Shown: positions 1 through 64,000 of the stretch, piece by piece | How positions within the stretch are numbered: position 1 is the first letter of the stretch | How the letters are laid out: every line of letters begins with the position of its first letter | NCBI GenBank assembly: GCA_943736015.1 | Contig: OX031064.1 | Coordinates: 35,205,361-35,269,360, forward strand | Reading direction: 5' to 3' | DNA from: Tridacna crocea | Taxonomy: Eukaryota > Mollusca > Bivalvia > Cardiida > Cardiidae | DNA length: 64,000 nucleotides | Notes under the pieces: generated by a model | Told to the model about the DNA's origin: nothing | Databases searched by the model: none | What the model saw: the letters and a program-made list of their open reading frames with translations, nothing else | Made by a program: the position numbers and the translations under genes

Positions 1-104
1 ACAGATTAAAATAAGGCAATGGACATTGCAGATCAGAGTTCAGACTGCACATTCCTCATTTACATTGTCCACAATGGCTTCTGATATCAGATGTATGGAA
101 AGAG
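1..104 (+). repeat. Partial copy of the GATCAGACTGCAC hairpin MITE (family B)
   Basis: The window opens inside an element with the words cagatcagag..cagactgcac and acattgtccac, which match the central part of the full-length copies at 53,723-53,930 and 61,173-61,384. It is diverged and lacks its left end. It abuts the next MITE directly. Confidence 0.5.
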
Positions 105-335
105 TTAACCCTTTACCACACAATCCCGACTTTTAATGACCCTGAGAAAGAAGCCTTTTGAAAACATTGTGGAAAAAGGAGAAAATGCTGGTATCCAGCA
201 TTTTCTCCTTTTCCCACAGTGTTTTCTACCTTTCCCAAGTCAAGTATCATTTTTTTATTGTCACCTTTATTTTGTCATCTGCAAAAGCTTCCAATCTGGA
301 CCAATTCTAAATTTCCTCATGAGGTAAAGAGTTAA
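105..335 (+). mobile_element. TTAA hairpin MITE, full length
   Basis: Begins ttaaccctttaccacacaat and ends ggtaaagagttaa, so both ends carry TTAA and an imperfect terminal inverted repeat of about 15 bp. The centre is a hairpin: gaaaatgctgg/ccagcattttc flanked by cattgtgg and ccacagtg arms. The right half holds the conserved words gtcatctgcaaaagc and gaccaattctaaat. Confidence 0.85.
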
Positions 336-1235
336 ACAGAAGATGCAAGCTTGTTGGGTAGAATATTGGTAGCTTTAAAGATATTTGACCATGTAGCTTC
401 AAAATCTATCTGCATAGTTTTAGACATCTTTGCGAGTCAAGGTTACGATTACTATGTGGATCTTACCTCGGCTGATTGAGCCCGATTTCGAGATTCCTGT
501 GATGTGCCCTCTATTGGATGCTGGTTATTACCCCCCTTTACATATTTCGAAAGCCAGTGAAATATCATTTACAAAATGCTTACGAATACAATTATTCAAC
601 ATGAAGCGATAAGCAGACATCCTCGTGGGTTTCCATGTTTACCTTCTATTCGAAAGGTCGCCACCTTATTGTATTTTTATCAAAGATGAAATGCTACGAG
701 CCATTTCATTCCTTGCAGTTAGAGCTGGCTGCATCCAATGAAAAAGCATATCGGGGAATGTAAAAATCAAGCTCAATCCACAAGGGTGGAGTAGTGTAGT
801 GAATCGTCAGCCTTGACTTGTGAAGATGAGATTTAGAAGTCTAGTTCTTCTCTACACTGTTTGCATTGGTACATAAGGTTAGCCTCCTTTGAGATGGGAT
901 TAATAGTTTGGGCAGACATAAAGTTTAGCCTCATGAAAAAAGACTAGTTACCAAGTACAAACAAACCATCCAAAGATTTAACCTTGACCACACGACAAAA
1001 ATATTTAGATTTTCAAAATGTGAAGCAGATTACAAATTAGATTAGGCTGAAATCAAAAGGTATAGAAAAGATTGTTGGTAAAGGGGAAATGCTGGATTTC
1101 AGTATTTTTTCCTTTTCCCCTATTGTTTTCTAAAGGCCTTCTCAAAACTCTGGATTGTTGGTCAAAATTGCACCATGAAACATGTGCTTAGAAATATTGT
1201 AAGTATAGATAAATCTAAATCTGCCCCTTTAACTT
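336..1235. other. No gene seen; decayed repeat material
   Basis: Nothing here reads as coding. A stretch at about 790-840 (gtagtgaatcgtcagccttg) resembles 36,109-36,150, suggesting a low-copy repeat. A decayed TTAA-MITE hairpin core lies at about 1,068-1,160. Confidence 0.5.
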
Positions 1236-1465
1236 TTAACCCTTTACAGCATGGCAGAATTTAGACCTACCCAAAACGAAAGCATTTACAGACAATGATT
1301 TCACAGTGGCTCATATGATGCAATTTTTCTTTGATAGAGTAGAAAACTTTGAGGGAAAAGGAGAAAATGCTGGTAACCAGCGTTTTCTCCTTTTCCAACA
1401 AAATTTTTAGAAAAGGCCTCTTCCTCGTGTTTGTCAAAAGTCGCCATGGTCTGGTAAAGGGTTAA
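1236..1465 (-). mobile_element. TTAA hairpin MITE
   Basis: Starts ttaaccctttacagcatgg and ends tggtaaagggttaa. The hairpin gaaaatgctggtaaccagcg ttttctcc is intact apart from one arm mismatch. Orientation is the reverse of the copy at 105-335. Confidence 0.75.
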
Positions 1466-1574
1466 CCCATACAACAGAATTTACTACTGCTTCATATTGT
1501 ATGGTAAAAAAGATTGTGGTGAAAGAAGAAAATTCTGGTTTCCAGTAGTTTCCTCTATTCTCAAAATGTTTTAA
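1462..1574. mobile_element. Decayed, shortened TTAA hairpin MITE
   Basis: A roughly 110-bp remnant wedged between two better copies and sharing the TTAA with each. The hairpin is recognisable (gaaaattctggtttccagta) but neither half is complete. Confidence 0.5.
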
Positions 1575-1796
1575 CCCATTACTACACAGTCACGACTTTT
1601 AACAACCCCAAAGAAAAAGCCTTTTGAAAACATAGTGGGAAAAGGAGTAAATGCTGGTAACCAACATTTTCTCCTTTTCCCACAGTGTTTTCTACCCTTC
1701 CCAGAACAAATTTCAATTTTTCAGTCACCTTTATTTTGTCGTCTGCAAATGCTTTCAATTTGAACCAGTCTAAAATTCTGTGTGGTAAAGAGTTAA
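1571..1796 (+). mobile_element. TTAA hairpin MITE, full length
   Basis: Begins ttaacccattactacacagt and ends gtgtggtaaagagttaa. The hairpin and the word gtcgtctgcaaatgctttc are well preserved. It is the third of three elements joined at shared TTAA sites from 1,236. Confidence 0.85.
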
Positions 1797-2426
1797 CAGT
1801 TTCTGCTACTTTATAGAAATGTAAACATTGTACCATTTATTGTAGAATGCTACAAATATTTCCTGCTATTGGAATTGCTATCAACTTGTATTCAGAAGTA
1901 GTTTTAGGTTTTTGCATTTACAAAATAATCCCTTTTTTGTGACCCTGAAAAACAAGGGTTTTTTTCAAACAATTTGTTTGTATTGAAGGCATTTATTTAT
2001 GACAAATGTTAGCTCTATGTGGCTCAATAATGGTGTCTGTCTGTCGGCACATCTACAAAAACTGATGATGTTTGATATGGAAAAAAAATGCTTCAATTTT
2101 CTTTTACAGTATGTTCAAAAGCTGATTTGTTCAATTGATACACATAACAACAAGAGCTCTTGTTCAAACATGCAGATGCAAAAGACGACAGGGCTATGAC
2201 AATAACTCAAAGTTCTTTATTGAAAACAGCTGAGCTAACAACACGGAATAAATACACTAAGAACAAAATAGTTATTACCATGGCTGCAAATAGTTCTAAA
2301 CAGAATATTCAAATATTTCTAAACAGAATATTGTTAGCGTTAAATTTTGTTGTGTGATAAAGAGATAAAAAGAGGGTAATTTTTGAGGTATGGTAATTAA
2401 CTGATTACAAGGACTGCACAACCGTA
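1797..2426. other. No gene seen
   Basis: AT-rich sequence. Short open frames exist but none has protein-like composition or splice-site support. Confidence 0.5.
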
Positions 2427-2655
2427 TTAACCCTTTACCCCATACGGCATATCTATGGTATCTCTGATTGACCCTAAATAACAGCAAGGATGAAGCCATT
2501 TCTTATGTGTATTTGACACCTTTTGATAGTATAGAAAATATTGTGGCAAAAGGTGAAATTGCTCGTCACGAGCAATTTCACCTTTTGCCACAATGTTTTC
2601 CAAAGGCTTCTACAAGCAATAAGTAGAAATGAGTATCTGTGGAGTAAAGGGTTAA
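2427..2655 (+). mobile_element. TTAA hairpin MITE, family D
   Basis: Bounded by ttaaccctttaccccatacg and gtggagtaaagggttaa. The central hairpin is aaattgctcg tcacgagcaattt inside attgtggcaaaaggtg arms, different in sequence from the commoner family but with the same layout. Two relatives are at 27,572-27,787 and 46,964-47,191. Confidence 0.85.
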
Positions 2656-2828
2656 CTGCATGAAAGATTCCTCTAAATATAGGGATATTTTAATGTTAAA
2701 ACTATTTACTAACTAGAATTAATTCTAAACAACAGTGAACCAAGCTAAGATTACAAAGAATTTTTGCAAAAGTAATCATTTCATATTTCAAGTGTGTGTG
2801 TATATTATTTACTACTTGGCTTGCAATA

Positions 2829-3120
2829 GGAGATAAGGGGCATTCAGACATTTGCGTGTGTCATCTTGGATTAGCCTGTGCAGTCCGCCAAGGCTAATCC
2901 AAGACAGCACTTTACGACTACCATTGACTTTGTTGTTCAGTAGCTTTGTGCAAAAGAAAACTACCTACATGAAAATGGAAAGTGTCATTTCGGATTAGCC
3001 TGTGTGGACTGTACAGGCTGATCAGGGATCATATATAACATGTGTATATAGAATCCCTGGGCTGATCCAAGACAACACTTTATGCAAATGTCAGAATGCC
3101 CCCTTTTGCTTGTTGCAGGC
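2829..3120. mobile_element. CAGCCTGCGCAG-type interspersed element
   Basis: Two diverged copies of a palindromic module (ggattagcctgtgcagtccg with its partner ggctaatcc) lie about 110 bp apart. The ends are roughly inverted: ggggcattcagacat on the left and gtcagaatgccccctttt on the right. A better copy is at 46,596-46,858. Confidence 0.7.
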
Positions 3121-3529
3121 CACATAAGAGGCTAACCAGACAAAGTTGGAAAAGAATTTTTGCAAAATTATGATTTCACATTTCCAGTTTCACTTAAGGA
3201 CAATTTTTTTATGATTAGATTATTAACTGAATACAACAAAGGCTAACAAGCAGACTAAGCTCACAAAGAATATCAGCAAAACTTATAATTTAATATTTCA
3301 ATTTAAGTTTCTTGCTCAAGAAAGGGGACATTTCTTTGGTTTTATAGTTTACTGAATACAACAAAGCCTAAACAACCAGATTAAGTTTACAAAGGATTTC
3401 TGCAACAGCAACAATTTCATGGTTCAAGCATCTCTCAGTAAAGAGGACATTATTACCGTTTAGATTATTTATTAGATATTTTAATTTGCTTATTTCATAT
3501 TTCAGTTGAAGTTGTTCTTTACCAAACAA

Positions 3530-3700
3530 AAGTTTTAGACCTGGCCAGATTTGAAGCGCTTTCAGATGATGAATTGAATGTTTCTTAAATGATGGCATAT
3601 ATCATTACAAGGATAGAGAACATTGTTTGAAATGGAGGAAATGTTGTTTACAAGCATTTTCTCCTTTTCCAACAACATTTTCAAATGAAAATATACAAAT
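3530..3700. mobile_element. Decayed TTAA hairpin MITE
   Basis: Only the hairpin core (agcattttctccttttccaac opposite ggaggaaatgttg) and scattered flank words survive. No clear TTAA ends. Confidence 0.4.
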
Positions 3701-3758
3701 TACAAAATGTTTCAATCCAAGTTAACCTTTGCTGACTGATACAGGTCAACAAATTTAG

Positions 3759-3847
3759 CAAAATCATTTTGGCTTACTTCAAACACCTCGTAACTACAGC
3801 TTGAAACAAGATGTAGTTACAAGGTTTTGGAAGTAAACCAATGATTA
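3759..3847. repeat. Short foldback palindrome
   Basis: An imperfect inverted repeat with arms of about 40 bp: left arm contains cctcgtaactacagcttg, right arm acaagatgtagttacaagg and ttggaagtaaacca. A near-perfect relative lies at 47,273-47,357. It sits about 110 bp upstream of the first visible complexin exon. Confidence 0.7.
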
Positions 3848-3959
3848 TGCATTACACTGAAGTGTTTTACAGGGACAATTTCAACAAAGTATAGAAAGCC
3901 AAAGCTGTCCACAGTGAAGTTATTAGTCACAAATTTATTCTTGTTCCACACTGTTTCAG

Positions 3960-4123
3960 GTGCCATGGGAGGTGATGATGACAAGAAAGATGATGGTGGT
4001 GATGACGGAGATGAAGATCCAGAGGTCGCAGAAGCGCGAAGAGAAATGGAGGAAAAAAGGAAAGAGAAACATAGAAAAATGGAAGAAGAAAGAGAAGAAG
4101 TTAGACAGTCAATTAGGGATAAG
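3960..4123 (+). CDS. cplx: Complexin, internal coding exon (acidic N-terminal region and accessory/central helix)
   Basis: Complexin is a small cytosolic presynaptic protein that binds the assembled SNARE bundle (syntaxin, SNAP-25, synaptobrevin), clamps spontaneous vesicle fusion and promotes calcium-triggered fusion. The exon follows an acceptor (tgtttcag) and ends at a donor (gataag|gtaaaa). It encodes 54 complete codons after a split glycine-type codon: an acidic run (MGGDDDKKDDGGDDGDEDP), then the highly charged helix EARREMEEKRKEKHRKM and EEEREEVRQSIRDK, which is the SNARE-binding central helix. An in-frame ATG at 3,965 looks like a start but the acceptor and family length argue that an upstream exon supplies the usual 15-20 N-terminal residues; I did not find it in 1-3,959. 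Recognition is by sequence pattern from family knowledge and is firm. Confidence 0.93.
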
Positions 4124-4179
4124 GTAAAAGGAGCCAATTTAAGCGTCTTAAAGGTTCAAAAGAGGCACATACCTGTATA

Positions 4180-4745
4180 GATGTTAAGGGGTATGAAAAT
4201 TGTATAAAAAGAATATTATAAATGATCTGACAGATTCTCTGAAACCTGAGGTCAGATTTTGAAATACTGGTAATTTCACAGCAATGTTTCTTGGGTGACC
4301 CTTTCAAAAATTGTCCACGAAATTTTGATTGGTCAAGAAATATGGCTCTGGTGATGGGGGCTACTTGCTTGGACATGAAGAAATTCTTGAAAATTCTTTT
4401 TCTCTGAAATGGTTGGTCAGATTTTAAAATGTTTTACAGAAATGTTCCTTGAATGACACTTTTCAAAAATTGTATCCGAAATTTTGATAGGTCAAGAAAC
4501 ATGACTCTGGTGAATGGTGGTTTCTTGCTCTACATGGAAATTAAGAAACTCTTAAAAATCTTTTTTTTCTGAACCTGCTGATCAGATTTTGAAATGACTG
4601 TTACGGCAGCTGCTTACCTTTGGAAAATTGCTTGGCAAAATAATGATTTTGTTTCCAGTGTTTCAAAACTTCAAAAAAAAGTGGCTATGGCCCTCTCAAA
4701 AATTCAGGTGAGCAATCCAGGGCCATCTTGGCTCTCTTGTATAAA
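4180..4745. mobile_element. Interspersed element with about 160-bp internal tandem repeats, inside complexin intron
   Basis: Contains two to three diverged repeats marked by ggctctggtgatgggggcta and by gaaattttgattggtcaag, and ends in ggtgagcaatccagggccat followed by ctcttgt. The same repeat and the same terminus recur at 44,340-45,740 in eight copies. It fills most of the 706-bp intron between two complexin exons. Confidence 0.8.
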
Positions 4746-4829
4746 TATTTTGGTAACCAGCATTTTTCATTTTACCACATTGCTTTCTACCCATTTATGC
4801 TTTTTTTTTTTTTCATTCTGCTATTTCAG

Positions 4830-4968
4830 TATGGTTTAAAGAAAAAAGTTCCTGAAGAAGATAGTTTGATGCAACAACAGGAAGCTGGTAGAATCGGTAG
4901 AAAGAAGAAAACCCCAGCAGAACTCGCAGCAGAGGCTAATGCAGAGGATGATGAAGATGAGTTTACAA
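4830..4968 (+). CDS. cplx: Complexin, second visible exon (end of central helix and linker)
   Basis: The acceptor is a long pyrimidine tract ending ctatttcag. The exon opens with YGLKKKVPEEDSLMQQQ, which joins in frame to IRDK of the preceding exon to give the IRDKYGLKKK junction typical of complexins. It continues GRIGRKKKTPAELAAEANAE, a basic then alanine-rich segment known from invertebrate complexins, and finishes EDDEDEFT. Length is 46 codons plus one base, and the donor is aca-a|gtaaat. The phase fits the terminal exon at 9,929 exactly. Confidence 0.93.
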
Positions 4969-7155
4969 GTAAATTCTCTTCCTTATGTTGCTGTTTGAAC
5001 TTTGTGTAGAAGGTCAAGGAGTTATGGTCAAAAAGTAAAGTGAATAGCTAACTAATTTGTTTAGTTAAGAACTGAGAGCTCACTATTGTACCGATTTGAT
5101 ATAAGAAATAAGTGGGTATTATGTGATTGTGGTTATGATAGTAGAAATTTAACATCAGCTGCAAGTGCTATGCTATCATTACCATAATCTTACTTTATAT
5201 TATAAAGCCTTAAAGAGATTGGCCTGTGCAATCAAATGATTTTATTCATTCAGATTTTAAAAAATCATACGGATAAAAAGTAAGGGCTTACACAAAAAAA
5301 ATTAAAAAGAAGATCAGGATTTGGAAAATATATTTCTAAATTTGTTCCAGTGTTAAGAGCAAAGCTGCTATGAAATACATAATTATGGGTAGCTCTCTGG
5401 CAAAAGACAGTTTAATGCATCTCCATCACGTGTTACAGCAAACAGGCATTACATAAGTATGGATCCATAAAACCAATGTTGTCTACTAACTGACTCGATC
5501 TGAAGGTATTATGATACTTTGAATGCAGAATTTTAACCAATGCAAAATGTGTTGACTCAGGTCAACCTAGCCCAACATTACAAGATGACCTGGGCCAATA
5601 CTTTTCGCATATGCACATTGAACCCTTTTTTTGCAGAGCATAAATGACATGAAAATACATGTGTAGAAAAAGTAGCTTACAGATGGAGATTCCCAACTGA
5701 CTGCAAGCTCATATTTTTGAAAAGCTTACTGGCTTTTAAAGAGACGGTATTTTTGTTTCAGAGTGATTTTCTCATTATGATTCATTATTATACATATTTT
5801 CAAACTTTAAAGTTTGGAGATAAGTAACAAGCAGTGTTTGCTGGAGTTACTAGACTATAAAGGATGAAATGACAAAAATTGTACAAGTCAGGGTTTTTGA
5901 ACAATCAAACAAAGCTTTTGGGTGTGTGTGGAATAATGGTGGAAGAGATAAAACTCTTAATGTATTAGACTTATATAATCTGTATTATGAATTTAAGATA
6001 AATCATCTAAGTGGCTGGGCAAAGATTTCCAGCCAGCTCAGTGGCTTTTTCTTAAATTTTGAATCAGATTGCTAGGTGCTTGTTGTGATATTGAGGTTAT
6101 GGGAAATAAATGTACATGTTGAGCAAATGATTATTAATGACCTATAAATGTTGTTTTTGGTTATACTCATTAGATTTTTATTGTACCAAAATAGTGTTTA
6201 ATGTAGATTCTGTGAAATCCATCAAGGTTAGTGATATTCAAGCTCTTTTTACAGTTTCATAGGCAAGTACAAGATGTTTCCATTACACATGAAAAAAGAT
6301 ATTAGATAGTTCAGATATTCCTTTGTTACTTGCCATTCAGGCTGCCAGCCACATGAACAAGTGACATGAATGAGAAAAATAGAAAGATGAAGCCTGGCTT
6401 ATACCTGTATTTGGAAATATTACCTGGACAGGAGCCATTGTTTACAAGCAAGACATCTCTCTTTTTCCCAAAATGTTTTAAATGCTACCTCTTGCTGCTA
6501 TATTGTAACATCTGTATGGTTAATAATTAACAGTAGAATCATTTACAGATACCTATTTCTTCTAAACCAGTATCTCCTCTCTCTCTCTCTCTCTCTCCAG
6601 TCACTCAGGACAATTCTTCCTTCAGCTGCCATTGAAATATCTACAGATCCATTATATGTCTCTTTGTCAAAAAATTGTCACTTTCCTTGTCTACAGTTTC
6701 AATATGTTTGACCACATGTTGTTCATGTTTTGGCTAATTTGAAAGAATGGCTAGTTCAACATGTGTTAGTACATTTAGAGATATGTGATATTTATCACAT
6801 AAAACCTACAGCAGTACGTAAGACTCATTGGGATTTTTTGTCCAGTTTTTGATTTTGTTGGTAGGTACGAGGGATGTCCGAGAAATACATAGACTTTTGT
6901 TATAACTTTCATATTTATTGTATGCTTCTAAACCAAAGTTTACTTGTACAAACTTTAAGACACTCAAACTAAATCTGTGAAACAGATTTTCAAATGAAAT
7001 GTAATGAGAATATTTTATTTGTCGCCATAGTAACTGAGGATACCACAAGCAGAGCAGTGATTATTGTTCATACTTAAGCCAAATTCAATCACCTGCATTG
7101 CCAAAATACCTTGACCAATAATTGTTAGCGTCTTGTGGTAACTACTCTGTGTCTT
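4969..7155. other. Complexin intron, first part
   Basis: Belongs to a 4,960-bp intron (4,969-9,928). No coding potential seen. It holds a (CT)n run at 6,572-6,597 and weak MITE traces near 6,410-6,480. Confidence 0.6.
6572..6597 (+). repeat. (CT)n microsatellite
   Basis: About 12 CT dinucleotides after tatctcct, ending ccag. It resembles a splice acceptor but no exon with protein-like sequence follows. Confidence 0.9.
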
Positions 7156-7383
7156 TTAACCCTTTCCCAAACAAGCCCTGGTTTTTACGTGTCTGTAGTA
7201 AAGGTCTTTTGAAAACACTGTGTGAAAAGGAGAAATTGCTTGTAATGAGCAATTTCTCCTTTTCCCACAGTGTTTTCTACCCTTTTTGAGAACTTTCTGC
7301 CATTTTCTCCAAATCTAAAATTGTCATCTGCAAACTCTTTCAGTTTGGAAGGGTACAAAATCTATTGTTTGGGAAAGGGTTAA
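7156..7383 (+). mobile_element. TTAA hairpin MITE, CCCTTTCCCAAAC subtype
   Basis: Ends are ttaaccctttcccaaacaag and gtttgggaaagggttaa. The hairpin loop differs from the main family: gaaattgcttg taatgagcaatttc, still self-complementary. The hairpin flanks read aaaacactgtg and cacagtgtttt. Confidence 0.85.
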
Positions 7384-7519
7384 CTGAACAATATTAATTT
7401 GGACACCATAAGTCCTATCGTTGAAGTTTTATGATACAAACATAAGTTACAGTTGCTTCATGAAAGACGTCAAAATATGACGTCAACATAGTGCGCAGAA
7501 TATCATTCCGTAATCATTA

Positions 7520-7815
7520 TCTCCCGCTATATGGCATTCTATAAATACTCATCTATCTAATTTGGGTATCTTGGGTACAGAACCGAACCACTTTCCTACG
7601 CGACAACCGTTACTTTGAATTTCAAACTAAAATAAACGTTTACTCAATAAAATGCTACCTAGTGCAATTAACTCAGCTATGATCAGCAGTCTAGAGAAAT
7701 CTTGAGCTAAAGCAGGTCTCATTTCTCCTCAAACGTATTAATAAAAAGCTATTCTCTAAATTGCTACTTTACAGAGCTGGCTTTTGGGGCTAGTGATGCG
7801 TCATATAAGACAGTC
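7520..7815 (+). repeat. Interspersed repeat shared with 57,562-57,862
   Basis: From atctcccgctatatggcatt to agtgatgcgtcatataag the sequence matches the later copy closely, with scattered substitutions and a few indels. I do not recognise its class. No long open frame is conserved between the copies. Confidence 0.8.
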
Positions 7816-8979
7816 GAATCTTCAAAGAATATGACATGCGCAGGACACTATTCCGTAATAAAACATTTTAAGTGCCAAATGATAGAACCGCAGAAGTGTG
7901 AAATATTGTAAAGTGCTTAGAGTACTCCTGTATCAAGGAGTTTAAATTTCAAATGGCACAATCCTTTCAGATATACCTACGACAGCAGTGCAAAAAGCAC
8001 CGGCCATTTGCGAAAGGCACTGACTGACATGTCACTTGGTGCAAAAGTGCATTTTAGGGTAGTACATGTAACACTTTTTGAGCAGTGCAGAGTGAGGTTG
8101 ATGGTTAAGATAAGGAATGGAATGAGACTATGAAGAATGTGCTCTATCAGTAGGTATACATTCATAATAGTGTGGAGAATGTGTTGATAGCATGAATGCA
8201 AACATTAAACTTTGTTGTGATAAAAATACAAATAATGTCATGATGTCGCGTTGAACTGCCCAGCCTCCAGAATCCCCTATCTCCAGAGCTTTTAGAATCT
8301 GACTAAGACAAGATACCAGGCTGAAATTTTGTAAACTTGTGAAAAAGATATGATTTTCACTGCTCCCAACATTATATCTGCCATAACTATTATGAAAGAT
8401 ATAACGAAAGACTAGGTAATTCTGGGACAACCCTAGTATGAGTGTGTTAAGGCATTGAAACCAACCACAGCATGTCATGGAATTTGTAGTTCTCTACAAT
8501 TTTAAATTAAGGGATAGGTGTCATTGTTGCTACGATGTATATGTGAGGAAAATTATTTCATGTTTAGCAACACAAAGAAATGCACCACAACAAGTTGAAG
8601 TCAACAAAATTTTGCAAATATTTTGATTTACTCCCTCTATAAATTGTTTCACTCTTCTTTCAAGTTAAATATCACAGCTATTTCGTAATATATGTTTCAG
8701 CATGTTTCAAACAGAACTTTATCTGTAAAAATGGAGCCATGAATTCTATATAGGCTAAAAGTGGTGATATAGGATGACTTTTGTCTCACTGGTTTTGTGT
8801 GATAAACAGAATCTCAATTTTATATTTATTTACTATCATTTTAATCAAACTCACTGACTAAAAAAGTAGGTGATGCTTGTCAAGGTTTGCATCATACAAT
8901 TTTATTCAACTGGTTTGATAAAAAATGATAATACATAAACACTTGCTCAAGATCCTTTATGTAACCTTTAGTCAGTTCA

Positions 8980-9173
8980 TTAACTCTTTACCACAATATC
9001 CAGAGTTTTAAAGACTCTTAGGAAATAACCTTTGTAACACCCTTAACAGCCTGTACAACATTTTCTGCTTTTCCCACGAGGTTTTTTATACTTTCACTGG
9101 GCTAAATTTGAAATCTTGTTTGCAAATGTCTTCAATTTGGACCATTTTAGGATTTTGTTTGGTGAAGAGTTAA
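8980..9173 (+). mobile_element. Decayed TTAA hairpin MITE
   Basis: Ends ttaactctttaccacaat and gtgaagagttaa remain and the right-half word tgcaaatgtcttcaatttgg is readable, but the left hairpin arm has been lost. Confidence 0.65.
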
Positions 9174-9928
9174 ACCCTATGAAAAATCCTCTGAAACATT
9201 CCTGGAAGAAAGACTGACTGGCATGACCTATGATAGTTAAATGTTTCTGTTTTTGGCTTTCCTATGTGAGAAAAAAAGTATTTAAAAAAAACTTGTTTCA
9301 TAGTGAATGCCTTCCTCTCAGTTAAATTCAGCATGTTATCTTAAGATTGTCCATCTCTCAGATTGCTGCTGATAATTTTTGTGTAACCCCTGAAGCTGCC
9401 AGTATAATTTGAAAAGAAAATCATTGTGAGCAGAAGAGGACCTTTTTTTTCAATTGCAAATATTGTTATACCCAGAATCCTCAAAGTACTGATTCATGAT
9501 GAGATTGTTCTATACAGTCTAGTTTAGACTATATAGTACAATGTTCAATTATGTTATACACTGTAGTAGAGCAAAACTGAATTACAAGCCAAAATGATAA
9601 GTTTTTGATGCTGCTGAATACAGATGGTAGACCTCAGTTTTGATACTTTTTTACAGGAATGTTGACCTTGTATATCTTTTTATCTTAACCTTTGCCTATA
9701 TTGTTGATGCTCTTGTGTTCAGTATCTGCTATGAGTACTCACAAAATATTGTTTATGAACAAAAAGTCGCAATGCATATAATAGGCTATTTTAGGTCTTC
9801 ATCAACTTATAGTGTTGAAATATAAATGAAGACACAGTGACTGCCTTTGCCAGCTTGTATTATGTAAATTTCAGATATTTGAAAGTGTTACTTTCCAATT
9901 TAATACTCGGAATTTAATATTTTTTCAG
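9174..9928. other. Complexin intron, last part
   Basis: AT-rich, no gene or recognisable repeat. Ends in the acceptor atattttttcag used by the terminal complexin exon. Confidence 0.6.
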
Positions 9929-10032
9929 AATTGCCAGCAAACTTAACAGAGTTTACTAGTAAAGTTACTGAGCTTCCGTCTAAGTTGGCACAAGGAGTGG
10001 GTGGGGTTACAGAGAAATGTGTTCTCCAGTAA
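9929..10032 (+). CDS. cplx: Complexin, terminal exon with CaaX box
   Basis: Completes codon AAA (lysine) split with base 4,968, then encodes 33 residues from LPANLTEFTSKVTEL to GGVTEKCVLQ and a TAA stop at 10,030-10,032. The last four residues, CVLQ, fit a CaaX box; a terminal glutamine is generally read as a farnesylation signal. Several invertebrate complexins end in a similar box, which targets the clamp to membranes. The segment before it is predicted to be amphipathic, in keeping with the membrane-sensing C-terminus of the family. The three visible exons give 134 residues, about the full family length minus the N-terminal exon. Confidence 0.92.
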
Positions 10033-11085
10033 CCCCAAACCTCTGTAACTCTGGTTACTGCAATCCATCCAATGCTGTAAGTTCCTTTCCTGACAGTGTG
10101 TACTCACTTGCATAGATGCAATGATGTGTAGTGTTTTCACTGTGTATTAGTTAAAAAAAAAAAAAATTGTGTCTTGCTCAATCATGCACATTATGGATTA
10201 TTCTTTTCTCAAATTTAGACAGTTTTTTATCTCTAGTTTTTTTCTTTTATGTTCATATTATTATCATTACAAAGATTGCAGACCTGTCAAAATCCTCAGC
10301 TTTTGCCTAATTTGCTGTTGTGCTTATTTACTTCGAAACAGTTTTTTGGATCACACTCACTCTTTACTTTGTTTGTTTAGGTATGTTGAGCTTTACATCT
10401 TTAACCTCTGAGATTTCAATCTTTTTACAGCTGTAAAGAAGTTTGTCATCACTATGTTAAAAGTACCTTATCAGACAGAAAAATAGAAGTTGTATTTACA
10501 AATATAGCAACATTCATATTGCTATAATACAGGAAATGCTTTGATTTTTAAAAAAAATGCTGTCGATTCACTTGTGGTCAGTACAAAACCACACAGTGGT
10601 AAAACAATTGGGTGTTTTCCAACCATTATATTAGCATACATGTATCTATACACAAATTTCTCTTAGTACTAAAGAACCAGACTGTAACAGACTTGTATTT
10701 GTAACAGACGCCATTTTGGTGGAAAAACAATAAAATTTTAGGGAGTTGCTCCTGATTGATCAAGACACTGTAGAGTTCTCTTGATAGCATGTGATGGATG
10801 TTGTGGTAGAGTTACACCTTGTTGCACATCATTTCACAAACAATGACCTTCTTAACAATGAGCTTGTGTTGTTGTTGTTAACTAACGAGATGCATTCTTC
10901 AAACTCTTTCTCATATTTTAGCCAGCATGGCTAATTTGATTTTTGTTTGGGCAAATCTTTTTTCTTGTTTATGCCCTTTGCACTACATTTTCAGCAAAGG
11001 GCAGTCAAAAGGCTATAGTCATCAAAAAATTTTGTGGAGAAAAGTGCTTGATACGAACATCTCCATAATGCTGTTGGTATTTAAT
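10033..11085. other. Complexin 3' untranslated or downstream region
   Basis: AT-rich, no further coding sequence. An aataaa hexamer occurs at about 10,729 and could serve polyadenylation; the real 3' end cannot be fixed from sequence alone. Confidence 0.45.
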
Positions 11086-11312
11086 TTAACTCTTTACCAC
11101 ACAATCCCAACTTTGAATGACCCTGAGAAAGAAGCCTATAGAAAACATTGTGGAAAAAGGAGAAAATGCTGGGAAATAGCATTTTCTTCTTTTCCCACTA
11201 TATTTCCTACCCTATCAAGGTCAGAAATCATCATGAACAAGATTCAGTTTGTTGTCTGCAAGTGCTCTGAATTTGGTCCAATGCAATAGTATGTCGTTTG
11301 GTAAAGGGTCAA
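11086..11312 (+). mobile_element. TTAA hairpin MITE
   Basis: Starts ttaactctttaccacacaat. The right end has mutated from ttaa to tcaa after gtttggtaaaggg. The hairpin is partly broken (aaatgctgggaaatagcatt). Confidence 0.8.
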
Positions 11313-11359
11313 GCCATGCTCTGGGAAAGGGGTTATAGTGCATCCATCTCTTTAACTCC

Positions 11360-11588
11360 TTAGCCCTTTACCAGACGACAAAATTTTAGCCTTATCCAAA
11401 TTGAAAGCATTTGCAGACGACAAAGTAAAGGTGATCGAAAAATTGGAATTTGTTCTGGGAAGGGTAGAAATCACTGTGGGAAAAGGAGAAAATGCTGGTT
11501 ACCAGCATTTTCTCCTTTTCCCACAGTGTTTTCGAAAGGCTTCTTTCTCGGGGGCGTCAAAAGTAGGGATTGTGTTGTAATGGGTTAA
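11360..11588 (-). mobile_element. TTAA hairpin MITE, well preserved
   Basis: The hairpin gaaaatgctgg/ccagcattttc with gtgggaaaagga/tccttttcccac arms is perfect. The left terminus reads ttagcccttta (one change from ttaa), the right gtaatgggttaa. Confidence 0.85.
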
Positions 11589-11809
11589 CTCCTTACCAAA
11601 CAACAAAATGCACGTCCAAATTGATAGCATTTGCAGACTATAAAATCAATGCAACTCAAACACTGAAATTTTTCTTGGGAAAGGGTAGAAAACATTGTGA
11701 GAAAAGGAGAAAATGCAGTTTACCGGCATTTTCTCCATTTCCAACAATGTTTTCAAAAGTCTTCTTTCTTGGAGTAGTAAAAACCAGGGATTGTTTGGGA
11801 GTGGGTTAA
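11585..11809 (-). mobile_element. TTAA hairpin MITE
   Basis: Shares the TTAA at 11,585-11,588 with the preceding copy. The tip of the hairpin has diverged (gaaaatgcagtttaccggca). Ends gggagtgggttaa. Confidence 0.8.
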
Positions 11810-11997
11810 TGCATTGTAACAACCATGTTGTCACGTAATTATTGATCCGTAAAATCCATTTTGTCTATCAACCTAAGGAATCATGGTGTAGAATGGTTCT
11901 TTGACATGCAGAAAGTTTACAAATAGCAAAAGTTTCAACCCATGTCAGCCTGTGCAGACTCTAAAGTCTAATATTTTTCATACCTTTTGCAGATGCA

Positions 11998-12228
11998 TTA
12001 ACTCTACACCAAACGACAAACTTTTAGACTGGTCCAAATTCAAAGCATTTGCAGACAACAAAATAAAAGTGACTGAAAATTTTAAATTTGTTTTGGGAAG
12101 GACAGAAAAAATTGAGGGAAAAGGAGAAAATGCTGGAAACCAGCATTTTCTCCTTTTCCCTCAATGTTTTCAGAAGGTTTTTTTTTCTCAGGGTCGTTAA
12201 AAGTCGGGATAGAGTGGTAAAGAGTTAA
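11998..12228 (-). mobile_element. TTAA hairpin MITE
   Basis: Runs from ttaactctacaccaaacgac to gtggtaaagagttaa. The hairpin is intact with a gagggaaaagga/tccttttccctc variant in which both arms carry the same change. Confidence 0.85.
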
Positions 12229-13527
12229 ACCCCCTTATCACAAAGTGCGACTCATTTATTTTTTAGTGAAAAATGTTCTCCTTGCTGAAGATTTCTGTAA
12301 TGTTTTATGTGATTGTTCAAATTTGTGTGTGTGTGTGTGTGTGTGTAGGTGTGTGTTTGTATGTTTACTGTGATTTTTTGTTTGGCTGTTAGTTACATTT
12401 TGTATTTAAAAGTGTATTCAATACTCCAAGGGGACCTAAGTGCACATATTCTCGGAAATATTCTCTGTCTCAAAACAGTTAAAAATCTGTTCAAATACAC
12501 AGAAATATACATACTTAATTATGTATGTATTATTCAGTGACTCATTTTGTAATCTTTGACATTTCTTACTTGCCCTCATCATGATTTTGGAAGGACAAAA
12601 GACAAGGTCAACAACAAAGTAATAGCTTTATAACAATATCAGCATTTTTTACTTGCTCTCATAATGGTTTTGCAAAGTCAAACTTTAGGGTCAACCTAAA
12701 AACTGTATCATGCCTCATCTATAGAAAACCGGATATTTGCAGATGTAAAGTATTTGAAAGGTTGTCTTTTTTATCTCCATTAAGACACTAAATCTGTGGT
12801 GACCTTCCTTCTTAAAACTGTAGACAGCTTACACACTGTAATAGTTCATTTTAAAAACTTTTAGTACAGAGTGAGGTGTTTTTGACAGAGGTTGTAGAAA
12901 ATTTCTCTGTAAAAGTTGAAATCATGTCAAATAATAATGTTTGAAATGAATAGAGAAAGACTGAGTTTGTTGACCATACCATCTTACAGTCATGGTAAAC
13001 ATTTGAAATAATGCTTCATTTAAGAATCTCTATTCAGATAACAACTAAATATTTGAAAAGAGTTGTTGGACTGACCTGCAAAAAAGTGTCTTTAAATTAT
13101 AGAATGGTTTGATTGATTTACATGTAATTGCATTTTATTCAGACTAAGATGTCAAAGATATTTGGCCTTGGCTTCATAAAGCTAAATCTACATGTACATT
13201 GTTCTACATTGTTTATATAATCGAGGAAGGCAGACAGACTGATATTGTTGATTTCACCTTCAGAAAGGTGTGTTTTACTTGTCTAAATGGTGTCTGGTAC
13301 ATATAGTACCAAATTGCCTCTGTGGGGAATAAAGATCTTAGATGCATCACCTTTTTTTTTCTGTTTGTACAGTAATTTTATTTATTTTAAATTATTTATC
13401 ATTTTTGTTTTCAACTTGTTGTTATTGCTGTTTACACATCTCTTTTTCTTTGTTGAATGAATTACGTAAGCAGGAACAGCTGATGTTGCTGTTGAGCAAG
13501 GAATCGAATTCTGGTGAGCCTGGACTG
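12229..13527. other. No gene seen
   Basis: Contains the (GT)n microsatellite at 12,323-12,358 and otherwise unremarkable AT-rich DNA. A 40-base exon-like patch at 13,474-13,513 was considered and rejected. Confidence 0.5.
12323..12358 (+). repeat. (GT)n microsatellite
   Basis: About 11 uninterrupted GT units, an ag interruption and a further short GT run. Confidence 0.9.
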
Positions 13528-13970
13528 GGTTACCCTTTACCTTTTAAAAGATTGCAGACTTGCCCATGTTGAAAGCATTTGCCAGTGAAAATTGACATTC
13601 TGTAGAAATTGTGTTATTTGTGTTTCACACTCTACAATAATAGTTTTTGGCAACCCTGAAGAAATGACATTTGAAAACACTGGGACAAGAAGGGGATACA
13701 TGTAACCAGTATTTTTTCCTTTTCCAACAATAATTTTTTTACATTGAAAGACAAAAGTCATGCTTTGAGTAACATTCAGTTTGTAGTGTGCAAATGCTCT
13801 CAGTATGATAAGTATTAATTTTTTCATACACTAAAGAGATTAACATATACCCAAGAAAAAAATAGGGAAAAGGCATAAATGCTGGTTGCTAGCATTTTCT
13901 CCTTTACAACAACATTTGAAAGGCATTCTCTGTCACAGTTGATTGTGTTGTAAAATTTTCATTTGATGCC
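13528..13970. mobile_element. Two decayed TTAA hairpin MITEs
   Basis: The first (to about 13,845) keeps ttgaaagcatttgccagtg and a degraded hairpin. The second keeps only the hairpin half aaatgctggttgctagcatttt. Confidence 0.5.
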
Positions 13971-16900
13971 AAAGGGATTTTTCATTGATATTGCAGACGA
14001 TATGGGTCGAAATATCAGACTATATGAGACATGCAGTTCTGGACCCCACATTATTGCATGTAAGGGGCTTACAAGTCACAGGAACTTAAGCATTCCTAAT
14101 TCTTATTAACCCTGCTTACTTTGTCTGAATTGTTAATTCTGTGTCTATTTATATGATTTTATTCCAAACAGTTGAATCATACAAGAACCTTTAGACTCAA
14201 AGAAAACAAGCAGTCACGAGAACGATATCTGTATAGAAGTATTGTTTTTTTTTTTTTAAGTATGGACATTTTTCTTAAGGAAGATGAGCAAAATCAGAAC
14301 TCGTAGGGAGATAAATGTTTGGTTCCTTTAAAAAAATGTACGCGTCAGAATACCTAGATTAGTTTATGCTTTTTTTATTTGATTGAATACGTTTTCCTGT
14401 TAATGTGCAATCCTAAATGTGAATATCTGAAGTCAATAAGCATTAAAAAGGAATAATTTGTTTAAAAAAGTACCTATAACTTGAAAGATTGGATTGTTTG
14501 ATTTTGTAACTGAAAGATTGGATTGTTTGATTTTGTAACTGATATACATGTATGGTAATGGGGTTGTAATTTACAGGTTGGAATAACTTTTTTTCAAACT
14601 TTGATAAAAAAAATAACTTTAACTTCATTGATATCTTTTCATTTTTATATTTTCTGTGCGTAATCCAAACACAGCATCAATTTGTTTCTCAGTGTACTAA
14701 CCGATTGAAATCTGAATCATTCTACGATTTATTTGTAAACCTGTAATTTTCCCGGATGGGCTAGTTAATAAATAGAAAATAGATTTGATTCAATATATTT
14801 TTGTCATACTATATTTATGCATAATTCAGCTTTAATATGCCCTTACAAATTGCATGCATTCTGAGAAGTCAAATGTTTACAAAAAAATGGTAATAAAAGT
14901 TCAGGTAGTGATTTTTATGTAACAAACTCCAGAGGATTTGCTTTGTTTTTTTTTTTATGATGAAGATTATGTGATTAAAATCTATCTTCTCTCTTTTTAC
15001 AGGCTAAAAATCAAAAGGAGGCAAGTTACTGGGTGTTTGATTCTAGCTATTTCTCAGGATTAAATGTATTGATAAATACATTGTCCGCTCTATATGCAAC
15101 CTTTCTAAACTAGTTTTGAGGAAAATTTGTCGTTCAATTAGCTTTTCAAATAAAAAACTTGTACATTGTGTTGCTATTGTGTTTAACTCGTAAAGTTCTT
15201 GTGTTATATAAATTGTTGACCATGATTCTGTTCCTATGTGGAATTACTTTCAATGTTACAAAACACATCAGAGTGTATCCATAGAATTAGGGCAATCATA
15301 TCATTAGAATGCTTTACTTGTTATCAACTAGTACTCTTTGTTAATTTCTATATGATAGGATTTGTCTTTGGAAGAGCAGAAAAAATGTAGTAGAAACTGC
15401 TGGTGGCCAGAATGCACTGGAAAGCCCCCTACCTTAAGGTCATTTAAAATATTCAGGATTGTTTGGGAAAGATTGTTTGGGAAAGAACAGAACTATCTCA
15501 GCAAAAAATGTGAGAGTGATCCTTTTTAGTTAATAAGGGATATAGATGTTGAAGATCATAATTTTCGGGGTCAAAATTTTTCACAAATAAAATCAGACAG
15601 TGTGGATCCAAAATGACACATGTTAAACTGTGCAACTTAGAAAAAAAGGGGCTTATAAACAAACCAGACAACTGTTACAAAAGCATTCAGCTGGATTAGT
15701 CAAAACGGATGAGAACAATATCTTTGCAAAAGATATGCCTTCTAAGCATGTTACTATATTTCATAACTAATAAATGACTTGCAAGAAATTGTACAAAAAA
15801 ATATTTATGAGCAGCTTTCTACAAAATGAAGTAAGGACTTAGACTCGTACAAAAATTAAGGACAAACTTTAAAAAGGGTAAGGACAAATAATACAAAAAT
15901 GTAAGACCTTTTTTTATAAAAGAAGAAATAAAGGGCTCTCTCTTTTAAGAAGGAAGAACAAAAAAACTTTTTTGGGTCAAAATTGTTAAAAAACTGGCGG
16001 TAAAAAACATCCTGTTTCAAAAGACAAAAAAAGGAAAATAAAGAAAGCGAAAGAGGAACTCTTAAGAAAAATAGTACAATGTTTTACTAAATAAGGTACA
16101 CCTTTTCAGAAATTAGGCACAGTTTTAACGGAGAATAAAGGAAAAACTCCTGTAAAAATGAACAACAATCTCATACAAAATTGAAGGACAAACTTCACTT
16201 AAAGTATGGATTAAATCCTTTGATAATTAAGGACAAACCAAAAACAAAGTATTTGGTACTTAAAATATTGTATGAAGGACATTCTAAAACATTAGAAGGT
16301 TTACTAGTAGACTAAAAGGGTGAACAGTTCTGAATTTTGACACTGTCCTAGTATTTTTTTCATTTTGATTATTTCAGTGCCATTATTTGACTGCATGACT
16401 ACAAGTAACAGATTTCTATAGTAGTAATGAAAAATTCTATTAACAGCCAACTGTAAAAGTTTCTGTCAAGAAAATGTAGGTAAATTTCATTCATACCATT
16501 TAAAAGTATGGCAATAATTGATTGATAATCAAATTAAATGTTTAAGTGTTGTTGGCTAAGGTCCCTAGCAATAAATTTTAAAGTTATAATTAGCCAGTCA
16601 AGGTGTAAAGATTAATTTTAACTTAAATATTTGTTGTTAAAATTATTATCATGTTTAAGTATTTATTGTTCTGCCAATGATAGGAACTAGAGACAACATA
16701 CATGAAATTACCTGTATTTTATGCATAGAATTGTGCACCTGTGGTTGCTATCGGACCTTTAAGTTTTGGAGGTTTGTGATTGCATTCTAATTTCTTTTTT
16801 TTTTCTTACCTCTTGAAACAAAGGAGACAGTTTTGGGAACATCCATTTAAAAATTGTATAGTAATTCTGAATAAAGATTGAATACATAAATTCTGTTTTA

Positions 16901-17015
16901 GAATTAATGGTACTAAATTAATTAAAATAATTTTGATCACATGAAATTTCACAATTCAAAAGTTATGTGAAAGAGGTAATACTTGTATTATCACTGAATG
17001 TTTGATGGAGAGTAT
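13971..17015. other. No gene seen
   Basis: Three kilobases of AT-rich DNA. A run at about 15,780-16,310 is full of diverged words such as aaggacaaac and could be a degenerate simple array. A direct duplication of 42 bp (units starting at 14,480 and 14,509, sharing ttggattgtttgattttgta) lies at about 14,478-14,540. Confidence 0.45.
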
Positions 17016-17234
17016 ATAACCCTTTACCTGACAACCAATGTATGCATCAAAAATACTTGCAGAAAACAAAGTAAATGTAGCTCAAATAATGGGATTTTTC
17101 GCGCAAAGGGAAGAAAACATTTTCAGAAAAGAAAGAAATGCTAGATAGCAGCATTTTCTTCTCTTCTGTCAATGTTTTCTTAACACTTCCTTATCAAGGT
17201 CATGAAAACTTAAGAATGTTTGGTAATGGATTAA
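17016..17234 (-). mobile_element. Decayed TTAA hairpin MITE
   Basis: Left end ataaccctttacctgacaac, right end ggtaatggattaa. The hairpin reads gaaatgctagatagcagcat, with paired tips mostly retained. Confidence 0.65.
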
Positions 17235-17559
17235 TTATTTGATTATGAGCAATAAAAATGCATTTTATTTACAGTGCAATTTTCTGTATACTTTATTTTT
17301 AGTTTGAGAGATTGGACTTGATGGAATTAATTGAGTTACTTGTGAATTATTTGTGTGTATATACACATTGTATAGTTTGCAGATTTGTTGTATTTGTTTT
17401 AAAAGAAATCGCCGTTTTCAAGCTACTGTTTTCATATTGATCTCATGTGATGGTTTGTTCAAGAATTCTAGTTCAGTTTAACAAGAAAACAACTACTGGT
17501 AATTTAGTTTTATCCGATTCACCACCAGAAGTACATGTATAACTGCATGTCTATAAAGA

Positions 17560-18170
17560 AGTTTTCACCATAAGTCCAGACTGGTCCTTATTGAAAGCGT
17601 TTGCAGAAGACAATTAAAGGTGGCCAAATTGACATAATTTAGCCATGATAGGATCGAAAATATTGTGGGAAAGGGGGAATTGCAGGTTTCAAAAAGCCTT
17701 CTTCCCACGAGTGATTAAAAGTCAGGACTGTGTTGTGAAGGTTAAAGCAGAGGATTAGTTGGTGAAGGATGAATTTATGATTACTACCTGTGGTTTGGCA
17801 TTCTTCTTTAAATTTCTCTCTTGAGGTTTTTAGTGTACCTGAAAAACATACAAAAAATTCCATGGACATACAACTGACTTAATGGGCACAATGAATAGAT
17901 GCTTGTAACTGAAAGAAAGAAAATTTGTCTTTATATAAATGATAAGGAGACATTTTCGGAATAACAATGTTTTCGCCAGCTGTCAAATGTAATATAGGGA
18001 AGTAACTAGTCTGACTTAAACAATTTACAGGTTATTATACATACAAAATGTGACTCGAATGAGCAATGAAAACAAAAAGGGAGAAAGGAGAATGCTGGCA
18101 TGGAACACCTTCTTTTTGCCTACAATGTTTTCATTTCACCTTACTCAGGATCATGGATACACAGAATTGT
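17560..18170. mobile_element. Remnants of TTAA hairpin MITEs
   Basis: At about 17,570-17,750 the words ttgaaagcgtttgcagaagac and gggaaagggggaattgcagg survive. At 18,062-18,165 a second remnant keeps gaaaggagaatgctggcatg. Confidence 0.45.
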
Positions 18171-18271
18171 TTGTTAACTAGTAAAGATTTAAATGAAGTC
18201 ATTTATATATATATCAAATGTTCTGCTTTCTTTCCAACACTGACATCAGGAGTGTACTAAGACTGGATAAT

Positions 18272-18453
18272 TACAGTTAAACCTGTGTAAGAGACCACCT
18301 GTATTAAGAGACCACTTGCTTTAAGAGACCACTGTTCTGATACAACAACCCTTCTTACATTAACCTAATTAACCTGTATTTAAAGACCACCTGCTGTAAG
18401 AGTCCAATTTCAGAACTTCCCTTGAGTGGTCTCTGAATACAGGTTGTACTGTA
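18272..18453. mobile_element. TIR element with TA flanks (ACCTGT..GAGACCAC ends)
   Basis: Terminal inverted repeats: tacagttaaacctgtgtaag at the left and ggttgtactgta at the right, with the internal word agagaccacctg repeated several times. A TA borders each end, as for Tc1/mariner-type non-autonomous elements. Confidence 0.6.
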
Positions 18454-20117
18454 GTTTTAGTTGCATATATACATATATACTACTTGTGTTTCATACATAT
18501 TTGTCCGTTTTCTATTCATTATGGTATTGATAATATTCTGTTTAGATTTGATGTTAGTAAATGTCATCCCACTATGATGAAAATATTGGATGAGTATTTG
18601 TCATCACAAGTACGCCACCTCTCAAACATCATCCTCTGACCCTACACAATCAAGATTTATCTTCTTGTAGAACATCTCTTTGTCATTGTAACTTTATTTA
18701 TCAACATGAAAAGTCTTGATGGTGGTATTGGTCCCTTTTTTTTAAGCCATCAGCATATTCGTATCATCTTTAGCTCAGATGAAAATATCATAGCATTGTC
18801 AAGCCCTTTAGGTGATTGTCATCTCTTACCTCTGAGCATATTTCTTACCCCTCTGTCCATCATATATGCATGAGTCTTTGATTGCCTTGACTTTTATTTC
18901 AAACATCTCTAAAATTACTTGTACCAATCCCATTTCGAGCAAACCTCACAGAAATGACCCTCACTACAGTTCTGTACAAAATTCCTTTGGAAAATTTGAT
19001 GCCATCAAAAACTCAGGTTGCTATGGCAACTAGAGAGAAAATAATATTCAAATCTTTTTAAGTCATCTTCTTCAACAAACACTGGGGGTTGTAATTATCT
19101 GAAAATTCGTACAAACATCCTTTTGATAGACCTCTTCCAGATCTTCTGATGTCATTGGGATTTGCTAAAGAACATGGCTACTGTTGGCTTGCCTGTGTAT
19201 TAGTTCATACCAACATATAGTTAACCATATACTGGTCAACATTGATCAGTCCTATGATACACAGAAAATGACAGATACCAAGCTATAGTTAACTATATAC
19301 TGATCAACGGAAGATAAGTCCTATGACAGACTGAAAATGACAGACCCATGACAGACAATGTAACTATTGTGCTCTGATTATCAAACTGTTCTGACATGAC
19401 TGGAATACTGTATTAATTTTTTTTTTGTGGAAAATGTTCAATTTCAGGTAAAAAGTGACTTTGATGTTAATGGTTATGCTCAGATAAATTGAATATTTAA
19501 CATGAAAAGAGATTGGTGTAAATTTTTATTTTATCACATAATTATTAAATTTTAGTAATAGAAATATGTATTTCTGTTGCTAAAGTTTTGGAAATCTTTC
19601 TGTCAAATTACTGAGAGTTTGTTTATGTTTGGTAAATACGAAACTTCATTTTTTAAAATTCTATTTCCATACCTCTTGTGGTTAGATATTCTGTCAATGC
19701 CAATTTAGCTAAGACGACGATTATGTAAAGCAATGTGGAGAGATGTGTAAGGCCATTGCTGTTATGGCCCGCTTCTCAGTATTATTGCATGACTACAAAG
19801 ATTTACATGTATATTGTTCCATATTTTCTTAAATGTATTTATATCTTGACTCGCACATTATACGCAACTGACTGAATCTTTACTTTCATTTATTTTAGAT
19901 ATTTTTTCTAGATTTACTTGAAATGATGCCCAAAATCCTTTTTTAAGGCTGCACTTTGACAAATATAGATGATCAAGCTCAGAGGCAAACTACAAAAAAG
20001 AGTAATAAATTCTCTTTCCCCCCCTTTAAAAAAAGCTTTCTAATTGGTAGAGACATGGTATCAGTCAGAGAGTTAATATCAAAATGAAGAATGTATATGG
20101 TTGAGTAACTGTAATGG
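18454..20117. other. No gene seen; decayed repeat
   Basis: About 18,880-19,180 resembles the 25,720-25,970 repeat (shared wording around aaaactcaggttgc and atggcaac). The rest is unassigned. Confidence 0.45.
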
Positions 20118-20570
20118 ATTCCCTTTACTATACAAACATTAAATAACCTGAGGAAGAAGCACAGTAGAAAAGTAGCATAGTGGAAAACATGGGAAAAGAA
20201 GAATATTCAGGTTACAGCATTTGATCCTTTTCCCATATATTTTCTACCCTCTGAAAGAGAAATTCCATCAGTTAACTCTTTACCAAACAGCAATTTTTTA
20301 GGCTTGTCCACATCGAAAGCATTTGCAGACGACAAAATAAAAGTGACTGAAAATTTGAAATTTGTTTTGTGAAGGGTAGAAAACATTGTGGGAAAAGGAG
20401 AAAATGCTGGTAACCAGCATTTTCTCCTTTTCCCACAATGTTTTCTAAAGGCTTCTTTCTCAGGGGCGTCAAAAGTAGGGATTGTATGGTAATGGGTTAA
20501 GTCTCTTACTAATTGTTGTCTGCAACTGCTTTCCATAAGTCCATGTTTTTGTTGTTTGGTATAGGGTTAA
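20118..20570 (+). mobile_element. Older TTAA hairpin MITE interrupted by a younger one
   Basis: Left part 20,118-20,271 and right part 20,501-20,570 join into one element of normal length when the insert 20,272-20,500 is removed. The break falls at a TTAA. The left part has a decayed hairpin; the right part ends gtttggtatagggttaa. Confidence 0.7.
20272..20500 (-). mobile_element. TTAA hairpin MITE nested in an older copy
   Basis: Near-perfect hairpin (gggaaaaggagaaaatgctg and its complement). Ends ttaactctttaccaaac and gtatggtaatgggttaa. It is much less diverged than the element it sits in. Confidence 0.88.
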
Positions 20571-20790
20571 TCCATTACTAAATTACAAGACTTTGGACCT
20601 GGCTAATTTGAAAGGTGTAATTGAAAAGAAATGAAATGTTTCTTAAAGTATAGGACTTGTCCGCACAAAAAATTGTCAGGAAAAGGAGAAAATTGCTGCT
20701 ACTAGGATTTGCTCCATTTCCCCACAGTATTTCAAAAGACACCTCCGTCCAGGGTCCAAAAATAAAACCTAGGATTGTCAAGGGGGTGGT
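20567..20790. mobile_element. Decayed TTAA hairpin MITE
   Basis: Shares TTAA with the preceding element and begins ttaatccattactaaattac. Hairpin half aggaaaaggagaaaattgctg is readable; the right terminus is lost. Confidence 0.55.
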
Positions 20791-22476
20791 TGCTTTTTTT
20801 TTTTCCAATCAATTACTTCTTTTCTGTAGCTGTTGCTTCTGTAATTGAATTATTTAAATAGAAACTGCACAGGCCACAGACCAAACACGGTTATATGTGT
20901 GAGGTAATTTGGCTATAGAAATACAATTATTTCATATCCTTGGAGTGGATAGCCACTGAAACATTAGAGGAAAAGTTGTCCATGTATTTGCTTATAACAG
21001 GTAACCTGTACCCAAACTGTTTTCTATATTATGAAAATGATTTATTCTCCTTACTACAGACAAATTCACTTTTATATCACCTGTATCAGTTTGTTGACCG
21101 ATGTCTCAGTCTGTTTGGCTGGCCCAGCTAGACGATGTTACTTTATAGATATAGCATGTCTCATCTGCTTTTTGTCATGACTTGTTGGCTGTAATAGTAA
21201 TAGTAGGCTTATATTATTTTGTAGTTTGGAACAATTGACATTTTTAAATTTTGAATCTTAAACATTCCATTTAGATCTGTAGGAAATATTCTTGGAATCA
21301 TTCTCATGTAAACCCTAGTGTGAAACTCAAAGTTTGATGTCATGATTTTCAAAGATATATCAGAATTACAACATTCCAGTCAACTTTTTTAAGGGGTTCT
21401 CTTTGTTTGTTTTCATTTTGATCAGACAATTATGTTTTGCAACTGAGATGTTATTAATTTTTCTCTTTTAATGTTATTGATTTTGCATGTTTTTAAATCA
21501 ATGCAATAAATTATTGACTGAAAAACAATTTTCTATAACCTGTCACCAGAACATGGAGAATATTAAAAATTAAAAGCATTTTTTGTAGACGAAAAACAAA
21601 TTGGCACACCATAGTGGGGAAAAAAGACAAAATGATGATTACAAACATTTTCCTTTTCTCCAACATGTTTCCAAGAAAAATTTTCCTTAATTTAAATCAA
21701 ACAGATTTTTCGTAAACAATAAACTTCTTGAGAACTAAATAATAGGAAATGAAATCAACATTTTGATTTTCAAAAAAAAAATCTGTGTACTGCAATCTCA
21801 GGGCTGTTTAGGACATACAATCTCAAAATACATCTTTGTCTTTTAAGATTCATCAAACGACCGAACATTCTGTATGATTTTTAACAAAATAAGTTTTACA
21901 CATGTATGAATAAATTGTTAAGCTCGCATAATAATTTTTAGCTTTTTATTCCTTTTTTACAAATATTCATTATCAATTTAAGTCCTAATGCCATAAAGAA
22001 AAAAAAAAAAAGAAACTTGTATGTGTAAAATGTGCCAGAAGATGTAAGTTTTTTTTGTTTGTGGAAGAATTCATCCTAAAAGGGTTAAAATGATTGAATT
22101 ATTTCATGTGGAAAAAAAAACTTGCTTAAAGGAAAGAGTTTGATGGCGCTTTTAGTATATTATATAAAAGATAACACTTGTACAGTTTCTGGTTTAATTT
22201 GCTCTGTGCCAAATACGTAAACTGACCTCTTTTGAAGGCTGATTGAAACTTCGAAAGGTTTTTATCATGCAGCTTTCACTAAACAAGTAAAAAGTATAGA
22301 TCAAAATGCAGACTACACATACTTTATAGTCTGATCTTGATCAATACCACTTGCAAAAGCCTGTTTTCTATCATGGTTCTGAAAGGGTTAAAAGAAGGTA
22401 TTGGTGTATGGGTAACAATATAATTCAAAGTGTTCTGAATTGTTTCTGTTCTTTTTAACAAATTCAGGCATTTTTA
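20791..22476. other. No gene seen
   Basis: AT-rich. One decayed MITE hairpin at about 21,545-21,690 and nothing else assignable. Confidence 0.45.
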
Positions 22477-22684
22477 TTAACCCTTATCCTGCCAAATAAA
22501 AGAAAACTTAAAAGGCAATTGTGTAAACATAGATATTCTATTTGAAAGGTATATTTGGAGGAAAGTTATCTCCTTATTGAAGTGTGTAGATCCAAGAGCA
22601 GACTGCACATGTTGTTCAGTTTAGTCTTGATCTACATTGTCCCCAAAAGGTCAGTGAGTTGTGCTTAGCAGCCTAAGGGTTTCA
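22477..22684 (+). mobile_element. GATCAGACTGCAC hairpin MITE (family B), diverged
   Basis: Begins ttaacccttatcctgcc and ends cttagcagcctaagggttt. The central hairpin region is eroded (agagcagactgcacatgt). Confidence 0.7.
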
Positions 22685-23266
22685 GTAAGCCTAAGATTCA
22701 GTACTTTCATCAGCACTATATGCTCCTAGATGATTCCCTATTTAAAAGACATTCATTCTGATACAGTTTTTTATGTTGATGGGGAAAAAAGGTTGATTTT
22801 GTTGTTAAAATTGATTTCACTTTACTTGATCTATATATGTAACTTCAAAATGATGAGGATTTACACTGGACATGCTGTGACGTAAATATGTTTTATTCTA
22901 GTTTTTTTTTTTGTTATAAATCAGAGATCTGCACATGTATGATACCTAAACTAGTGCTTTCATAATGGCCTTTATGATTTTCTTCAGCATTCTAGATTAA
23001 TTAAAACTTACAGTAACAAGCAGTAATGTTTCTTTTTCAAAATTGATTTTTAGGAAGAAATAGAACTGCAAAAATAAGATATTTTCTATCCTTTCAAAGA
23101 CAAATTCCATCCTGAGATATACAGATTTTATTTTGTGTACTGCAAATGATTACAATTAGGACAAGTCTACACTTTTGTCATTTAGTTAGGAGTTAAGCGA
23201 TTCATCCCTTGTGTCATTTTTCTTTGATTTTTGTTCCTTTGAAATTTTGAGATTTGTGGTAAGTTT
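22685..23266. other. No gene seen
   Basis: AT-rich sequence without recognisable features. Confidence 0.4.
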
Positions 23267-23695
23267 TAACCATGCCCCAAACATTTAAGTATGAAGATCT
23301 CTGAAGAAAAGGATTTTGAAAACATTGAAGAAAATGCTGTTAACTCTTTACCACACAGCAAAATTTTAGACTGGTTCAAATTGAAAGCATTTGCAGATGA
23401 CAAAAAAAAGCTTACTGAAAAATTGAAATTTGTTCTGGGAAGGGTAGAAAACACTGTGGGAAAAGGAGAAAATGCTGGTTACCAGCATTTTCTCCTTTTC
23501 CCACAGTGTTTTCAAAAGGCTTCTTTCTCAGGGGCGTCAAAAGTAGGGATTGTGTGGTAATGGGTTAACCATTATTTTCTACCTTTCCAACAACGTTTTC
23601 TACCCTTACATGGGCAAATTCCATCATTTGAGCCACATTTAACTCCTTATCAGCAAATGCTGTGATTTTGGACAAGTCTGAATCTTTTTAAGCTC
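23267..23695 (+). mobile_element. Older TTAA hairpin MITE split by a younger copy
   Basis: Flanking parts 23,267-23,339 (ttttaaccatgccccaaaca onward) and 23,569-23,695 (ttttctacccttacatgg onward) are halves of one element separated at a TTAA by the insert at 23,340-23,568. Confidence 0.65.
23340..23568 (-). mobile_element. TTAA hairpin MITE, well preserved and nested
   Basis: Ends ttaactctttaccacacagc and gtgtggtaatgggttaa. The hairpin is perfect over about 30 bp per arm, with cactgtggg and cccacagtg flanks. Confidence 0.9.
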
Positions 23696-24900
23696 AGCTG
23701 AGGTGAGCCTTTTTGATCCTGTTGTGACCGTCGTCCATTATTGGTCGTCATCGTTTACCTTGTGTATGCCATGGCCAGAATGTTTGTCTTGATGATATCT
23801 CGTACAACTTCAAAAATGGGTCATGTTTGGACAAAAGCTAGGTCAGGTCACTAGGTTAGGGGTCATGTTTGGACAAAAGCTAGGTCAGGTTACTAGGTTA
23901 AATTTAGAAAAGCTGTGTGTGTACACGCTCTAGATGTCATCTTAAAAAATGCTTGTGTGCGCTCCAGAGGCCATTATTTCAGTGTGATACTCCTCAAAGT
24001 TGGACAGAAGGTGAATCTTGATGATTTCTCTAACAAGTTTGAAAATGCCTTATGTCGTTTTGAAAACTAGGTCATTTGGTCAGATCTGACAAAATCTTAT
24101 GTATCCTCTAGAGGCCACAATTTCAGTTAAGTACTCATGAAAGTTGTTAAGAGTGTTTGTCTTGATATTATCTTAGATGACTTTGAAAATGAATCCTGTC
24201 AGGTCAAAAACTAGGTCACTGGGAGCAATCTGTGAAAAACCTTGTCCAAGCTCTAGAAACAACATTTTCAGTCCAATACTCCTGAAACTTGTTTAGAATG
24301 TTTGTCTTGATGACATCTCATATGACTTTAAAAATTGTAAAGTCTCAGAAAAACTTGCGTACATTCTTGATGCCACATTTTAAGTTTAGTTGTCATGAAA
24401 TCTGGTCAGATTGTTTGTCATGATGATACCTTGAATTAGTTTGAAAATAGGCTATGTCAGTTCATAAACTAGGTCACCAGGTCAAATCTTTGAAAGAGCG
24501 TGTGTAGGCCTAGAGTCGACATTTTGTGTCCAATACTTATGAAAATTCCTCTTTTCTAGATGATCATCATGATGAAATGTAAAATGGGTCAGATTGGGTG
24601 CAGAACTAGGTGGCTTTGTCTAATCTTTGAAGAAGCCTTGTGAAGACTCTTGGTGCTGAATCTGTGTTTCGATATTACCTAACTTGAGAAAAAGGGCTAT
24701 GCTGGGCTAAACAATAGATTAATGAGAGAAATTATGGAAAAAATGCTTGTGTACAAGTCACAGGCTAAAGTTTCAATCCATTATTCAAGCTTGGAAGAAT
24801 GTTTGTCATAATATATCGAAAGAGATGGAAAATGGGTGATGTTTGGTCAAAAGACTCAGGTAAGCGACTTCAGGGCCACCATGGACCACTTCTTTCATAA
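23696..24900. mobile_element. Interspersed element with loose internal tandem repeats
   Basis: Starts near gctcagctgaggtgagcc and ends near ggtaagcgacttcagggcca. Internal units of about 110-120 bp are marked by gaatgtttgtcttgatgat and by aaaactaggtca. The terminus resembles that of the 166-bp repeat elements at 4,745 and 45,740. No conserved coding frame was seen. Confidence 0.65.
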
Positions 24901-24927
24901 AGAGAATGTACTGTGCATTTTTGATGT

Positions 24928-25133
24928 GTAACTCCTTACCAAAAAATTTTACTTGTCCAAGTTAAAATTATTTTCAGGTGGCAAAAGTGGCTTGGAATGT
25001 TGGTTTTGTCTAGAAGGATAGAAAATATTGTGGGAAATAGGGAAAAAAGCTGATCCAAAGCTTTTCTCCTTCCCCATATATGAATTCCAAAGTTTTCTTC
25101 CTCCGGCTGATTAAACCACGGGTAAAGGGTTAA
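24928..25133 (-). mobile_element. Decayed TTAA hairpin MITE
   Basis: Left end gtaactccttaccaaaa, right end gggtaaagggttaa; the hairpin tip has diverged to agctgatccaaagct. Confidence 0.65.
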
Positions 25134-25719
25134 GAGAAAATATTTGCAAACCGGAAAAGTGAGATTTTGCCTGCCAATGTTAAGGATTTTTGTTATGTTT
25201 AACAACTGTAATAATGATGCTTACTCATTGCAACTCGGCCAATTCTGTAACTATATCTAATCTCGTCTGTATCATTGAGGTCACCATACTGAATCTACTG
25301 TAAGTCACATGATCTTTAGGCATGGCGGCGCCAGTGGAATTTGTATTGGTCGACAAATTGCATGTAACTGAAACATGTTTGAGACGGTTTCTGTCACATG
25401 TGCATTTTCTTTGGTCCAGTCTCGTGATTCATAAAGCAATACATGGTCTTTGTCCGGCAAAGAAATGTAAGGTTTAGGTACATATCATGATACTTTCCAA
25501 GAGATTTGATCAAAGGATCATCCTTGTGTAGCCGAATGAGTAGTGCATCAAATTCATTGTCGATCCTTATCAGGGAGGGGTTGGTTAGAGCTAATCATTA
25601 GACAAAATAACGTATTGTTAAACTCAAACATTCTGTTTATGTTGATATTTAGAGTCGTTTTATAATTTTTCTTTGTTTGGAAAATTAAAAAATGTACACT
25701 GGTGAAATTTGTTTTTTTT
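25134..25719. other. No gene seen
   Basis: Unassigned sequence, somewhat less AT-rich near 25,320-25,420. Confidence 0.4.
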
Positions 25720-25974
25720 CTTTAGCTCACGTGAGCACAACGTGCTCAAGGGGAGCTTTTAGGATCACCCGGTGTCCGTCGTCCGTCGTCAACAATTCTT
25801 TAAACATCAATCCTCCTAAACCGCTGGGCCAATTTGGACCAAACTTGGCTGGATTGTTCCTTGGGAGCTCCTCTTGTAAAATTGTTCACAGAATTTGATT
25901 TCGTCAAAAACTCAGGTTGCCATGGCAACCAAATGGAATTTTCAAAGAAATTCTTTAAAAATCTTCTTCTTTGT
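25720..25974 (+). repeat. Interspersed repeat with GCTCACGTGAGC start
   Basis: Begins agctcacgtgagcacaacgt and includes ggtgtccgtcgtccgtcgtc, ctgggccaatttggaccaa and tcaggttgccatggcaac. Such sequences are common dispersed repeats in molluscs to my knowledge. A decayed relative is at about 18,880-19,180. Confidence 0.65.
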
Positions 25975-26195
25975 GGTGTCCGTGGTCGTGAGGTAGAGCG
26001 TCGGCCTCATAACCTAAAGGGCTTGAGTTCGATACCTGGGAGCGGGTGTCAACTTTGGATTTTTCATTGGCCCATACATTCGGCGCGAGTACTGGTGTAG
26101 TTCCCAGGAAGCAGAATCGAGAGAGATTGGTATAAGTTGTAAGATCTTGTTTCTCAATCGATGTAAAATAATATGTTTAAATTAAAACTAAACTA
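25975..26195 (+). mobile_element. tRNA-derived SINE
   Basis: The head at about 25,983-26,040 has an A-box-like gtggtcgtgaggtagagcg, an anticodon-arm-like cggcctcataacctaaagg and a B-box-like gagttcgatacc. A tail of unrelated sequence follows to about 26,195. It directly follows another repeat and is degraded enough not to be a functional tRNA. Confidence 0.65.
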
Positions 26196-26209
26196 AGGAA
26201 AGTTTCACT

Positions 26210-26335
26210 TATTTGAATGGGTAAAACATTGCAGTATAAAAAATTCGTCGATCGGCACGGGCGGCTTGATTCACCACAGCCGTGAACAAGTTTCCATGTC
26301 CCCTGCCACCTGACCGTACAACTAATAATGCCAAA
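26210..26335 (-). repeat. Interspersed repeat, relative of the 28,866-29,010 element
   Basis: On the minus strand it reads gttgtacggtcaggtggcag, then cttgttcacggctgtgg, and then a segment containing cccgtgccgatcg before gaattttttatactgc. The later copy carries a 33-base inverted repeat where this one has that short segment. Confidence 0.8.
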
Positions 26336-27125
26336 TAAGGATACCTGATCAATGCAACGCATAGGCACTCGGTTTCCCTATCTTTTACTTTTGTACCTTA
26401 CCTCTTCTACTTCTGCATATCATAATTACTAGAAGGTTTTGCAGCAGCCATGATTTAAGATAACGGCAGTCCTTGATCAGGTTTCTATTGACGCTAGCTC
26501 CAATTCCGTCATTAACACGCTTGCTAATATGGGTACCATGACAATGTTAAACAAGACGTACTATTTTGAACGTACAAAGATCCTGATACCCGTATCGGCC
26601 AGCTCCTTGGAGATGATTCGGGAGCCAGTGTAAATGAAAACCTGATCGAGAAGGTCCATTGCTTTAAAACATGGTCGATGCAAAACATTCTAGTATATAC
26701 CATATAGATGTACAGAGATAAATAGTAAGTTGTGAAAGTCATGAAAACCGTGTGCCTATATATGATGTAATGTGTGATTCGAGTTTTGCGTATTTTTCTA
26801 CGTAGATTCACAATTAAAAATAACATGTTGTCGTAAATCATTTAGATCTATAGTTTTACGTAGATCTGGTCAACCACGGATGATTTCATACTTAATTGTC
26901 GAGCTGCATGGTTTGGGGAATTTGGCTCAAAAGAATTAAGTGAGTCAAAAATACTGATTGACACCAGGAATGGAAAAATACATGTACCAGTTGACAAAAG
27001 GTAACATCCGGTTCAAGAACGAGTTCATAGATCTATGATCACCTTATCTCTTTGCAAAGTGACAAAAAAAAAATTAGCATGATTCACGCTGAAGCTTTTT
27101 AAAGACATTAAATGGTTGGGCGTGC
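26336..27125. other. No gene seen
   Basis: Unassigned. It contains several tacgtag words (about 26,800-26,865), but no ordered repeat. Confidence 0.4.
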
Positions 27126-27262
27126 AGCGCTAATGCTAGAAAAAATTGTGGGAAAATGAGGAAATACTATTAACCAGCATTTTCTCATTTTCCCGCAATA
27201 TTTTCAAGAGTTCCTTTCTCACGTTCAGAGGAGCACGGCATTGTGTTTCGTAAAGGATTAAA
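27126..27262. mobile_element. Partial TTAA hairpin MITE
   Basis: Hairpin attgtgggaaaatgaggaaa opposite cattttcccgcaatattttc and a right end gtaaaggattaa; the left half is missing. Confidence 0.6.
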
Positions 27263-27426
27263 AAGAGTAATAATTTAGATTCCGTGACAATATTAACATA
27301 ATTTATACGATATATGTGTTCTACCATCTATTCAATCATGCGCTTTTCATACCGCTGTTACGTACACGCACGCTATTAAAAGTACAACCCATTCAAAAGC
27401 ATTTGGTAGCCCGCATTTTCTCCTCT

Positions 27427-27571
27427 TTAACCTTTTCCCAAATGACAAACTTTTGGACTAGACCAAATTGAAAGCATTTGCAGACGACAATTCAACTGTT
27501 GCTGAAAAGATGATTTCTGTCTATGATAGGTTAGAAAACATTGTGGGAAAAGGAGAAAATGCTAGTGCACC
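27427..27571 (-). mobile_element. TTAA hairpin MITE truncated by a family-D insertion
   Basis: Starts ttaaccttttcccaaatgac and runs to one hairpin arm (gggaaaaggagaaaatgcta), where it stops against the next element. Its missing second half was not found on the other side. Confidence 0.75.
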
Positions 27572-27787
27572 TTAACCCTTTACCCCATAAGGCATTTCTG
27601 TGGCATCTCTGATTGACCTTAAATAAGCTGCTTCTTATGTGTAAATGACTCCTTTTGATAGCGTAGATAATATTGTGACAAAAGGTGAAATTGCTCTTCA
27701 TTAGCAATTTCACCTTTTGCCACAATATTTTCCAAAGGCTCCTACAAGCAATGTGTAGAAATTAGTATCTATGGAGTAAAGGGTTAG
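27572..27787 (+). mobile_element. TTAA hairpin MITE, family D
   Basis: Ends ttaaccctttaccccataag and tggagtaaagggttag. Hairpin aaaggtgaaattgctcttca/ttagcaatttcacctttt, with both arms changed relative to the 2,427 copy yet still nearly paired. Confidence 0.85.
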
Positions 27788-28282
27788 GTCTTTCCCATAC
27801 AATCCCGACTTATAAAGAACCAGAGAAAGAAGCCCTTTTAAAATATCATGGGAAAAGGAGAAAATACTGATAAGCTGCATTTTCTCCTGTGCCCACAATG
27901 TTGTCTGCCCTTCCCAAACTTAGTAAATTTAGTTTTTTCAGCCACATTTATTTCGTCGCTATCAAATGCTTTCAAATTATACTTCCGGTCTAAATATACT
28001 AGGACGAAAAAGAAACGCAGGGTAACCTTTCAAGGTACATCTAGTTTAGAGGTGTATAACTTAATTGAGAGTTCTAAACTATGATTTTATGTTTACCATT
28101 GATCAGTTTTGAATATTTTGACGAAATTTCATTTCAGAAAATGGCTTCTTATTGACAGTATCCCCTCCTCAGTGACAAAAGTAGTGACTGGTTTCATATG
28201 GAGATTCGAAGCTTGTTCAATATCTCGTATGGTACCCTGCATTTCTCTTTCGTCCTAGTATATATGTCGTTTGGTAAAGGAC
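27784..28282 (+). mobile_element. TTAA hairpin MITE interrupted by a TIR element
   Basis: The left part begins ttaggtctttcccatacaat and reaches ccggtctaaatata at 27,998. After the insert it resumes as tatatgtcgtttggtaaagg at 28,261. Together the parts make one element of normal length. Confidence 0.75.
27999..28258. mobile_element. 260-bp TIR element inserted in a MITE, with TATA duplication
   Basis: Ends ctaggacgaaaaagaaacgc and the inverted gcatttctctttcgtcctag, giving inverted repeats of about 30 bp with few mismatches. Both sides are bordered by tata, so the target duplication is TA or TATA. The interior has no coding capacity. It probably used a Tc1/mariner-type transposase supplied elsewhere. 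Confidence 0.8.
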
Positions 28283-28395
28283 TTCAGGGCGCAGCGAAAA
28301 TACCACACATACAAATGTATGTCATGCAAAAAAGGGGAACATGAGGACAATTTCATTCACTTTGATAAAGTCTTAACTCTCATTCTGCTAATCAC

Positions 28396-28604
28396 TTAAC
28401 TCTTTACCACACGAGAAAATTTTAGAATGGTCCAAACTGAAAGCATTTGCAGACGACAAAATAAAGGAGGCTATAAAATGAAATTTGTTCTGGGAAGGGT
28501 AGAAAACACTGTGGTTACCAGCATTTTCTCCTTTTCCCACAGTGTTTTCAAAAGGCTTCTTTCTCAGAGTCGTCAAAAGTAGGGATTGTGTGGTAATGGG
28601 TTAA
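28396..28604 (-). mobile_element. TTAA hairpin MITE with one hairpin arm shortened
   Basis: Runs from ttaactctttaccacacgag to gtggtaatgggttaa. The left arm jumps from aaaacactgtgg straight to ttaccagcattttctcc, so about 20 bp of one hairpin arm are deleted. Confidence 0.8.
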
Positions 28605-28798
28605 CCCTTTACTCCATAGATACTCATTTTGACGTATCAACAACAGACAGCTTTTGAAAAGATTGTGGGAAAAGGAGAAATTTCTCCTTCTCTCACAATG
28701 TTTTCCACCCAATCAGATATTTGTATCCTCATTTGTCATATCTTTATTTGCTGCTGAAATGGAAGAGTCTCAAATTGGCATAACAGGTAAAGGGTTAA
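28601..28798. mobile_element. TTAA hairpin MITE, mixed family-D type
   Basis: Shares TTAA with the previous copy. Left end matches the D family in reverse (ttaaccctttactccatag), while the right end (ggcataacaggtaaagggttaa in two words) is distinct. The hairpin tip is collapsed to gaaatttctcc. Confidence 0.7.
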
Positions 28799-28865
28799 AT
28801 AAAATTTACAATTTACAATTCAATAGGAAATCCAATACTGCTATTTCATAGATATGTTTCCGGGA

Positions 28866-29010
28866 ACATTATTAGTTGTACGGTCAGGTGGCAGGGGACT
28901 TGGAAACTTGTTCACGGCTGTGGTTAATCATGCCGAGTTTCCAAGTCCCCTGCCACCTGACCGTACAACGAATTTATTATACTGCAAAGTTTTACCCGTT
29001 CAAAGCGCGT
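28866..29010 (+). repeat. Interspersed repeat carrying a perfect 33-bp inverted repeat
   Basis: Arms at 28,875-28,907 (gttgtacggtcaggtggcag onward) and 28,937-28,969 are exact reverse complements, separated by 29 bases. The surrounding sequence matches the minus-strand copy at 26,210-26,335, which has no second arm. Confidence 0.9.
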
Positions 29011-29311
29011 TAAGCGAAATTTTCCTGTTTTATAACTTCACGAATCGAGTATGCTGACGAAATAGAAATTCCCTTCTGTGTGCCCCAATTCAATAAAAAC
29101 TGACGTCACTGGAAACTGACGTCACTAAAACGTGCAGTTTGGTGAATAAATGTGCAGTCTGGTGATCGATCGATGCCAACATTTTGGATGATGTATTGCA
29201 CGTGTAGTGATGTTTACGGGGCACTCAAAAGGGAAACTGGTTTTTGCCAGGGAACATGATATTATGTTCCCGGCATGTTAACCAATCAGATCACGAGAAA
29301 TTTCTTTGCAG

Positions 29312-29433
29312 CATAATAATATCTCCTTATCGGACAGTGTAGATTCAAAATCAGACTGCGCGTTCTGTGCTGTCTGATTTTGATCTACATTGTCCTCAAT
29401 AGGTCATTTAGTCGCGCTTTGCAGTCTTCCATC
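29312..29433 (+). mobile_element. Family B MITE, right-hand part
   Basis: Contains atctccttatcggacagtgt, the hairpin region aatcagactgcgcgttctgtg/ctgtctgattttgat in diverged form, and ggtcatttagtcgcgctttgc. It is fused to a half MITE of the other family at about 29,434. Confidence 0.7.
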
Positions 29434-29560
29434 TTCTTTTCCCACAAAGTTTTCTACCCTTCACAAAACAAATTTCAAATTTTCAGTGACTTTTATTTTG
29501 TCGCCTGCAAATGCTTTCGATATACACAAGCAAAAAATTTTGTCGTTTGGTAAAGAATTA
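29434..29560 (+). mobile_element. TTAA hairpin MITE, right half only
   Basis: Starts within the right hairpin arm (cttttcccacaaagttttc), keeps gtcgcctgcaaatgctttcg and ends gtttggtaaagaattaa. Confidence 0.75.
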
Positions 29561-29708
29561 AATAGATCTACTTTCAAGGGCAAACTTCATTATTTGATCT
29601 ACAATTATTTTTTTCTTTTATATATGCTTTCTATATGGACATACAGGGTATCTTTAACTTTGTTAAAGTGCACTTGCATAATTATGACCGCATTATTCCT
29701 AAACCTAA

Positions 29709-29929
29709 TTAAGTCGTTACCAAACGACAAAATCTTAGGTTTGACCAAATCGAAAGCATTTGCAGACGACAACATAAAAGTGACCGAAAATTTGAAATTT
29801 GTTTTGTGAAAGGTAGAAAACATTGTGGGAAAAGGAGAAAATGCTGGTTACAAGCATTTTCCCACAATGTTTTCTAAAGGTTTCTTACTAGGGGGCGTCA
29901 AAAGTAGGGCTTGTGTGGTAATGGGTTAA
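29709..29929 (-). mobile_element. TTAA hairpin MITE
   Basis: From ttaagtcgttaccaaacgac to gtgtggtaatgggttaa. The right hairpin arm is about 8 bases shorter than the left (agcattttcccacaatg). Confidence 0.85.
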
Positions 29930-30155
29930 TCTTGCTTGGTCACAAATAAAAAGGGCGATGGGCAAATCTGAAAGGCAGCGGGTAGTGACCTCCCGATGAA
30001 CGAAGATGTTGATCAGACGGTCTCATCGCGGGTACCGAGAGATATTTTGACAATATACCAGCTGATTTTCGCAGGTAAACATCGAATAGAAGTAATGAAA
30101 ATGCAAGCAAAGATGGGCAAAATAAAAGACAAAGGCAATACTGCGGTTAGACTTG

Positions 30156-30432
30156 CCGGTGTAATGCAGACAAATGACCCTCCCCTACAAAATGATCCAT
30201 GGGTCATTATCCTAAGTATAGAAATGACCCATGGGTCATTTCACTACGTAGAGGAATGAGCCGTGTCATTATTCTAAGTATAAAAATGACCCGAGGGTCA
30301 TTATTCTACGTAGAGAAATGACCCTCTGGGTCATTTCTGTACGTAGAATGATGACCCTGGTCATTCCTCTACGTAGTGAAATGACCAATGGGTCATTTTG
30401 TAGGAGAGGGTCATTTCTCTGCGTTACACCGG
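30156..30432. mobile_element. Foldback element 1, nested palindromes
   Basis: Ends ccggtgtaatgcagacaaat and the inverse tctgcgttacaccgg, with at least 40 bp of inverted repeat. The interior alternates palindromes such as aatgacccatgggtcatt and aatgaccctctgggtcatt with tacgta spacers. The flanking CCGG or CG may be a target duplication but is itself palindromic, so the boundary is uncertain by 2-4 bases. Confidence 0.85.
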
Positions 30433-30490
30433 GCTGCCTAGACGCGCAGATTAATAAACTCCCTTCGACCGTGCACCCTGAGGATGTTGC

Positions 30491-30855
30491 CGTTGTAATG
30501 CAGAGAAATGACCCTCTCCTACAAAATGACCCATAGATAACTTCACTACATAACCCTCTTGGGTCATTTCTCTAAGTAGAATAATGACCCGGGTCATTCC
30601 TCTACGTACAGAAATAACCCTCTTGGGTCATTTCTCTAGGTAGAATAATGACCCGGGTCATTCCTCTACGTACAGAAATAACCTTCTTGGGTCATTTCTC
30701 TAAGAAGAATAATGACCCGGGTCATTCCTCTACGTACAGAAATAACCCTCTTTGGTCATTTCTCTAGGTAGAATAATGACCATAGTCATTCCGCTACGTA
30801 GTGAAATGACCCATGGTTCTTTTTGTAGGGAGGGTCATTTTTCTGCATTACAACG
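30491..30855. mobile_element. Foldback element 2, with 64-bp tandem palindromic units
   Basis: Ends cgttgtaatgcagagaaatg and the inverse tttctgcattacaacg. The interior carries about three copies of a 64-bp unit, each made of aaccctcttgggtcatttct, a spacer and aatgacccgggtcatt followed by cctctacgtac. The right end mirrors the left (gtagggagggtcattt against aaatgaccctctcctac). Confidence 0.88.
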
Positions 30856-31006
30856 TCGTACAAGATATCAACCTTAACATAATGACGATTACAATCTTGC
30901 CAAACATCTCCTGTTTCATGCAAAGGAAAGACACAAACTCTCAGGACTTCTAGACTCAACCATGAGATCGTCGTATTTACCTAGAATTAATCCTAAAGCT
31001 GCCTAG

Positions 31007-31676
31007 GGCTGTCATTCCCCAAAACGTAACTTTAAGTATAGCAAGAATTGAGCTCTTAATACCGAACTGGAAGTTTTATTTTAGTTATTTAGCGGGATAA
31101 ACGTTAATCTTTCGGCAGCCATGGTTTCACTCTTTGCGACCCTTCTTTTCATAATGATGGCTAAAATATCTTGGGGAAAGAAGAAAATCCTAGATATCAG
31201 CATTTTCTCCTTTTCCATGGTGTTTTCAAATGCTTTCTTCTTCAGGGCTCCTAAAACTCTAAAAAAAAAATTGACAAGGGTTAGCACCCGTGTGCAAGCC
31301 GGATGGCTCCCGCCAGACAACACATCCACTACACGGTGCCTGTAAGCTACAGGTAATGACAGATGTCCTAACAGTAAATAATGCATCAGACAGTGCCTGG
31401 AAGGCACCCAGCCAGTCGCAGCTGAGACCGAGCATTAACCTTCGACGGGGGCCATCTACCTTTGCTTCATTGACACTACCGATTGACTGGCGCCGTCAAT
31501 GCCAGGAAATGTAAATATGTCACGGAAATCAATGCAATAGTTAGGTCTTGACGATCCTGTAATCGTCCCACAGGTTTGCGTGGACCACGCATACACTCAC
31601 ACTGCGTTTACAGTGTCCATTACTGATTTGGATGATCCCGTCCAATATTGTTTTGATTTAATCATTATCCTGTTAG
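31007..31676. other. No gene recognised; decayed MITE and GC-richer patch
   Basis: A degraded hairpin MITE is at about 31,160-31,265. The stretch 31,285-31,520 is GC-richer than its surroundings and has open frames in several phases, but no family was recognised. Confidence 0.4.
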
Positions 31677-31905
31677 TTAACCCATTACCACACAATCCTT
31701 ACTTTTGACGACCCTGAGAAAAAAGCCTTTAGAAAACATTGTGGGAAAAGGAGAAAATGCTGGTAACCAGCATTTTCTCCTTTTCCCACAATGTTTTCTA
31801 ACCTTTACAAAACAAGTTTCAAATTTTCAGTCACTTTTATAATGTTGTCTGCAAATGCTTTCAATAAGGACAAGCCTAAAATATTGTCGATTGGTAATGA
31901 GTTAA
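31677..31905 (+). mobile_element. TTAA hairpin MITE, well preserved
   Basis: Ends ttaacccattaccacacaat and ttggtaatgagttaa; the hairpin aaaacattgtgggaaaagga with gagaaaatgctgg is perfectly paired over about 33 bp. Confidence 0.9.
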
Positions 31906-31924
31906 TTGATTTAAATATAACACT

Positions 31925-32098
31925 CTCGCCGATAGTTAAAAAAAAAAAACGAATAATGTTATTACAAACTTATTTTTCGGATGAAAAAATCTGCTTCATG
32001 TGGATTGTACATCTAAAATCATACTGCACTTTCGACGCAGTTTGGTCTTGATCTGCACTTCCTCAAAGAGCCAGTGAGTATAGCTTAGCGGCTTTAGG
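31925..32098 (+). mobile_element. Family B MITE, diverged
   Basis: Hairpin traces atcatactgcactttcgacg and gtttggtcttgatctgcact, and the right end cttagcggctttaggattaa. Confidence 0.6.
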
Positions 32099-32748
32099 AT
32101 TAATTCTTTATACCAAATGACAAAATTTTAGCCTTGTCCAAATTGAAAGTAGTTGCAAACGACATACCATATTTGGTTTAAATTGTAGTGTTGGTTTTGG
32201 AGGGGGTAGAAAACATTGCAGGAATAGGAAGAATAGCTGGTTACTTTTTTCCCAGAGTCGTTAAAATAGGGGACCGTTTAGTACCATGCTATTCAGCCTG
32301 TTGTTTATCCCTTTCCCAAATGGCAAATTTTGGACCTGGCCAAATTGAAAGCATTTTGCAAATGACAAATTAACAGTTGCTAAAAAGATGATTTTTTCTA
32401 TATGATAGGATAGAAAATATTGTGGGAAAAGGAGAAAATGCTGGTTACCAGCATTTTCTCCTTTTTCCCACGATGTTTTCAAAAGGCTTCTATTCCTGAC
32501 CCGTAAAAACCAGGGATTGTTTGGGAAATGGAAACTCTATATCAAACAACGAGGTGTTGGACTAGTCCTTATAGAAAGCATCAGTAGACGAATTAAAAGT
32601 GTCTTGATTTATAAAATTTGTTTCTGAGAGTGTAGAAAACCTTGCGGGAAAAGGAGAAAATGCTGGTTACCAGCACTTTCTACTTTTCCCACAAAGTTTT
32701 CAAAAGCTTTCCTTCCGCGAAAACCAGGGCTTGTTTGGTATAGAGTTA
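32099..32748 (-). mobile_element. Run of three TTAA hairpin MITEs
   Basis: Copies at 32,099-32,288 (decayed), 32,305-32,530 (good hairpin, ggagaaaatgctggttacca) and 32,528-32,748 (one arm mismatched, ccagcactttctac). All point the same way, and their junctions have lost perfect TTAA sites. Confidence 0.7.
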
Positions 32749-32795
32749 AGACGTAGGCCGCTAATTTTTCCTCTTTTTTTCTTTCCATGGAAAAG

Positions 32796-33214
32796 TCCAG
32801 CCAACAGTCAAAATCCCCAAAAAGCCAAAATAATATATGCAATTTTAAAGTTCTTTACCGATGGAAAAAATCCCAACATATTGGACATTGCAGACCAAGA
32901 TCAATCGGCATGCAATAAAGCTATGAGCAATCTAAACTTGGATCTGCTCTATCCTAAAAAGCGCATTCCAGCTCTCTCAGGAGCCAAAGGGTTCAATTAT
33001 TTACTCAATTTTATTTTATTCAATTATTGTTTTGAATTTCCATTCGACAGCCAGCGCATACTTTGAACCTTTCATTGATATCCGTAACACGTACACCCAA
33101 CTAGTGTTACACGATATTAATCAGATGGAAAAAATTGGCGGGAAAGTGACGAAAACAACTCTCAAACCATTACAGGATATATTGGCTGCACCTTTCTGTA
33201 AAGGTCCAACTTAG
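32796..33214 (+). CDS. Gene-like fragment, unknown protein (possibly two exons)
   Basis: An open frame from about 32,796 encodes KIIYAILKFFTDGKNPNIL, DIADQDQSACNKAMSNLNLD and LLYPKKRIPALSGAKG. A putative 64-bp intron (32,991-33,054; weak donor gg|gttcaa, acceptor gccag) joins in frame to AYFEPFIDIRNTYTQLVL, HDINQMEKIGGKVTKTTLKP and LQDILAAPFCKGPT, stop at 33,212-33,214. The first block has the helix-helix-helix-wing rhythm of a winged-helix domain and faintly recalls Z-alpha domains (I-LKF, N-K, PAL), but key aromatic residues are absent, so this is only a suggestion. The upstream end runs into a MITE. It lies just 93 bp before the TATA box of the IL-17-like gene. It may be a relic rather than a live gene. 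Confidence 0.4.
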
Positions 33215-33267
33215 GCGGCGTGTTCGTGGTAACAGTAATCTTTCTAAAATTATCTCCTGGTAAACAA

Positions 33268-33277
33268 GGGGAAGCCC
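33268..33277 (+). promoter_or_regulatory. Near-consensus kappa-B site upstream of IL-17-like gene A
   Basis: ggggaagccc differs from GGGRNNYYCC at one position and lies 30 bp upstream of the TATA box. The paralogue has a similar site in the same place. Functional assignment is inference. Confidence 0.35.
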
Positions 33278-33306
33278 TGACAACCCACTCGGTCAGTTGC
33301 TCAAAG

Positions 33307-33314
33307 TATAAAAC
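33307..33314 (+). promoter_or_regulatory. TATA box, IL-17-like gene A
   Basis: tataaaac, about 173 bp before the ATG at the end of the leader exon. The equivalent distance in gene B is 162 bp. Transcription would start near 33,337. Confidence 0.6.
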
Positions 33315-33336
33315 CCAACAATGAATTTAAGCAATG

Positions 33337-33482
33337 CCATAATTACCAAACTGCCTGCTAGAAAGTTTATATACTCTTAAGTAAGTCGTTTCGGGGCTTT
33401 GTAACGGTTTAGAAGAATAAAAAGGCATTGTTTTTCGAGAAGACCAGAAAAAAAAAAAGAGGAAAAAACTTAATTAGACATG
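33337..33482 (+). CDS. IL17: IL-17-like gene A, leader exon ending in the start codon
   Basis: The only coding bases are the ATG at 33,480-33,482, followed at once by a donor, gtaaaa. The rest is 5' untranslated sequence starting about 30 bp after the TATA box; the left edge is estimated from that spacing. No earlier ATG occurs after 33,336. The next exon (35,830) opens in phase 0 with a signal peptide but has no ATG of its own, so an upstream exon ending in ATG is required. Gene B has the same arrangement (ATG at 56,305 before gtacta). The assignment is inferred from this match, not from transcripts. Confidence 0.55.
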
Positions 33483-33524
33483 GTAAAAAAGCTATTTAGT
33501 CTTACTATATATTTTTTTATTATT

Positions 33525-33585
33525 CTTAATCCATTATTATCAATGTATACAATTAGATTTGTGTTGTATGAAGATGAGAAAATAT
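33525..33585 (-). repeat. Fragment of a SINE tail
   Basis: The words tattatcaatgtatacaatt and gtgttgtatgaagatgag match the tail of the tRNA-derived SINE at 33,850-34,075. Confidence 0.65.
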
Positions 33586-33655
33586 TACCTAAAGAAGTAT
33601 AATATGATTTTACATGGAAATCTACTTAAGCATTGGTTTCTTAGATAAGATCAAT

Positions 33656-33683
33656 TGGTTGATTGATCGATTGATTGATTGAT
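33656..33683 (+). repeat. (GATT)n microsatellite
   Basis: Imperfect tetranucleotide run of ttga/gatt units with one cga interruption. Confidence 0.8.
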
Positions 33684-33810
33684 GCCTCTTACAACATTCA
33701 TTCATTAATAATAATGATAATAATAACTTTATTTAGAGAAGGTAACATGCCAAGACATACACGTACAAATCTTATTTTCAACATGGCCTTCTTAAAAACA
33801 ACTACAACAG

Positions 33811-33848
<38 letters not shown>
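33811..33848 (+). repeat. (CT)n microsatellite at a SINE end
   Basis: About 18 CT units with one extra t. It adjoins the 3' end of the minus-strand SINE at 33,850-34,075 and probably derives from its tail. Confidence 0.9.
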
Positions 33849-33849
33849 T

Positions 33850-34075
33850 ATTCTTAATCCAGTATTATCAATGTATATACAATTAGATTTATGTTGTATG
33901 AAGATGAGATCTTCGTATCGCAGTAACGGCTTCCTGTTATTTGTGGTTAAGCAGTTCCGGTAAGGGATTACGAGTATCTTGCCTAGGGAACTCCCCTGAA
34001 AAACCAAGTGTAACGGGTGAGGGTCGAACTCAGGACCTATCACATAACCTAACCACTGACCTACACAGGACAACT
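33850..34075 (-). mobile_element. tRNA-derived SINE, minus strand
   Basis: Read on the minus strand, the head has an A-box-like gtaggtcagtggttaggtta and a B-box-like tgagttcgaccctc, followed by a body ending in aagattgtatatacattgat-type sequence and a (GA)n tail. Anticodon-arm pairing is poor, so it is not a working tRNA. Confidence 0.7.
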
Positions 34076-34367
34076 GAATGAAAAAGAAACTTTAATATAT
34101 GTCTGGTTCTTATAAGCTATTGAAAATTTTATCGCCTGAAACAGATTTGAAGAAGTGTTCGAAAACAGATAAAATGTGGATAATCGATATGAAATATATG
34201 AAAACATTTTGGTAAAAGTAGGAGTTGCTCGTTACGAGCAGTTATTACTTTTGTCACAACGGTTTCAGTAAAGGATGTGGTGCTTAATGAAGCTTTGTTT
34301 CACGTTAAACTTTTTCATTTTTTGTTGTAATCTGAAGGTAATCAAGCGCCACTGCGGACTGAGTTGA
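34076..34367. other. Decayed hairpin remnant
   Basis: At about 34,200-34,265 a hairpin aaagtaggagttgctcgtta/cgagcagttattactttt survives, recalling the family-D core. Nothing else seen. Confidence 0.5.
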
Positions 34368-34596
34368 TTAACTCATTACCAAATGACAAAAACTGTTGGC
34401 TTTTCCAGTTTGGAAGCATTTGCAGACACAAAATAATAGTGACTGAAAATTTGAAATTTGTTTTGTGAAGGGTAGAAACATTGTGGGAACAGGAGAAAAT
34501 GCTGGTTACCAGCATTTTCTCCTTTCCCCACAATGTTTTCTAAAGGCTTCTTACTCAAGGTCGTCAAAAGTAGGGGATTGTGTGGTGATGGGTTAA
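34368..34596 (-). mobile_element. TTAA hairpin MITE in IL-17-like gene A intron 1
   Basis: Ends ttaactcattaccaaatgac and gtgtggtgatgggttaa; the hairpin is intact apart from one arm base (gaacaggag against ctcctttcc). Confidence 0.88.
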
Positions 34597-34892
34597 GATT
34601 GGACTGTGCAGAACTTGCTGTCTACTCTTTATTCTACGCCGTCTGATAATTTTATTTTCTCCCCAGGAATAGAATTTTGACACCTTAGTATTTGGATTGT
34701 TACATTTAGTAACATTATGTTTATTTTTAGGTATAAGTGAAATAAAATACCTCTCTTATTTGATTTTATTTTAATACTACATAGAATACCCTACATCACT
34801 TGGTGTCAGAACATGCTCAACAACTCAGAAAACAGAGGAAAAAATAATTTTAAAACAGTCTATGCTTTGGTGACTCAACACCACCGCAAATT

Positions 34893-35008
34893 AACTCTTA
34901 AGCAGCTAAGCGTGAACTAGTGCGCTTGTGCGAATAGTGTAGATTAAGATCAGACAGCACAGGACGTGCAGTCTGATCTCTGGTTTAACTGTCCGTTGCA
35001 TGAGTTTT
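34893..35008 (-). mobile_element. Family B MITE, partial, inverted
   Basis: Order is reversed: taagcagctaagcgtgaact, then agatcagacagcacaggacg/tgcagtctgatct, then actgtccgttgcat. Confidence 0.7.
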
Positions 35009-35239
35009 TTTTTTTTTTCATGCGAAAATACTATTTTAATTGCAATATTTCGATTTTACTATTGATTCAAGTGTTCAATTTTATTTACTCAGTGTTTTAG
35101 CGGTAGTGAATTTATTTATCGTTCGTGTTTGATTTATTTAGAAGTATCCTGTGCGGTGCAGGGGCTGAAATAAACATGTAGGATTTAAAAAATTCGTGCC
35201 CCTTTTTATCTTCAGCGCCGCTGTTCTTTTTTTTATATT

Positions 35240-35325
35240 CAGGCGAGTACCCTTGCAGTCTGATCTTGATCTTTGCCATTCATAGAAGCCCTTGTTTCCG
35301 CCCATCACGCTGAAAGGGTTAACTA
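35240..35325 (+). mobile_element. Family B MITE, right end only
   Basis: Contains gcagtctgatcttgatcttt and ends gctgaaagggttaa. Confidence 0.55.
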
Positions 35326-35341
35326 TCTGTAATTGGAGGAT

Positions 35342-35574
35342 GAACCCTTTACAAAAAAAAAATCCCAGCTTTTTATGACCCAGCGGGTAAGAAGCCCTCT
35401 GAAAACATTGTGGGAAAAGGAGAAAATGCTGGTAACCAGCATTTTCTCCTTTTCCCACAATGTTTTCTACTCTTCTAAAGTCGAGTTTCAATTACTGAGT
35501 CAAGTTTGTTTTGTCGTCTGCAAATGCTTTCAATGTGGAAAAGTCTAAAATTTTGTCGTTTGGTTCAGAGTTAA
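35342..35574 (+). mobile_element. TTAA hairpin MITE
   Basis: Left terminus eroded (gaaccctttacaaaaaaa), right terminus gtttggttcagagttaa. The hairpin is perfect. Confidence 0.85.
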
Positions 35575-35800
35575 CCCATTACCCCTCAATCCCTACTTTT
35601 GACGACCCTGAGAAAAATGCCTTTAGAAAACATTTTTGGAAAATGAGAAAATGCTGGTAACCAGCATTTTCTCCTTTTCCCACATTGTTTTCTACCCTTC
35701 ACAAAACAAAATTCAAATTTTCTGTCACTTTCATTTTGTCGTCTGCAAATGCTTTCAATGTTGACAAGTTTAAAAATTTCGTCGTTTGGTACAGAGTTAA
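35571..35800 (+). mobile_element. TTAA hairpin MITE ending 30 bp before a coding exon
   Basis: Shares TTAA with the preceding copy and ends gtttggtacagagttaa at 35,800; the splice acceptor of IL-17-like gene A exon 2 is at 35,829. The branch-point region of that intron must therefore lie at the edge of, or within, transposon-derived sequence. Confidence 0.9.
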
Positions 35801-35829
35801 ACAGCATATCAAATTTCATACAATTACAG

Positions 35830-36053
35830 AGAGTCGAACAAGTATCGTTGGTTTTATTACTGAATGCGGTGTATTTGTCCGCCAGTCAACCAGTTTCGAA
35901 CACCAAAAGTTGTCCTGGGTTAGGGGACTTTGAGAGAAAGAAAATGTTTCAGAAGCTGGACAAGGATACGTTCAAAGAACTTCACTGGACATTCTGGCTT
36001 ATCCCGGGTATCGAACCTAGTATGGAGCCTGGAATAGACGTCGTACTTGAACG
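35830..36053 (+). CDS. IL17: IL-17-like gene A, exon 2 (signal peptide and N-terminal region)
   Basis: IL-17 family members are secreted cystine-knot cytokines that signal through IL-17 receptors and Act1 to NF-kappaB. The exon opens after tacaattacag and encodes 74 codons plus two bases. With the Met from the leader exon it gives a signal peptide (RVEQVSLVLLLNAVYLSAS), probable cleavage near residues 19-22, then SCPGLGDFERKKMFQKLDKD and ELHWTFWLIPGIEPSMEPG. Gene B shares the CP-L pair and the ELHW(T/S)F-L-PG core. The donor is gaacg|gtatgtg, phase 2, which matches the first base of exon 3. Upstream and downstream lie hairpin MITEs. The ATG inside the exon (MFQK) is too late to be the start. 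Confidence 0.8.
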
Positions 36054-36150
36054 GTATGTGATTTTTTTACCCCTACTTCATCTTCGCGAGCCAACTTTAC
36101 GATCACTAGGTAGAGTAACGTAGTGAATCGGCGGCCTTGGCCTGCGAAGA

Positions 36151-36588
36151 TGCCCCTACTTTTGACGACCCTGAGAAAGAAGCCTTTATAAAACATCGTG
36201 GGAAAATGGGAAAATGCTGGTAATCAGCATTTTCTCCTTTTCCCACAATATTTTCTACTCTTCATAAAAAAAAATTTCAAATTTTCAGCCACTTTTGTTT
36301 GTCGTCTGCAAATGCTTTTGATCTGGACAAGCCTAAAATGTTGTCGTTTGGTAATGAGTTAACACTTTACCAAGCGACAAAATTTTGGACTGGTCCACAT
36401 TGAAAGCACATGTAGACGACAAGATAAATTTAAGTCAAAAATTGAAATTTGTTTCCAGCAGGGTAGAAAACATTGTTGGAAAAGCAGAAAATGCTGGTAA
36501 GCAGCACTTTCTCCTTTTCTCACCATGTTTTCAAAAGGCTTCTATCTCAGGGTCGTAAAAACCAGGAATTGTTTTGTACAGGGTTTAC
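36151..36588. mobile_element. Two head-to-tail TTAA hairpin MITEs in IL-17-like gene A intron 2
   Basis: The first (36,151-36,362, plus orientation) has lost its left 15 bases and begins cccctacttttgacgacc; the second (36,359-36,588, minus orientation) shares its TTAA. Both hairpins are mostly intact. Confidence 0.85.
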
Positions 36589-37127
36589 TACTGCTGCTGT
36601 TACTGAAAAATAAAGGAATTGATAAATGAATAGAAGTAAATGTAATAAAAATAACTACATTGTAACTTAAAAAACTACTATAATAGGAATCTCTTTTCCT
36701 CAATTTTGACGAATAAAAACACTGTATCCGCTAACAGGTCGACGGGAGTCCGCCGTATAAACATTTTCACATTTTCCACCAATCGCTAATTGATATTTAT
36801 TCATTTGAGTATATCAGTTACGAAGTAGTAGGTCTAACACTAGGTTATTCAGTTATGTGGAAAAATATAAACTCCTTTTCATAAAATTTCTAATTTTGAG
36901 GAAAGAACTATTTTCTCGTCTGTTTTGGAGCCAGTTGTACGATGCTATTACCCATAACTTAAATTTACTCTGTTCTTCTGGCGAGAAGAATTTTTTGAAA
37001 TTGTAGCATACCCGTATACCTTGCTTTAAAACTTTCTAAACCAAATATTTATGTTTTTCTGACCCCTCCAAAATGCTAGTTACCAGTATTTTGTCCTTTG
37101 CCCACAGTGTTGCAGAATCTCCTTTTT
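36589..37127. other. Intronic sequence without features
   Basis: AT-rich; only a half hairpin of the MITE type near 37,070-37,115 (aatgctagttaccagtattt). Confidence 0.45.
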
Positions 37128-37860
37128 GTGGTATTTGTCGAAGACAATAGCACTATGAGTTCAAGATTGAATTTTGATAACCATGTATCTTATTTTGTGC
37201 AAAGCCGAAGGAAATAAACCAAGTTAAACTAATTTTTTCTAAGGCAAATGAGTTTTACGGTGGCACTCAGATATGTAATTTGAAATGGCATATTAAAATA
37301 CACTGGGTGAGGCCATCGATCATCGAGATACTCATTTTTGATTGAAAATAGCTTCTCTCACTCATATCCTTTTATCGGCGCAATGATACAAATTTTGCCA
37401 ACTGACCCTGGGCTTTTTCGTTCCAAAACCAATTCGTTCCATGGCTTGTTCGTCCTATGATTGCGCGCTACTCCATTTGATTGCTCATGAATATTTATAG
37501 ATCAAGGTAATTGATTGTAATTTTGGAAATTAAATGTAAAAGGCTAGAGAAATTTCAAAATTACAGTTTTCAAGAACAAACTTAATTTTGTTCGATATAT
37601 CAACAGGATTTTTCTCTCTATTCGTCCTGTATCCTACTGTCAAGGGCGTTACTCCTGGTTCCTCCTAATGATCAAAGGGAGACCACGTATACAAAAAAAA
37701 AAACCAAGCATTGTCATGAGTACTCACCCTTCAACCGAAAAGGTATTCATTTGCTTAGTGAGTTGACTTTTCAGCCAATATTTGAACGATATGTCTGATT
37801 CTTTCAATTTATTAATTCCACACAATGGGTTTCCTTGTCAAATATCACTCCGAAACGATC
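37128..37860 (-). mobile_element. About 730-bp interspersed element, copy 1
   Basis: Matches, in reverse, the elements at 42,181-43,285 and 48,685-49,425: shared words include gagtactcatgac, cattgtgtggaatta and the cccagggtcagttgg region. One end is gtggtatttgtcgaagac, the other aaggaaacccattgtgtgg in reverse complement. No long open frame is conserved. Confidence 0.75.
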
Positions 37861-38703
37861 TTTTCCGTTTTTGGAAGGCGAGATTTTCATTCTCGCCTTC
37901 ATATGTCAACGCTCGGCAGTTTGCTGAAAATGCCTCTGAACAGCATTATCAAAACGCCTTTCAAATAGTTCGATACTTCTCGAGTACATTAGAACAAAAT
38001 AGTCTCGAGACCATTGTAAATTTAATCTGAACAGCAAGAAGAAACTTCAAGTTTCTATAGAAGGAATGAAATCGAATTCGTAAAAAGCATCGTTTTTGAC
38101 AAATGCAAAATACTTTGGATCAGTTCATTGATATCATCACGTTGCTACAGCAACAAATAAACCAAAGCTATTATAAGCCAATCGAAAGCTACTAACATGA
38201 CGTTATTTGGATCTACTTCAAATTCACAACGCATAAACAACTAACCAGTGGGATCGTACATGTAAATTTACTATCCCAGAACTAACCAATCGGATAGCTT
38301 CTTTGAATGACGTACCGCTGATAGACCCCTTTCCTCTGTTGGCAACCTTATTCTGTCTTTGTGAGAAGTAAAATTGAAATAAATTCCTTTGAATCAAGCG
38401 TTTAAACAAAATTTTCCCTTTCAAAGAAATATTTTTCTTTTATCAAAGTTGTGCTTGACTTTATGATTAATGACTAGGTTATTGTTACGCATCGGCGTGG
38501 CCGAGTTTTGATTACGGAGACCCGTGAAAAGAAAAAGGTAAATCAGTTTAAATCACAATAGATGTGTCATTTCGAAGTAGTTCTGGTCAGTATGATGTAC
38601 CGATGTATAGCCTGGGTTCCAGGCTGATCAACTCTTTCCTTACATACGAGTATGATCGGATTTTACTACGTCAAAAATGACAATAACATGATTTGTAACT
38701 GTT
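37861..38703. other. Intronic sequence, no repeat recognised
   Basis: A short palindrome occurs at 37,878-37,900 (ggcgagattttcattctcgcc, 21 bases, arms ggcgag/ctcgcc). Nothing coding was recognised. Confidence 0.45.
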
Positions 38704-38932
38704 TTAACCCATTACCACACAATCCCTATTTCTGACGCCCTTGAGAAAGAAGCCTTTAGAAAACATTGTGGGAAAAGGAGAAAATGCTGGTAACCAGCAT
38801 TTTCTCCTTTTTACACAATGTTTTCAACCCTTTCCAAGTCAAATTTCGATTTTTCAGTCACTTTTATTTTGTCGTCTGCAAATGCTTTCAATTTGGACCA
38901 GTCTACAAATTTGTCGTTTGGTAATGAGTTAA
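38704..38932 (+). mobile_element. TTAA hairpin MITE, well preserved
   Basis: Ends ttaacccattaccacacaat and gtttggtaatgagttaa. One hairpin arm has ttttacac for ttttcccac. Confidence 0.9.
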
Positions 38933-39002
38933 CATGAAAAGAATTTTAACCTTTTCTTTTGGTCGTCACGTTGCTTAACGTTCAGCAATTATTCATAAAT
39001 AT

Positions 39003-39232
39003 TTAACCCTTTACCTTGAAACGACTCTGAAAATCAAGCTTTCAAAAACATCGAGAGGAGAGGGGAAATTACAATCGGAAATCGGATTTTTTTTTTTATT
39101 TTACGACAATGTTTCTACCCTATCAAGAACAAATTTTGTCGCTAATTTGGGCCACCCTGAATTTGTCATCTGTATGAATTAGTGCTTTCAAATTCAACGT
39201 CTTCTGAAATTTCTTTGTCAGGTAAAGAATAA
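39003..39232 (+). mobile_element. Decayed TTAA hairpin MITE
   Basis: Begins ttaaccctttaccttgaaac and ends gtcaggtaaagaataa. The hairpin tip is replaced by aatcggaaatcgg and a poly-T run. Confidence 0.6.
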
Positions 39233-39997
39233 ACGCTTATCGCAATGAATTGTTATCATAATCACTTACCTCCGTCATTATTAGAATTGAAATCTTTACC
39301 TTATATATCCCCATTTATTTTCTTCGAAATAATTTCCTTCAACTATACACTTTTTTTCCAAAACTGAATAACACAATGATAAAATTAACTTGACAGGGAG
39401 AATCCCACTGTCCTAGAGTGCATCGGACGTGTTCATGATTTTCTAAGAACACGGACCAAGGGCCTGTATCTGTGTATATTTTTGTCGAACAAAGGAATAG
39501 GGTGTATCTCAATATTGACGAGTTGGCAATCATTTTGCTTTCATGTTTGCCGACAAGCTGAACGTAAATTCCGGTTACGCGGGATTAATGAAAGACAAGC
39601 GTTAATGTCAATGAACTCTTAAATCGTTTATTACGCCTGTCTCTTTTGAAGACCAGGCAGACGATTCTATAGTCTGCACAGAATATGCAATCTTATGTCG
39701 GATTAGCTATATTGTAATAACCCGACCAAAACAGCCCAGGGTGAGGTTGCAATAATTAAGCATTTTTCCCGAGATGTAAAATGGCATTTTCATCAATCCA
39801 GCACTCTAGTATAAGGGTTAACAGAGTCATAGATTACAAGAATCGTATATACGAAGAACACCTTCTGACGTTCCGTTTTGAACATTGAAAGTCGTTTGTT
39901 TTGAAAGTCTTTTTCAGTCTTGATAAAGTATATTTCAAATAAAATGGTAAACAAATTTAAAAAAAAAAAAAGCCTTTTAACTGAACGATACTGAAAT
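39233..39997. other. Intronic sequence, no features
   Basis: No repeat or coding segment recognised. Confidence 0.4.
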
Positions 39998-40960
39998 TTT
40001 GACAACCTCAAGGGAAAAAAGGTTTCAAAATACTTTTGGAAAAGGAAAAAACGCTAGTCACCAGTATTTTCTCTTTTTACCAGTATGTTTTGTACTTTTC
40101 CCCAGCCAAACGGCACATTTTCAGGTGCTCTTAACTTATTGTCTGCTTTAAATGCTTTAATGTAGACGGTCCTAATTTTTTGTTATTTTCTGAAGGGTTT
40201 TGTAAAGGGTTACTTAGATGGAAAATATTGTAGGAAAGTCAAACAAAAGGTTGATTATCATTATTTGCTACTTTTCCTACAATGCTTTGAAAAGCCTCTT
40301 CTTCAACATTGTTGAAAGTCAGTATTGTGATCTAAAAGGCTGAATCTCAGTTTCTATACTCTAAAATGTACCTTTCTAAAAACTCTTTGCTCTCTCAATA
40401 AAATTATCTATGGAATAAAATGGTAAAGACTTTCAAGAAATTAATCATCTCATTACAGAATTACAGTTTTAGACCTATCAAAATTGATTGCATTTTCAAG
40501 CAAAAACTATTCTTTAATCTTTTACCATACCCCATCAAGTACAGTTTTAACAACCCTGAGAAAGAGGCCATTCAAAAACTTAATTTTGAAAATGAGAAAC
40601 TTTCTTGACTCTTTACACGAAGAAAATAATTCAGACTTTCCAAAATTGAATGCATTTTCAGGTAGCAAGTTTTTGATCTGGCACCATTGATGGAACCTGT
40701 ATGAAATAGGATGGAAGACATTTTAGGAAAAGGAAAAAATGTCAATTAGCACCGTATTCTCCTTTTCAGACCAAAAGTTCTCAAGTCTTCTTCCTAGAAC
40801 TTTTAAATTCATTATTGGGGTAATAGAGGGTTAGATCTACATTTCTATACAACGTAAAAACATATACGGGTAACAGCAAATTAAAACTCTTTGCCATCAC
40901 ATAAAACTTTTCCTTCAAATGAAATGGAAAGGAGTTTCAGAAAAGTCCATTCGTTTTAAT
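39998..40960. mobile_element. Cluster of strongly decayed TTAA hairpin MITEs
   Basis: Hairpin cores at about 40,035-40,075 (ggaaaaaacgctagtcaccagtat in two parts), 40,210-40,285 and 40,710-40,770, with gtaaagggtta and tagagggttag ends. These look like the oldest copies in the window. Confidence 0.55.
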
Positions 40961-41215
40961 TTTTTCAACATATTTTCACAAGCCTTCTTCAAGTTTGTTT
41001 AAACTCAGGATGGTAAACTGGTCTTCATTGCACAGGAACATTGCCAACTCTATAGACTTTGCTGTATTAGGAGAGGCGATTTAAGTACAGGAAAATGTAT
41101 TTCAATATCTTATGCCTATATTCTAAACTCGCCTTCCAACAGTACTTTCAGTACTTTGATTAATGTATTTTTCTGTTTCGCGCAAATCTAATGTAGGACA
41201 AAATCTAATTAAAAA

Positions 41216-41310
41216 TAAAGGGCCGTCTTGGATTAGCCTGCGCGGATTGCGTAGGCTGATCCGAGACGACATTTTACCCAAATGTCCCTTTTCACGTGTT
41301 ACAAGCCGCT
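41216..41310 (+). mobile_element. CAGCCTGCGCAG-type element, half copy
   Basis: One palindromic module, ggattagcctgcgcggattg/cgtaggctgatccgagacg, then aaatgtcccttttcacgtg. Confidence 0.7.
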
Positions 41311-41343
41311 TATGGAAAAGAAAATGCTTGACCTAGGAAATAT

Positions 41344-41554
41344 TTAACCCATTACCACACAATCTCTACTTTTGACGCCCCTGAGAAAGTAGCCTTTAGA
41401 AAACATTATGGGAAAAGAAGAAAATGCTTGTAAGCAGCAATTTTTTCTACCATTCACAGAACAAATTTCAAATTCTCAGTTACATACATTTTGTCGTCTG
41501 CAAATGCTTTCAATTTGGACCAGTCTGTAAATTTGTCGTTTGGTAAAGATTTAA
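41344..41554 (+). mobile_element. TTAA hairpin MITE with a deletion in the hairpin
   Basis: Ends ttaacccattaccacacaat and gtttggtaaagatttaa. About 20 bp of the right hairpin arm are missing (agcagcaattttttctacc). Confidence 0.85.
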
Positions 41555-42150
41555 GGGTGATTTCTCCAAAAGCCTACAAGTGTATCTACTATACGCTTGA
41601 ATGATAGTAAATCATTTTACACTCTTTTAACTTGTGGTTTTCAGTCTTTCACGTAGTTTCAATCAGACAAATCAGGTTATTGTCTATTACGTTATTTTGG
41701 TAGGGATACATACTTATGATCATTTTTTTAAAATGAGGATTTAAGCGGTATGTTAACCCTTTACAAGCATTGGACTTGAAGGTAACACAGTGTCCTTCTG
41801 TATATCAGAAGTTTGATTTTTTGGTCGCATAAAGAATTACGGAATACCATTAGGGCCATCGCCTATGAATGTGTTAATTTGAAACACGATACTCGATAGT
41901 ACGATGACGATTACTTATATCGTTTTCAAGAAAGAATGAAAGAAACTAATACAAAGTTGAAATAAGGCATTAAATACATTATTTGGCTTGGCGTAATTGC
42001 TAGACAACCGTTTGAAATGAATATTTAGCTCAAGGAGTCGGTGGCTGTATATGCCTACATCAAACATCCGACGTTCTTTCTTTTAACCTGTTTTCTCACA
42101 AATGCTGTAGTTTTATTCACTTTGAAAATCTCAGTAATCCACTGATAAAA
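41555..42150. other. Intronic sequence, no features
   Basis: Nothing recognised. Confidence 0.4.
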
Positions 42151-42175
42151 ATATAATATCAAAGCGTTGAGAACA

Positions 42176-42544
42176 CTGAAGTGGTATTTGTTAGTTGGTT
42201 TGGTTGGTTGTATTGGGGTGTATCCACTTTAACAGCTAAGGTCAGAAAGGTATTTGTTGGTTGGTTGGTTGGTTGTATTGCGGTTTAACGCCACTTTAAC
42301 AGCTAGGGTCATATCATGGCGGTCGGTGACGCACATGTGTTTCCTGGTTTTCTGACACCAGTACTAACACAACTTTCTTTCCAAAGCCACCAATTACTTT
42401 TCTCACATGCTTCAGCAGAGGTGAGAGGCGAAAATACGCCGAAAAGAAAGTTCGCCTCAACCGGGTATAGAACTCACAACCACCAGGTCATGAGTCCGAC
42501 ACGCTCACCACTGAGCCACCCGGGCGGGCTGAAATGGTATTTGT
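42176..42544 (-). mobile_element. tRNA-derived SINE with 16-bp target-site duplication
   Basis: On the minus strand the head (42,528 leftward) has gtggctcagtggtgagcgtg (A box), a catgacc anticodon-loop-like stretch and ggttgtgagttctatacccg (B box); the tail is (CCAA)n. The flanks are ctgaagtggtatttgt (42,176-42,191) and ctgaaatggtatttgt (42,529-42,544), 15 of 16 identical. The tail end is duplicated within the element (42,192-42,250 and 42,255-42,310). The related sequence at 48,680 shows the unoccupied site. Confidence 0.85.
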
Positions 42545-43285
42545 AATGAACCCATTGTGTGGAATTAATTATTTGGAAGAAAAAGAGAAATGTATATTCA
42601 AATGTTGGCTTGAAAGTCAACTTGCTAAGCAAATGAATACTCTGTTTGTTGAAGGGAGAGTACTCATGACAAAATTAGGATTATTTGTGTATTAGTGGTC
42701 TCCGTTTGATCATTAGTAGAAGTCAGGAATAATATCCCTTGACAGTGATGCATGATGGTTAAAGAGAAGCCGTGTGAATATATCGAGTAAAATTAAGTTT
42801 GTATCTAAAAACTATGATTCTGAAGTATCTTTGGCCGTTATCATTTAATTTCCAAAATAACAGTCAGTTATTTCGATCCATGAATATTCGTACAATATCA
42901 AATGAAGTAGCGCGCAATCATGGGACGAACAAGCCATATTGGACGAAGTGGTTTTGGAAAGAAAAAGCCCAGTACCAAGCGATCAGTAGACAAATTTTGT
43001 ATATATCATTGCGCAAAGAGAAGGCTATGAGCGAGTGAAGCTACATGTATTTGCAATAAAAAAAAAATAGTATTTCCACGATCGATGGTCTCACCCAGTG
43101 TATTTCAATGTGCCATTTCCAATTACATATCTGAGTGCTACCGAAAAACTCATTTGTCTTAGAAAAATTAAGTTTAATTTCGCGTATTTCCTTCGGCTTA
43201 GCACAAAATACGATACATTGCCTTCAAAATTCAATATTGAACTCGTAGTAGTATAGTCTTCGACAAATACCACAAAAATTTAGTG
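42545..43285 (+). mobile_element. About 740-bp interspersed element, copy 2
   Basis: Begins aatgaacccattgtgtgg right after the SINE and ends caaataccacaaaaattt. It is the plus-strand counterpart of copies 1 and 3, with many substitutions and small indels. Confidence 0.75.
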
Positions 43286-43442
43286 TTACGGCTAGAGGGG
43301 AAGTGTTACGGCTTGCAGCATTGCCTAGATGTTTGATGGATGTGGACGAGATAGGCTGGGCTAAGTACTTGGGTATTTGTGTAGGTACATGTTTATCAGT
43401 TGAGTCTGAGCTAAAAGGTTGAAATTAGCCTCAGTCTGTTTA

Positions 43443-43560
43443 TGCCCGCCCCGGGTAGCGCAAGGTTCACACATCCGAGACGCGTGACCTGCTGGTTGCA
43501 AGTTCGATACCCGGTTAAGGCAAACTTTTTTGGCGATTTTTCGTCTATTACCTCTGATGC
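43443..43560 (+). mobile_element. tRNA-derived SINE head
   Basis: The sequence gcgtgacctgctggttgcaa followed by gttcgatacccggttaaggc parallels the head of the 42,528 SINE on the opposite strand. The body is short or lost. Confidence 0.6.
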
Positions 43561-43670
43561 ATCTGATAAAATAGTTCCTGACTTGGATTGAAAGGCTAAT
43601 CTTTTTCGATGTTTTTGTGCAGATGCACATATTCTTTTCATTTATCTATTTATGGATTTGTTTATTGCAG

Positions 43671-44022
43671 GAGTAATCATTCAAAATCTACACATTTGTT
43701 TGGGCCTAAAAAGTGTCAAAAGATGAAACACTTCGACCGGGAATATGACTGTCCCACTCGCTACTTCATGATTCACGATGCCAACAGAATACCGGAAAAC
43801 ATGGTCTATGCCGACTGCGTATGTGACGGATGTCGTCATGACAACAGGAAACTGTGTCAACCAGTCTACACATTTACAAAAGTGTTAAGGCGTAATGATG
43901 ACTGTAACTACAATTGGGTGTATCAGAGAGTCCCCATAGCATGCTCTTGCAAATCTGAGTCGCAAATACGTCCAGCGAAAGAAGTCAATAGCCAGGATGT
44001 TCCAAAAAGTCCTAGATTATAG
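43671..44022 (+). CDS. IL17: IL-17-like gene A, exon 3 (cystine-knot domain)
   Basis: The acceptor is tttattgcag; the first base completes an arginine codon from exon 2, then 116 codons run to TAG at 44,020-44,022, giving a 192-residue protein. Cysteines fall at 91, 103, 125, 127, 130, 138, 154, 167 and 169. The segments DCPTRYFMIHDANRIPENM and YADCVCDGCRHDN, and the final CSC, match the IL-17 signature (CP, R-P-x2-A-x-C-x-C-x2-C, C-x-C). N78-H-S80 is a possible N-glycosylation site. The tail after the last cysteine (23 residues, PKSPRL end) is basic. This is the last exon. Family assignment is strong; which IL-17 subgroup cannot be told by eye. A SINE head lies 110 bp upstream. Confidence 0.9.
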
Positions 44023-44339
44023 GATCTTTAATTTCAATCGCAGGGGCAGGGGAAAGAGGCATAAATCAAAATTAAACTACACAAAATGTTTCGTCTGAAT
44101 TTTAAGCATAAACAAATTTTTTTTTTCTGATTTTTTTTGTTGATGGGTGAAATTTTGGCCGTCAAGAGATCGAGCTTTTAGATCTACATTTATCTATAGG
44201 CTATTTGAAGGTTAGCTATTTTCAATGAATGTCAACCGACCTTAAGCCACCTAACGTTTGTTGATTGCTCAAACAGCAAGTATTATTTTCTATAAAAAAG
44301 CTCCACTCTGAGACAATTCTCATGTGATTGGCATTTTAC
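44023..44339. other. 3' untranslated or downstream sequence of IL-17-like gene A
   Basis: AT-rich with poly-T runs. No canonical aataaa is seen close to the stop; gcataaac at about 44,109 is not a standard signal. Confidence 0.4.
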
Positions 44340-45740
44340 TTTTTACCAAACAATACCGTCTGGTGAATGGAGGCTACTTGCACTATACAGAAATGAAGGA
44401 ATTCTTTAAAAATCTTCTCTTCTGAAACCGCTGGTCGGATTTTGAAATAATTTCACAGATATGTTCCTTGGGTGAGCCTTTTCAAAAGTTGTTCGTGAAA
44501 TTTTGATCCGTCAAAATATGTGGCTCTGGTGAATGGGGGCTACTTGCACTATACAGAATTACAGGAATTCTCAAAAAATCTTCTTCTCTGAAACCGCTTG
44601 TCAGATTTTGATATAATTTTACAGAGTTGTTGCTTGGGTGACCCTTTTCAAAAATTGTTCGCGAAAATTTGATTGGTCCAGAAACATGGCTCTGGTGAAT
44701 GGGGGCTACTTGCATTATAGGGAAATGAAGAAATTCTTGAAAAATCGTCTTCTCTGAAACCGCTGGTCGGATTTGGAAATAATTTCACAGAGTTGTTCCT
44801 TGGGTGACCCTTTTCAAAACGTGTTCGCGAAATTTTGATTGGTCAAGAAACATGGCTCTGGTGAATGGGGGCTACTTGCACTATACGGCAAAGAAGAAAT
44901 TCTTAAAAATTCTTCTTCTCTGAAACCGCTGGACAGATTTTGAAATAATTTCTCAGGGATGTTCCTTGGGTGACCCTTTTCAAAAATTGTTCGCGAAATT
45001 TTGATTTGTCAAGAAACATGGCTCTGGTGAATGGGGGCTACTTGCACTATAGGGAAATGAAGAAATTTTTAAAAATTCTTCTTCTCTGAAACGGCTGGAC
45101 AGATTTTGAAATAATTTCACAGAGATGATCCTTGGGTGACCCTTTTGAAAAATTGTTCACGAAATTTTGATCCGTCAAGAAACATGGCTCTGGTGAATGG
45201 GGGCTACTTGCACTATATGGAAATGAAGAAATTCTTGAAAATTCTTCTTTTCTGAAACCCCTGGTCAGATTTTAAAATAATTTGACAGAGATGTTCCTTT
45301 GGTGACACTTTTCAAAAACTGTACATATAATTTTGATCCGTCAAGAAACATGGCTCTTGCACTATATGGCCATGATGAAATTCTCGAAAATTCTCTTTCT
45401 CTGAAACCTCTGAAACCCCTGGTTAGTTTGTAAAAGAAATTTTCCGAAATGTTCCTTTGGTGACCCTTTTCAAAACTTGTTCGTAAATTTTGATCCATCA
45501 AGAAATATGGCTCTTGTCGAGGGGAGCTACTTGCTCTTTTACAGAAATGAAGAATTCTTAAAAATTCTTCTTTTTGAAACTGATGGTCAGATTTTGAAAT
45601 GACTTTTACTGGTGACCTTTTGAAAATTGCTTGGCAAAATTATAAATTTGGTTCCAGTGTTTCAATACCTCAAAAAACAGGCTATGGCCATCTCAAAAAT
45701 TCAGGTGAGCGATCCAGGGCCATCTTGGCCCTCTTGTTTA
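44340..45740. mobile_element. Interspersed element with eight 166-bp tandem repeats
   Basis: The marker ggctctggtgaatgggggct recurs at 44,521, 44,688, 44,854, 45,020 and 45,186, with diverged forms at 44,356, 45,352 and 45,509: spacing 166-167 bp. Each unit also holds ttgggtgacccttttcaaaa and ctgaaaccgctggtcagatt. The 3' part (45,600-45,740) ends ggtgagcgatccagggccat, ctcttgttt, as at 4,745. No conserved reading frame seen. Confidence 0.88.
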
Positions 45741-46046
45741 TATTTACGAACATATATACACAAATATTTATTTACACATGCAGCTTAGAATTTTTGTGAT
45801 ATCAGTATTTTGAGAGTTAAACTTTCTTTCTTTTTGAAGTTTAATTTTGCCTTTTCATGTTTTTTTTTACTACTTTTTTTTTCTTTAAATGTGATATTTT
45901 TAGACGTCTCATAATTAGCATACTTGGGAATCAAACTATTTTTACACATACCAGCAATAGTGGTGCAATAGTCAGCAGATTTACCATGTGTTTATATTTT
46001 TTTAGTTATGATAGCTCGGAATATTTTTACTCGCCGAGAAAAAAAA
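45741..46046. other. No feature seen
   Basis: Very AT-rich sequence. Confidence 0.4.
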
Positions 46047-46336
46047 ATAACTCTTTACCAAACAACAAAAATTTTTGGCTTGTATTTAATGTATCTGCTA
46101 AGAGAAGAAACTGTAAAGTTTACGTCTAATAAAGTATCTATCTATCCAAATTGAGAGCACTTGCAGATGACACTGTAATTGTGCCTAAAAATCTAAACTT
46201 GTTCTAGAAAGGGAAGAAAACATCGTGGGAAAAGGAGAAAATGCTGGTTACTAGCATTTTCTCCTTTTCCCACAATGTTTTCAGAAGACTTCTTCACAGG
46301 GTCGTCAAAAGTAGGGATTGTGTGGTAAAGGGTTAA
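46047..46336 (-). mobile_element. TTAA hairpin MITE with a short internal insertion
   Basis: Starts ataactctttaccaaacaac and ends gtgtggtaaagggttaa. Extra sequence of about 60 bp (46,085-46,148, ending in a tctatctatc run) separates the left end from the usual aaattgagagcacttgcaga. Hairpin good. Confidence 0.8.
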
Positions 46337-46429
46337 TTCATTGCAAAGGTTATGTATATATTTCAACACAACATAAATTTAAAGTTATTTCAACCCATGC
46401 ACTGTGAAAAGGGGAGGTAAAACAACTGG

Positions 46430-46565
46430 GTAGGGGTAAGTCTGGGCAGTTCGCGCAGGCTGGCCTGAGTCTACACTTTCTGCCATTGGTGAGTTTTCTG
46501 CATGTGAAAGGACCGGTCTGTCTCATGACTCAACCTGCTGTCAGACGAAATAGACTTGTTGGTCC
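46430..46565 (+). repeat. Short interspersed repeat (GCGCAGGCTGGCCTG type)
   Basis: Shares gttcgcgcaggctggcctga, ttttctgcatgt and the end gtcagacgaaatagac with 54,455-54,590 and, more weakly, 60,295-60,420. Confidence 0.6.
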
Positions 46566-46595
46566 ATAATTATTTTGTGATAATATTGACATGCA

Positions 46596-46858
46596 ACACG
46601 CGAAACGGGGCATTCGGACATATGCATAAAATGTCGTCTCGGATCAGCCTGCGCAGTCCGCACAGGCTAATCCGAGACGGCAATTTACGACTACATTAGA
46701 TTTTGTGCTACAGTAGACCTGCGCAAAACAGAAGATTACATAAAAACAGAAATTATCATCTCGGATGAGCCTGCGGGGACTGCGCAGGCTGGTCCGAGAC
46801 AACACTTTACGCAAAATTAATGTTCGTATGTTCGAATGACCCTTTTCGCGTTTTTAGG
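46596..46858 (+). mobile_element. CAGCCTGCGCAG-type element, full copy
   Basis: Ends cgaaacggggcattcggaca and the inverse gaatgacccttttcgcg. Inside are two palindromic modules: gatcagcctgcgcagtccgc/acaggctaatccgagacgg and gatgagcctgcggggactgc/gcaggctggtccgagac. The centre between them includes a ctacagtagacctgcg word. Confidence 0.8.
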
Positions 46859-46963
46859 CCATATGTTAAGGTTTTGGTATAAAGTATCAAGACAATGCAT
46901 TTCAGCATTGTTCACAGGGCATCGTTCATTGATATTACAGAAATTACAAATAACACCAATGTT

Positions 46964-47191
46964 TTAACCCTTTGCTCCATAGATACTCATTTCTACGCAT
47001 TGCTTGTAGGCGACTTTGGAAAACATTGTGGCAAAAGGTGAAATTGCTCGTCACGAGCAATTTCACCTTTTGTCACAATGTTTTCTATGCTATCAAACGG
47101 TGTAAGATACACATAAGAAACGGCTTCATCCTTGCTGTTATTAGGTTCAATTAGGGATACCATAGAAATGCCTTATGGGCTAAAGGGTTAA
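46964..47191 (-). mobile_element. TTAA hairpin MITE, family D
   Basis: Ends ttaaccctttgctccatag and ccttatgggctaaagggttaa. The hairpin gaaattgctcg/tcacgagcaatttc with ggcaaaaggt/accttttgtc arms is nearly perfect. Confidence 0.88.
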
Positions 47192-47660
47192 TTTTGTACC
47201 AAACTACAAAGTTTTAGAGCCATTTGTATTGAAAGCATTACACTTTTGCAGACGACAGAGAAGACAATACTAATATCGTCGGTTTACTTCCAAAACCTCG
47301 TAACTACATCTTGTTACAAGCTGTAGTTACGAGTTTTTGGAAGTAAACCGACGATATATGCTTTGTCTCTGGAAGGTCGAAAAACTTCCTGGAAAGAAAA
47401 AAAAAACCCGCTGGTTTCCAGTATTCCTTGTTTGTTTCCATTGGGGTTTCAAAAGCTTACTCGGTCAAGGTCATGAAACCTGGAGACTGTATGGTTAAAT
47501 ATGGTAAAATAATGAAATTTGTTCTTTTAGGGTAGAAAACATTGTAAGAAAAGGAGAAAATGCTGATTACCCGCATTTTCTTCTTCGGCAACAATTTTTA
47601 AGCAGCCATCTTTTTCGGGGTCGTTAAAATTTTGGGATGTTTGGTAAAGCGGCAACTGCC
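47188..47660 (-). mobile_element. Compound: two decayed TTAA hairpin MITEs with a foldback insert
   Basis: The first begins ttaattttgtaccaaactac and is interrupted by the palindrome at 47,273-47,357. A second partial copy, 47,515-47,650, has hairpin gagaaaatgctgattacccgcatttt in two parts and a degraded right end. Confidence 0.6.
47273..47357. repeat. 85-bp foldback palindrome inside a MITE
   Basis: Arms of 36 bp: atatcgtcggtttacttcca through cctcgtaactaca on the left, and tgtagttacgag through ggaagtaaaccgacgatat on the right, one mismatch, with a 13-base centre. Relative of 3,759-3,847. Confidence 0.9.
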
Positions 47661-47927
47661 AAATGGTACGAAGCTATAAAATTCAAACGGTTCTTGTAAA
47701 GTTTGAACACATCTAGGTCTGTCTTCTTATTATTTTATTTATACTTATGTCTATCTTGTGTTAGGAAAGAAATTTGTATTATATCTATTTGCAAGTGTTT
47801 ATTTACTTTTTTGTTGGACTATGTGGTTTATTTATTAAAGCAATATTTATCTATTCATGTCTTTACTTGTTTTCTCAGTTGATATGAATACTTGTAGAGT
47901 CTACCATGTTTCATCATTTATCCCTTA
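47661..47927. other. No feature seen
   Basis: AT-rich sequence. Confidence 0.4.
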
Positions 47928-48232
47928 ACTTAACATTCCCGTGTTTTAGTGACCTTAAGGGAGGCGTCTTTTGAAACCATTGTGGGAAAAGGAGAAAATG
48001 CTGGTTACCAGCATTTTTCTTCTTTTCCCGCTATGTTTTCTTCCTTATTTCTTACTAATTCTACCATGTGGGCTACATGTTTATCGTTGTCTGGTTAACC
48101 AGCATTTTCTCCTTTTACCACGATGTTTTCTACCCTTCTCAACCAAATTTCAATTCTTTAGTCTCATTCATTTTGTCGTCTGCAAATGCTTTCTTTTGAC
48201 CGGTCTATAATTCTGTCGTTCGGTAAAGACTA
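47928..48232 (+). mobile_element. TTAA hairpin MITE with partial internal duplication
   Basis: After a normal left half and hairpin, a second stretch gttaaccagcattttctcct at about 48,095-48,135 repeats the right hairpin arm, as though a second copy had recombined in. Right end cgttcggtaaagactaaa. Confidence 0.7.
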
Positions 48233-48684
48233 AATTAAACACTTTTTTTCAAAGAGAATTATTCTTTGCCGACGGTGTGTCTTGTCATATCTATGGCATC
48301 CCTACCGTGGTTTATGGAAGTCAAACTATTGTCTATAATCTTTTAATGTCCTCTATATACCCTCACACCATTTATAGCTTTTCCTTTTAGATTTTTATAA
48401 ATTTTATGGTGTTTCTCTAAAGTTTGCACGCCGATTCTATTGCATTCCAAGTCTGAACAAAGCTTGATGTCAACCAGCTGTACGGAGAGCTTATCTTTCG
48501 GTTTGCCTTCATAAAGGATCCTAAAGTCCACATACTAGCATTCGACATCTTTAAATCGACAGAAACTGGACAACAAGCTATTGACACAACTCATGTTTCT
48601 TGTCTAGCAGCAGGCAAATGGCCATCATCTATCTATTTATAAGCCTGATTCAAGGTAAAGCAAAAAATCAAAGCGTTGAGAACG
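48233..48684. other. No gene recognised
   Basis: A minus-strand open frame at 48,343-48,531 (62 codons) has fairly protein-like sequence (DFRILYEGKPKDKLS, LVDIKLCSDLECNR) but I recognise no family and see no matching neighbour. Confidence 0.35.
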
Positions 48685-49425
48685 CTGAAGTGGTATTTGT
48701 CATGGAACCCATTGTATGGAATTGATAATTTTAAAGAAAAAGAGATACTGTTCAAATTTTGGCTTAAAAGTCAACCTAGTAAGCAAATAAATACCATTTC
48801 AGCTAAAAGGAGAGTACTCATGACAAAATTTGGATTATTTGAATGCTGGTGGTCTCCCTTTGATCATTGGGAATCAGGAATAACGTCCTTTGACAGTAAG
48901 ACGCATGATGGATAGAGATAAAAACCGTTTGAATATATCAAATAAAATTAAGTTCGTACCTGGAAACTATTGTTTTGAAATATCTGTAGCTATCAACATT
49001 TAAATCCCAGCATTACGATAATTTATTTCGATATATAAATATTCATGCTCTATCAAATGGAGTTACGGGCAATCATAGGATGAACAAGCCATGGGACGAA
49101 CTGGTTCTTTTAAATCGAAAAAGCCCAGGACCAATCGATCGGTAAAAAAAAAATTGTATCATCGCGCCGATAGAAGACTATAAGCGAGTGAAGCTATTTT
49201 CAATAAAAAAAAAAATAGTATTTCCACGATCGACAGCCTCACCCAATGTAATTTAATATGCTATTTCCAATTACACAACTGTGTGATACCGAAAAACTCA
49301 GTTTCCTAAGAAAACTTGAGTTTAACTGGGTTTATTTCCTTCGGCTTTGCACAAAATACGATACATGGTGTTAAAAATTCAATATTGAACTCATAGTGGT
49401 ATTGTCTTCAACAAATACCACAAAA
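48685..49425 (+). mobile_element. About 740-bp interspersed element, copy 3
   Basis: From gctgaagtggtatttgtcat to caaataccacaaaaagta. Homology to copy 2 extends slightly upstream (tcaaagcgttgagaac). Its left junction is the empty version of the SINE site at 42,176. Confidence 0.75.
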
Positions 49426-49576
49426 AGTAAGGACAATCCATTTTTGATTGTCTGCTCTTACCTGTCTACAACTCTGTCTCAGAAAAATAATATGAAGTTG
49501 ATACTATCGGTTATGATGTACTCCTAGGAGATAAATGAATGAAGAAGTGCGAATAAACTGCGACATTAACTTGCAA

Positions 49577-50040
49577 CACTCGAAAGGGGGACATTCGTAT
49601 ATTTGCGTAAAGTGTCGTCTCGGATCAGCCTGCGCGGAATCCGAGATGGCACTTTACGACTACAATAGATTTTTCCCTTAACCCTTTCCCAGACAATCCC
49701 TGGTTTTTACGACCCTGAGGTAGAAGTTTTTTGAAAACATTATAGGAAAAGGAGAAAATGCTGGTAACCAGTATTTTCTCATTTTCGCACAATGTTTTCT
49801 TCCCTACTTGAAACAAATTTCGATTCTTGAGTCACAGTTAATTTGTCGTCTGCTATGGCTTTCAATTTGGACCAGTCTAAATTTTTGTCGTTTGGTAAAG
49901 AGTTAATAAACTCGCGCAAAACAGAAAATAAAATTAAAACGTGAAGTGTTTCAGATTAACCAGCGCGGAGTGCATTGGCTGATCCGGGACGAGACTTCAC
50001 TCAAATGTCTGGATGCCCCTTTTCGGGTGTTGCAGGCCAT
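49577..50040 (+). mobile_element. CAGCCTGCGCAG-type element interrupted by a TTAA MITE
   Basis: Left part (to 49,677) has cattcgtatatttgcgtaaag and a shortened module gatcagcctgcgcggaatcc; right part (49,907 on) has aactcgcgcaaaacagaaa and accagcgcggagtgcattgg, ending ggatgccccttttcgggtg. Confidence 0.78.
49678..49906 (+). mobile_element. TTAA hairpin MITE, inserted in another element
   Basis: Ends ttaaccctttcccagacaat and gtttggtaaagagttaa. The flanks continue one another across it as in the uninterrupted copy at 46,596-46,858. Confidence 0.88.
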
Positions 50041-50389
50041 TTTATAGGTGCCCCGATGACGCTGTTTGATCACTGTACAAGTAAAGTATTCGCGGATTAA
50101 TCTCCGTGGACCGTCCAAGAAGCCATTCTGGTCGCAGTTAGGTCACCGATGACTACGGGGCTGGAGAAGTCTTAACAGTGGCACAAAAGCCTTCAAAGAC
50201 GCAGTCAAGTTGTAGCGGGAACGCCATAAGTAGGGCACTAGGCTAACTAAGGCCTCACGGGTACGTATTATTTTTACATTTGTACAATTTTTGGTGTAAG
50301 ATAATGTCACGGAACGCAATGAAAATAACGCCAATAACTGGTCAAATAAAATTTGTTCATTAATAGGTCACCTGGGTCTAACCTACATA
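50041..50389. other. No feature seen
   Basis: No repeat or coding sequence recognised. Confidence 0.4.
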
Positions 50390-50891
50390 AGATTTTATTA
50401 TGATAACAATGCAAATTACCTCAATATATTTAAAACAAGACTTCAAGACCAATTTATCCAAGAGTTGAAAACATCGATTATTAATTCACAAAAAACTCTC
50501 ACATTATTGCAAGTTTAAGAAGGAATTCGGTTACGAGCCATATTTGGATAACAAAGCAAATGAAACATGGTTGAAATCCTTTGCATTGTTAAAATTATGT
50601 TCTCATAAATTAGAACTTGAATCTGGTCGCTTTTCTAATATTCACAGAGAGGAAAGAATTTGTAAGTTATATGTATGTAATTCTGGCTTTATTGAAATTG
50701 AATACCGCTTTTTATTATGTTGTCCAAGATATTACGATTTAAGAAAAAAGTTTTTGGGAAGCACATATTGGCCAAATATTCATATGTTCAACCTCTTAAT
50801 GTCTACTTCTAAAAAGAAAAAGCTGTCGTCTATTTGCAATTTTATTATTAAAGGTTTTGAGTTGAGAGAAACTATCCTGAGTATGACTTAA
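50390..50891 (+). pseudogene. Non-LTR retrotransposon relic, C-terminal end of reverse transcriptase
   Basis: An open frame at 50,544-50,891 encodes ETWLKSFALLKLCSHKLELE, SGRFSNIHREERICKLYVC and EIEYRFLLCCPRYYDLRKKF, the pattern of the zinc-knuckle-like C-terminal tail (GR-x-N-x2-REER-x-C-x2-C, E-x2-FLL-C-P) of animal LINE polymerases of the CR1/Jockey kind. Upstream, in another frame, TRLQDQFIQELKTSIINSQ belongs to the same protein, so a frameshift or stop near 50,515 breaks it. The catalytic domains are absent. Confidence 0.7.
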
Positions 50892-51638
50892 TTCTAGCTG
50901 TTCACTGATTCTATATCTACTTAGATCTCAATTATTACATTTCGCAAATTTTTCAACGATTGTTCGTCTTTTCGATAGCAAGTGTACACATGTATCTTTC
51001 ATATTTTTCCAGTGTTATATGTATTGTATATGCCCTTTACTCAAAGATTCGTGAACCTTATTGGTATTTTCATTCTTTGAAAGAGACAAACAAAGCAATA
51101 ATTAAATTCCAGCATATTAATAGACAGAGAAAGTGTCAGCAATCATTTTTGGACAAGAGAAAGAACACTTAACTCATTTGTCATGGCGAAATCAACCTAA
51201 AAATACATTTGATCACTGCCAGAAATTGACCAGACGATTTCCCATACATTCGTGAATAATTTTGGAAAAACACTCATTCCAACAGTCATTCCAAATGTAG
51301 TCAAAATGAAGTAATCCAAGGGGTATTCCTGAAGGTCACAGCCTCTAAACTTATCGCAGATGCATTTTATGTATCATACTTTGAAATTATGAGCACAAAT
51401 GGTAAATAAATGTTGTGATGTACACGCAACTGATGAATTTTTTGGGGGAAATGGTGGTTTTCGATAAAAAAAAAAATACCTTTTTCATTTTAATTCTGTA
51501 TTTGACCCATTTCTTTGGCTTAAAGAGCTTCTCGGGAGTGTTTATGTCTGTAAAAGGTTTCATAGCAGCTAAATAAAGCAGTGAGCAAAAAATATTGATA
51601 GCAAACATAGTTCCACGGATGTATGAGTATTCACGAAT
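50892..51638. other. No gene recognised
   Basis: May include the 3' tail of the LINE relic. Otherwise featureless. Confidence 0.4.
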
Positions 51639-52030
51639 GTCACTCTCTTGCACTCCGGATCATTACATTTACCTCTGTAGTGGGCTCAGAATGTAGTCCG
51701 TCATTACGTCATATTTTTGTCACATGACCATAACTCAAAACGGCGACACAAACGCCGGTAAAAGAAAGACCAATGTTGATTGTTTTGTGTGCTGTTCAAA
51801 CAGCAGGGGACCAATCAGACTTATTGATAGGAAATGTACAAAAGAGGGATTTTCTGAAACGCTTAAATGTCTTTTAAAGGACCATTACTTGTTTTTTAAT
51901 CTCATAACCTAAGATTTATCGGTGTGTCAAAACTGTTGTCATCATTCCTGGGCGCAGCTATTTTTGGTAAACTTGGCGTAAGAGTCTAAAAAGTAAAGAC
52001 GTGCGAAAAAAATAGTTCCATTTTATACAG
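51639..52030 (+). repeat. Duplicated segment with a short cysteine-containing open frame (copy 1)
   Basis: Matches 63,630-64,000 from cactctcttgcactccggat onward. The open frame starting at 51,724 encodes MTITQNGDTNAGKRKTNV then DCFVCCSNSRGPIRLIDRKC and further to 62 residues. C-x2-CC and a later C-x-T suggest a metal-binding first exon, but I recognise no family. In copy 2 the same frame has a stop. Confidence 0.55.
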
Positions 52031-52323
52031 GTAAATTCATCAGTTTGAACGCACCTATAATGTATCCAGAATCATATTTCCTATGTCTACCTTATAATTT
52101 TACACACGAAACAGTTAAACAGTAACAAAACATCTTTTCCTCGGTTTGACAAGATTTTTGTCATTTAGCCCATCGCAGAGATGTATGTGAGGTAACGAAC
52201 GACAACTCTGCTCGGAGATTGCACGAATGTATGAGAATCAACTATATACGATATTTTGTCTCAGCCATATTTTGCCAAGTTTGTAAATGGCCAAAGACAT
52301 TGTATGTAAAACTTTGCCAATGA

Positions 52324-52341
52324 ATGTATGTATGTATGTAT
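52324..52341 (+). repeat. (GTAT)n microsatellite
   Basis: Four to five tatg units. Confidence 0.8.
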
Positions 52342-52667
52342 TAAAAAAAGGAAGAAAGTAACGTTGTCAATGCAAGAAAAGAATGGTTGAAATCAGACAA
52401 TTTCCAACCATAGACTGTTTAGATCTTTAAATGTCTAAAAAATCTTATTCCCGAAAGCTGTTTGGTAGTCACGTGTATTGATTCAACATCTTATGATATG
52501 TTTGGAAAAGGTAAAATACTGTCAAATAAAACGATACTTCCTTATAATAAAAAAAATCATTACTTGCTACTTCATGCTTAGTTTTTTAATTTTTAGGAGA
52601 TTGACTCGGTCTCACATTACCCATTATACAGGTTTTTTTTTTTTAAAGAAAAAACTCGAACCGTTTA
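52342..52667. other. No feature seen
   Basis: AT-rich sequence. Confidence 0.4.
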
Positions 52668-52689
52668 ACAGCATTCCAAAATGTTATAT

Positions 52690-52815
52690 TAACCATTAGA
52701 CCGATAAGCGAGACTCACTGACTTTTTGCGGACGGTGTAGATCAAGATCAGACTGCACAGAACGTGCAGTCTGATCTTGGATCTACACTGTCCGAGAAGG
52801 AGATATTATACTCCA
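52690..52815 (-). mobile_element. Family B MITE, partial, inverted, with a strong hairpin
   Basis: ggacggtgtagatcaagatc pairs with gatcttggatctacactgtcc, and agactgcac with gtgcagtct, forming a stem of roughly 30 bp per arm. Confidence 0.8.
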
Positions 52816-53270
52816 AAACATAAGTTTGAGATAGCAAAATTCAGACTTTTACCATCGAAATGAAAATTGTATGTTAGACTTCGTTTTATAGCAGTATATG
52901 GATTAAGGTAGTGGACCCGTAATACTTCTAGTGCAGCATGGCATACATTTTCTTGACAGTTGATAAAGACCAATTTATACAGATATAATACTTTTACACA
53001 TTTTTAACCGACCAGAAAGTCCTTTGATGTGTATCTTCACGTTATTTGTTGATACTTTCGTTGGTTTCCAGAAAAGGGAGGTAATTATCATATCTCTTTG
53101 TAATGAGAATGGTTTTAGATTTATAAATGATAATTCCAGGAAGGACAAAAACGAAAAAGTGGCTCGGTGAAAGCAGTTCAATAATACTCATTTTTAATCT
53201 TAGCAAATTTTGTAGTATAATGATATAGTGGAAACAGTTGTTTCTGTTACGGGTCCACTAAGTTAATTTG
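52816..53270. other. No feature seen
   Basis: The words acgggtccact and tggacccgta at 53,250 and 52,912 are inverted, possibly the ends of a small element; not enough to call it. Confidence 0.35.
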
Positions 53271-53287
53271 AGTGGTTTATTTTATCA

Positions 53288-53713
53288 GCAAAAACAAAAT
53301 GCTAATGGTAAATTCTCTGCATATCGAAGGACCCTTACTATCACATCTGCAAAAACAAAATGCTATTGGTAAATTCTCTGCATATCGAAGGAACTTCCTA
53401 TCACATTTGCAAAAACAAAATGCTATTGGTAAATCCTCTGCATATCGAAGGACCCTTCCTATCACATTTGCAAAAACAAAATGCTATTGGTAAATTCTCT
53501 GCATATCGAAGGACCCTTTCTATCACAATTGCAAAAACAAAATGCTATTGGTAAATTCTCTGCGTATCGAAGGACCCTTCCTATCACATCTGCAAAAACA
53601 AAATGCTATTGGTAAATTCTCTGCGTATCGAAGGACCCGTCCTATCACATCTGCAAAAACAAAATGCTATTGGTAAATTCTCTGCATATCGAAGGACCCG
53701 TCCTATCACATTT
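53288..53713 (+). repeat. Minisatellite, seven units of 61 bp
   Basis: The word gcaaaaacaaaatgct recurs at 53,288, 53,349, 53,409, 53,470, 53,531, 53,592 and 53,653. Each unit continues attggtaaattctctgcata and tcgaaggacccttcctatca. Units differ at only a few positions. The period is not a multiple of three, so open frames through it are chance. Confidence 0.95.
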
Positions 53714-53722
53714 AAATCATAG

Positions 53723-53930
53723 TTAACTCTTATCCTGCTTTATAACTAAAAGTAAATTTTAAATTTTTAATAACCCATATATTGCTGCTTCAATGTTATG
53801 TTTCGTGGAATAATATCTCCTGATCGGACAGTGTAGTTCAGAGATCAGACTGCACGTTCTGTGCAGTCTGATCTTGATCTACACTGTCCGCAAAAGGTCA
53901 GCGAGTCGCGCTTAGCAGCCAAAGGGTTAA
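53723..53930 (+). mobile_element. GATCAGACTGCAC hairpin MITE (family B), full length
   Basis: Ends ttaactcttatcctgc and gcagccaaagggttaa. The central hairpin is agatcagactgcacgttct opposite gtgcagtctgatctt, extended by cggacagtgtag/ctacactgtccg. Confidence 0.88.
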
Positions 53931-54033
53931 ACCTTTTTTTTTTCACAAAATAAAAAATGATCGGCATTATACCAAGCAATTCATTAGACCTACATAATTA
54001 TAGTCCGTAGAATCCCTTTTTGTCTAATACCGG
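53931..54033. other. Short spacer
   Basis: No feature seen. Confidence 0.4.
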
Positions 54034-54266
54034 TTAAGCCATTACCACACAATCCCTACTTTTAAACGGCACTGAGAAAGAAGCCTTTTGAAAACACTGT
54101 GGGAAAAGGAGAAAATGCTGGTAACCACCATTTTCTTCTTTTCCCACAGTGTTTTCTTCTATTCTTCGCAAAACGAATTTCAAGTTTTCAGTTACTTTTG
54201 TTTCATTGTCTGTAAATACTTTCTATTTGGACAAAACTAAAATTTTGCCGTTTGGTAATGAGTTGA
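54034..54266 (+). mobile_element. TTAA hairpin MITE
   Basis: Left end ttaagccattaccacacaat, right end gtttggtaatgagttga. The hairpin has two mismatches (accaccattttcttctttt). Confidence 0.85.
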
Positions 54267-54454
54267 ACAATGATACTGTTTTTTGATATACAAAAAAATT
54301 GCGGATTCTTTTACGTGGCAAAACGTTTCAACCCATATTAGCCAATGCATTTGTATTCCTACGATCTTCGAGCAACAACAAACACACGGGTGTAAGAGCA
54401 ATGTTTTGTGACAGGGGTCTTGATGCATTGGGGTTGTGGGGGGGGGGGAAGAAT

Positions 54455-54590
54455 ATCGACCCAGGTCAGCCTGCTCAGTCGACGCAGGATGACCTGTGTG
54501 AAAACCTTTTGCTATTGGTCTATTTTCTGCATGTCCATGGACCATTTTACCCTATAATTCAGCTGGTTGTTAGACGAAATAAATATATTG
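54455..54590 (+). repeat. Short interspersed repeat (GTCAGCCTG type)
   Basis: atcgacccaggtcagcctgc, ctattttctgcatgtccatg and gttgttagacgaaataaat match the order found at 46,430-46,565. Confidence 0.6.
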
Positions 54591-54602
54591 AGGATATTTG
54601 TT

Positions 54603-54746
54603 TTTTTTTTTCGGTGAAAGATCGAAATTTATTTCATCGTGTGGACACCATCGGTAATATTTTCACGAGTGGCGCAGTCATGAGTGAAAATATTACCGAT
54701 GGTGTTCACGAGATGAAATAGATTTCGATCTTTCACCGAAAAAAAA
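54603..54746. repeat. Long palindrome, about 63 bp per arm
   Basis: Left arm ttttcggtgaaagatcgaaa through accatcggtaatattttcac (to 54,665); right arm gtgaaaatattaccgatggt through cgatctttcaccgaaaaaa (54,683-54,746); 17-base spacer. A few mismatches only. Downstream at 54,955-55,035 related words (tattttcactg, aagatcgaaaaatattttcac) recur. Confidence 0.92.
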
Positions 54747-55140
54747 CAATATTCTATTTATTTCATGCTTTTAACCCTTACTGGGAGGAGCTTTATCAAA
54801 ATCCAGTAGAGTTCTTTTCCGTTATTCCCCGTTGCGTACCCCTCCAGCATAGGAACGCATTACAATATTACGTCAAGGGCGCGAAATGTAAGGTATATGA
54901 CGTCATATTTCCCAGCTGGTTGTTAGGCACGCGCAATTTACCCAGGGAACAAGAACGTGAAAATCGGTATTTTCACTGGTGGTACCAGTGTAAGATCGAA
55001 AAATATTTTCACTGCTATTTCTCGATATCCTACCGGAAAGCATGAAATAAAGACCCATAGTTATATGCTGACTTGCCCAGTATAATGCACTATAACCACA
55101 TCTTTTTATCGAAAACGAACAAAAGCTGGTAAAAACTCAG
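54747..55140. other. No gene seen
   Basis: Contains the diverged relatives of the palindrome mentioned above and gcatgaaataaa at about 55,038, resembling the sequence just after the palindrome (54,757-54,766). Confidence 0.45.
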
Positions 55141-55141
55141 G

Positions 55142-55284
55142 GTCCGTATTCACCAGACCATTCTTAAGAAACATTCTTTGTCTTGCTCTTCAGAATTTTC
55201 TAACTGTGAAGTTACTTTCACATTTGACAAAATTCTGAAGAATAAGACTAAGAATGTTCTTAAGAATGGTTGGTGAATACGGAC
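55142..55284. mobile_element. Foldback element with GTCCGTATTCACCA ends
   Basis: Left gtccgtattcaccagaccat, right atggttggtgaatacggac; inverted repeats of about 60 bp with scattered mismatches (ttcttaagaacattctta, cttcagaatttt) around a 21-base centre. No coding capacity. Confidence 0.88.
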
Positions 55285-55400
55285 ACAGGTGAATCCTACA
55301 ACAAAGTTGAACTGGTCGCCGTAAATTAGAAAAAAATATGTCTCTTGAAGTGGTACCACACAAAGGTTAAAAATGCTTGCATACATACATACCAATTTAA

Positions 55401-55627
55401 TTAATTACCAAACCACAATAGTTTAGGTTTGTCCAAATCGAAAGCATTTGCAGACGACAATATAAAAATGACTTAAAATTTGACATTTGTTTTTTGACAT
55501 TTGTTTTGTGAAGGGTAGAAAATATTGTGGAAAAAGGAGAAAATGCTGGTTCTCCTTTTCCCACATTTTCTACAGGCTTTTTTTTCTCAGTGTCGTCAAA
55601 AGTAGGGATTGTCTGGTAATGGGTTAA
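55401..55627 (-). mobile_element. TTAA hairpin MITE, hairpin partly deleted
   Basis: Starts ttaattaccaaaccacaat, ends gtctggtaatgggttaa. The second hairpin arm is truncated (ctggttctccttttcccaca), and a 16-bp word (gacatttgttttgtga) is duplicated just before. Confidence 0.82.
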
Positions 55628-56085
55628 TCTGCCCTGACTCGCACGGTAGAATTAATTTCCAGTCTGACCACACCTTTTCACCGAAACGGACCAAACACTG
55701 GTAAAAACTAAGGTGTATCCTAAAATATGAAAAAAACGTCTTAAATTACATCGAAGAATCTGATGATATAGGTCGAAGTAACCGAAACCCTTCATTATTT
55801 AAACGTATTCAAACCTGTCAGACAGGATCAATCGATTTTCTTCGTCGCTATGTCAGCTTCTTTTTGTTCAATGAAAAGTAAAACGGGAATATATTCAAAA
55901 AAGCTATCTTTAATAGTTGTGAATGCCGCAACTTTCACGACAAAAATCCTACAAACACACGCACTGACAACACCGCCAAACACACACAAATAAATGTTGT
56001 TCATCAAGGAGAAAGTGTATAATATTTTTGCCGGGTATTGAATTTCTGTAAACTCCTGCACATAAAAATAGTAAAAACTTCTCCC
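55628..56085. other. Region upstream of IL-17-like gene B
   Basis: No coding sequence recognised. Possible distal promoter. Confidence 0.4.
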
Positions 56086-56095
56086 GGGGATTACC
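56086..56095 (+). promoter_or_regulatory. Near-consensus kappa-B site upstream of IL-17-like gene B
   Basis: ggggattacc differs from GGGRNNYYCC at one position and lies 48 bp before the TATA box. Compare gene A. Role inferred. Confidence 0.35.
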
Positions 56096-56142
56096 TCCGA
56101 TCTAACATGTGATGACGGAAGTACCCAACGCCCTGCCTCGAG

Positions 56143-56149
56143 TATAAAT
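56143..56149 (+). promoter_or_regulatory. TATA box, IL-17-like gene B
   Basis: tataaat within cgagtataaattggg; the predicted start of transcription is near 56,173. Confidence 0.65.
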
Positions 56150-56172
56150 TGGGTAATCAGTAATAAATCAAA

Positions 56173-56307
56173 TCACTTGCACTACTTCCATATCAAGCTA
56201 CTTTTGATTAGTACAGAAATCTGAGAAATAAGTTATTCAACGAAGAACTGAAGAAGTATTTTAAGAGAGATCAAGCAAAGACGAGAGCCAACAAGCCTGT
56301 TATCATG
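56173..56307 (+). CDS. IL17: IL-17-like gene B, leader exon ending in the start codon
   Basis: Only the ATG at 56,305-56,307 is coding; the donor gtacta follows immediately. No ATG lies between the predicted transcription start and this one. The 5' untranslated part is purine-rich (gaagaactgaagaagt). The second exon starts 5.9 kb downstream in phase 0 with a signal peptide lacking its own ATG. The left edge is estimated from the TATA box. Confidence 0.6.
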
Positions 56308-57025
56308 GTACTACTTTGAATATTTTACCTTAAAGACGATCGCTGCAGTTTCACCATTTTTTTCATAACATTCAGAATTTCATTAAACTTTGTTTGGTGA
56401 TAGTTTATTATCTGATCTAAAAAAATGTGGGATAAAAAGAGGGGGTCACCAGGTTTGGGAAAATTCTAGGAAGATTTCTTTTAGTACACCATGCATTGCG
56501 GCAGTTCAAATTTCACTATGAAAACTAAGTCCACGTATATCTATTTTAATTTACAGCAAATTTCATCTCATTGCATTGGTGAAACATCAAATTTAATGAG
56601 AAAAATAATTTAGAGTACACTGTGTACCAATATTTAAAGAAAAAACCCTTAACTTATGGCTAAAACACATTTATTTTGGAATAAAAGAAAACAAAAAGTA
56701 TCTTTTAAATTTTTTTTTTAATTGTTCTAACAGTCAGATTTTTCTTATTTTTTCTATCACTAATATTCAGGCACTAGACTAGGCTTAATACAAATAGGTC
56801 ACTAGCCTTTTTTTTTTTTTATTAAAGAAAATGCATTTTAAGTTTGTGGGTGGGGCACTAACTAATGAGTAAATGTAGGGTTCGTCAAAGACAAAGACAA
56901 GACATTATATGAAGTAAATTATCTATTTTTTTTTTTTCAATAATACAACGACATTTATAAGAATCAAGTTTGTTTGTCATAATAAACCAATTCATAGAAA
57001 ACAAATGTAATTCTCATTCTAGCAT
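56308..57025. other. IL-17-like gene B intron 1, first part
   Basis: Very AT-rich with several poly-T runs; no repeat recognised. Confidence 0.5.
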
Positions 57026-57262
57026 GTAACCCATTTCCAAACGATTAATTTTAGACTCTTCTAAATTTTGCGCGTTGCAGACGCTAAACCGAAACCTGGT
57101 ACTCATGTACATGTATCACAGTTTTAGTGGGTCAGAAATCATTGTGCGAAAAAGAGGAATCAGTCATTAGGAGCAGTTTCTCCTTTTGACATCAATGTTT
57201 TCTAACATTGTCTGCTGCAGACTCGTCAATCTAAGGACAACCTAGTAAAAGAGAAAGAGTTA
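57026..57262 (-). mobile_element. Decayed TTAA hairpin MITE
   Basis: taacccatttccaaacgatt at the left, aaaagagaaagagttatg at the right; hairpin gaatcagtcattaggagcag only weakly paired. Confidence 0.5.
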
Positions 57263-57561
57263 TGAGCAGACCCTCGTTTTCTGTAAGTCTCTACCAAATG
57301 ACATAATTTTGGACAAGACCAAACTGAAAGCATCTGCATCTAAAAGGATGTTTCAGCTCGACGATACGTCTGCCAGATAAAGCGCTGATAGTAGCATCTG
57401 TGTCCATATTCCGTTGGCTTGATTAGAATACTTTTTACAATACCTTCTTTCATTTTGCTGAAATGAAACGACCCATTTTAGTTCTTGGTTTATCCATTCT
57501 GCAGACATTGACAAGTGTGGCAGGATCAACTGTGTTAAGTGCTCACCGTTTTTTCGCATTA

Positions 57562-57862
57562 TCTCCCGCTAGATGGCATTCTATAAATACTCATCTATCT
57601 AATTTGGGCATCCTGGGTACAGAACCGAATCACTTTCCCACGCGACAACTGTTACTTTGAATTTCAAACTAAAATAAACGTTTACGCAATAAAACGCTAC
57701 CTCGTGCGATTCACTCAGCTATGATCAGCAGTTTAGAGAAATCTGGAGCTAGAACAGGTCTTATTTCTCCTCAAACCTATTGATTAAAGCTATTTTCTAC
57801 ATTGCTGCTTTATAGCGTGCAAAACTATAGTTTCCCGAATATCGGGGAGAGTGATGCGTCAT
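57562..57862 (+). repeat. Interspersed repeat shared with 7,520-7,815
   Basis: From atctcccgctagatggcatt to agagtgatgcgtcatataag. Shared words include ctataaatactcatctatct and actaaaataaacgtttac. See also the first copy. Confidence 0.8.
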
Positions 57863-57889
57863 ATAAGCTCACATATTCATGTTTTGCTG

Positions 57890-58018
57890 GGTTTCACCAA
57901 CACTATGCTAGGCTCTGAGGTGTCTTGCCCGAGGACACTCCTGGAGCCAGTGATGCTCGAACCTGGGACCTCAAGGTCACGAGTCCTGCACTTTACCACT
58001 GAGTTACACAGGACCCTA
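57890..58018 (-). mobile_element. tRNA-derived SINE, minus strand
   Basis: On the minus strand: gtgtaactcagtggtaaagt (A box), gcaggactcgtgacc, and ccaggttcgagcatc (B box), followed by gtgtcctcgggcaagacac, a small hairpin. Short body, no functional tRNA fold. Confidence 0.7.
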
Positions 58019-58039
58019 AATTAATGCAAATGATTTCCA

Positions 58040-58140
58040 ATTAAAGGTGGGAGATTGGTGACCTAAACCGGACTCAAATTTGGAACCCTTTGTTTTGAGA
58101 GCGAGCGCTCTACCAATGACCTACGAAATCCCTTAAAAAT
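58040..58140 (-). mobile_element. Possible tRNA-like fragment
   Basis: Minus strand gtaggtcattggtagagcgc resembles an A box, but the B box (ggttccaaatttgag) is poor. Confidence 0.4.
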
Positions 58141-58185
58141 ATGCGTCGCAGTGGACAAAAAATACCAAAGCTGTGAAAAGGGGTG

Positions 58186-58411
58186 TTAACCCATCACCAC
58201 ACAATCCCTACTTTTGACGCCCCTGAGAAAGAAGCCTTTTGAAAACACTGTGGCAAAAGGAGAAAATGCTGGTAACCAGCATTTTCTCCTTTTCCCATAG
58301 TGTTTTCTACCTTTACCAGAACAAATTTCTATTTTTGAGTCACTTTTATTTTGTCGTCTGCAAATGCTTTCAATTTGGACCAGTCTAAAATTTAAAAAAA
58401 AAAAGAGTTAA
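58186..58411 (+). mobile_element. TTAA hairpin MITE
   Basis: Left ttaacccatcaccacacaat; right end altered to a poly-A run then gagttaa. Hairpin intact with one changed base per arm (ggcaaaag, cccatagtg). Confidence 0.85.
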
Positions 58412-58711
58412 AGGTAGGTATTTAGAATTTTTACATCTCACCAAATTAAACAACATGATTTTTATATATCACTGAAATTTATATGAAAAATAATACAAAT
58501 CATCAACAAGAAAAAGTTGATGCAAAGCATCAAAGTCGCCGCAAAAAAATTTGTTTAATGCTTCAAGAAAGCCAGGGCAAGTAAGTAAATGTCAGTTTTC
58601 ATCAGCAGATTTTTTAACACTGTGACATTATGGAATTATGTGAATAGTAACCTATATCAAAACTTGTCTTCTGTTACAGTATCTAATACCCTAGCACAGC
58701 GCTCCTTTCGC
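58412..58711. other. IL-17-like gene B intron, no features
   Basis: Nothing recognised. Confidence 0.4.
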
Positions 58712-58940
58712 TCTTTTCCAAACGACAAATATCAGACTCTTCCAAATTCAAACAGTTGGCAGATGACAATTTAAAAAGCTGCAAAAATGGTGGAAAATTC
58801 GCTAGTGGTGGGGAAAAAGTATTTAATAAAGAAGAAATTGCTTATAACGAGCAATTTCTCCTTATCCAACATGTTTTGACAAAAGAATTTGATAGCACAC
58901 ATGTGATAACCCGTGTTTGTTTGGGAAAGTGGTGAAAGCA
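58712..58940 (-). mobile_element. Decayed TTAA hairpin MITE, CCCTTTCCCAAAC subtype
   Basis: Left cttttccaaacgacaaata, right gtttgggaaagtgg; hairpin gaaattgcttataacgagca/atttctccttat. Confidence 0.6.
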
Positions 58941-59385
58941 GGGCTAAGTTACTAAAATGTTGCTGTCCTAGGAAAGTATGATTCAAGAGGACGTAAGTTT
59001 GCAAAGCATGCTTTCAATTTAAACAAGTCTAAGACTATAGTGTTTGATGAACAGTGTTCATAAAGAATCATGGTTTTGCATCGCGCTTTATCATTATGAA
59101 CAACACAGCGAAAAAGTGGCCTCTCTCCAGATTTTTTCCACAAATTAAATTTATGCAGAGCTCGTTGAGAAATAAACAAAGGAGTTCTAAACTGTCTTTG
59201 TTGTAAAAACTAAACTTAGAAATAAGTAACCAATAATGGTCAGATACAACCATAACCATCATACCCGTTCTTCGGCGGAATTTAGCACAATTTCAGCAAT
59301 GCACAATTTTAGCAGTGGTCATTCAACAAAAAACACACAAATAGTAGGAAAAACTATCTACAAAATAATCAAAATGATTTTTAAA
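58941..59385. other. IL-17-like gene B intron, no features
   Basis: Nothing recognised beyond a MITE-like word atgctttcaatttaaacaag at about 59,010. Confidence 0.4.
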
Positions 59386-59390
59386 CCTGT

Positions 59391-59530
59391 GTACGAAGGT
59401 TGTACGAAACGACCAACTGGGTACGAAATGACCAAAATTGAAATTATAAGATGGTACGAAATGACCAAAATCGTACGAAATGACCTAGGTACGAAATTAA
59501 CAAGGTACGAAATGACTGGAAACCTGTACA
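59391..59530 (+). repeat. Irregular array of GTACGAAATGACC motifs
   Basis: Seven gtacga words in about 130 bp: gtgtacgaagg, ttgtacgaaacgaccaac, ggtacgaaatgaccaaaatt, ggtacgaaatgaccaaaatc, gtacgaaatgacctagg, gtacgaaattaacaagg, gtacgaaatgactggaa. Spacing varies from 9 to 35 bp. Confidence 0.9.
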
Positions 59531-60290
59531 GCCTTGACCAATGGAAACAAGGCATTTATGTGGACGAGTCCATTTCTCACGAATAGCGACAATAAAAGAA
59601 ATAATTAGGCGGTTTTTTGATGTTGTAAGTATTAATAGAACAAAAATAGTATCGTATTGCAATTTCGTAGTTTAAGAATGAATTAAAAAGCCAGTTTAAG
59701 GCGAAGTAACGTTAGAAAGATTCCTTGTTAACCTAACACCCCTATAAAAACGAAATTCCCACTATCCATGTCCTAACTCGAAAAACTATTAAAAATATAG
59801 TCGCGCGCTTCTGCGCGGCGACTAATAATTAAGACTCATAAAATTACACAAAAAAATTTTTTTTTTTGATGGTATTCCCTTAAAAGGCTACGTAGCCTCT
59901 TAAGATTTAGATTTCGCGCCAAAAATCAACAAAGCATTGTGGGAAGGTCAAGTGACTTGCCCTTGACTAATAACGCTTGAATTCCATTACATAACAAACA
60001 TGTATTAACTATTTTCCATAATGTCTTATTCGGACACTATGTTGAAACTTCGTCTGTGTATTCCTGTATGTAAATGAGCGAATAGACATCTAAAAATAGA
60101 ATGTGTCTCCCGTTGGAGTCAACCTGGGCCGTAGTAAATCTCTAATTTCTCGTGTTGTCGGATGGCTTTCGACTACTGTGGCTTTATGAACGCAAATTAA
60201 AAGGCTTTGGGAGTATAAGGATGATTTTTTTTTGCACTTATGTAATATTTTTGCCCCAAAATCTGAAGGGCCGCCTTTAATGCATCTGAA
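59531..60290. other. IL-17-like gene B intron, no gene
   Basis: A small GC-rich palindrome, gtcgcgcgcttctgcgcggcgac, lies at 59,801-59,823 (in two halves, gtcgcgcgc/gcgcggcgac). Confidence 0.5.
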
Positions 60291-60294
60291 AAAA

Positions 60295-60420
60295 GAGTAT
60301 CGACCCAAGTCAGCCTGACCTGGGCCGAAACATTTTGATACTCCTCAGTTTTTTTTTTATCTCCAATGTGGACCATCCTATCTCACGATTCCATTCGTTG
60401 TTAGACAATATAAATTTTAT
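60295..60420 (+). repeat. Short interspersed repeat, diverged
   Basis: agtatcgacccaagtcagcc and cgttgttagacaatataaat parallel 54,455-54,590. Confidence 0.5.
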
Positions 60421-60538
60421 ACAGTAGATCCATGACTATGTGATATCTTCCTTGGTATCATTCATCATGGAGATGTATTAAGCCCGCTTTTGCAACCAGA
60501 ACATGATTTACTTGCTTTCTCATCGGAAAAGTAATTCT

Positions 60539-60750
60539 TTAACCCTTTCCCAAACGACAAATTTTGGACTCTTCCAAACCAAAAGAGTTTGCAGACGACA
60601 ACTTGGTAGAACTTTCTCAATAAGGGTAGAAAACACTGTGGGAAAGGGAGAAATTGTTCGTTATGAGCAATTTCTCCTTTTCCCACAGTGTTTTCAAAAG
60701 ACTTTTACTGCAGATACGTAAAAACCAGGACTTGTTTGGGTAAGGGTTAA
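60539..60750 (-). mobile_element. TTAA hairpin MITE, CCCTTTCCCAAAC subtype
   Basis: Ends ttaaccctttcccaaacgac and gtttgggtaagggttaa. Hairpin gagaaattgttcg/ttatgagcaatttctc with aaaacactgtggg/cccacagtgtttt. Confidence 0.88.
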
Positions 60751-61172
60751 GTTTGTTCTGTTCCTACAAAACACGATGAGAGAGAGAGAGAAATTCAAAA
60801 CCCTTTTTCATTGGTCGACAGGTTTCAACCTCCTCGTTGCTATCACAGTTTTATCACACTATATCGTTTAAAATGTCGTTATTTGATAGAGGGTATCATG
60901 TTTTACGGTGTTTGTATCGAATATGATATAGTTTCACGGTCAATTTAATATGTTCGTCATTTTTTTCTGAGATACGAAATACAATCTATCTGGGTATAGT
61001 GACGAAATAGCAGACTGTAGGGATCAAAACTGTATGTCCTGTACATTCAGACCTTGACTTATATCGTCTCCATTCGCGGACTGCACAGGGTGATCCATTA
61101 TAAGTCTTTACTTAATCAGTTATACTTAGTCCACAGTAGTTTTTTTTTTCTTCTTCTCCTTTTCTTTTGGTG
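60751..61172. other. IL-17-like gene B intron, no features
   Basis: A short (GA)n run at 60,778-60,790 and an otherwise unassigned stretch. Confidence 0.4.
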
Positions 61173-61384
61173 TTAGCCCCTATCCTGCTAAAGAAGTAAA
61201 ATTAAATTAAAAACTTGAAATTATGAACCCAAATATTACTATCTCGAAGTTATGCTTTTTGAAATAATATCTCCTCATCGGACGGTGTATATCAAAGATC
61301 AGACTGCACGTTCTGTGCTTTCTGATCTTGAACTACATTGTCCGCAAAAGGTTCATGAGTCGCACTTAGCAGCCTAGGGGTTAA
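61173..61384 (+). mobile_element. GATCAGACTGCAC hairpin MITE (family B)
   Basis: Left end ttagcccctatcctgc, right end gcagcctaggggttaa. The hairpin agatcagactgcacgttct/gtgctttctgatctt has one mismatch. Confidence 0.85.
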
Positions 61385-61415
61385 ATGCAGGTAGATTTGT
61401 TTATTGTAATTTTGT

Positions 61416-61416
61416 T

Positions 61417-61449
<33 letters not shown>
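61416..61449 (+). repeat. (GT)n(GA)n microsatellite
   Basis: About 9 GT units followed by 7 GA units. Confidence 0.9.
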
Positions 61450-61556
61450 CTCTATTTAGTACCATGACATTTGTTTAAAAAACATTTTGTACACGACGAT
61501 ATTTAAACATTTGTATGTATAAGTCAATAAAGATTCTGATTCTGATTCTGATTCCT
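61450..61556 (+). mobile_element. Retroposon 3' end with (GATTCT)n tail
   Basis: The sequence gtataagtcaataaagattc is followed by about four gattct units. An aataaa joined to a short tandem tail is typical of LINE or SINE 3' ends. The body is not identifiable. Confidence 0.6.
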
Positions 61557-62029
61557 GAACTTGTACTGGCCACAGTATTTGATTGTAGCTTTCTTTTTAT
61601 AGTTTTTTAGATTTAATTACTATTCATTTTGATTACAACCGAATTTATTAAATAACTCCCTCTCAGGAAATTAACATAATCGCATCAGCATAACCAATTA
61701 AAAAAACATTAAAACATACACTGAAAATATGCAAAAATGGAATTGCACTCTATCCGTTCATTAATTCACTCGAGGATATGTTTTCTTGAATCTGTTTTAA
61801 CCTTTAACTCTTATTTATTCCTTACCTTAAAATGTACTCTGATCGTATAAACTGTATCTTTTGAGCTTCTGTCAAAACTTGCAGTTGTCCCCCAGTTGTC
61901 CTTGTAACGAATAACGAAGTTGCGAATTCTTTTTCCTATAGCCCGTATGAAATGACAGATGAAACGGAAATTGTTCGTGATTGTTCGCTTCCAGGTTTGA
62001 CTGTTACGCCGATAACTTTTATTTTATTT
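61557..62029. other. IL-17-like gene B intron, no features
   Basis: Nothing recognised. Confidence 0.4.
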
Positions 62030-62144
62030 TTTTTTTCTAAACCAAATTTCAGTTTTAAATCACATTTATTTATTTATTTTGTCGTCTGCAAATGCTCTCA
62101 ATTTGGACCAGTCTAAAATTTTGTCGTTTGGTAAGGAGTTAAAT
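62030..62144 (+). mobile_element. TTAA hairpin MITE, right half only, 66 bp before a coding exon
   Basis: Starts after a poly-T run with ctaaaccaaatttcagtttt, keeps gtcgtctgcaaatgctctc and ends gtttggtaaggagttaa. It lies at the 3' end of the intron preceding exon 2 of IL-17-like gene B. Confidence 0.8.
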
Positions 62145-62209
62145 GAAAGGTGTCTCTGAAAAATTGGTTGAAATTTGCTTTAACTGCAGTTTGAATTTCT
62201 CTCTTACAG

Positions 62210-62427
62210 GAAATCTTAAAAATCATTTGTGTGCTGGTTTTGTCAATACTTCAACTGTCAACTTGTCACCCTATTAGCAAAGGGAAAAGATGTCCGAAAC
62301 TAAAGGAAGAAGAAATGAGAGACATGTGGAGGAAATTACACAACGCGAGATACGAAGAACTGCACTGGTCCTTTAATCTATTACCAGGTCTGAATGGCAA
62401 TATACAGGATGAAAGCTCCATAGACAC
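62210..62427 (+). CDS. IL17: IL-17-like gene B, exon 2 (signal peptide and N-terminal region)
   Basis: After the acceptor ctctcttacag the exon encodes 72 codons plus two bases and ends at gacac|gtatgt, the same phase and nearly the same donor as gene A exon 2 (74 codons plus two). With the leader Met it gives a signal peptide (EILKIICVLVLSILQLSTC), then KGKRCPKLKEEEMRDMWRKL and EELHWSFNLLPGLNGN. Identity to gene A is concentrated in CP-x-L and ELHW-x-F-x-L-x-PG, so the two are diverged paralogues. The cystine-knot exon is expected beyond 64,000. No N-glycosylation sequon is seen in this part. Confidence 0.78.
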
Positions 62428-62499
62428 GTATGTACAGAACTTCAATCACCAAAGACCTACGAGTATATCTGTATTTTTTTTTTATAGGGAATCGGGTTT

Positions 62500-62635
62500 T
62501 TTTAAACCATTTACCAAACAATCCCTGGTTTTTACGACCCTGAGATAGAAGCCTTTTGAAAACATCGTTGGAAAAGGAGAAAATGCTGGTAACCACCATT
62601 TTCTCTTTTACCCACACCATTTTCTACCATGCAGA
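62500..62635 (+). mobile_element. TTAA hairpin MITE, left half and hairpin
   Basis: Begins taaaccatttaccaaacaat, then ctggtttttacgaccctgag and a hairpin gaaaatgctggtaaccaccatttt; it stops at ttttctaccatg, so the right half is missing. Confidence 0.75.
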
Positions 62636-63629
62636 CATTAAGAATTTAATGCAAAATAAAGTTTAACATGAAGTATCTTTTTAAAAAAAGAAGGAAGGCG
62701 TATGAGACACTGGGATAGGAATGTTTAAATATCGTGTGTAGTATAACATGAAGAAAATTGATGAAAATAGTTCTGAAAGTAGCCTCTTATAAATTGTTTT
62801 GCAAATGGTTAACAGCAGAATTTTCAGTAAGATTTAAGAATGAGGAATCACTCGTAATGAGTGTGATAGAGCCATGCTTTAATGCTCATGCTTAACGTAA
62901 AATGATAGTCGACATTCTGCAATATTTCGGAATACATTGTTTAATTTATTTTTTATTAATGCATCATTTTTAAGTAAAGGTCGGTTTGGACCATACGATG
63001 AAATCTTTAAAAAGAAAACAAATTAGATTTGCATGGTTTTGAACAAAAAAGAAGCACCTTTCAAACATCGATAAGTTGTTGTTATCAGAAGGCGGAGTTT
63101 TATCACCCTTCTTAATGCTCGACCACACCCATCTACTTCTAGTGGGAGTAATTTAATAGATACCCAGTTTCTTCGTTAAGAACGCAATAAAACTGATTTT
63201 TCCTCTACGTAGGCGTGCTTATTCGAGTTGCAAATTAAATCAACAAATTTAAGACGTAACAATTTTTTCAATGTGACAAGAAACGGAATAAGTTGTTTTA
63301 CAACTGTTTTCGTATAAATCAATAGAGCGGTTGCCTGTCCTTGCACTTCGTATTCGGTTTTACGCGAAGAAAACGAGCACCAAATCTCTTACACTAAACA
63401 AAATAGAAAACTCGCCAATACCCCATGGCTACTAGTCTATCCATATCATTTACATTGTGGTTGTTTTGCTAGAATTTAACATCTGCAAGGCCATAAAGTA
63501 AAAACTTCTCGTACGTAAATGTGATCATTGCGTGAATTTTTAGTAATGAAATCACTTATCCATCGTCCGTAAATTTCGACTGTGACTTTTTACTTTTTGC
63601 GTTATGTACATATATTTGGCCTAAAACAA
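62636..63629. other. IL-17-like gene B intron 2 (start), no features
   Basis: Nothing recognised. Confidence 0.4.
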
Positions 63630-64000
63630 AATGACACTCTCTTGCACTCCGGATCATTACATTTACCTCTGTAGTGGGCTCAGAAAGTAGTCCGTCATTA
63701 CATCATATTTTTGTCACATGACCATAACTCAAAATGGCTACACAAACGCCGGTGAAAGAAAGACCAATATCGATTGTTTCGTGTGCTGTTCAAACAGCAT
63801 GAGACCAATCAAACTTAGTGACAGGAAATGAACAAAAGAGGGATTTACTGAAAAGCCTAAATATCTTAATGGACGATAACTTGATTTTTAATCGTACAAA
63901 CTTAGATGCAGCGGTGTGTCAAATCAGCTGTCATCATTCAGGGGCGCAGCCATTTTTGTTAAAATCGGCGTAAGATTCTGAAAAGTGAAGAGGCTCGAAA
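63630..64000 (+). repeat. Duplicated segment with cysteine-containing frame (copy 2, runs off the window)
   Basis: Starts cactctcttgcactccggat and follows copy 1 (51,639) to the window end. In the same frame it reads DCFVCCSNSMRPIKLSDRK and then has TGA where copy 1 has TGT. The second ATG context (atggctacacaaacgcc) is in another frame. Confidence 0.55.

Follow-up and report, generated by a model that had tools for sequence, protein, structure and literature searches.

What kind of sequence is represented by the two adjacent foldback elements found near the middle of a 64,000-nucleotide stretch of Tridacna crocea DNA (the window), and has it moved? The preliminary description of this locus saw in each element a long inverted repeat whose interior is a string of shorter palindromes, with 64-bp tandem units in the second and a motif common to both. 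The inverted-repeat arms, the inner palindromes, the 64-bp units and the shared motif were all recovered computationally, and both elements are real. Their features are as follows.

30156..30159, no strand assigned: left target-site copy of element 1, CCGG
30160..30428, no strand assigned: element 1, a 269-bp foldback MITE, TGTAATGCAG...CTGCGTTACA
30221..30242, no strand assigned: inner palindrome of element 1, GAAATGACCCATGGGTCATTTC
30429..30432, no strand assigned: right target-site copy of element 1, CCGG
30490..30493, no strand assigned: left flank of element 2, CCGT
30494..30852, no strand assigned: element 2, a 359-bp foldback MITE, TGTAATGCAG...CTGCATTACA
30550..30812, no strand assigned: inner array of element 2, 64-bp tandem units, 4.1 copies, 92% matches
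30853..30856, no strand assigned: right flank of element 2, ACGT, one base off CCGT

The elements are separated by 65 bp. Both start with TGTAATGCAG and end with its inverse, CTGC(A/G)TTACA, with one change in element 1; both ends of each are TGTAA, and the right end of element 1, read inward, is TGTAACGC. Both are built of an alternating 30/32-bp double palindrome, and each 64-bp unit of the element 2 array corresponds approximately to two of these double-dyad units. The sequence GAAATGACCC, at one mismatch or fewer, has 32 matches in the window against 3.8 expected, a number reached in none of 100 shuffles, and 22 of the 32 lie inside the two elements. As single-stranded DNA, both are predicted to fold far better than their shuffles (z = -21.4 for element 1 with 200 shuffles; z = -15.7 for element 2 with 100). 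When dyads were counted more strictly (arm 7, one mismatch), element 1 had 7, against maxima of 4 in shuffled sequence and 5 in other stretches; element 2 alone had 4, below the maximum of 6 found both in shuffled sequence and in 126 other stretches of the window.

A search of the genome (1.05 Gb, 31 contigs) with a 21-bp terminus, allowing at most one mismatch, gave 9,119 matches (4,613 forward and 4,506 reverse), and the reversed control gave none. Copies confined to this locus, an outcome that the preliminary description had named as refuting its reading, are thus not what the genome contains. Element 2 as query gave 119 matches on many contigs (the best 40 of 3,064 first-look candidates being scored). 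With a parser that accepted 80-900 bp only, we delimited 42 distinct complete copies ranging in length from 140 to 648 bp, 23 of them from loci L001-L034 and 19 from L035-L064; L005-L034 are the first places of the terminus on contig C1 and L035-L064 the best matches to element 2, and long copies resembling element 2 are over-represented in the set. Element 2 is among the 42, through L035, and with element 1 they make the set of 43 used for the unit analysis below. The ends of the 42 copies are TGTAATGC...GCATTACA; the TGT-type ends of the other copies are no independent test, since copies were collected with that motif. The first 40 bp of the arms have a median identity of 0.89 (minimum 0.60), and self-complementarity has a median of 0.79 (0.60-0.93), compared with 0.50 for shuffles of 20 of the copies. 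Ten copies of 170-177 bp show pairwise identities of 0.80-0.94 (median 0.84), which indicates that a large part of the observed movement is of older date. The family has the long inverted repeats, inner tandem repeats and capacity to fold back of foldback elements, and it is also MITE-like in being short, non-coding and present in many copies, with TIRs, a TSD and empty sites.

Insertion takes place at GCCGGC-like sites with duplication of 4 bp. Identical 4-bp flanks were found in 20 of the 42 copies, against a mean of 13.0 under shuffled pairing, where 2 of 2,000 shuffles reached 20; no copy had identical 5-bp flanks, and 22 had unequal 4-bp flanks. An earlier parse of 42 copies, partly different and some of them doubtful, found identical flanks in 18; its 200 shuffles averaged 9.3 and never exceeded 15. 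Flank identity is conspicuous only at a length of 4 bp, being inconspicuous at 2 and 3 bp, so that of the two target duplications suggested beforehand, CG and CCGG, the former must be given up. The flank consensus is GCCGG, with G, C, C, G and G at positions -5 to -1 in 68, 73, 68, 71 and 74 of 84 ends, respectively. CCGG is found at 46 of the 84 ends and CCGT/ACGG at four. CCGG is palindromic, and direct and inverted repetition of the flanks are therefore indistinguishable there; among the 26 flank pairs that are not CCGG/CCGG, four are identical, all of them direct repeats (CCTG, CCCG, GCGG and ACGG).

Empty sites were sought in 12 junction alignments, and two were located in the window.

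29129..29318, minus strand: empty site for the L022 copy, a single CCGG, flanks 91% (left, 45 columns) and 87% (right, 151 columns)
46592..46790, minus strand: empty site for the L005 copy, a single CCGT, flanks 82% and 76%

The L005 empty site, with CCGT, is also present in L045. For the L029 copy, empty sites read CCTG in L001 and L047 and CCTC in L045; that for L032 reads CCTG in L047. The L050 site is CCGG in L025 and L004, at 77-85% identity, and CCGA in L024. In L005, L029 and L032, only one flank of the filled copy agrees with its empty site. Alignment of L028 with L059 across the junction gave no clear target, and L022 aligned with itself gave no empty site. Together, the dispersed termini, the 4-bp flank duplication and the empty sites bear out the transposon reading, with CCGG as target duplication.

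We consider it probable that these elements constitute a high-copy, non-coding foldback MITE family of the cut-and-paste type, moved in trans by a transposase of the Ginger1 type. The TGT...ACA ends and the 4-bp CCGG, CCGT and ACGG duplications match the published Ginger1 signature, and it is on this match that the reading of the elements as non-autonomous Ginger1-type transposons is based. The available text of the original account gives Ginger1 TGTNR ends, 4-bp TSDs that are CCGG in 75% and CCGT/ACGG in 24%, and TIRs of about 40-270 bp (PMC2836005). Both window elements begin with 5'-TGTNR. The TSD here is also 4 bp with a preference for CCGG, but the shares of CCGG and of CCGT/ACGG are below the published ones. 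Arms of comparable kind are seen in the 40-bp arm identity of the 42 copies and in three long relatives described below, whose arms measure 270-396 bp. The unequal flanks and the low share of CCGG are read as decay in view of the median identity of 0.84 among the ten copies of 170-177 bp; they nevertheless weaken the match to Ginger1. Further differences are that the elements lack a transposase and have insides made of palindromic units. As described in the available text, Ginger1 families are small and of low copy number, the largest listed having more than 100 copies (Bao, Kapitonov and Jurka 2010, PMC2836005), whereas about 9,100 near-intact termini are found here, a surprisingly high number for Ginger1.

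A non-autonomous transposon from a different superfamily, possibly one not yet described, that likewise duplicates 4 bp at CCGG would account for the same target sites, and the CCGG share below that of Ginger1 speaks for it, as do two results of the searches described below, that no autonomous partner was found and that relatives of 2.7-3.7 kb with matching ends have no match to the integrase-like protein. We regard it as unlikely, because TGTNR ends and CCGG/CCGT/ACGG targets together fit Ginger1 specifically. IS481EU also has TGT...ACA ends, but in the published text available it is characterised from parabasalids, with TSDs of 4, 15/16 and 24 bp, and IS3EU/GingerRoot is there given TSDs of mostly 6 bp. 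For Ginger2/Tdd an AT-rich target is expected, RTATAY for Ginger2 in the accessible part of PMC2836005, and the flank consensus here is GCCGG.

If a Ginger1-type enzyme moves the family, autonomous copies might be sought between the same ends. According to the available text, the Ginger1 transposase is Gypsy-integrase-like and autonomous members have YPYY, H2C2, DDE and GPY/F features, usually ending in OTU or Ulp1 (PMC2836005). No autonomous Ginger1 member between these ends was found among the best 88 of 1,979 candidates scored, nor among the seven OTU matches read (L067, L068, L069, L073, L074, L075 and L078) of the 40 that the genome yielded. A pattern for termini without the following G gave 199 + 231 matches; among the 100 listed, it failed to pick out autonomous copies. 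The one full match among the 88 candidates is the protein of L075 itself (G000:C3:50118000-50121700), whose gene (L075:1349-3700) has a single open frame for an integrase core, rve (E 3.1e-15), together with OTU (E 7.9e-11). From D209 to E245 it has DD35E spacing, and its top solved-structure matches are retroviral integrases (60 of 126 matches shown); Pfam gave no zinc-finger family beside rve and OTU. The protein has a tail of repeats of about 25 amino acids. No MITE end was found in the 3.8 kb before the gene or the 2.2 kb after the stop, and L075 is possibly a host gene derived from Ginger1. Decayed relatives, each with integrase and OTU pieces, are present at C10:27996203 (46%) and C14:30923796 (40%), and C2:20316012 has a 38% match to the same integrase-like protein (P0001). 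Ulp1 (PF02902) has three short matches in the genome.

One decayed relative, L079 (4.0 kb), agrees with the terminus in 15 of 20 bases at position 780, some 1 kb upstream of the integrase piece; matches of this type occurred once in 284,629 bases of control sequence read backwards. No CCGG precedes it and no right end follows in the 4 kb, and we take it as a weak lead, outside the evidence for the Ginger1 link. Two related stretches, at L079:780 and L079:1239, lie upstream of this decayed integrase and OTU copy. L080 (4.4 kb) has no MITE end. Several other loci were rejected as partners: L067, which encodes DDE_1 transposase, HTH_psq and a C-terminal OTU in one 658-aa frame (L067:1246-3219, minus strand); L073, L074 and L078, in which OTU accompanies ORFs that by eye resemble reverse transcriptase; and L081, which by eye has a Gypsy-type ORF that includes reverse transcriptase. 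In the window and the other loci compared, L075 and L076 excepted, copies have no match to the integrase and OTU protein. The genome has thus held Ginger1-like enzymes, and their link to the MITE family is suggested by ends and target. The missing transposase is compatible with non-autonomous copies, which need not carry one, and we infer Ginger1 membership from the same two features. Our confidence in it is slightly lowered by the CCGG share and by the shorter stretch searched after L075.

A 96-bp query taken from close to the L065 terminus led to longer relatives, the best 40 of 213 candidate places being scored. These include at least eight plus/minus pairs with a spacing of 2.5-3.6 kb and one with a spacing of 10.3 kb. 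L065, L071 and L072 (2.7-3.7 kb) have their ends and most of their length in common, with arms of 270-396 bp, and the interior of the 10-kb L070 has pieces in common with them. L065, L070 and L071 carry an array of the unit in their middle; L066 showed one arm only in 10 kb. L065, L071, L072 and the L070 interior were rejected as autonomous partners, as no transposase was seen and none matches the L075 protein. ORFs at window positions 8128-8478 (minus strand) and L065:3000-3308 look alike by eye, and the window may contain a fragment of the long relatives.

The inside of the elements has a regular architecture. From 84 half-sites in the 43 copies, anchored on exact TGACCC(AT)GGGTCA, the half-site consensus is TCTACGTAGA, then G or A, then A, G or T, then AATGACCC, plus its mirror image. 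The full unit is approximately TCTACGTAGA-GAAA-TGACCC(AT)GGGTCA-TTTC, and measures 30 or 32 bp according to whether its centre is CCCGGG or CCCATGGG. Autocorrelation peaks fall at 64, 126, 63, 30 and 32 bp. Between dyad centres, spacings of 15-16, 31-32, 48 and 62-64 bp occur most often. The 43 copies contain 148 dyads; 20 base-shuffled sets had 2.7 on average and 5 at most. The terminus reads TGTAATGCAGAGAAATGACCC-(pyrimidine run)-TACAAAATGACCC, and behind the first motif the subtypes TCCCCTACA and CCATTACAA occur in 30 and 14 of 84 ends, respectively. Since the terminus already carries the motif twice in direct order, the inside of the element looks like an amplified terminus. This unit that repeats the terminal motif is a surprising feature of the family, and it is because of this repetition that the inner motifs are read as putative transposase sites.

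The arrays might instead have been kept for binding of host proteins, such as nuclear receptors at TGACC half-sites in everted pairs, or for transcription of hairpin RNA. The strong folding of both elements would suit such a role, and TGACCC/GGGTCA resembles the half-site of nuclear receptors. The motif sits, however, in the transposon's own ends, the copies are diverged and dispersed, and by eye one half of many palindromes appears decayed in a copy of 1,087 bp (L041:733-1819); we therefore think this very improbable.

Arrays expand within copies. Among 15 copies of 300-450 bp, 60-mers match on average at 0.834 within a copy and 0.767 between copies (78 of 112 segments); the within-copy likeness is the lower in L047 and L059, and the two are equal in L050. 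A period of 31.4 bp describes the copy lengths (R 0.67, n = 42; the strongest of 300 periods tried between 18 and 48 bp). This spacing comes to about three helical turns and may be no more than the mix of 30 and 32 bp. The 1,087-bp copy, both ends of which are present, has a 63-bp array of 16.1 units with 96% matches. The 64-bp tandem units of element 2 and a group of four termini in tandem at 47-bp spacing (G000:C1:14840289-14840450) might suggest a local satellite or tandem duplication without mobility, which as a full explanation is refuted by the sharp ends and dispersal of copies on many contigs, the target duplication and the empty sites, and which we hold to be next to impossible.

Bivalves are already known to have short elements whose inner array varies in copy number, namely the pearl family, CvA and DTC84; DTC84 also has a conserved palindrome near the repeat junction, and the CvA repeats are related to BIV160/Cg170 satellite monomers, whereas the array here is a 30/32-bp double palindrome repeating the terminal motif (PMC5139131, available part). 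In Xenopus, the inner repeats of the MITE or foldback elements Xstir and miDNA4 expand and can seed satellites, and Tetris of Drosophila is grouped with such elements by a reference title; these differ in host, miDNA4 is Tc1/mariner, and the available part of PMC12628747 states no CCGG target. A bivalve survey lists 98 Ginger elements and, in its available text, leaves MITEs unclassified (PMC10294476). No description of the present family was found in the literature covered on foldback and Ginger-type MITEs with palindromes and motif strings, which lay mostly outside subscription journals. The earlier view that no family like this had been described is thus too strong as to kind, tandem-repeat MITEs being known and the ends and target fitting Ginger1 as given in the available text of PMC2836005; what sets the family apart from the tandem-repeat MITEs compared is the unit that repeats the terminal motif.

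A Ginger1-type enzyme would mobilise the elements in trans, with AAATGACCC, present twice in direct order near each end, as its putative recognition sequence. Inside the element, this motif would have been multiplied in inverted pairs (TGACCC.GGGTCA) that alternate with CTACGTAG dyads. Arrays may gain or lose 30/32-bp units or unit pairs by slippage, during replication or through gap repair, and their growth would make copies hairpin-forming and some satellite-like. We propose, tentatively and as a possibility on the doubtful side, that a Ginger1-type element turned its terminal motif into a double-palindromic array and that the multiplied putative binding sites led to thousands of copies, in a group known from low-copy families, and to satellite-like arrays. 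The transposases of Ginger1 are closely similar to Gypsy LTR retrotransposon integrases, and the available text describes their mode of excision as unknown (PMC2836005). Recognition and excision would become testable on so large a family of short substrates, in which the ends are defined, empty sites exist and the putative binding sites are graded in number. The copies, ranging from 140 bp to 1,087 bp, also document stages by which satellite-like DNA grows within a transposon.

Other repeats were noted in the window. An imperfect 19-bp array of GTACGAAATGACC at 59402-59516 has GAAATGACC in common with the elements, but is without their ends. Tandem arrays lie at 44359-45600 (166 bp x 7.5) and 53284-53711 (61 bp x 7.0). 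A different short repeat, AAAACATTGTGGGAAAAGGAGAAAATGCTGG-like and by eye foldback-like, is found at 29817-29861, 31163-31207 and 11395-11809, and also in many other loci. A 137-aa ORF at 43609-44022 on the plus strand matches interleukin-17 (PF06083, E 1.5e-10).
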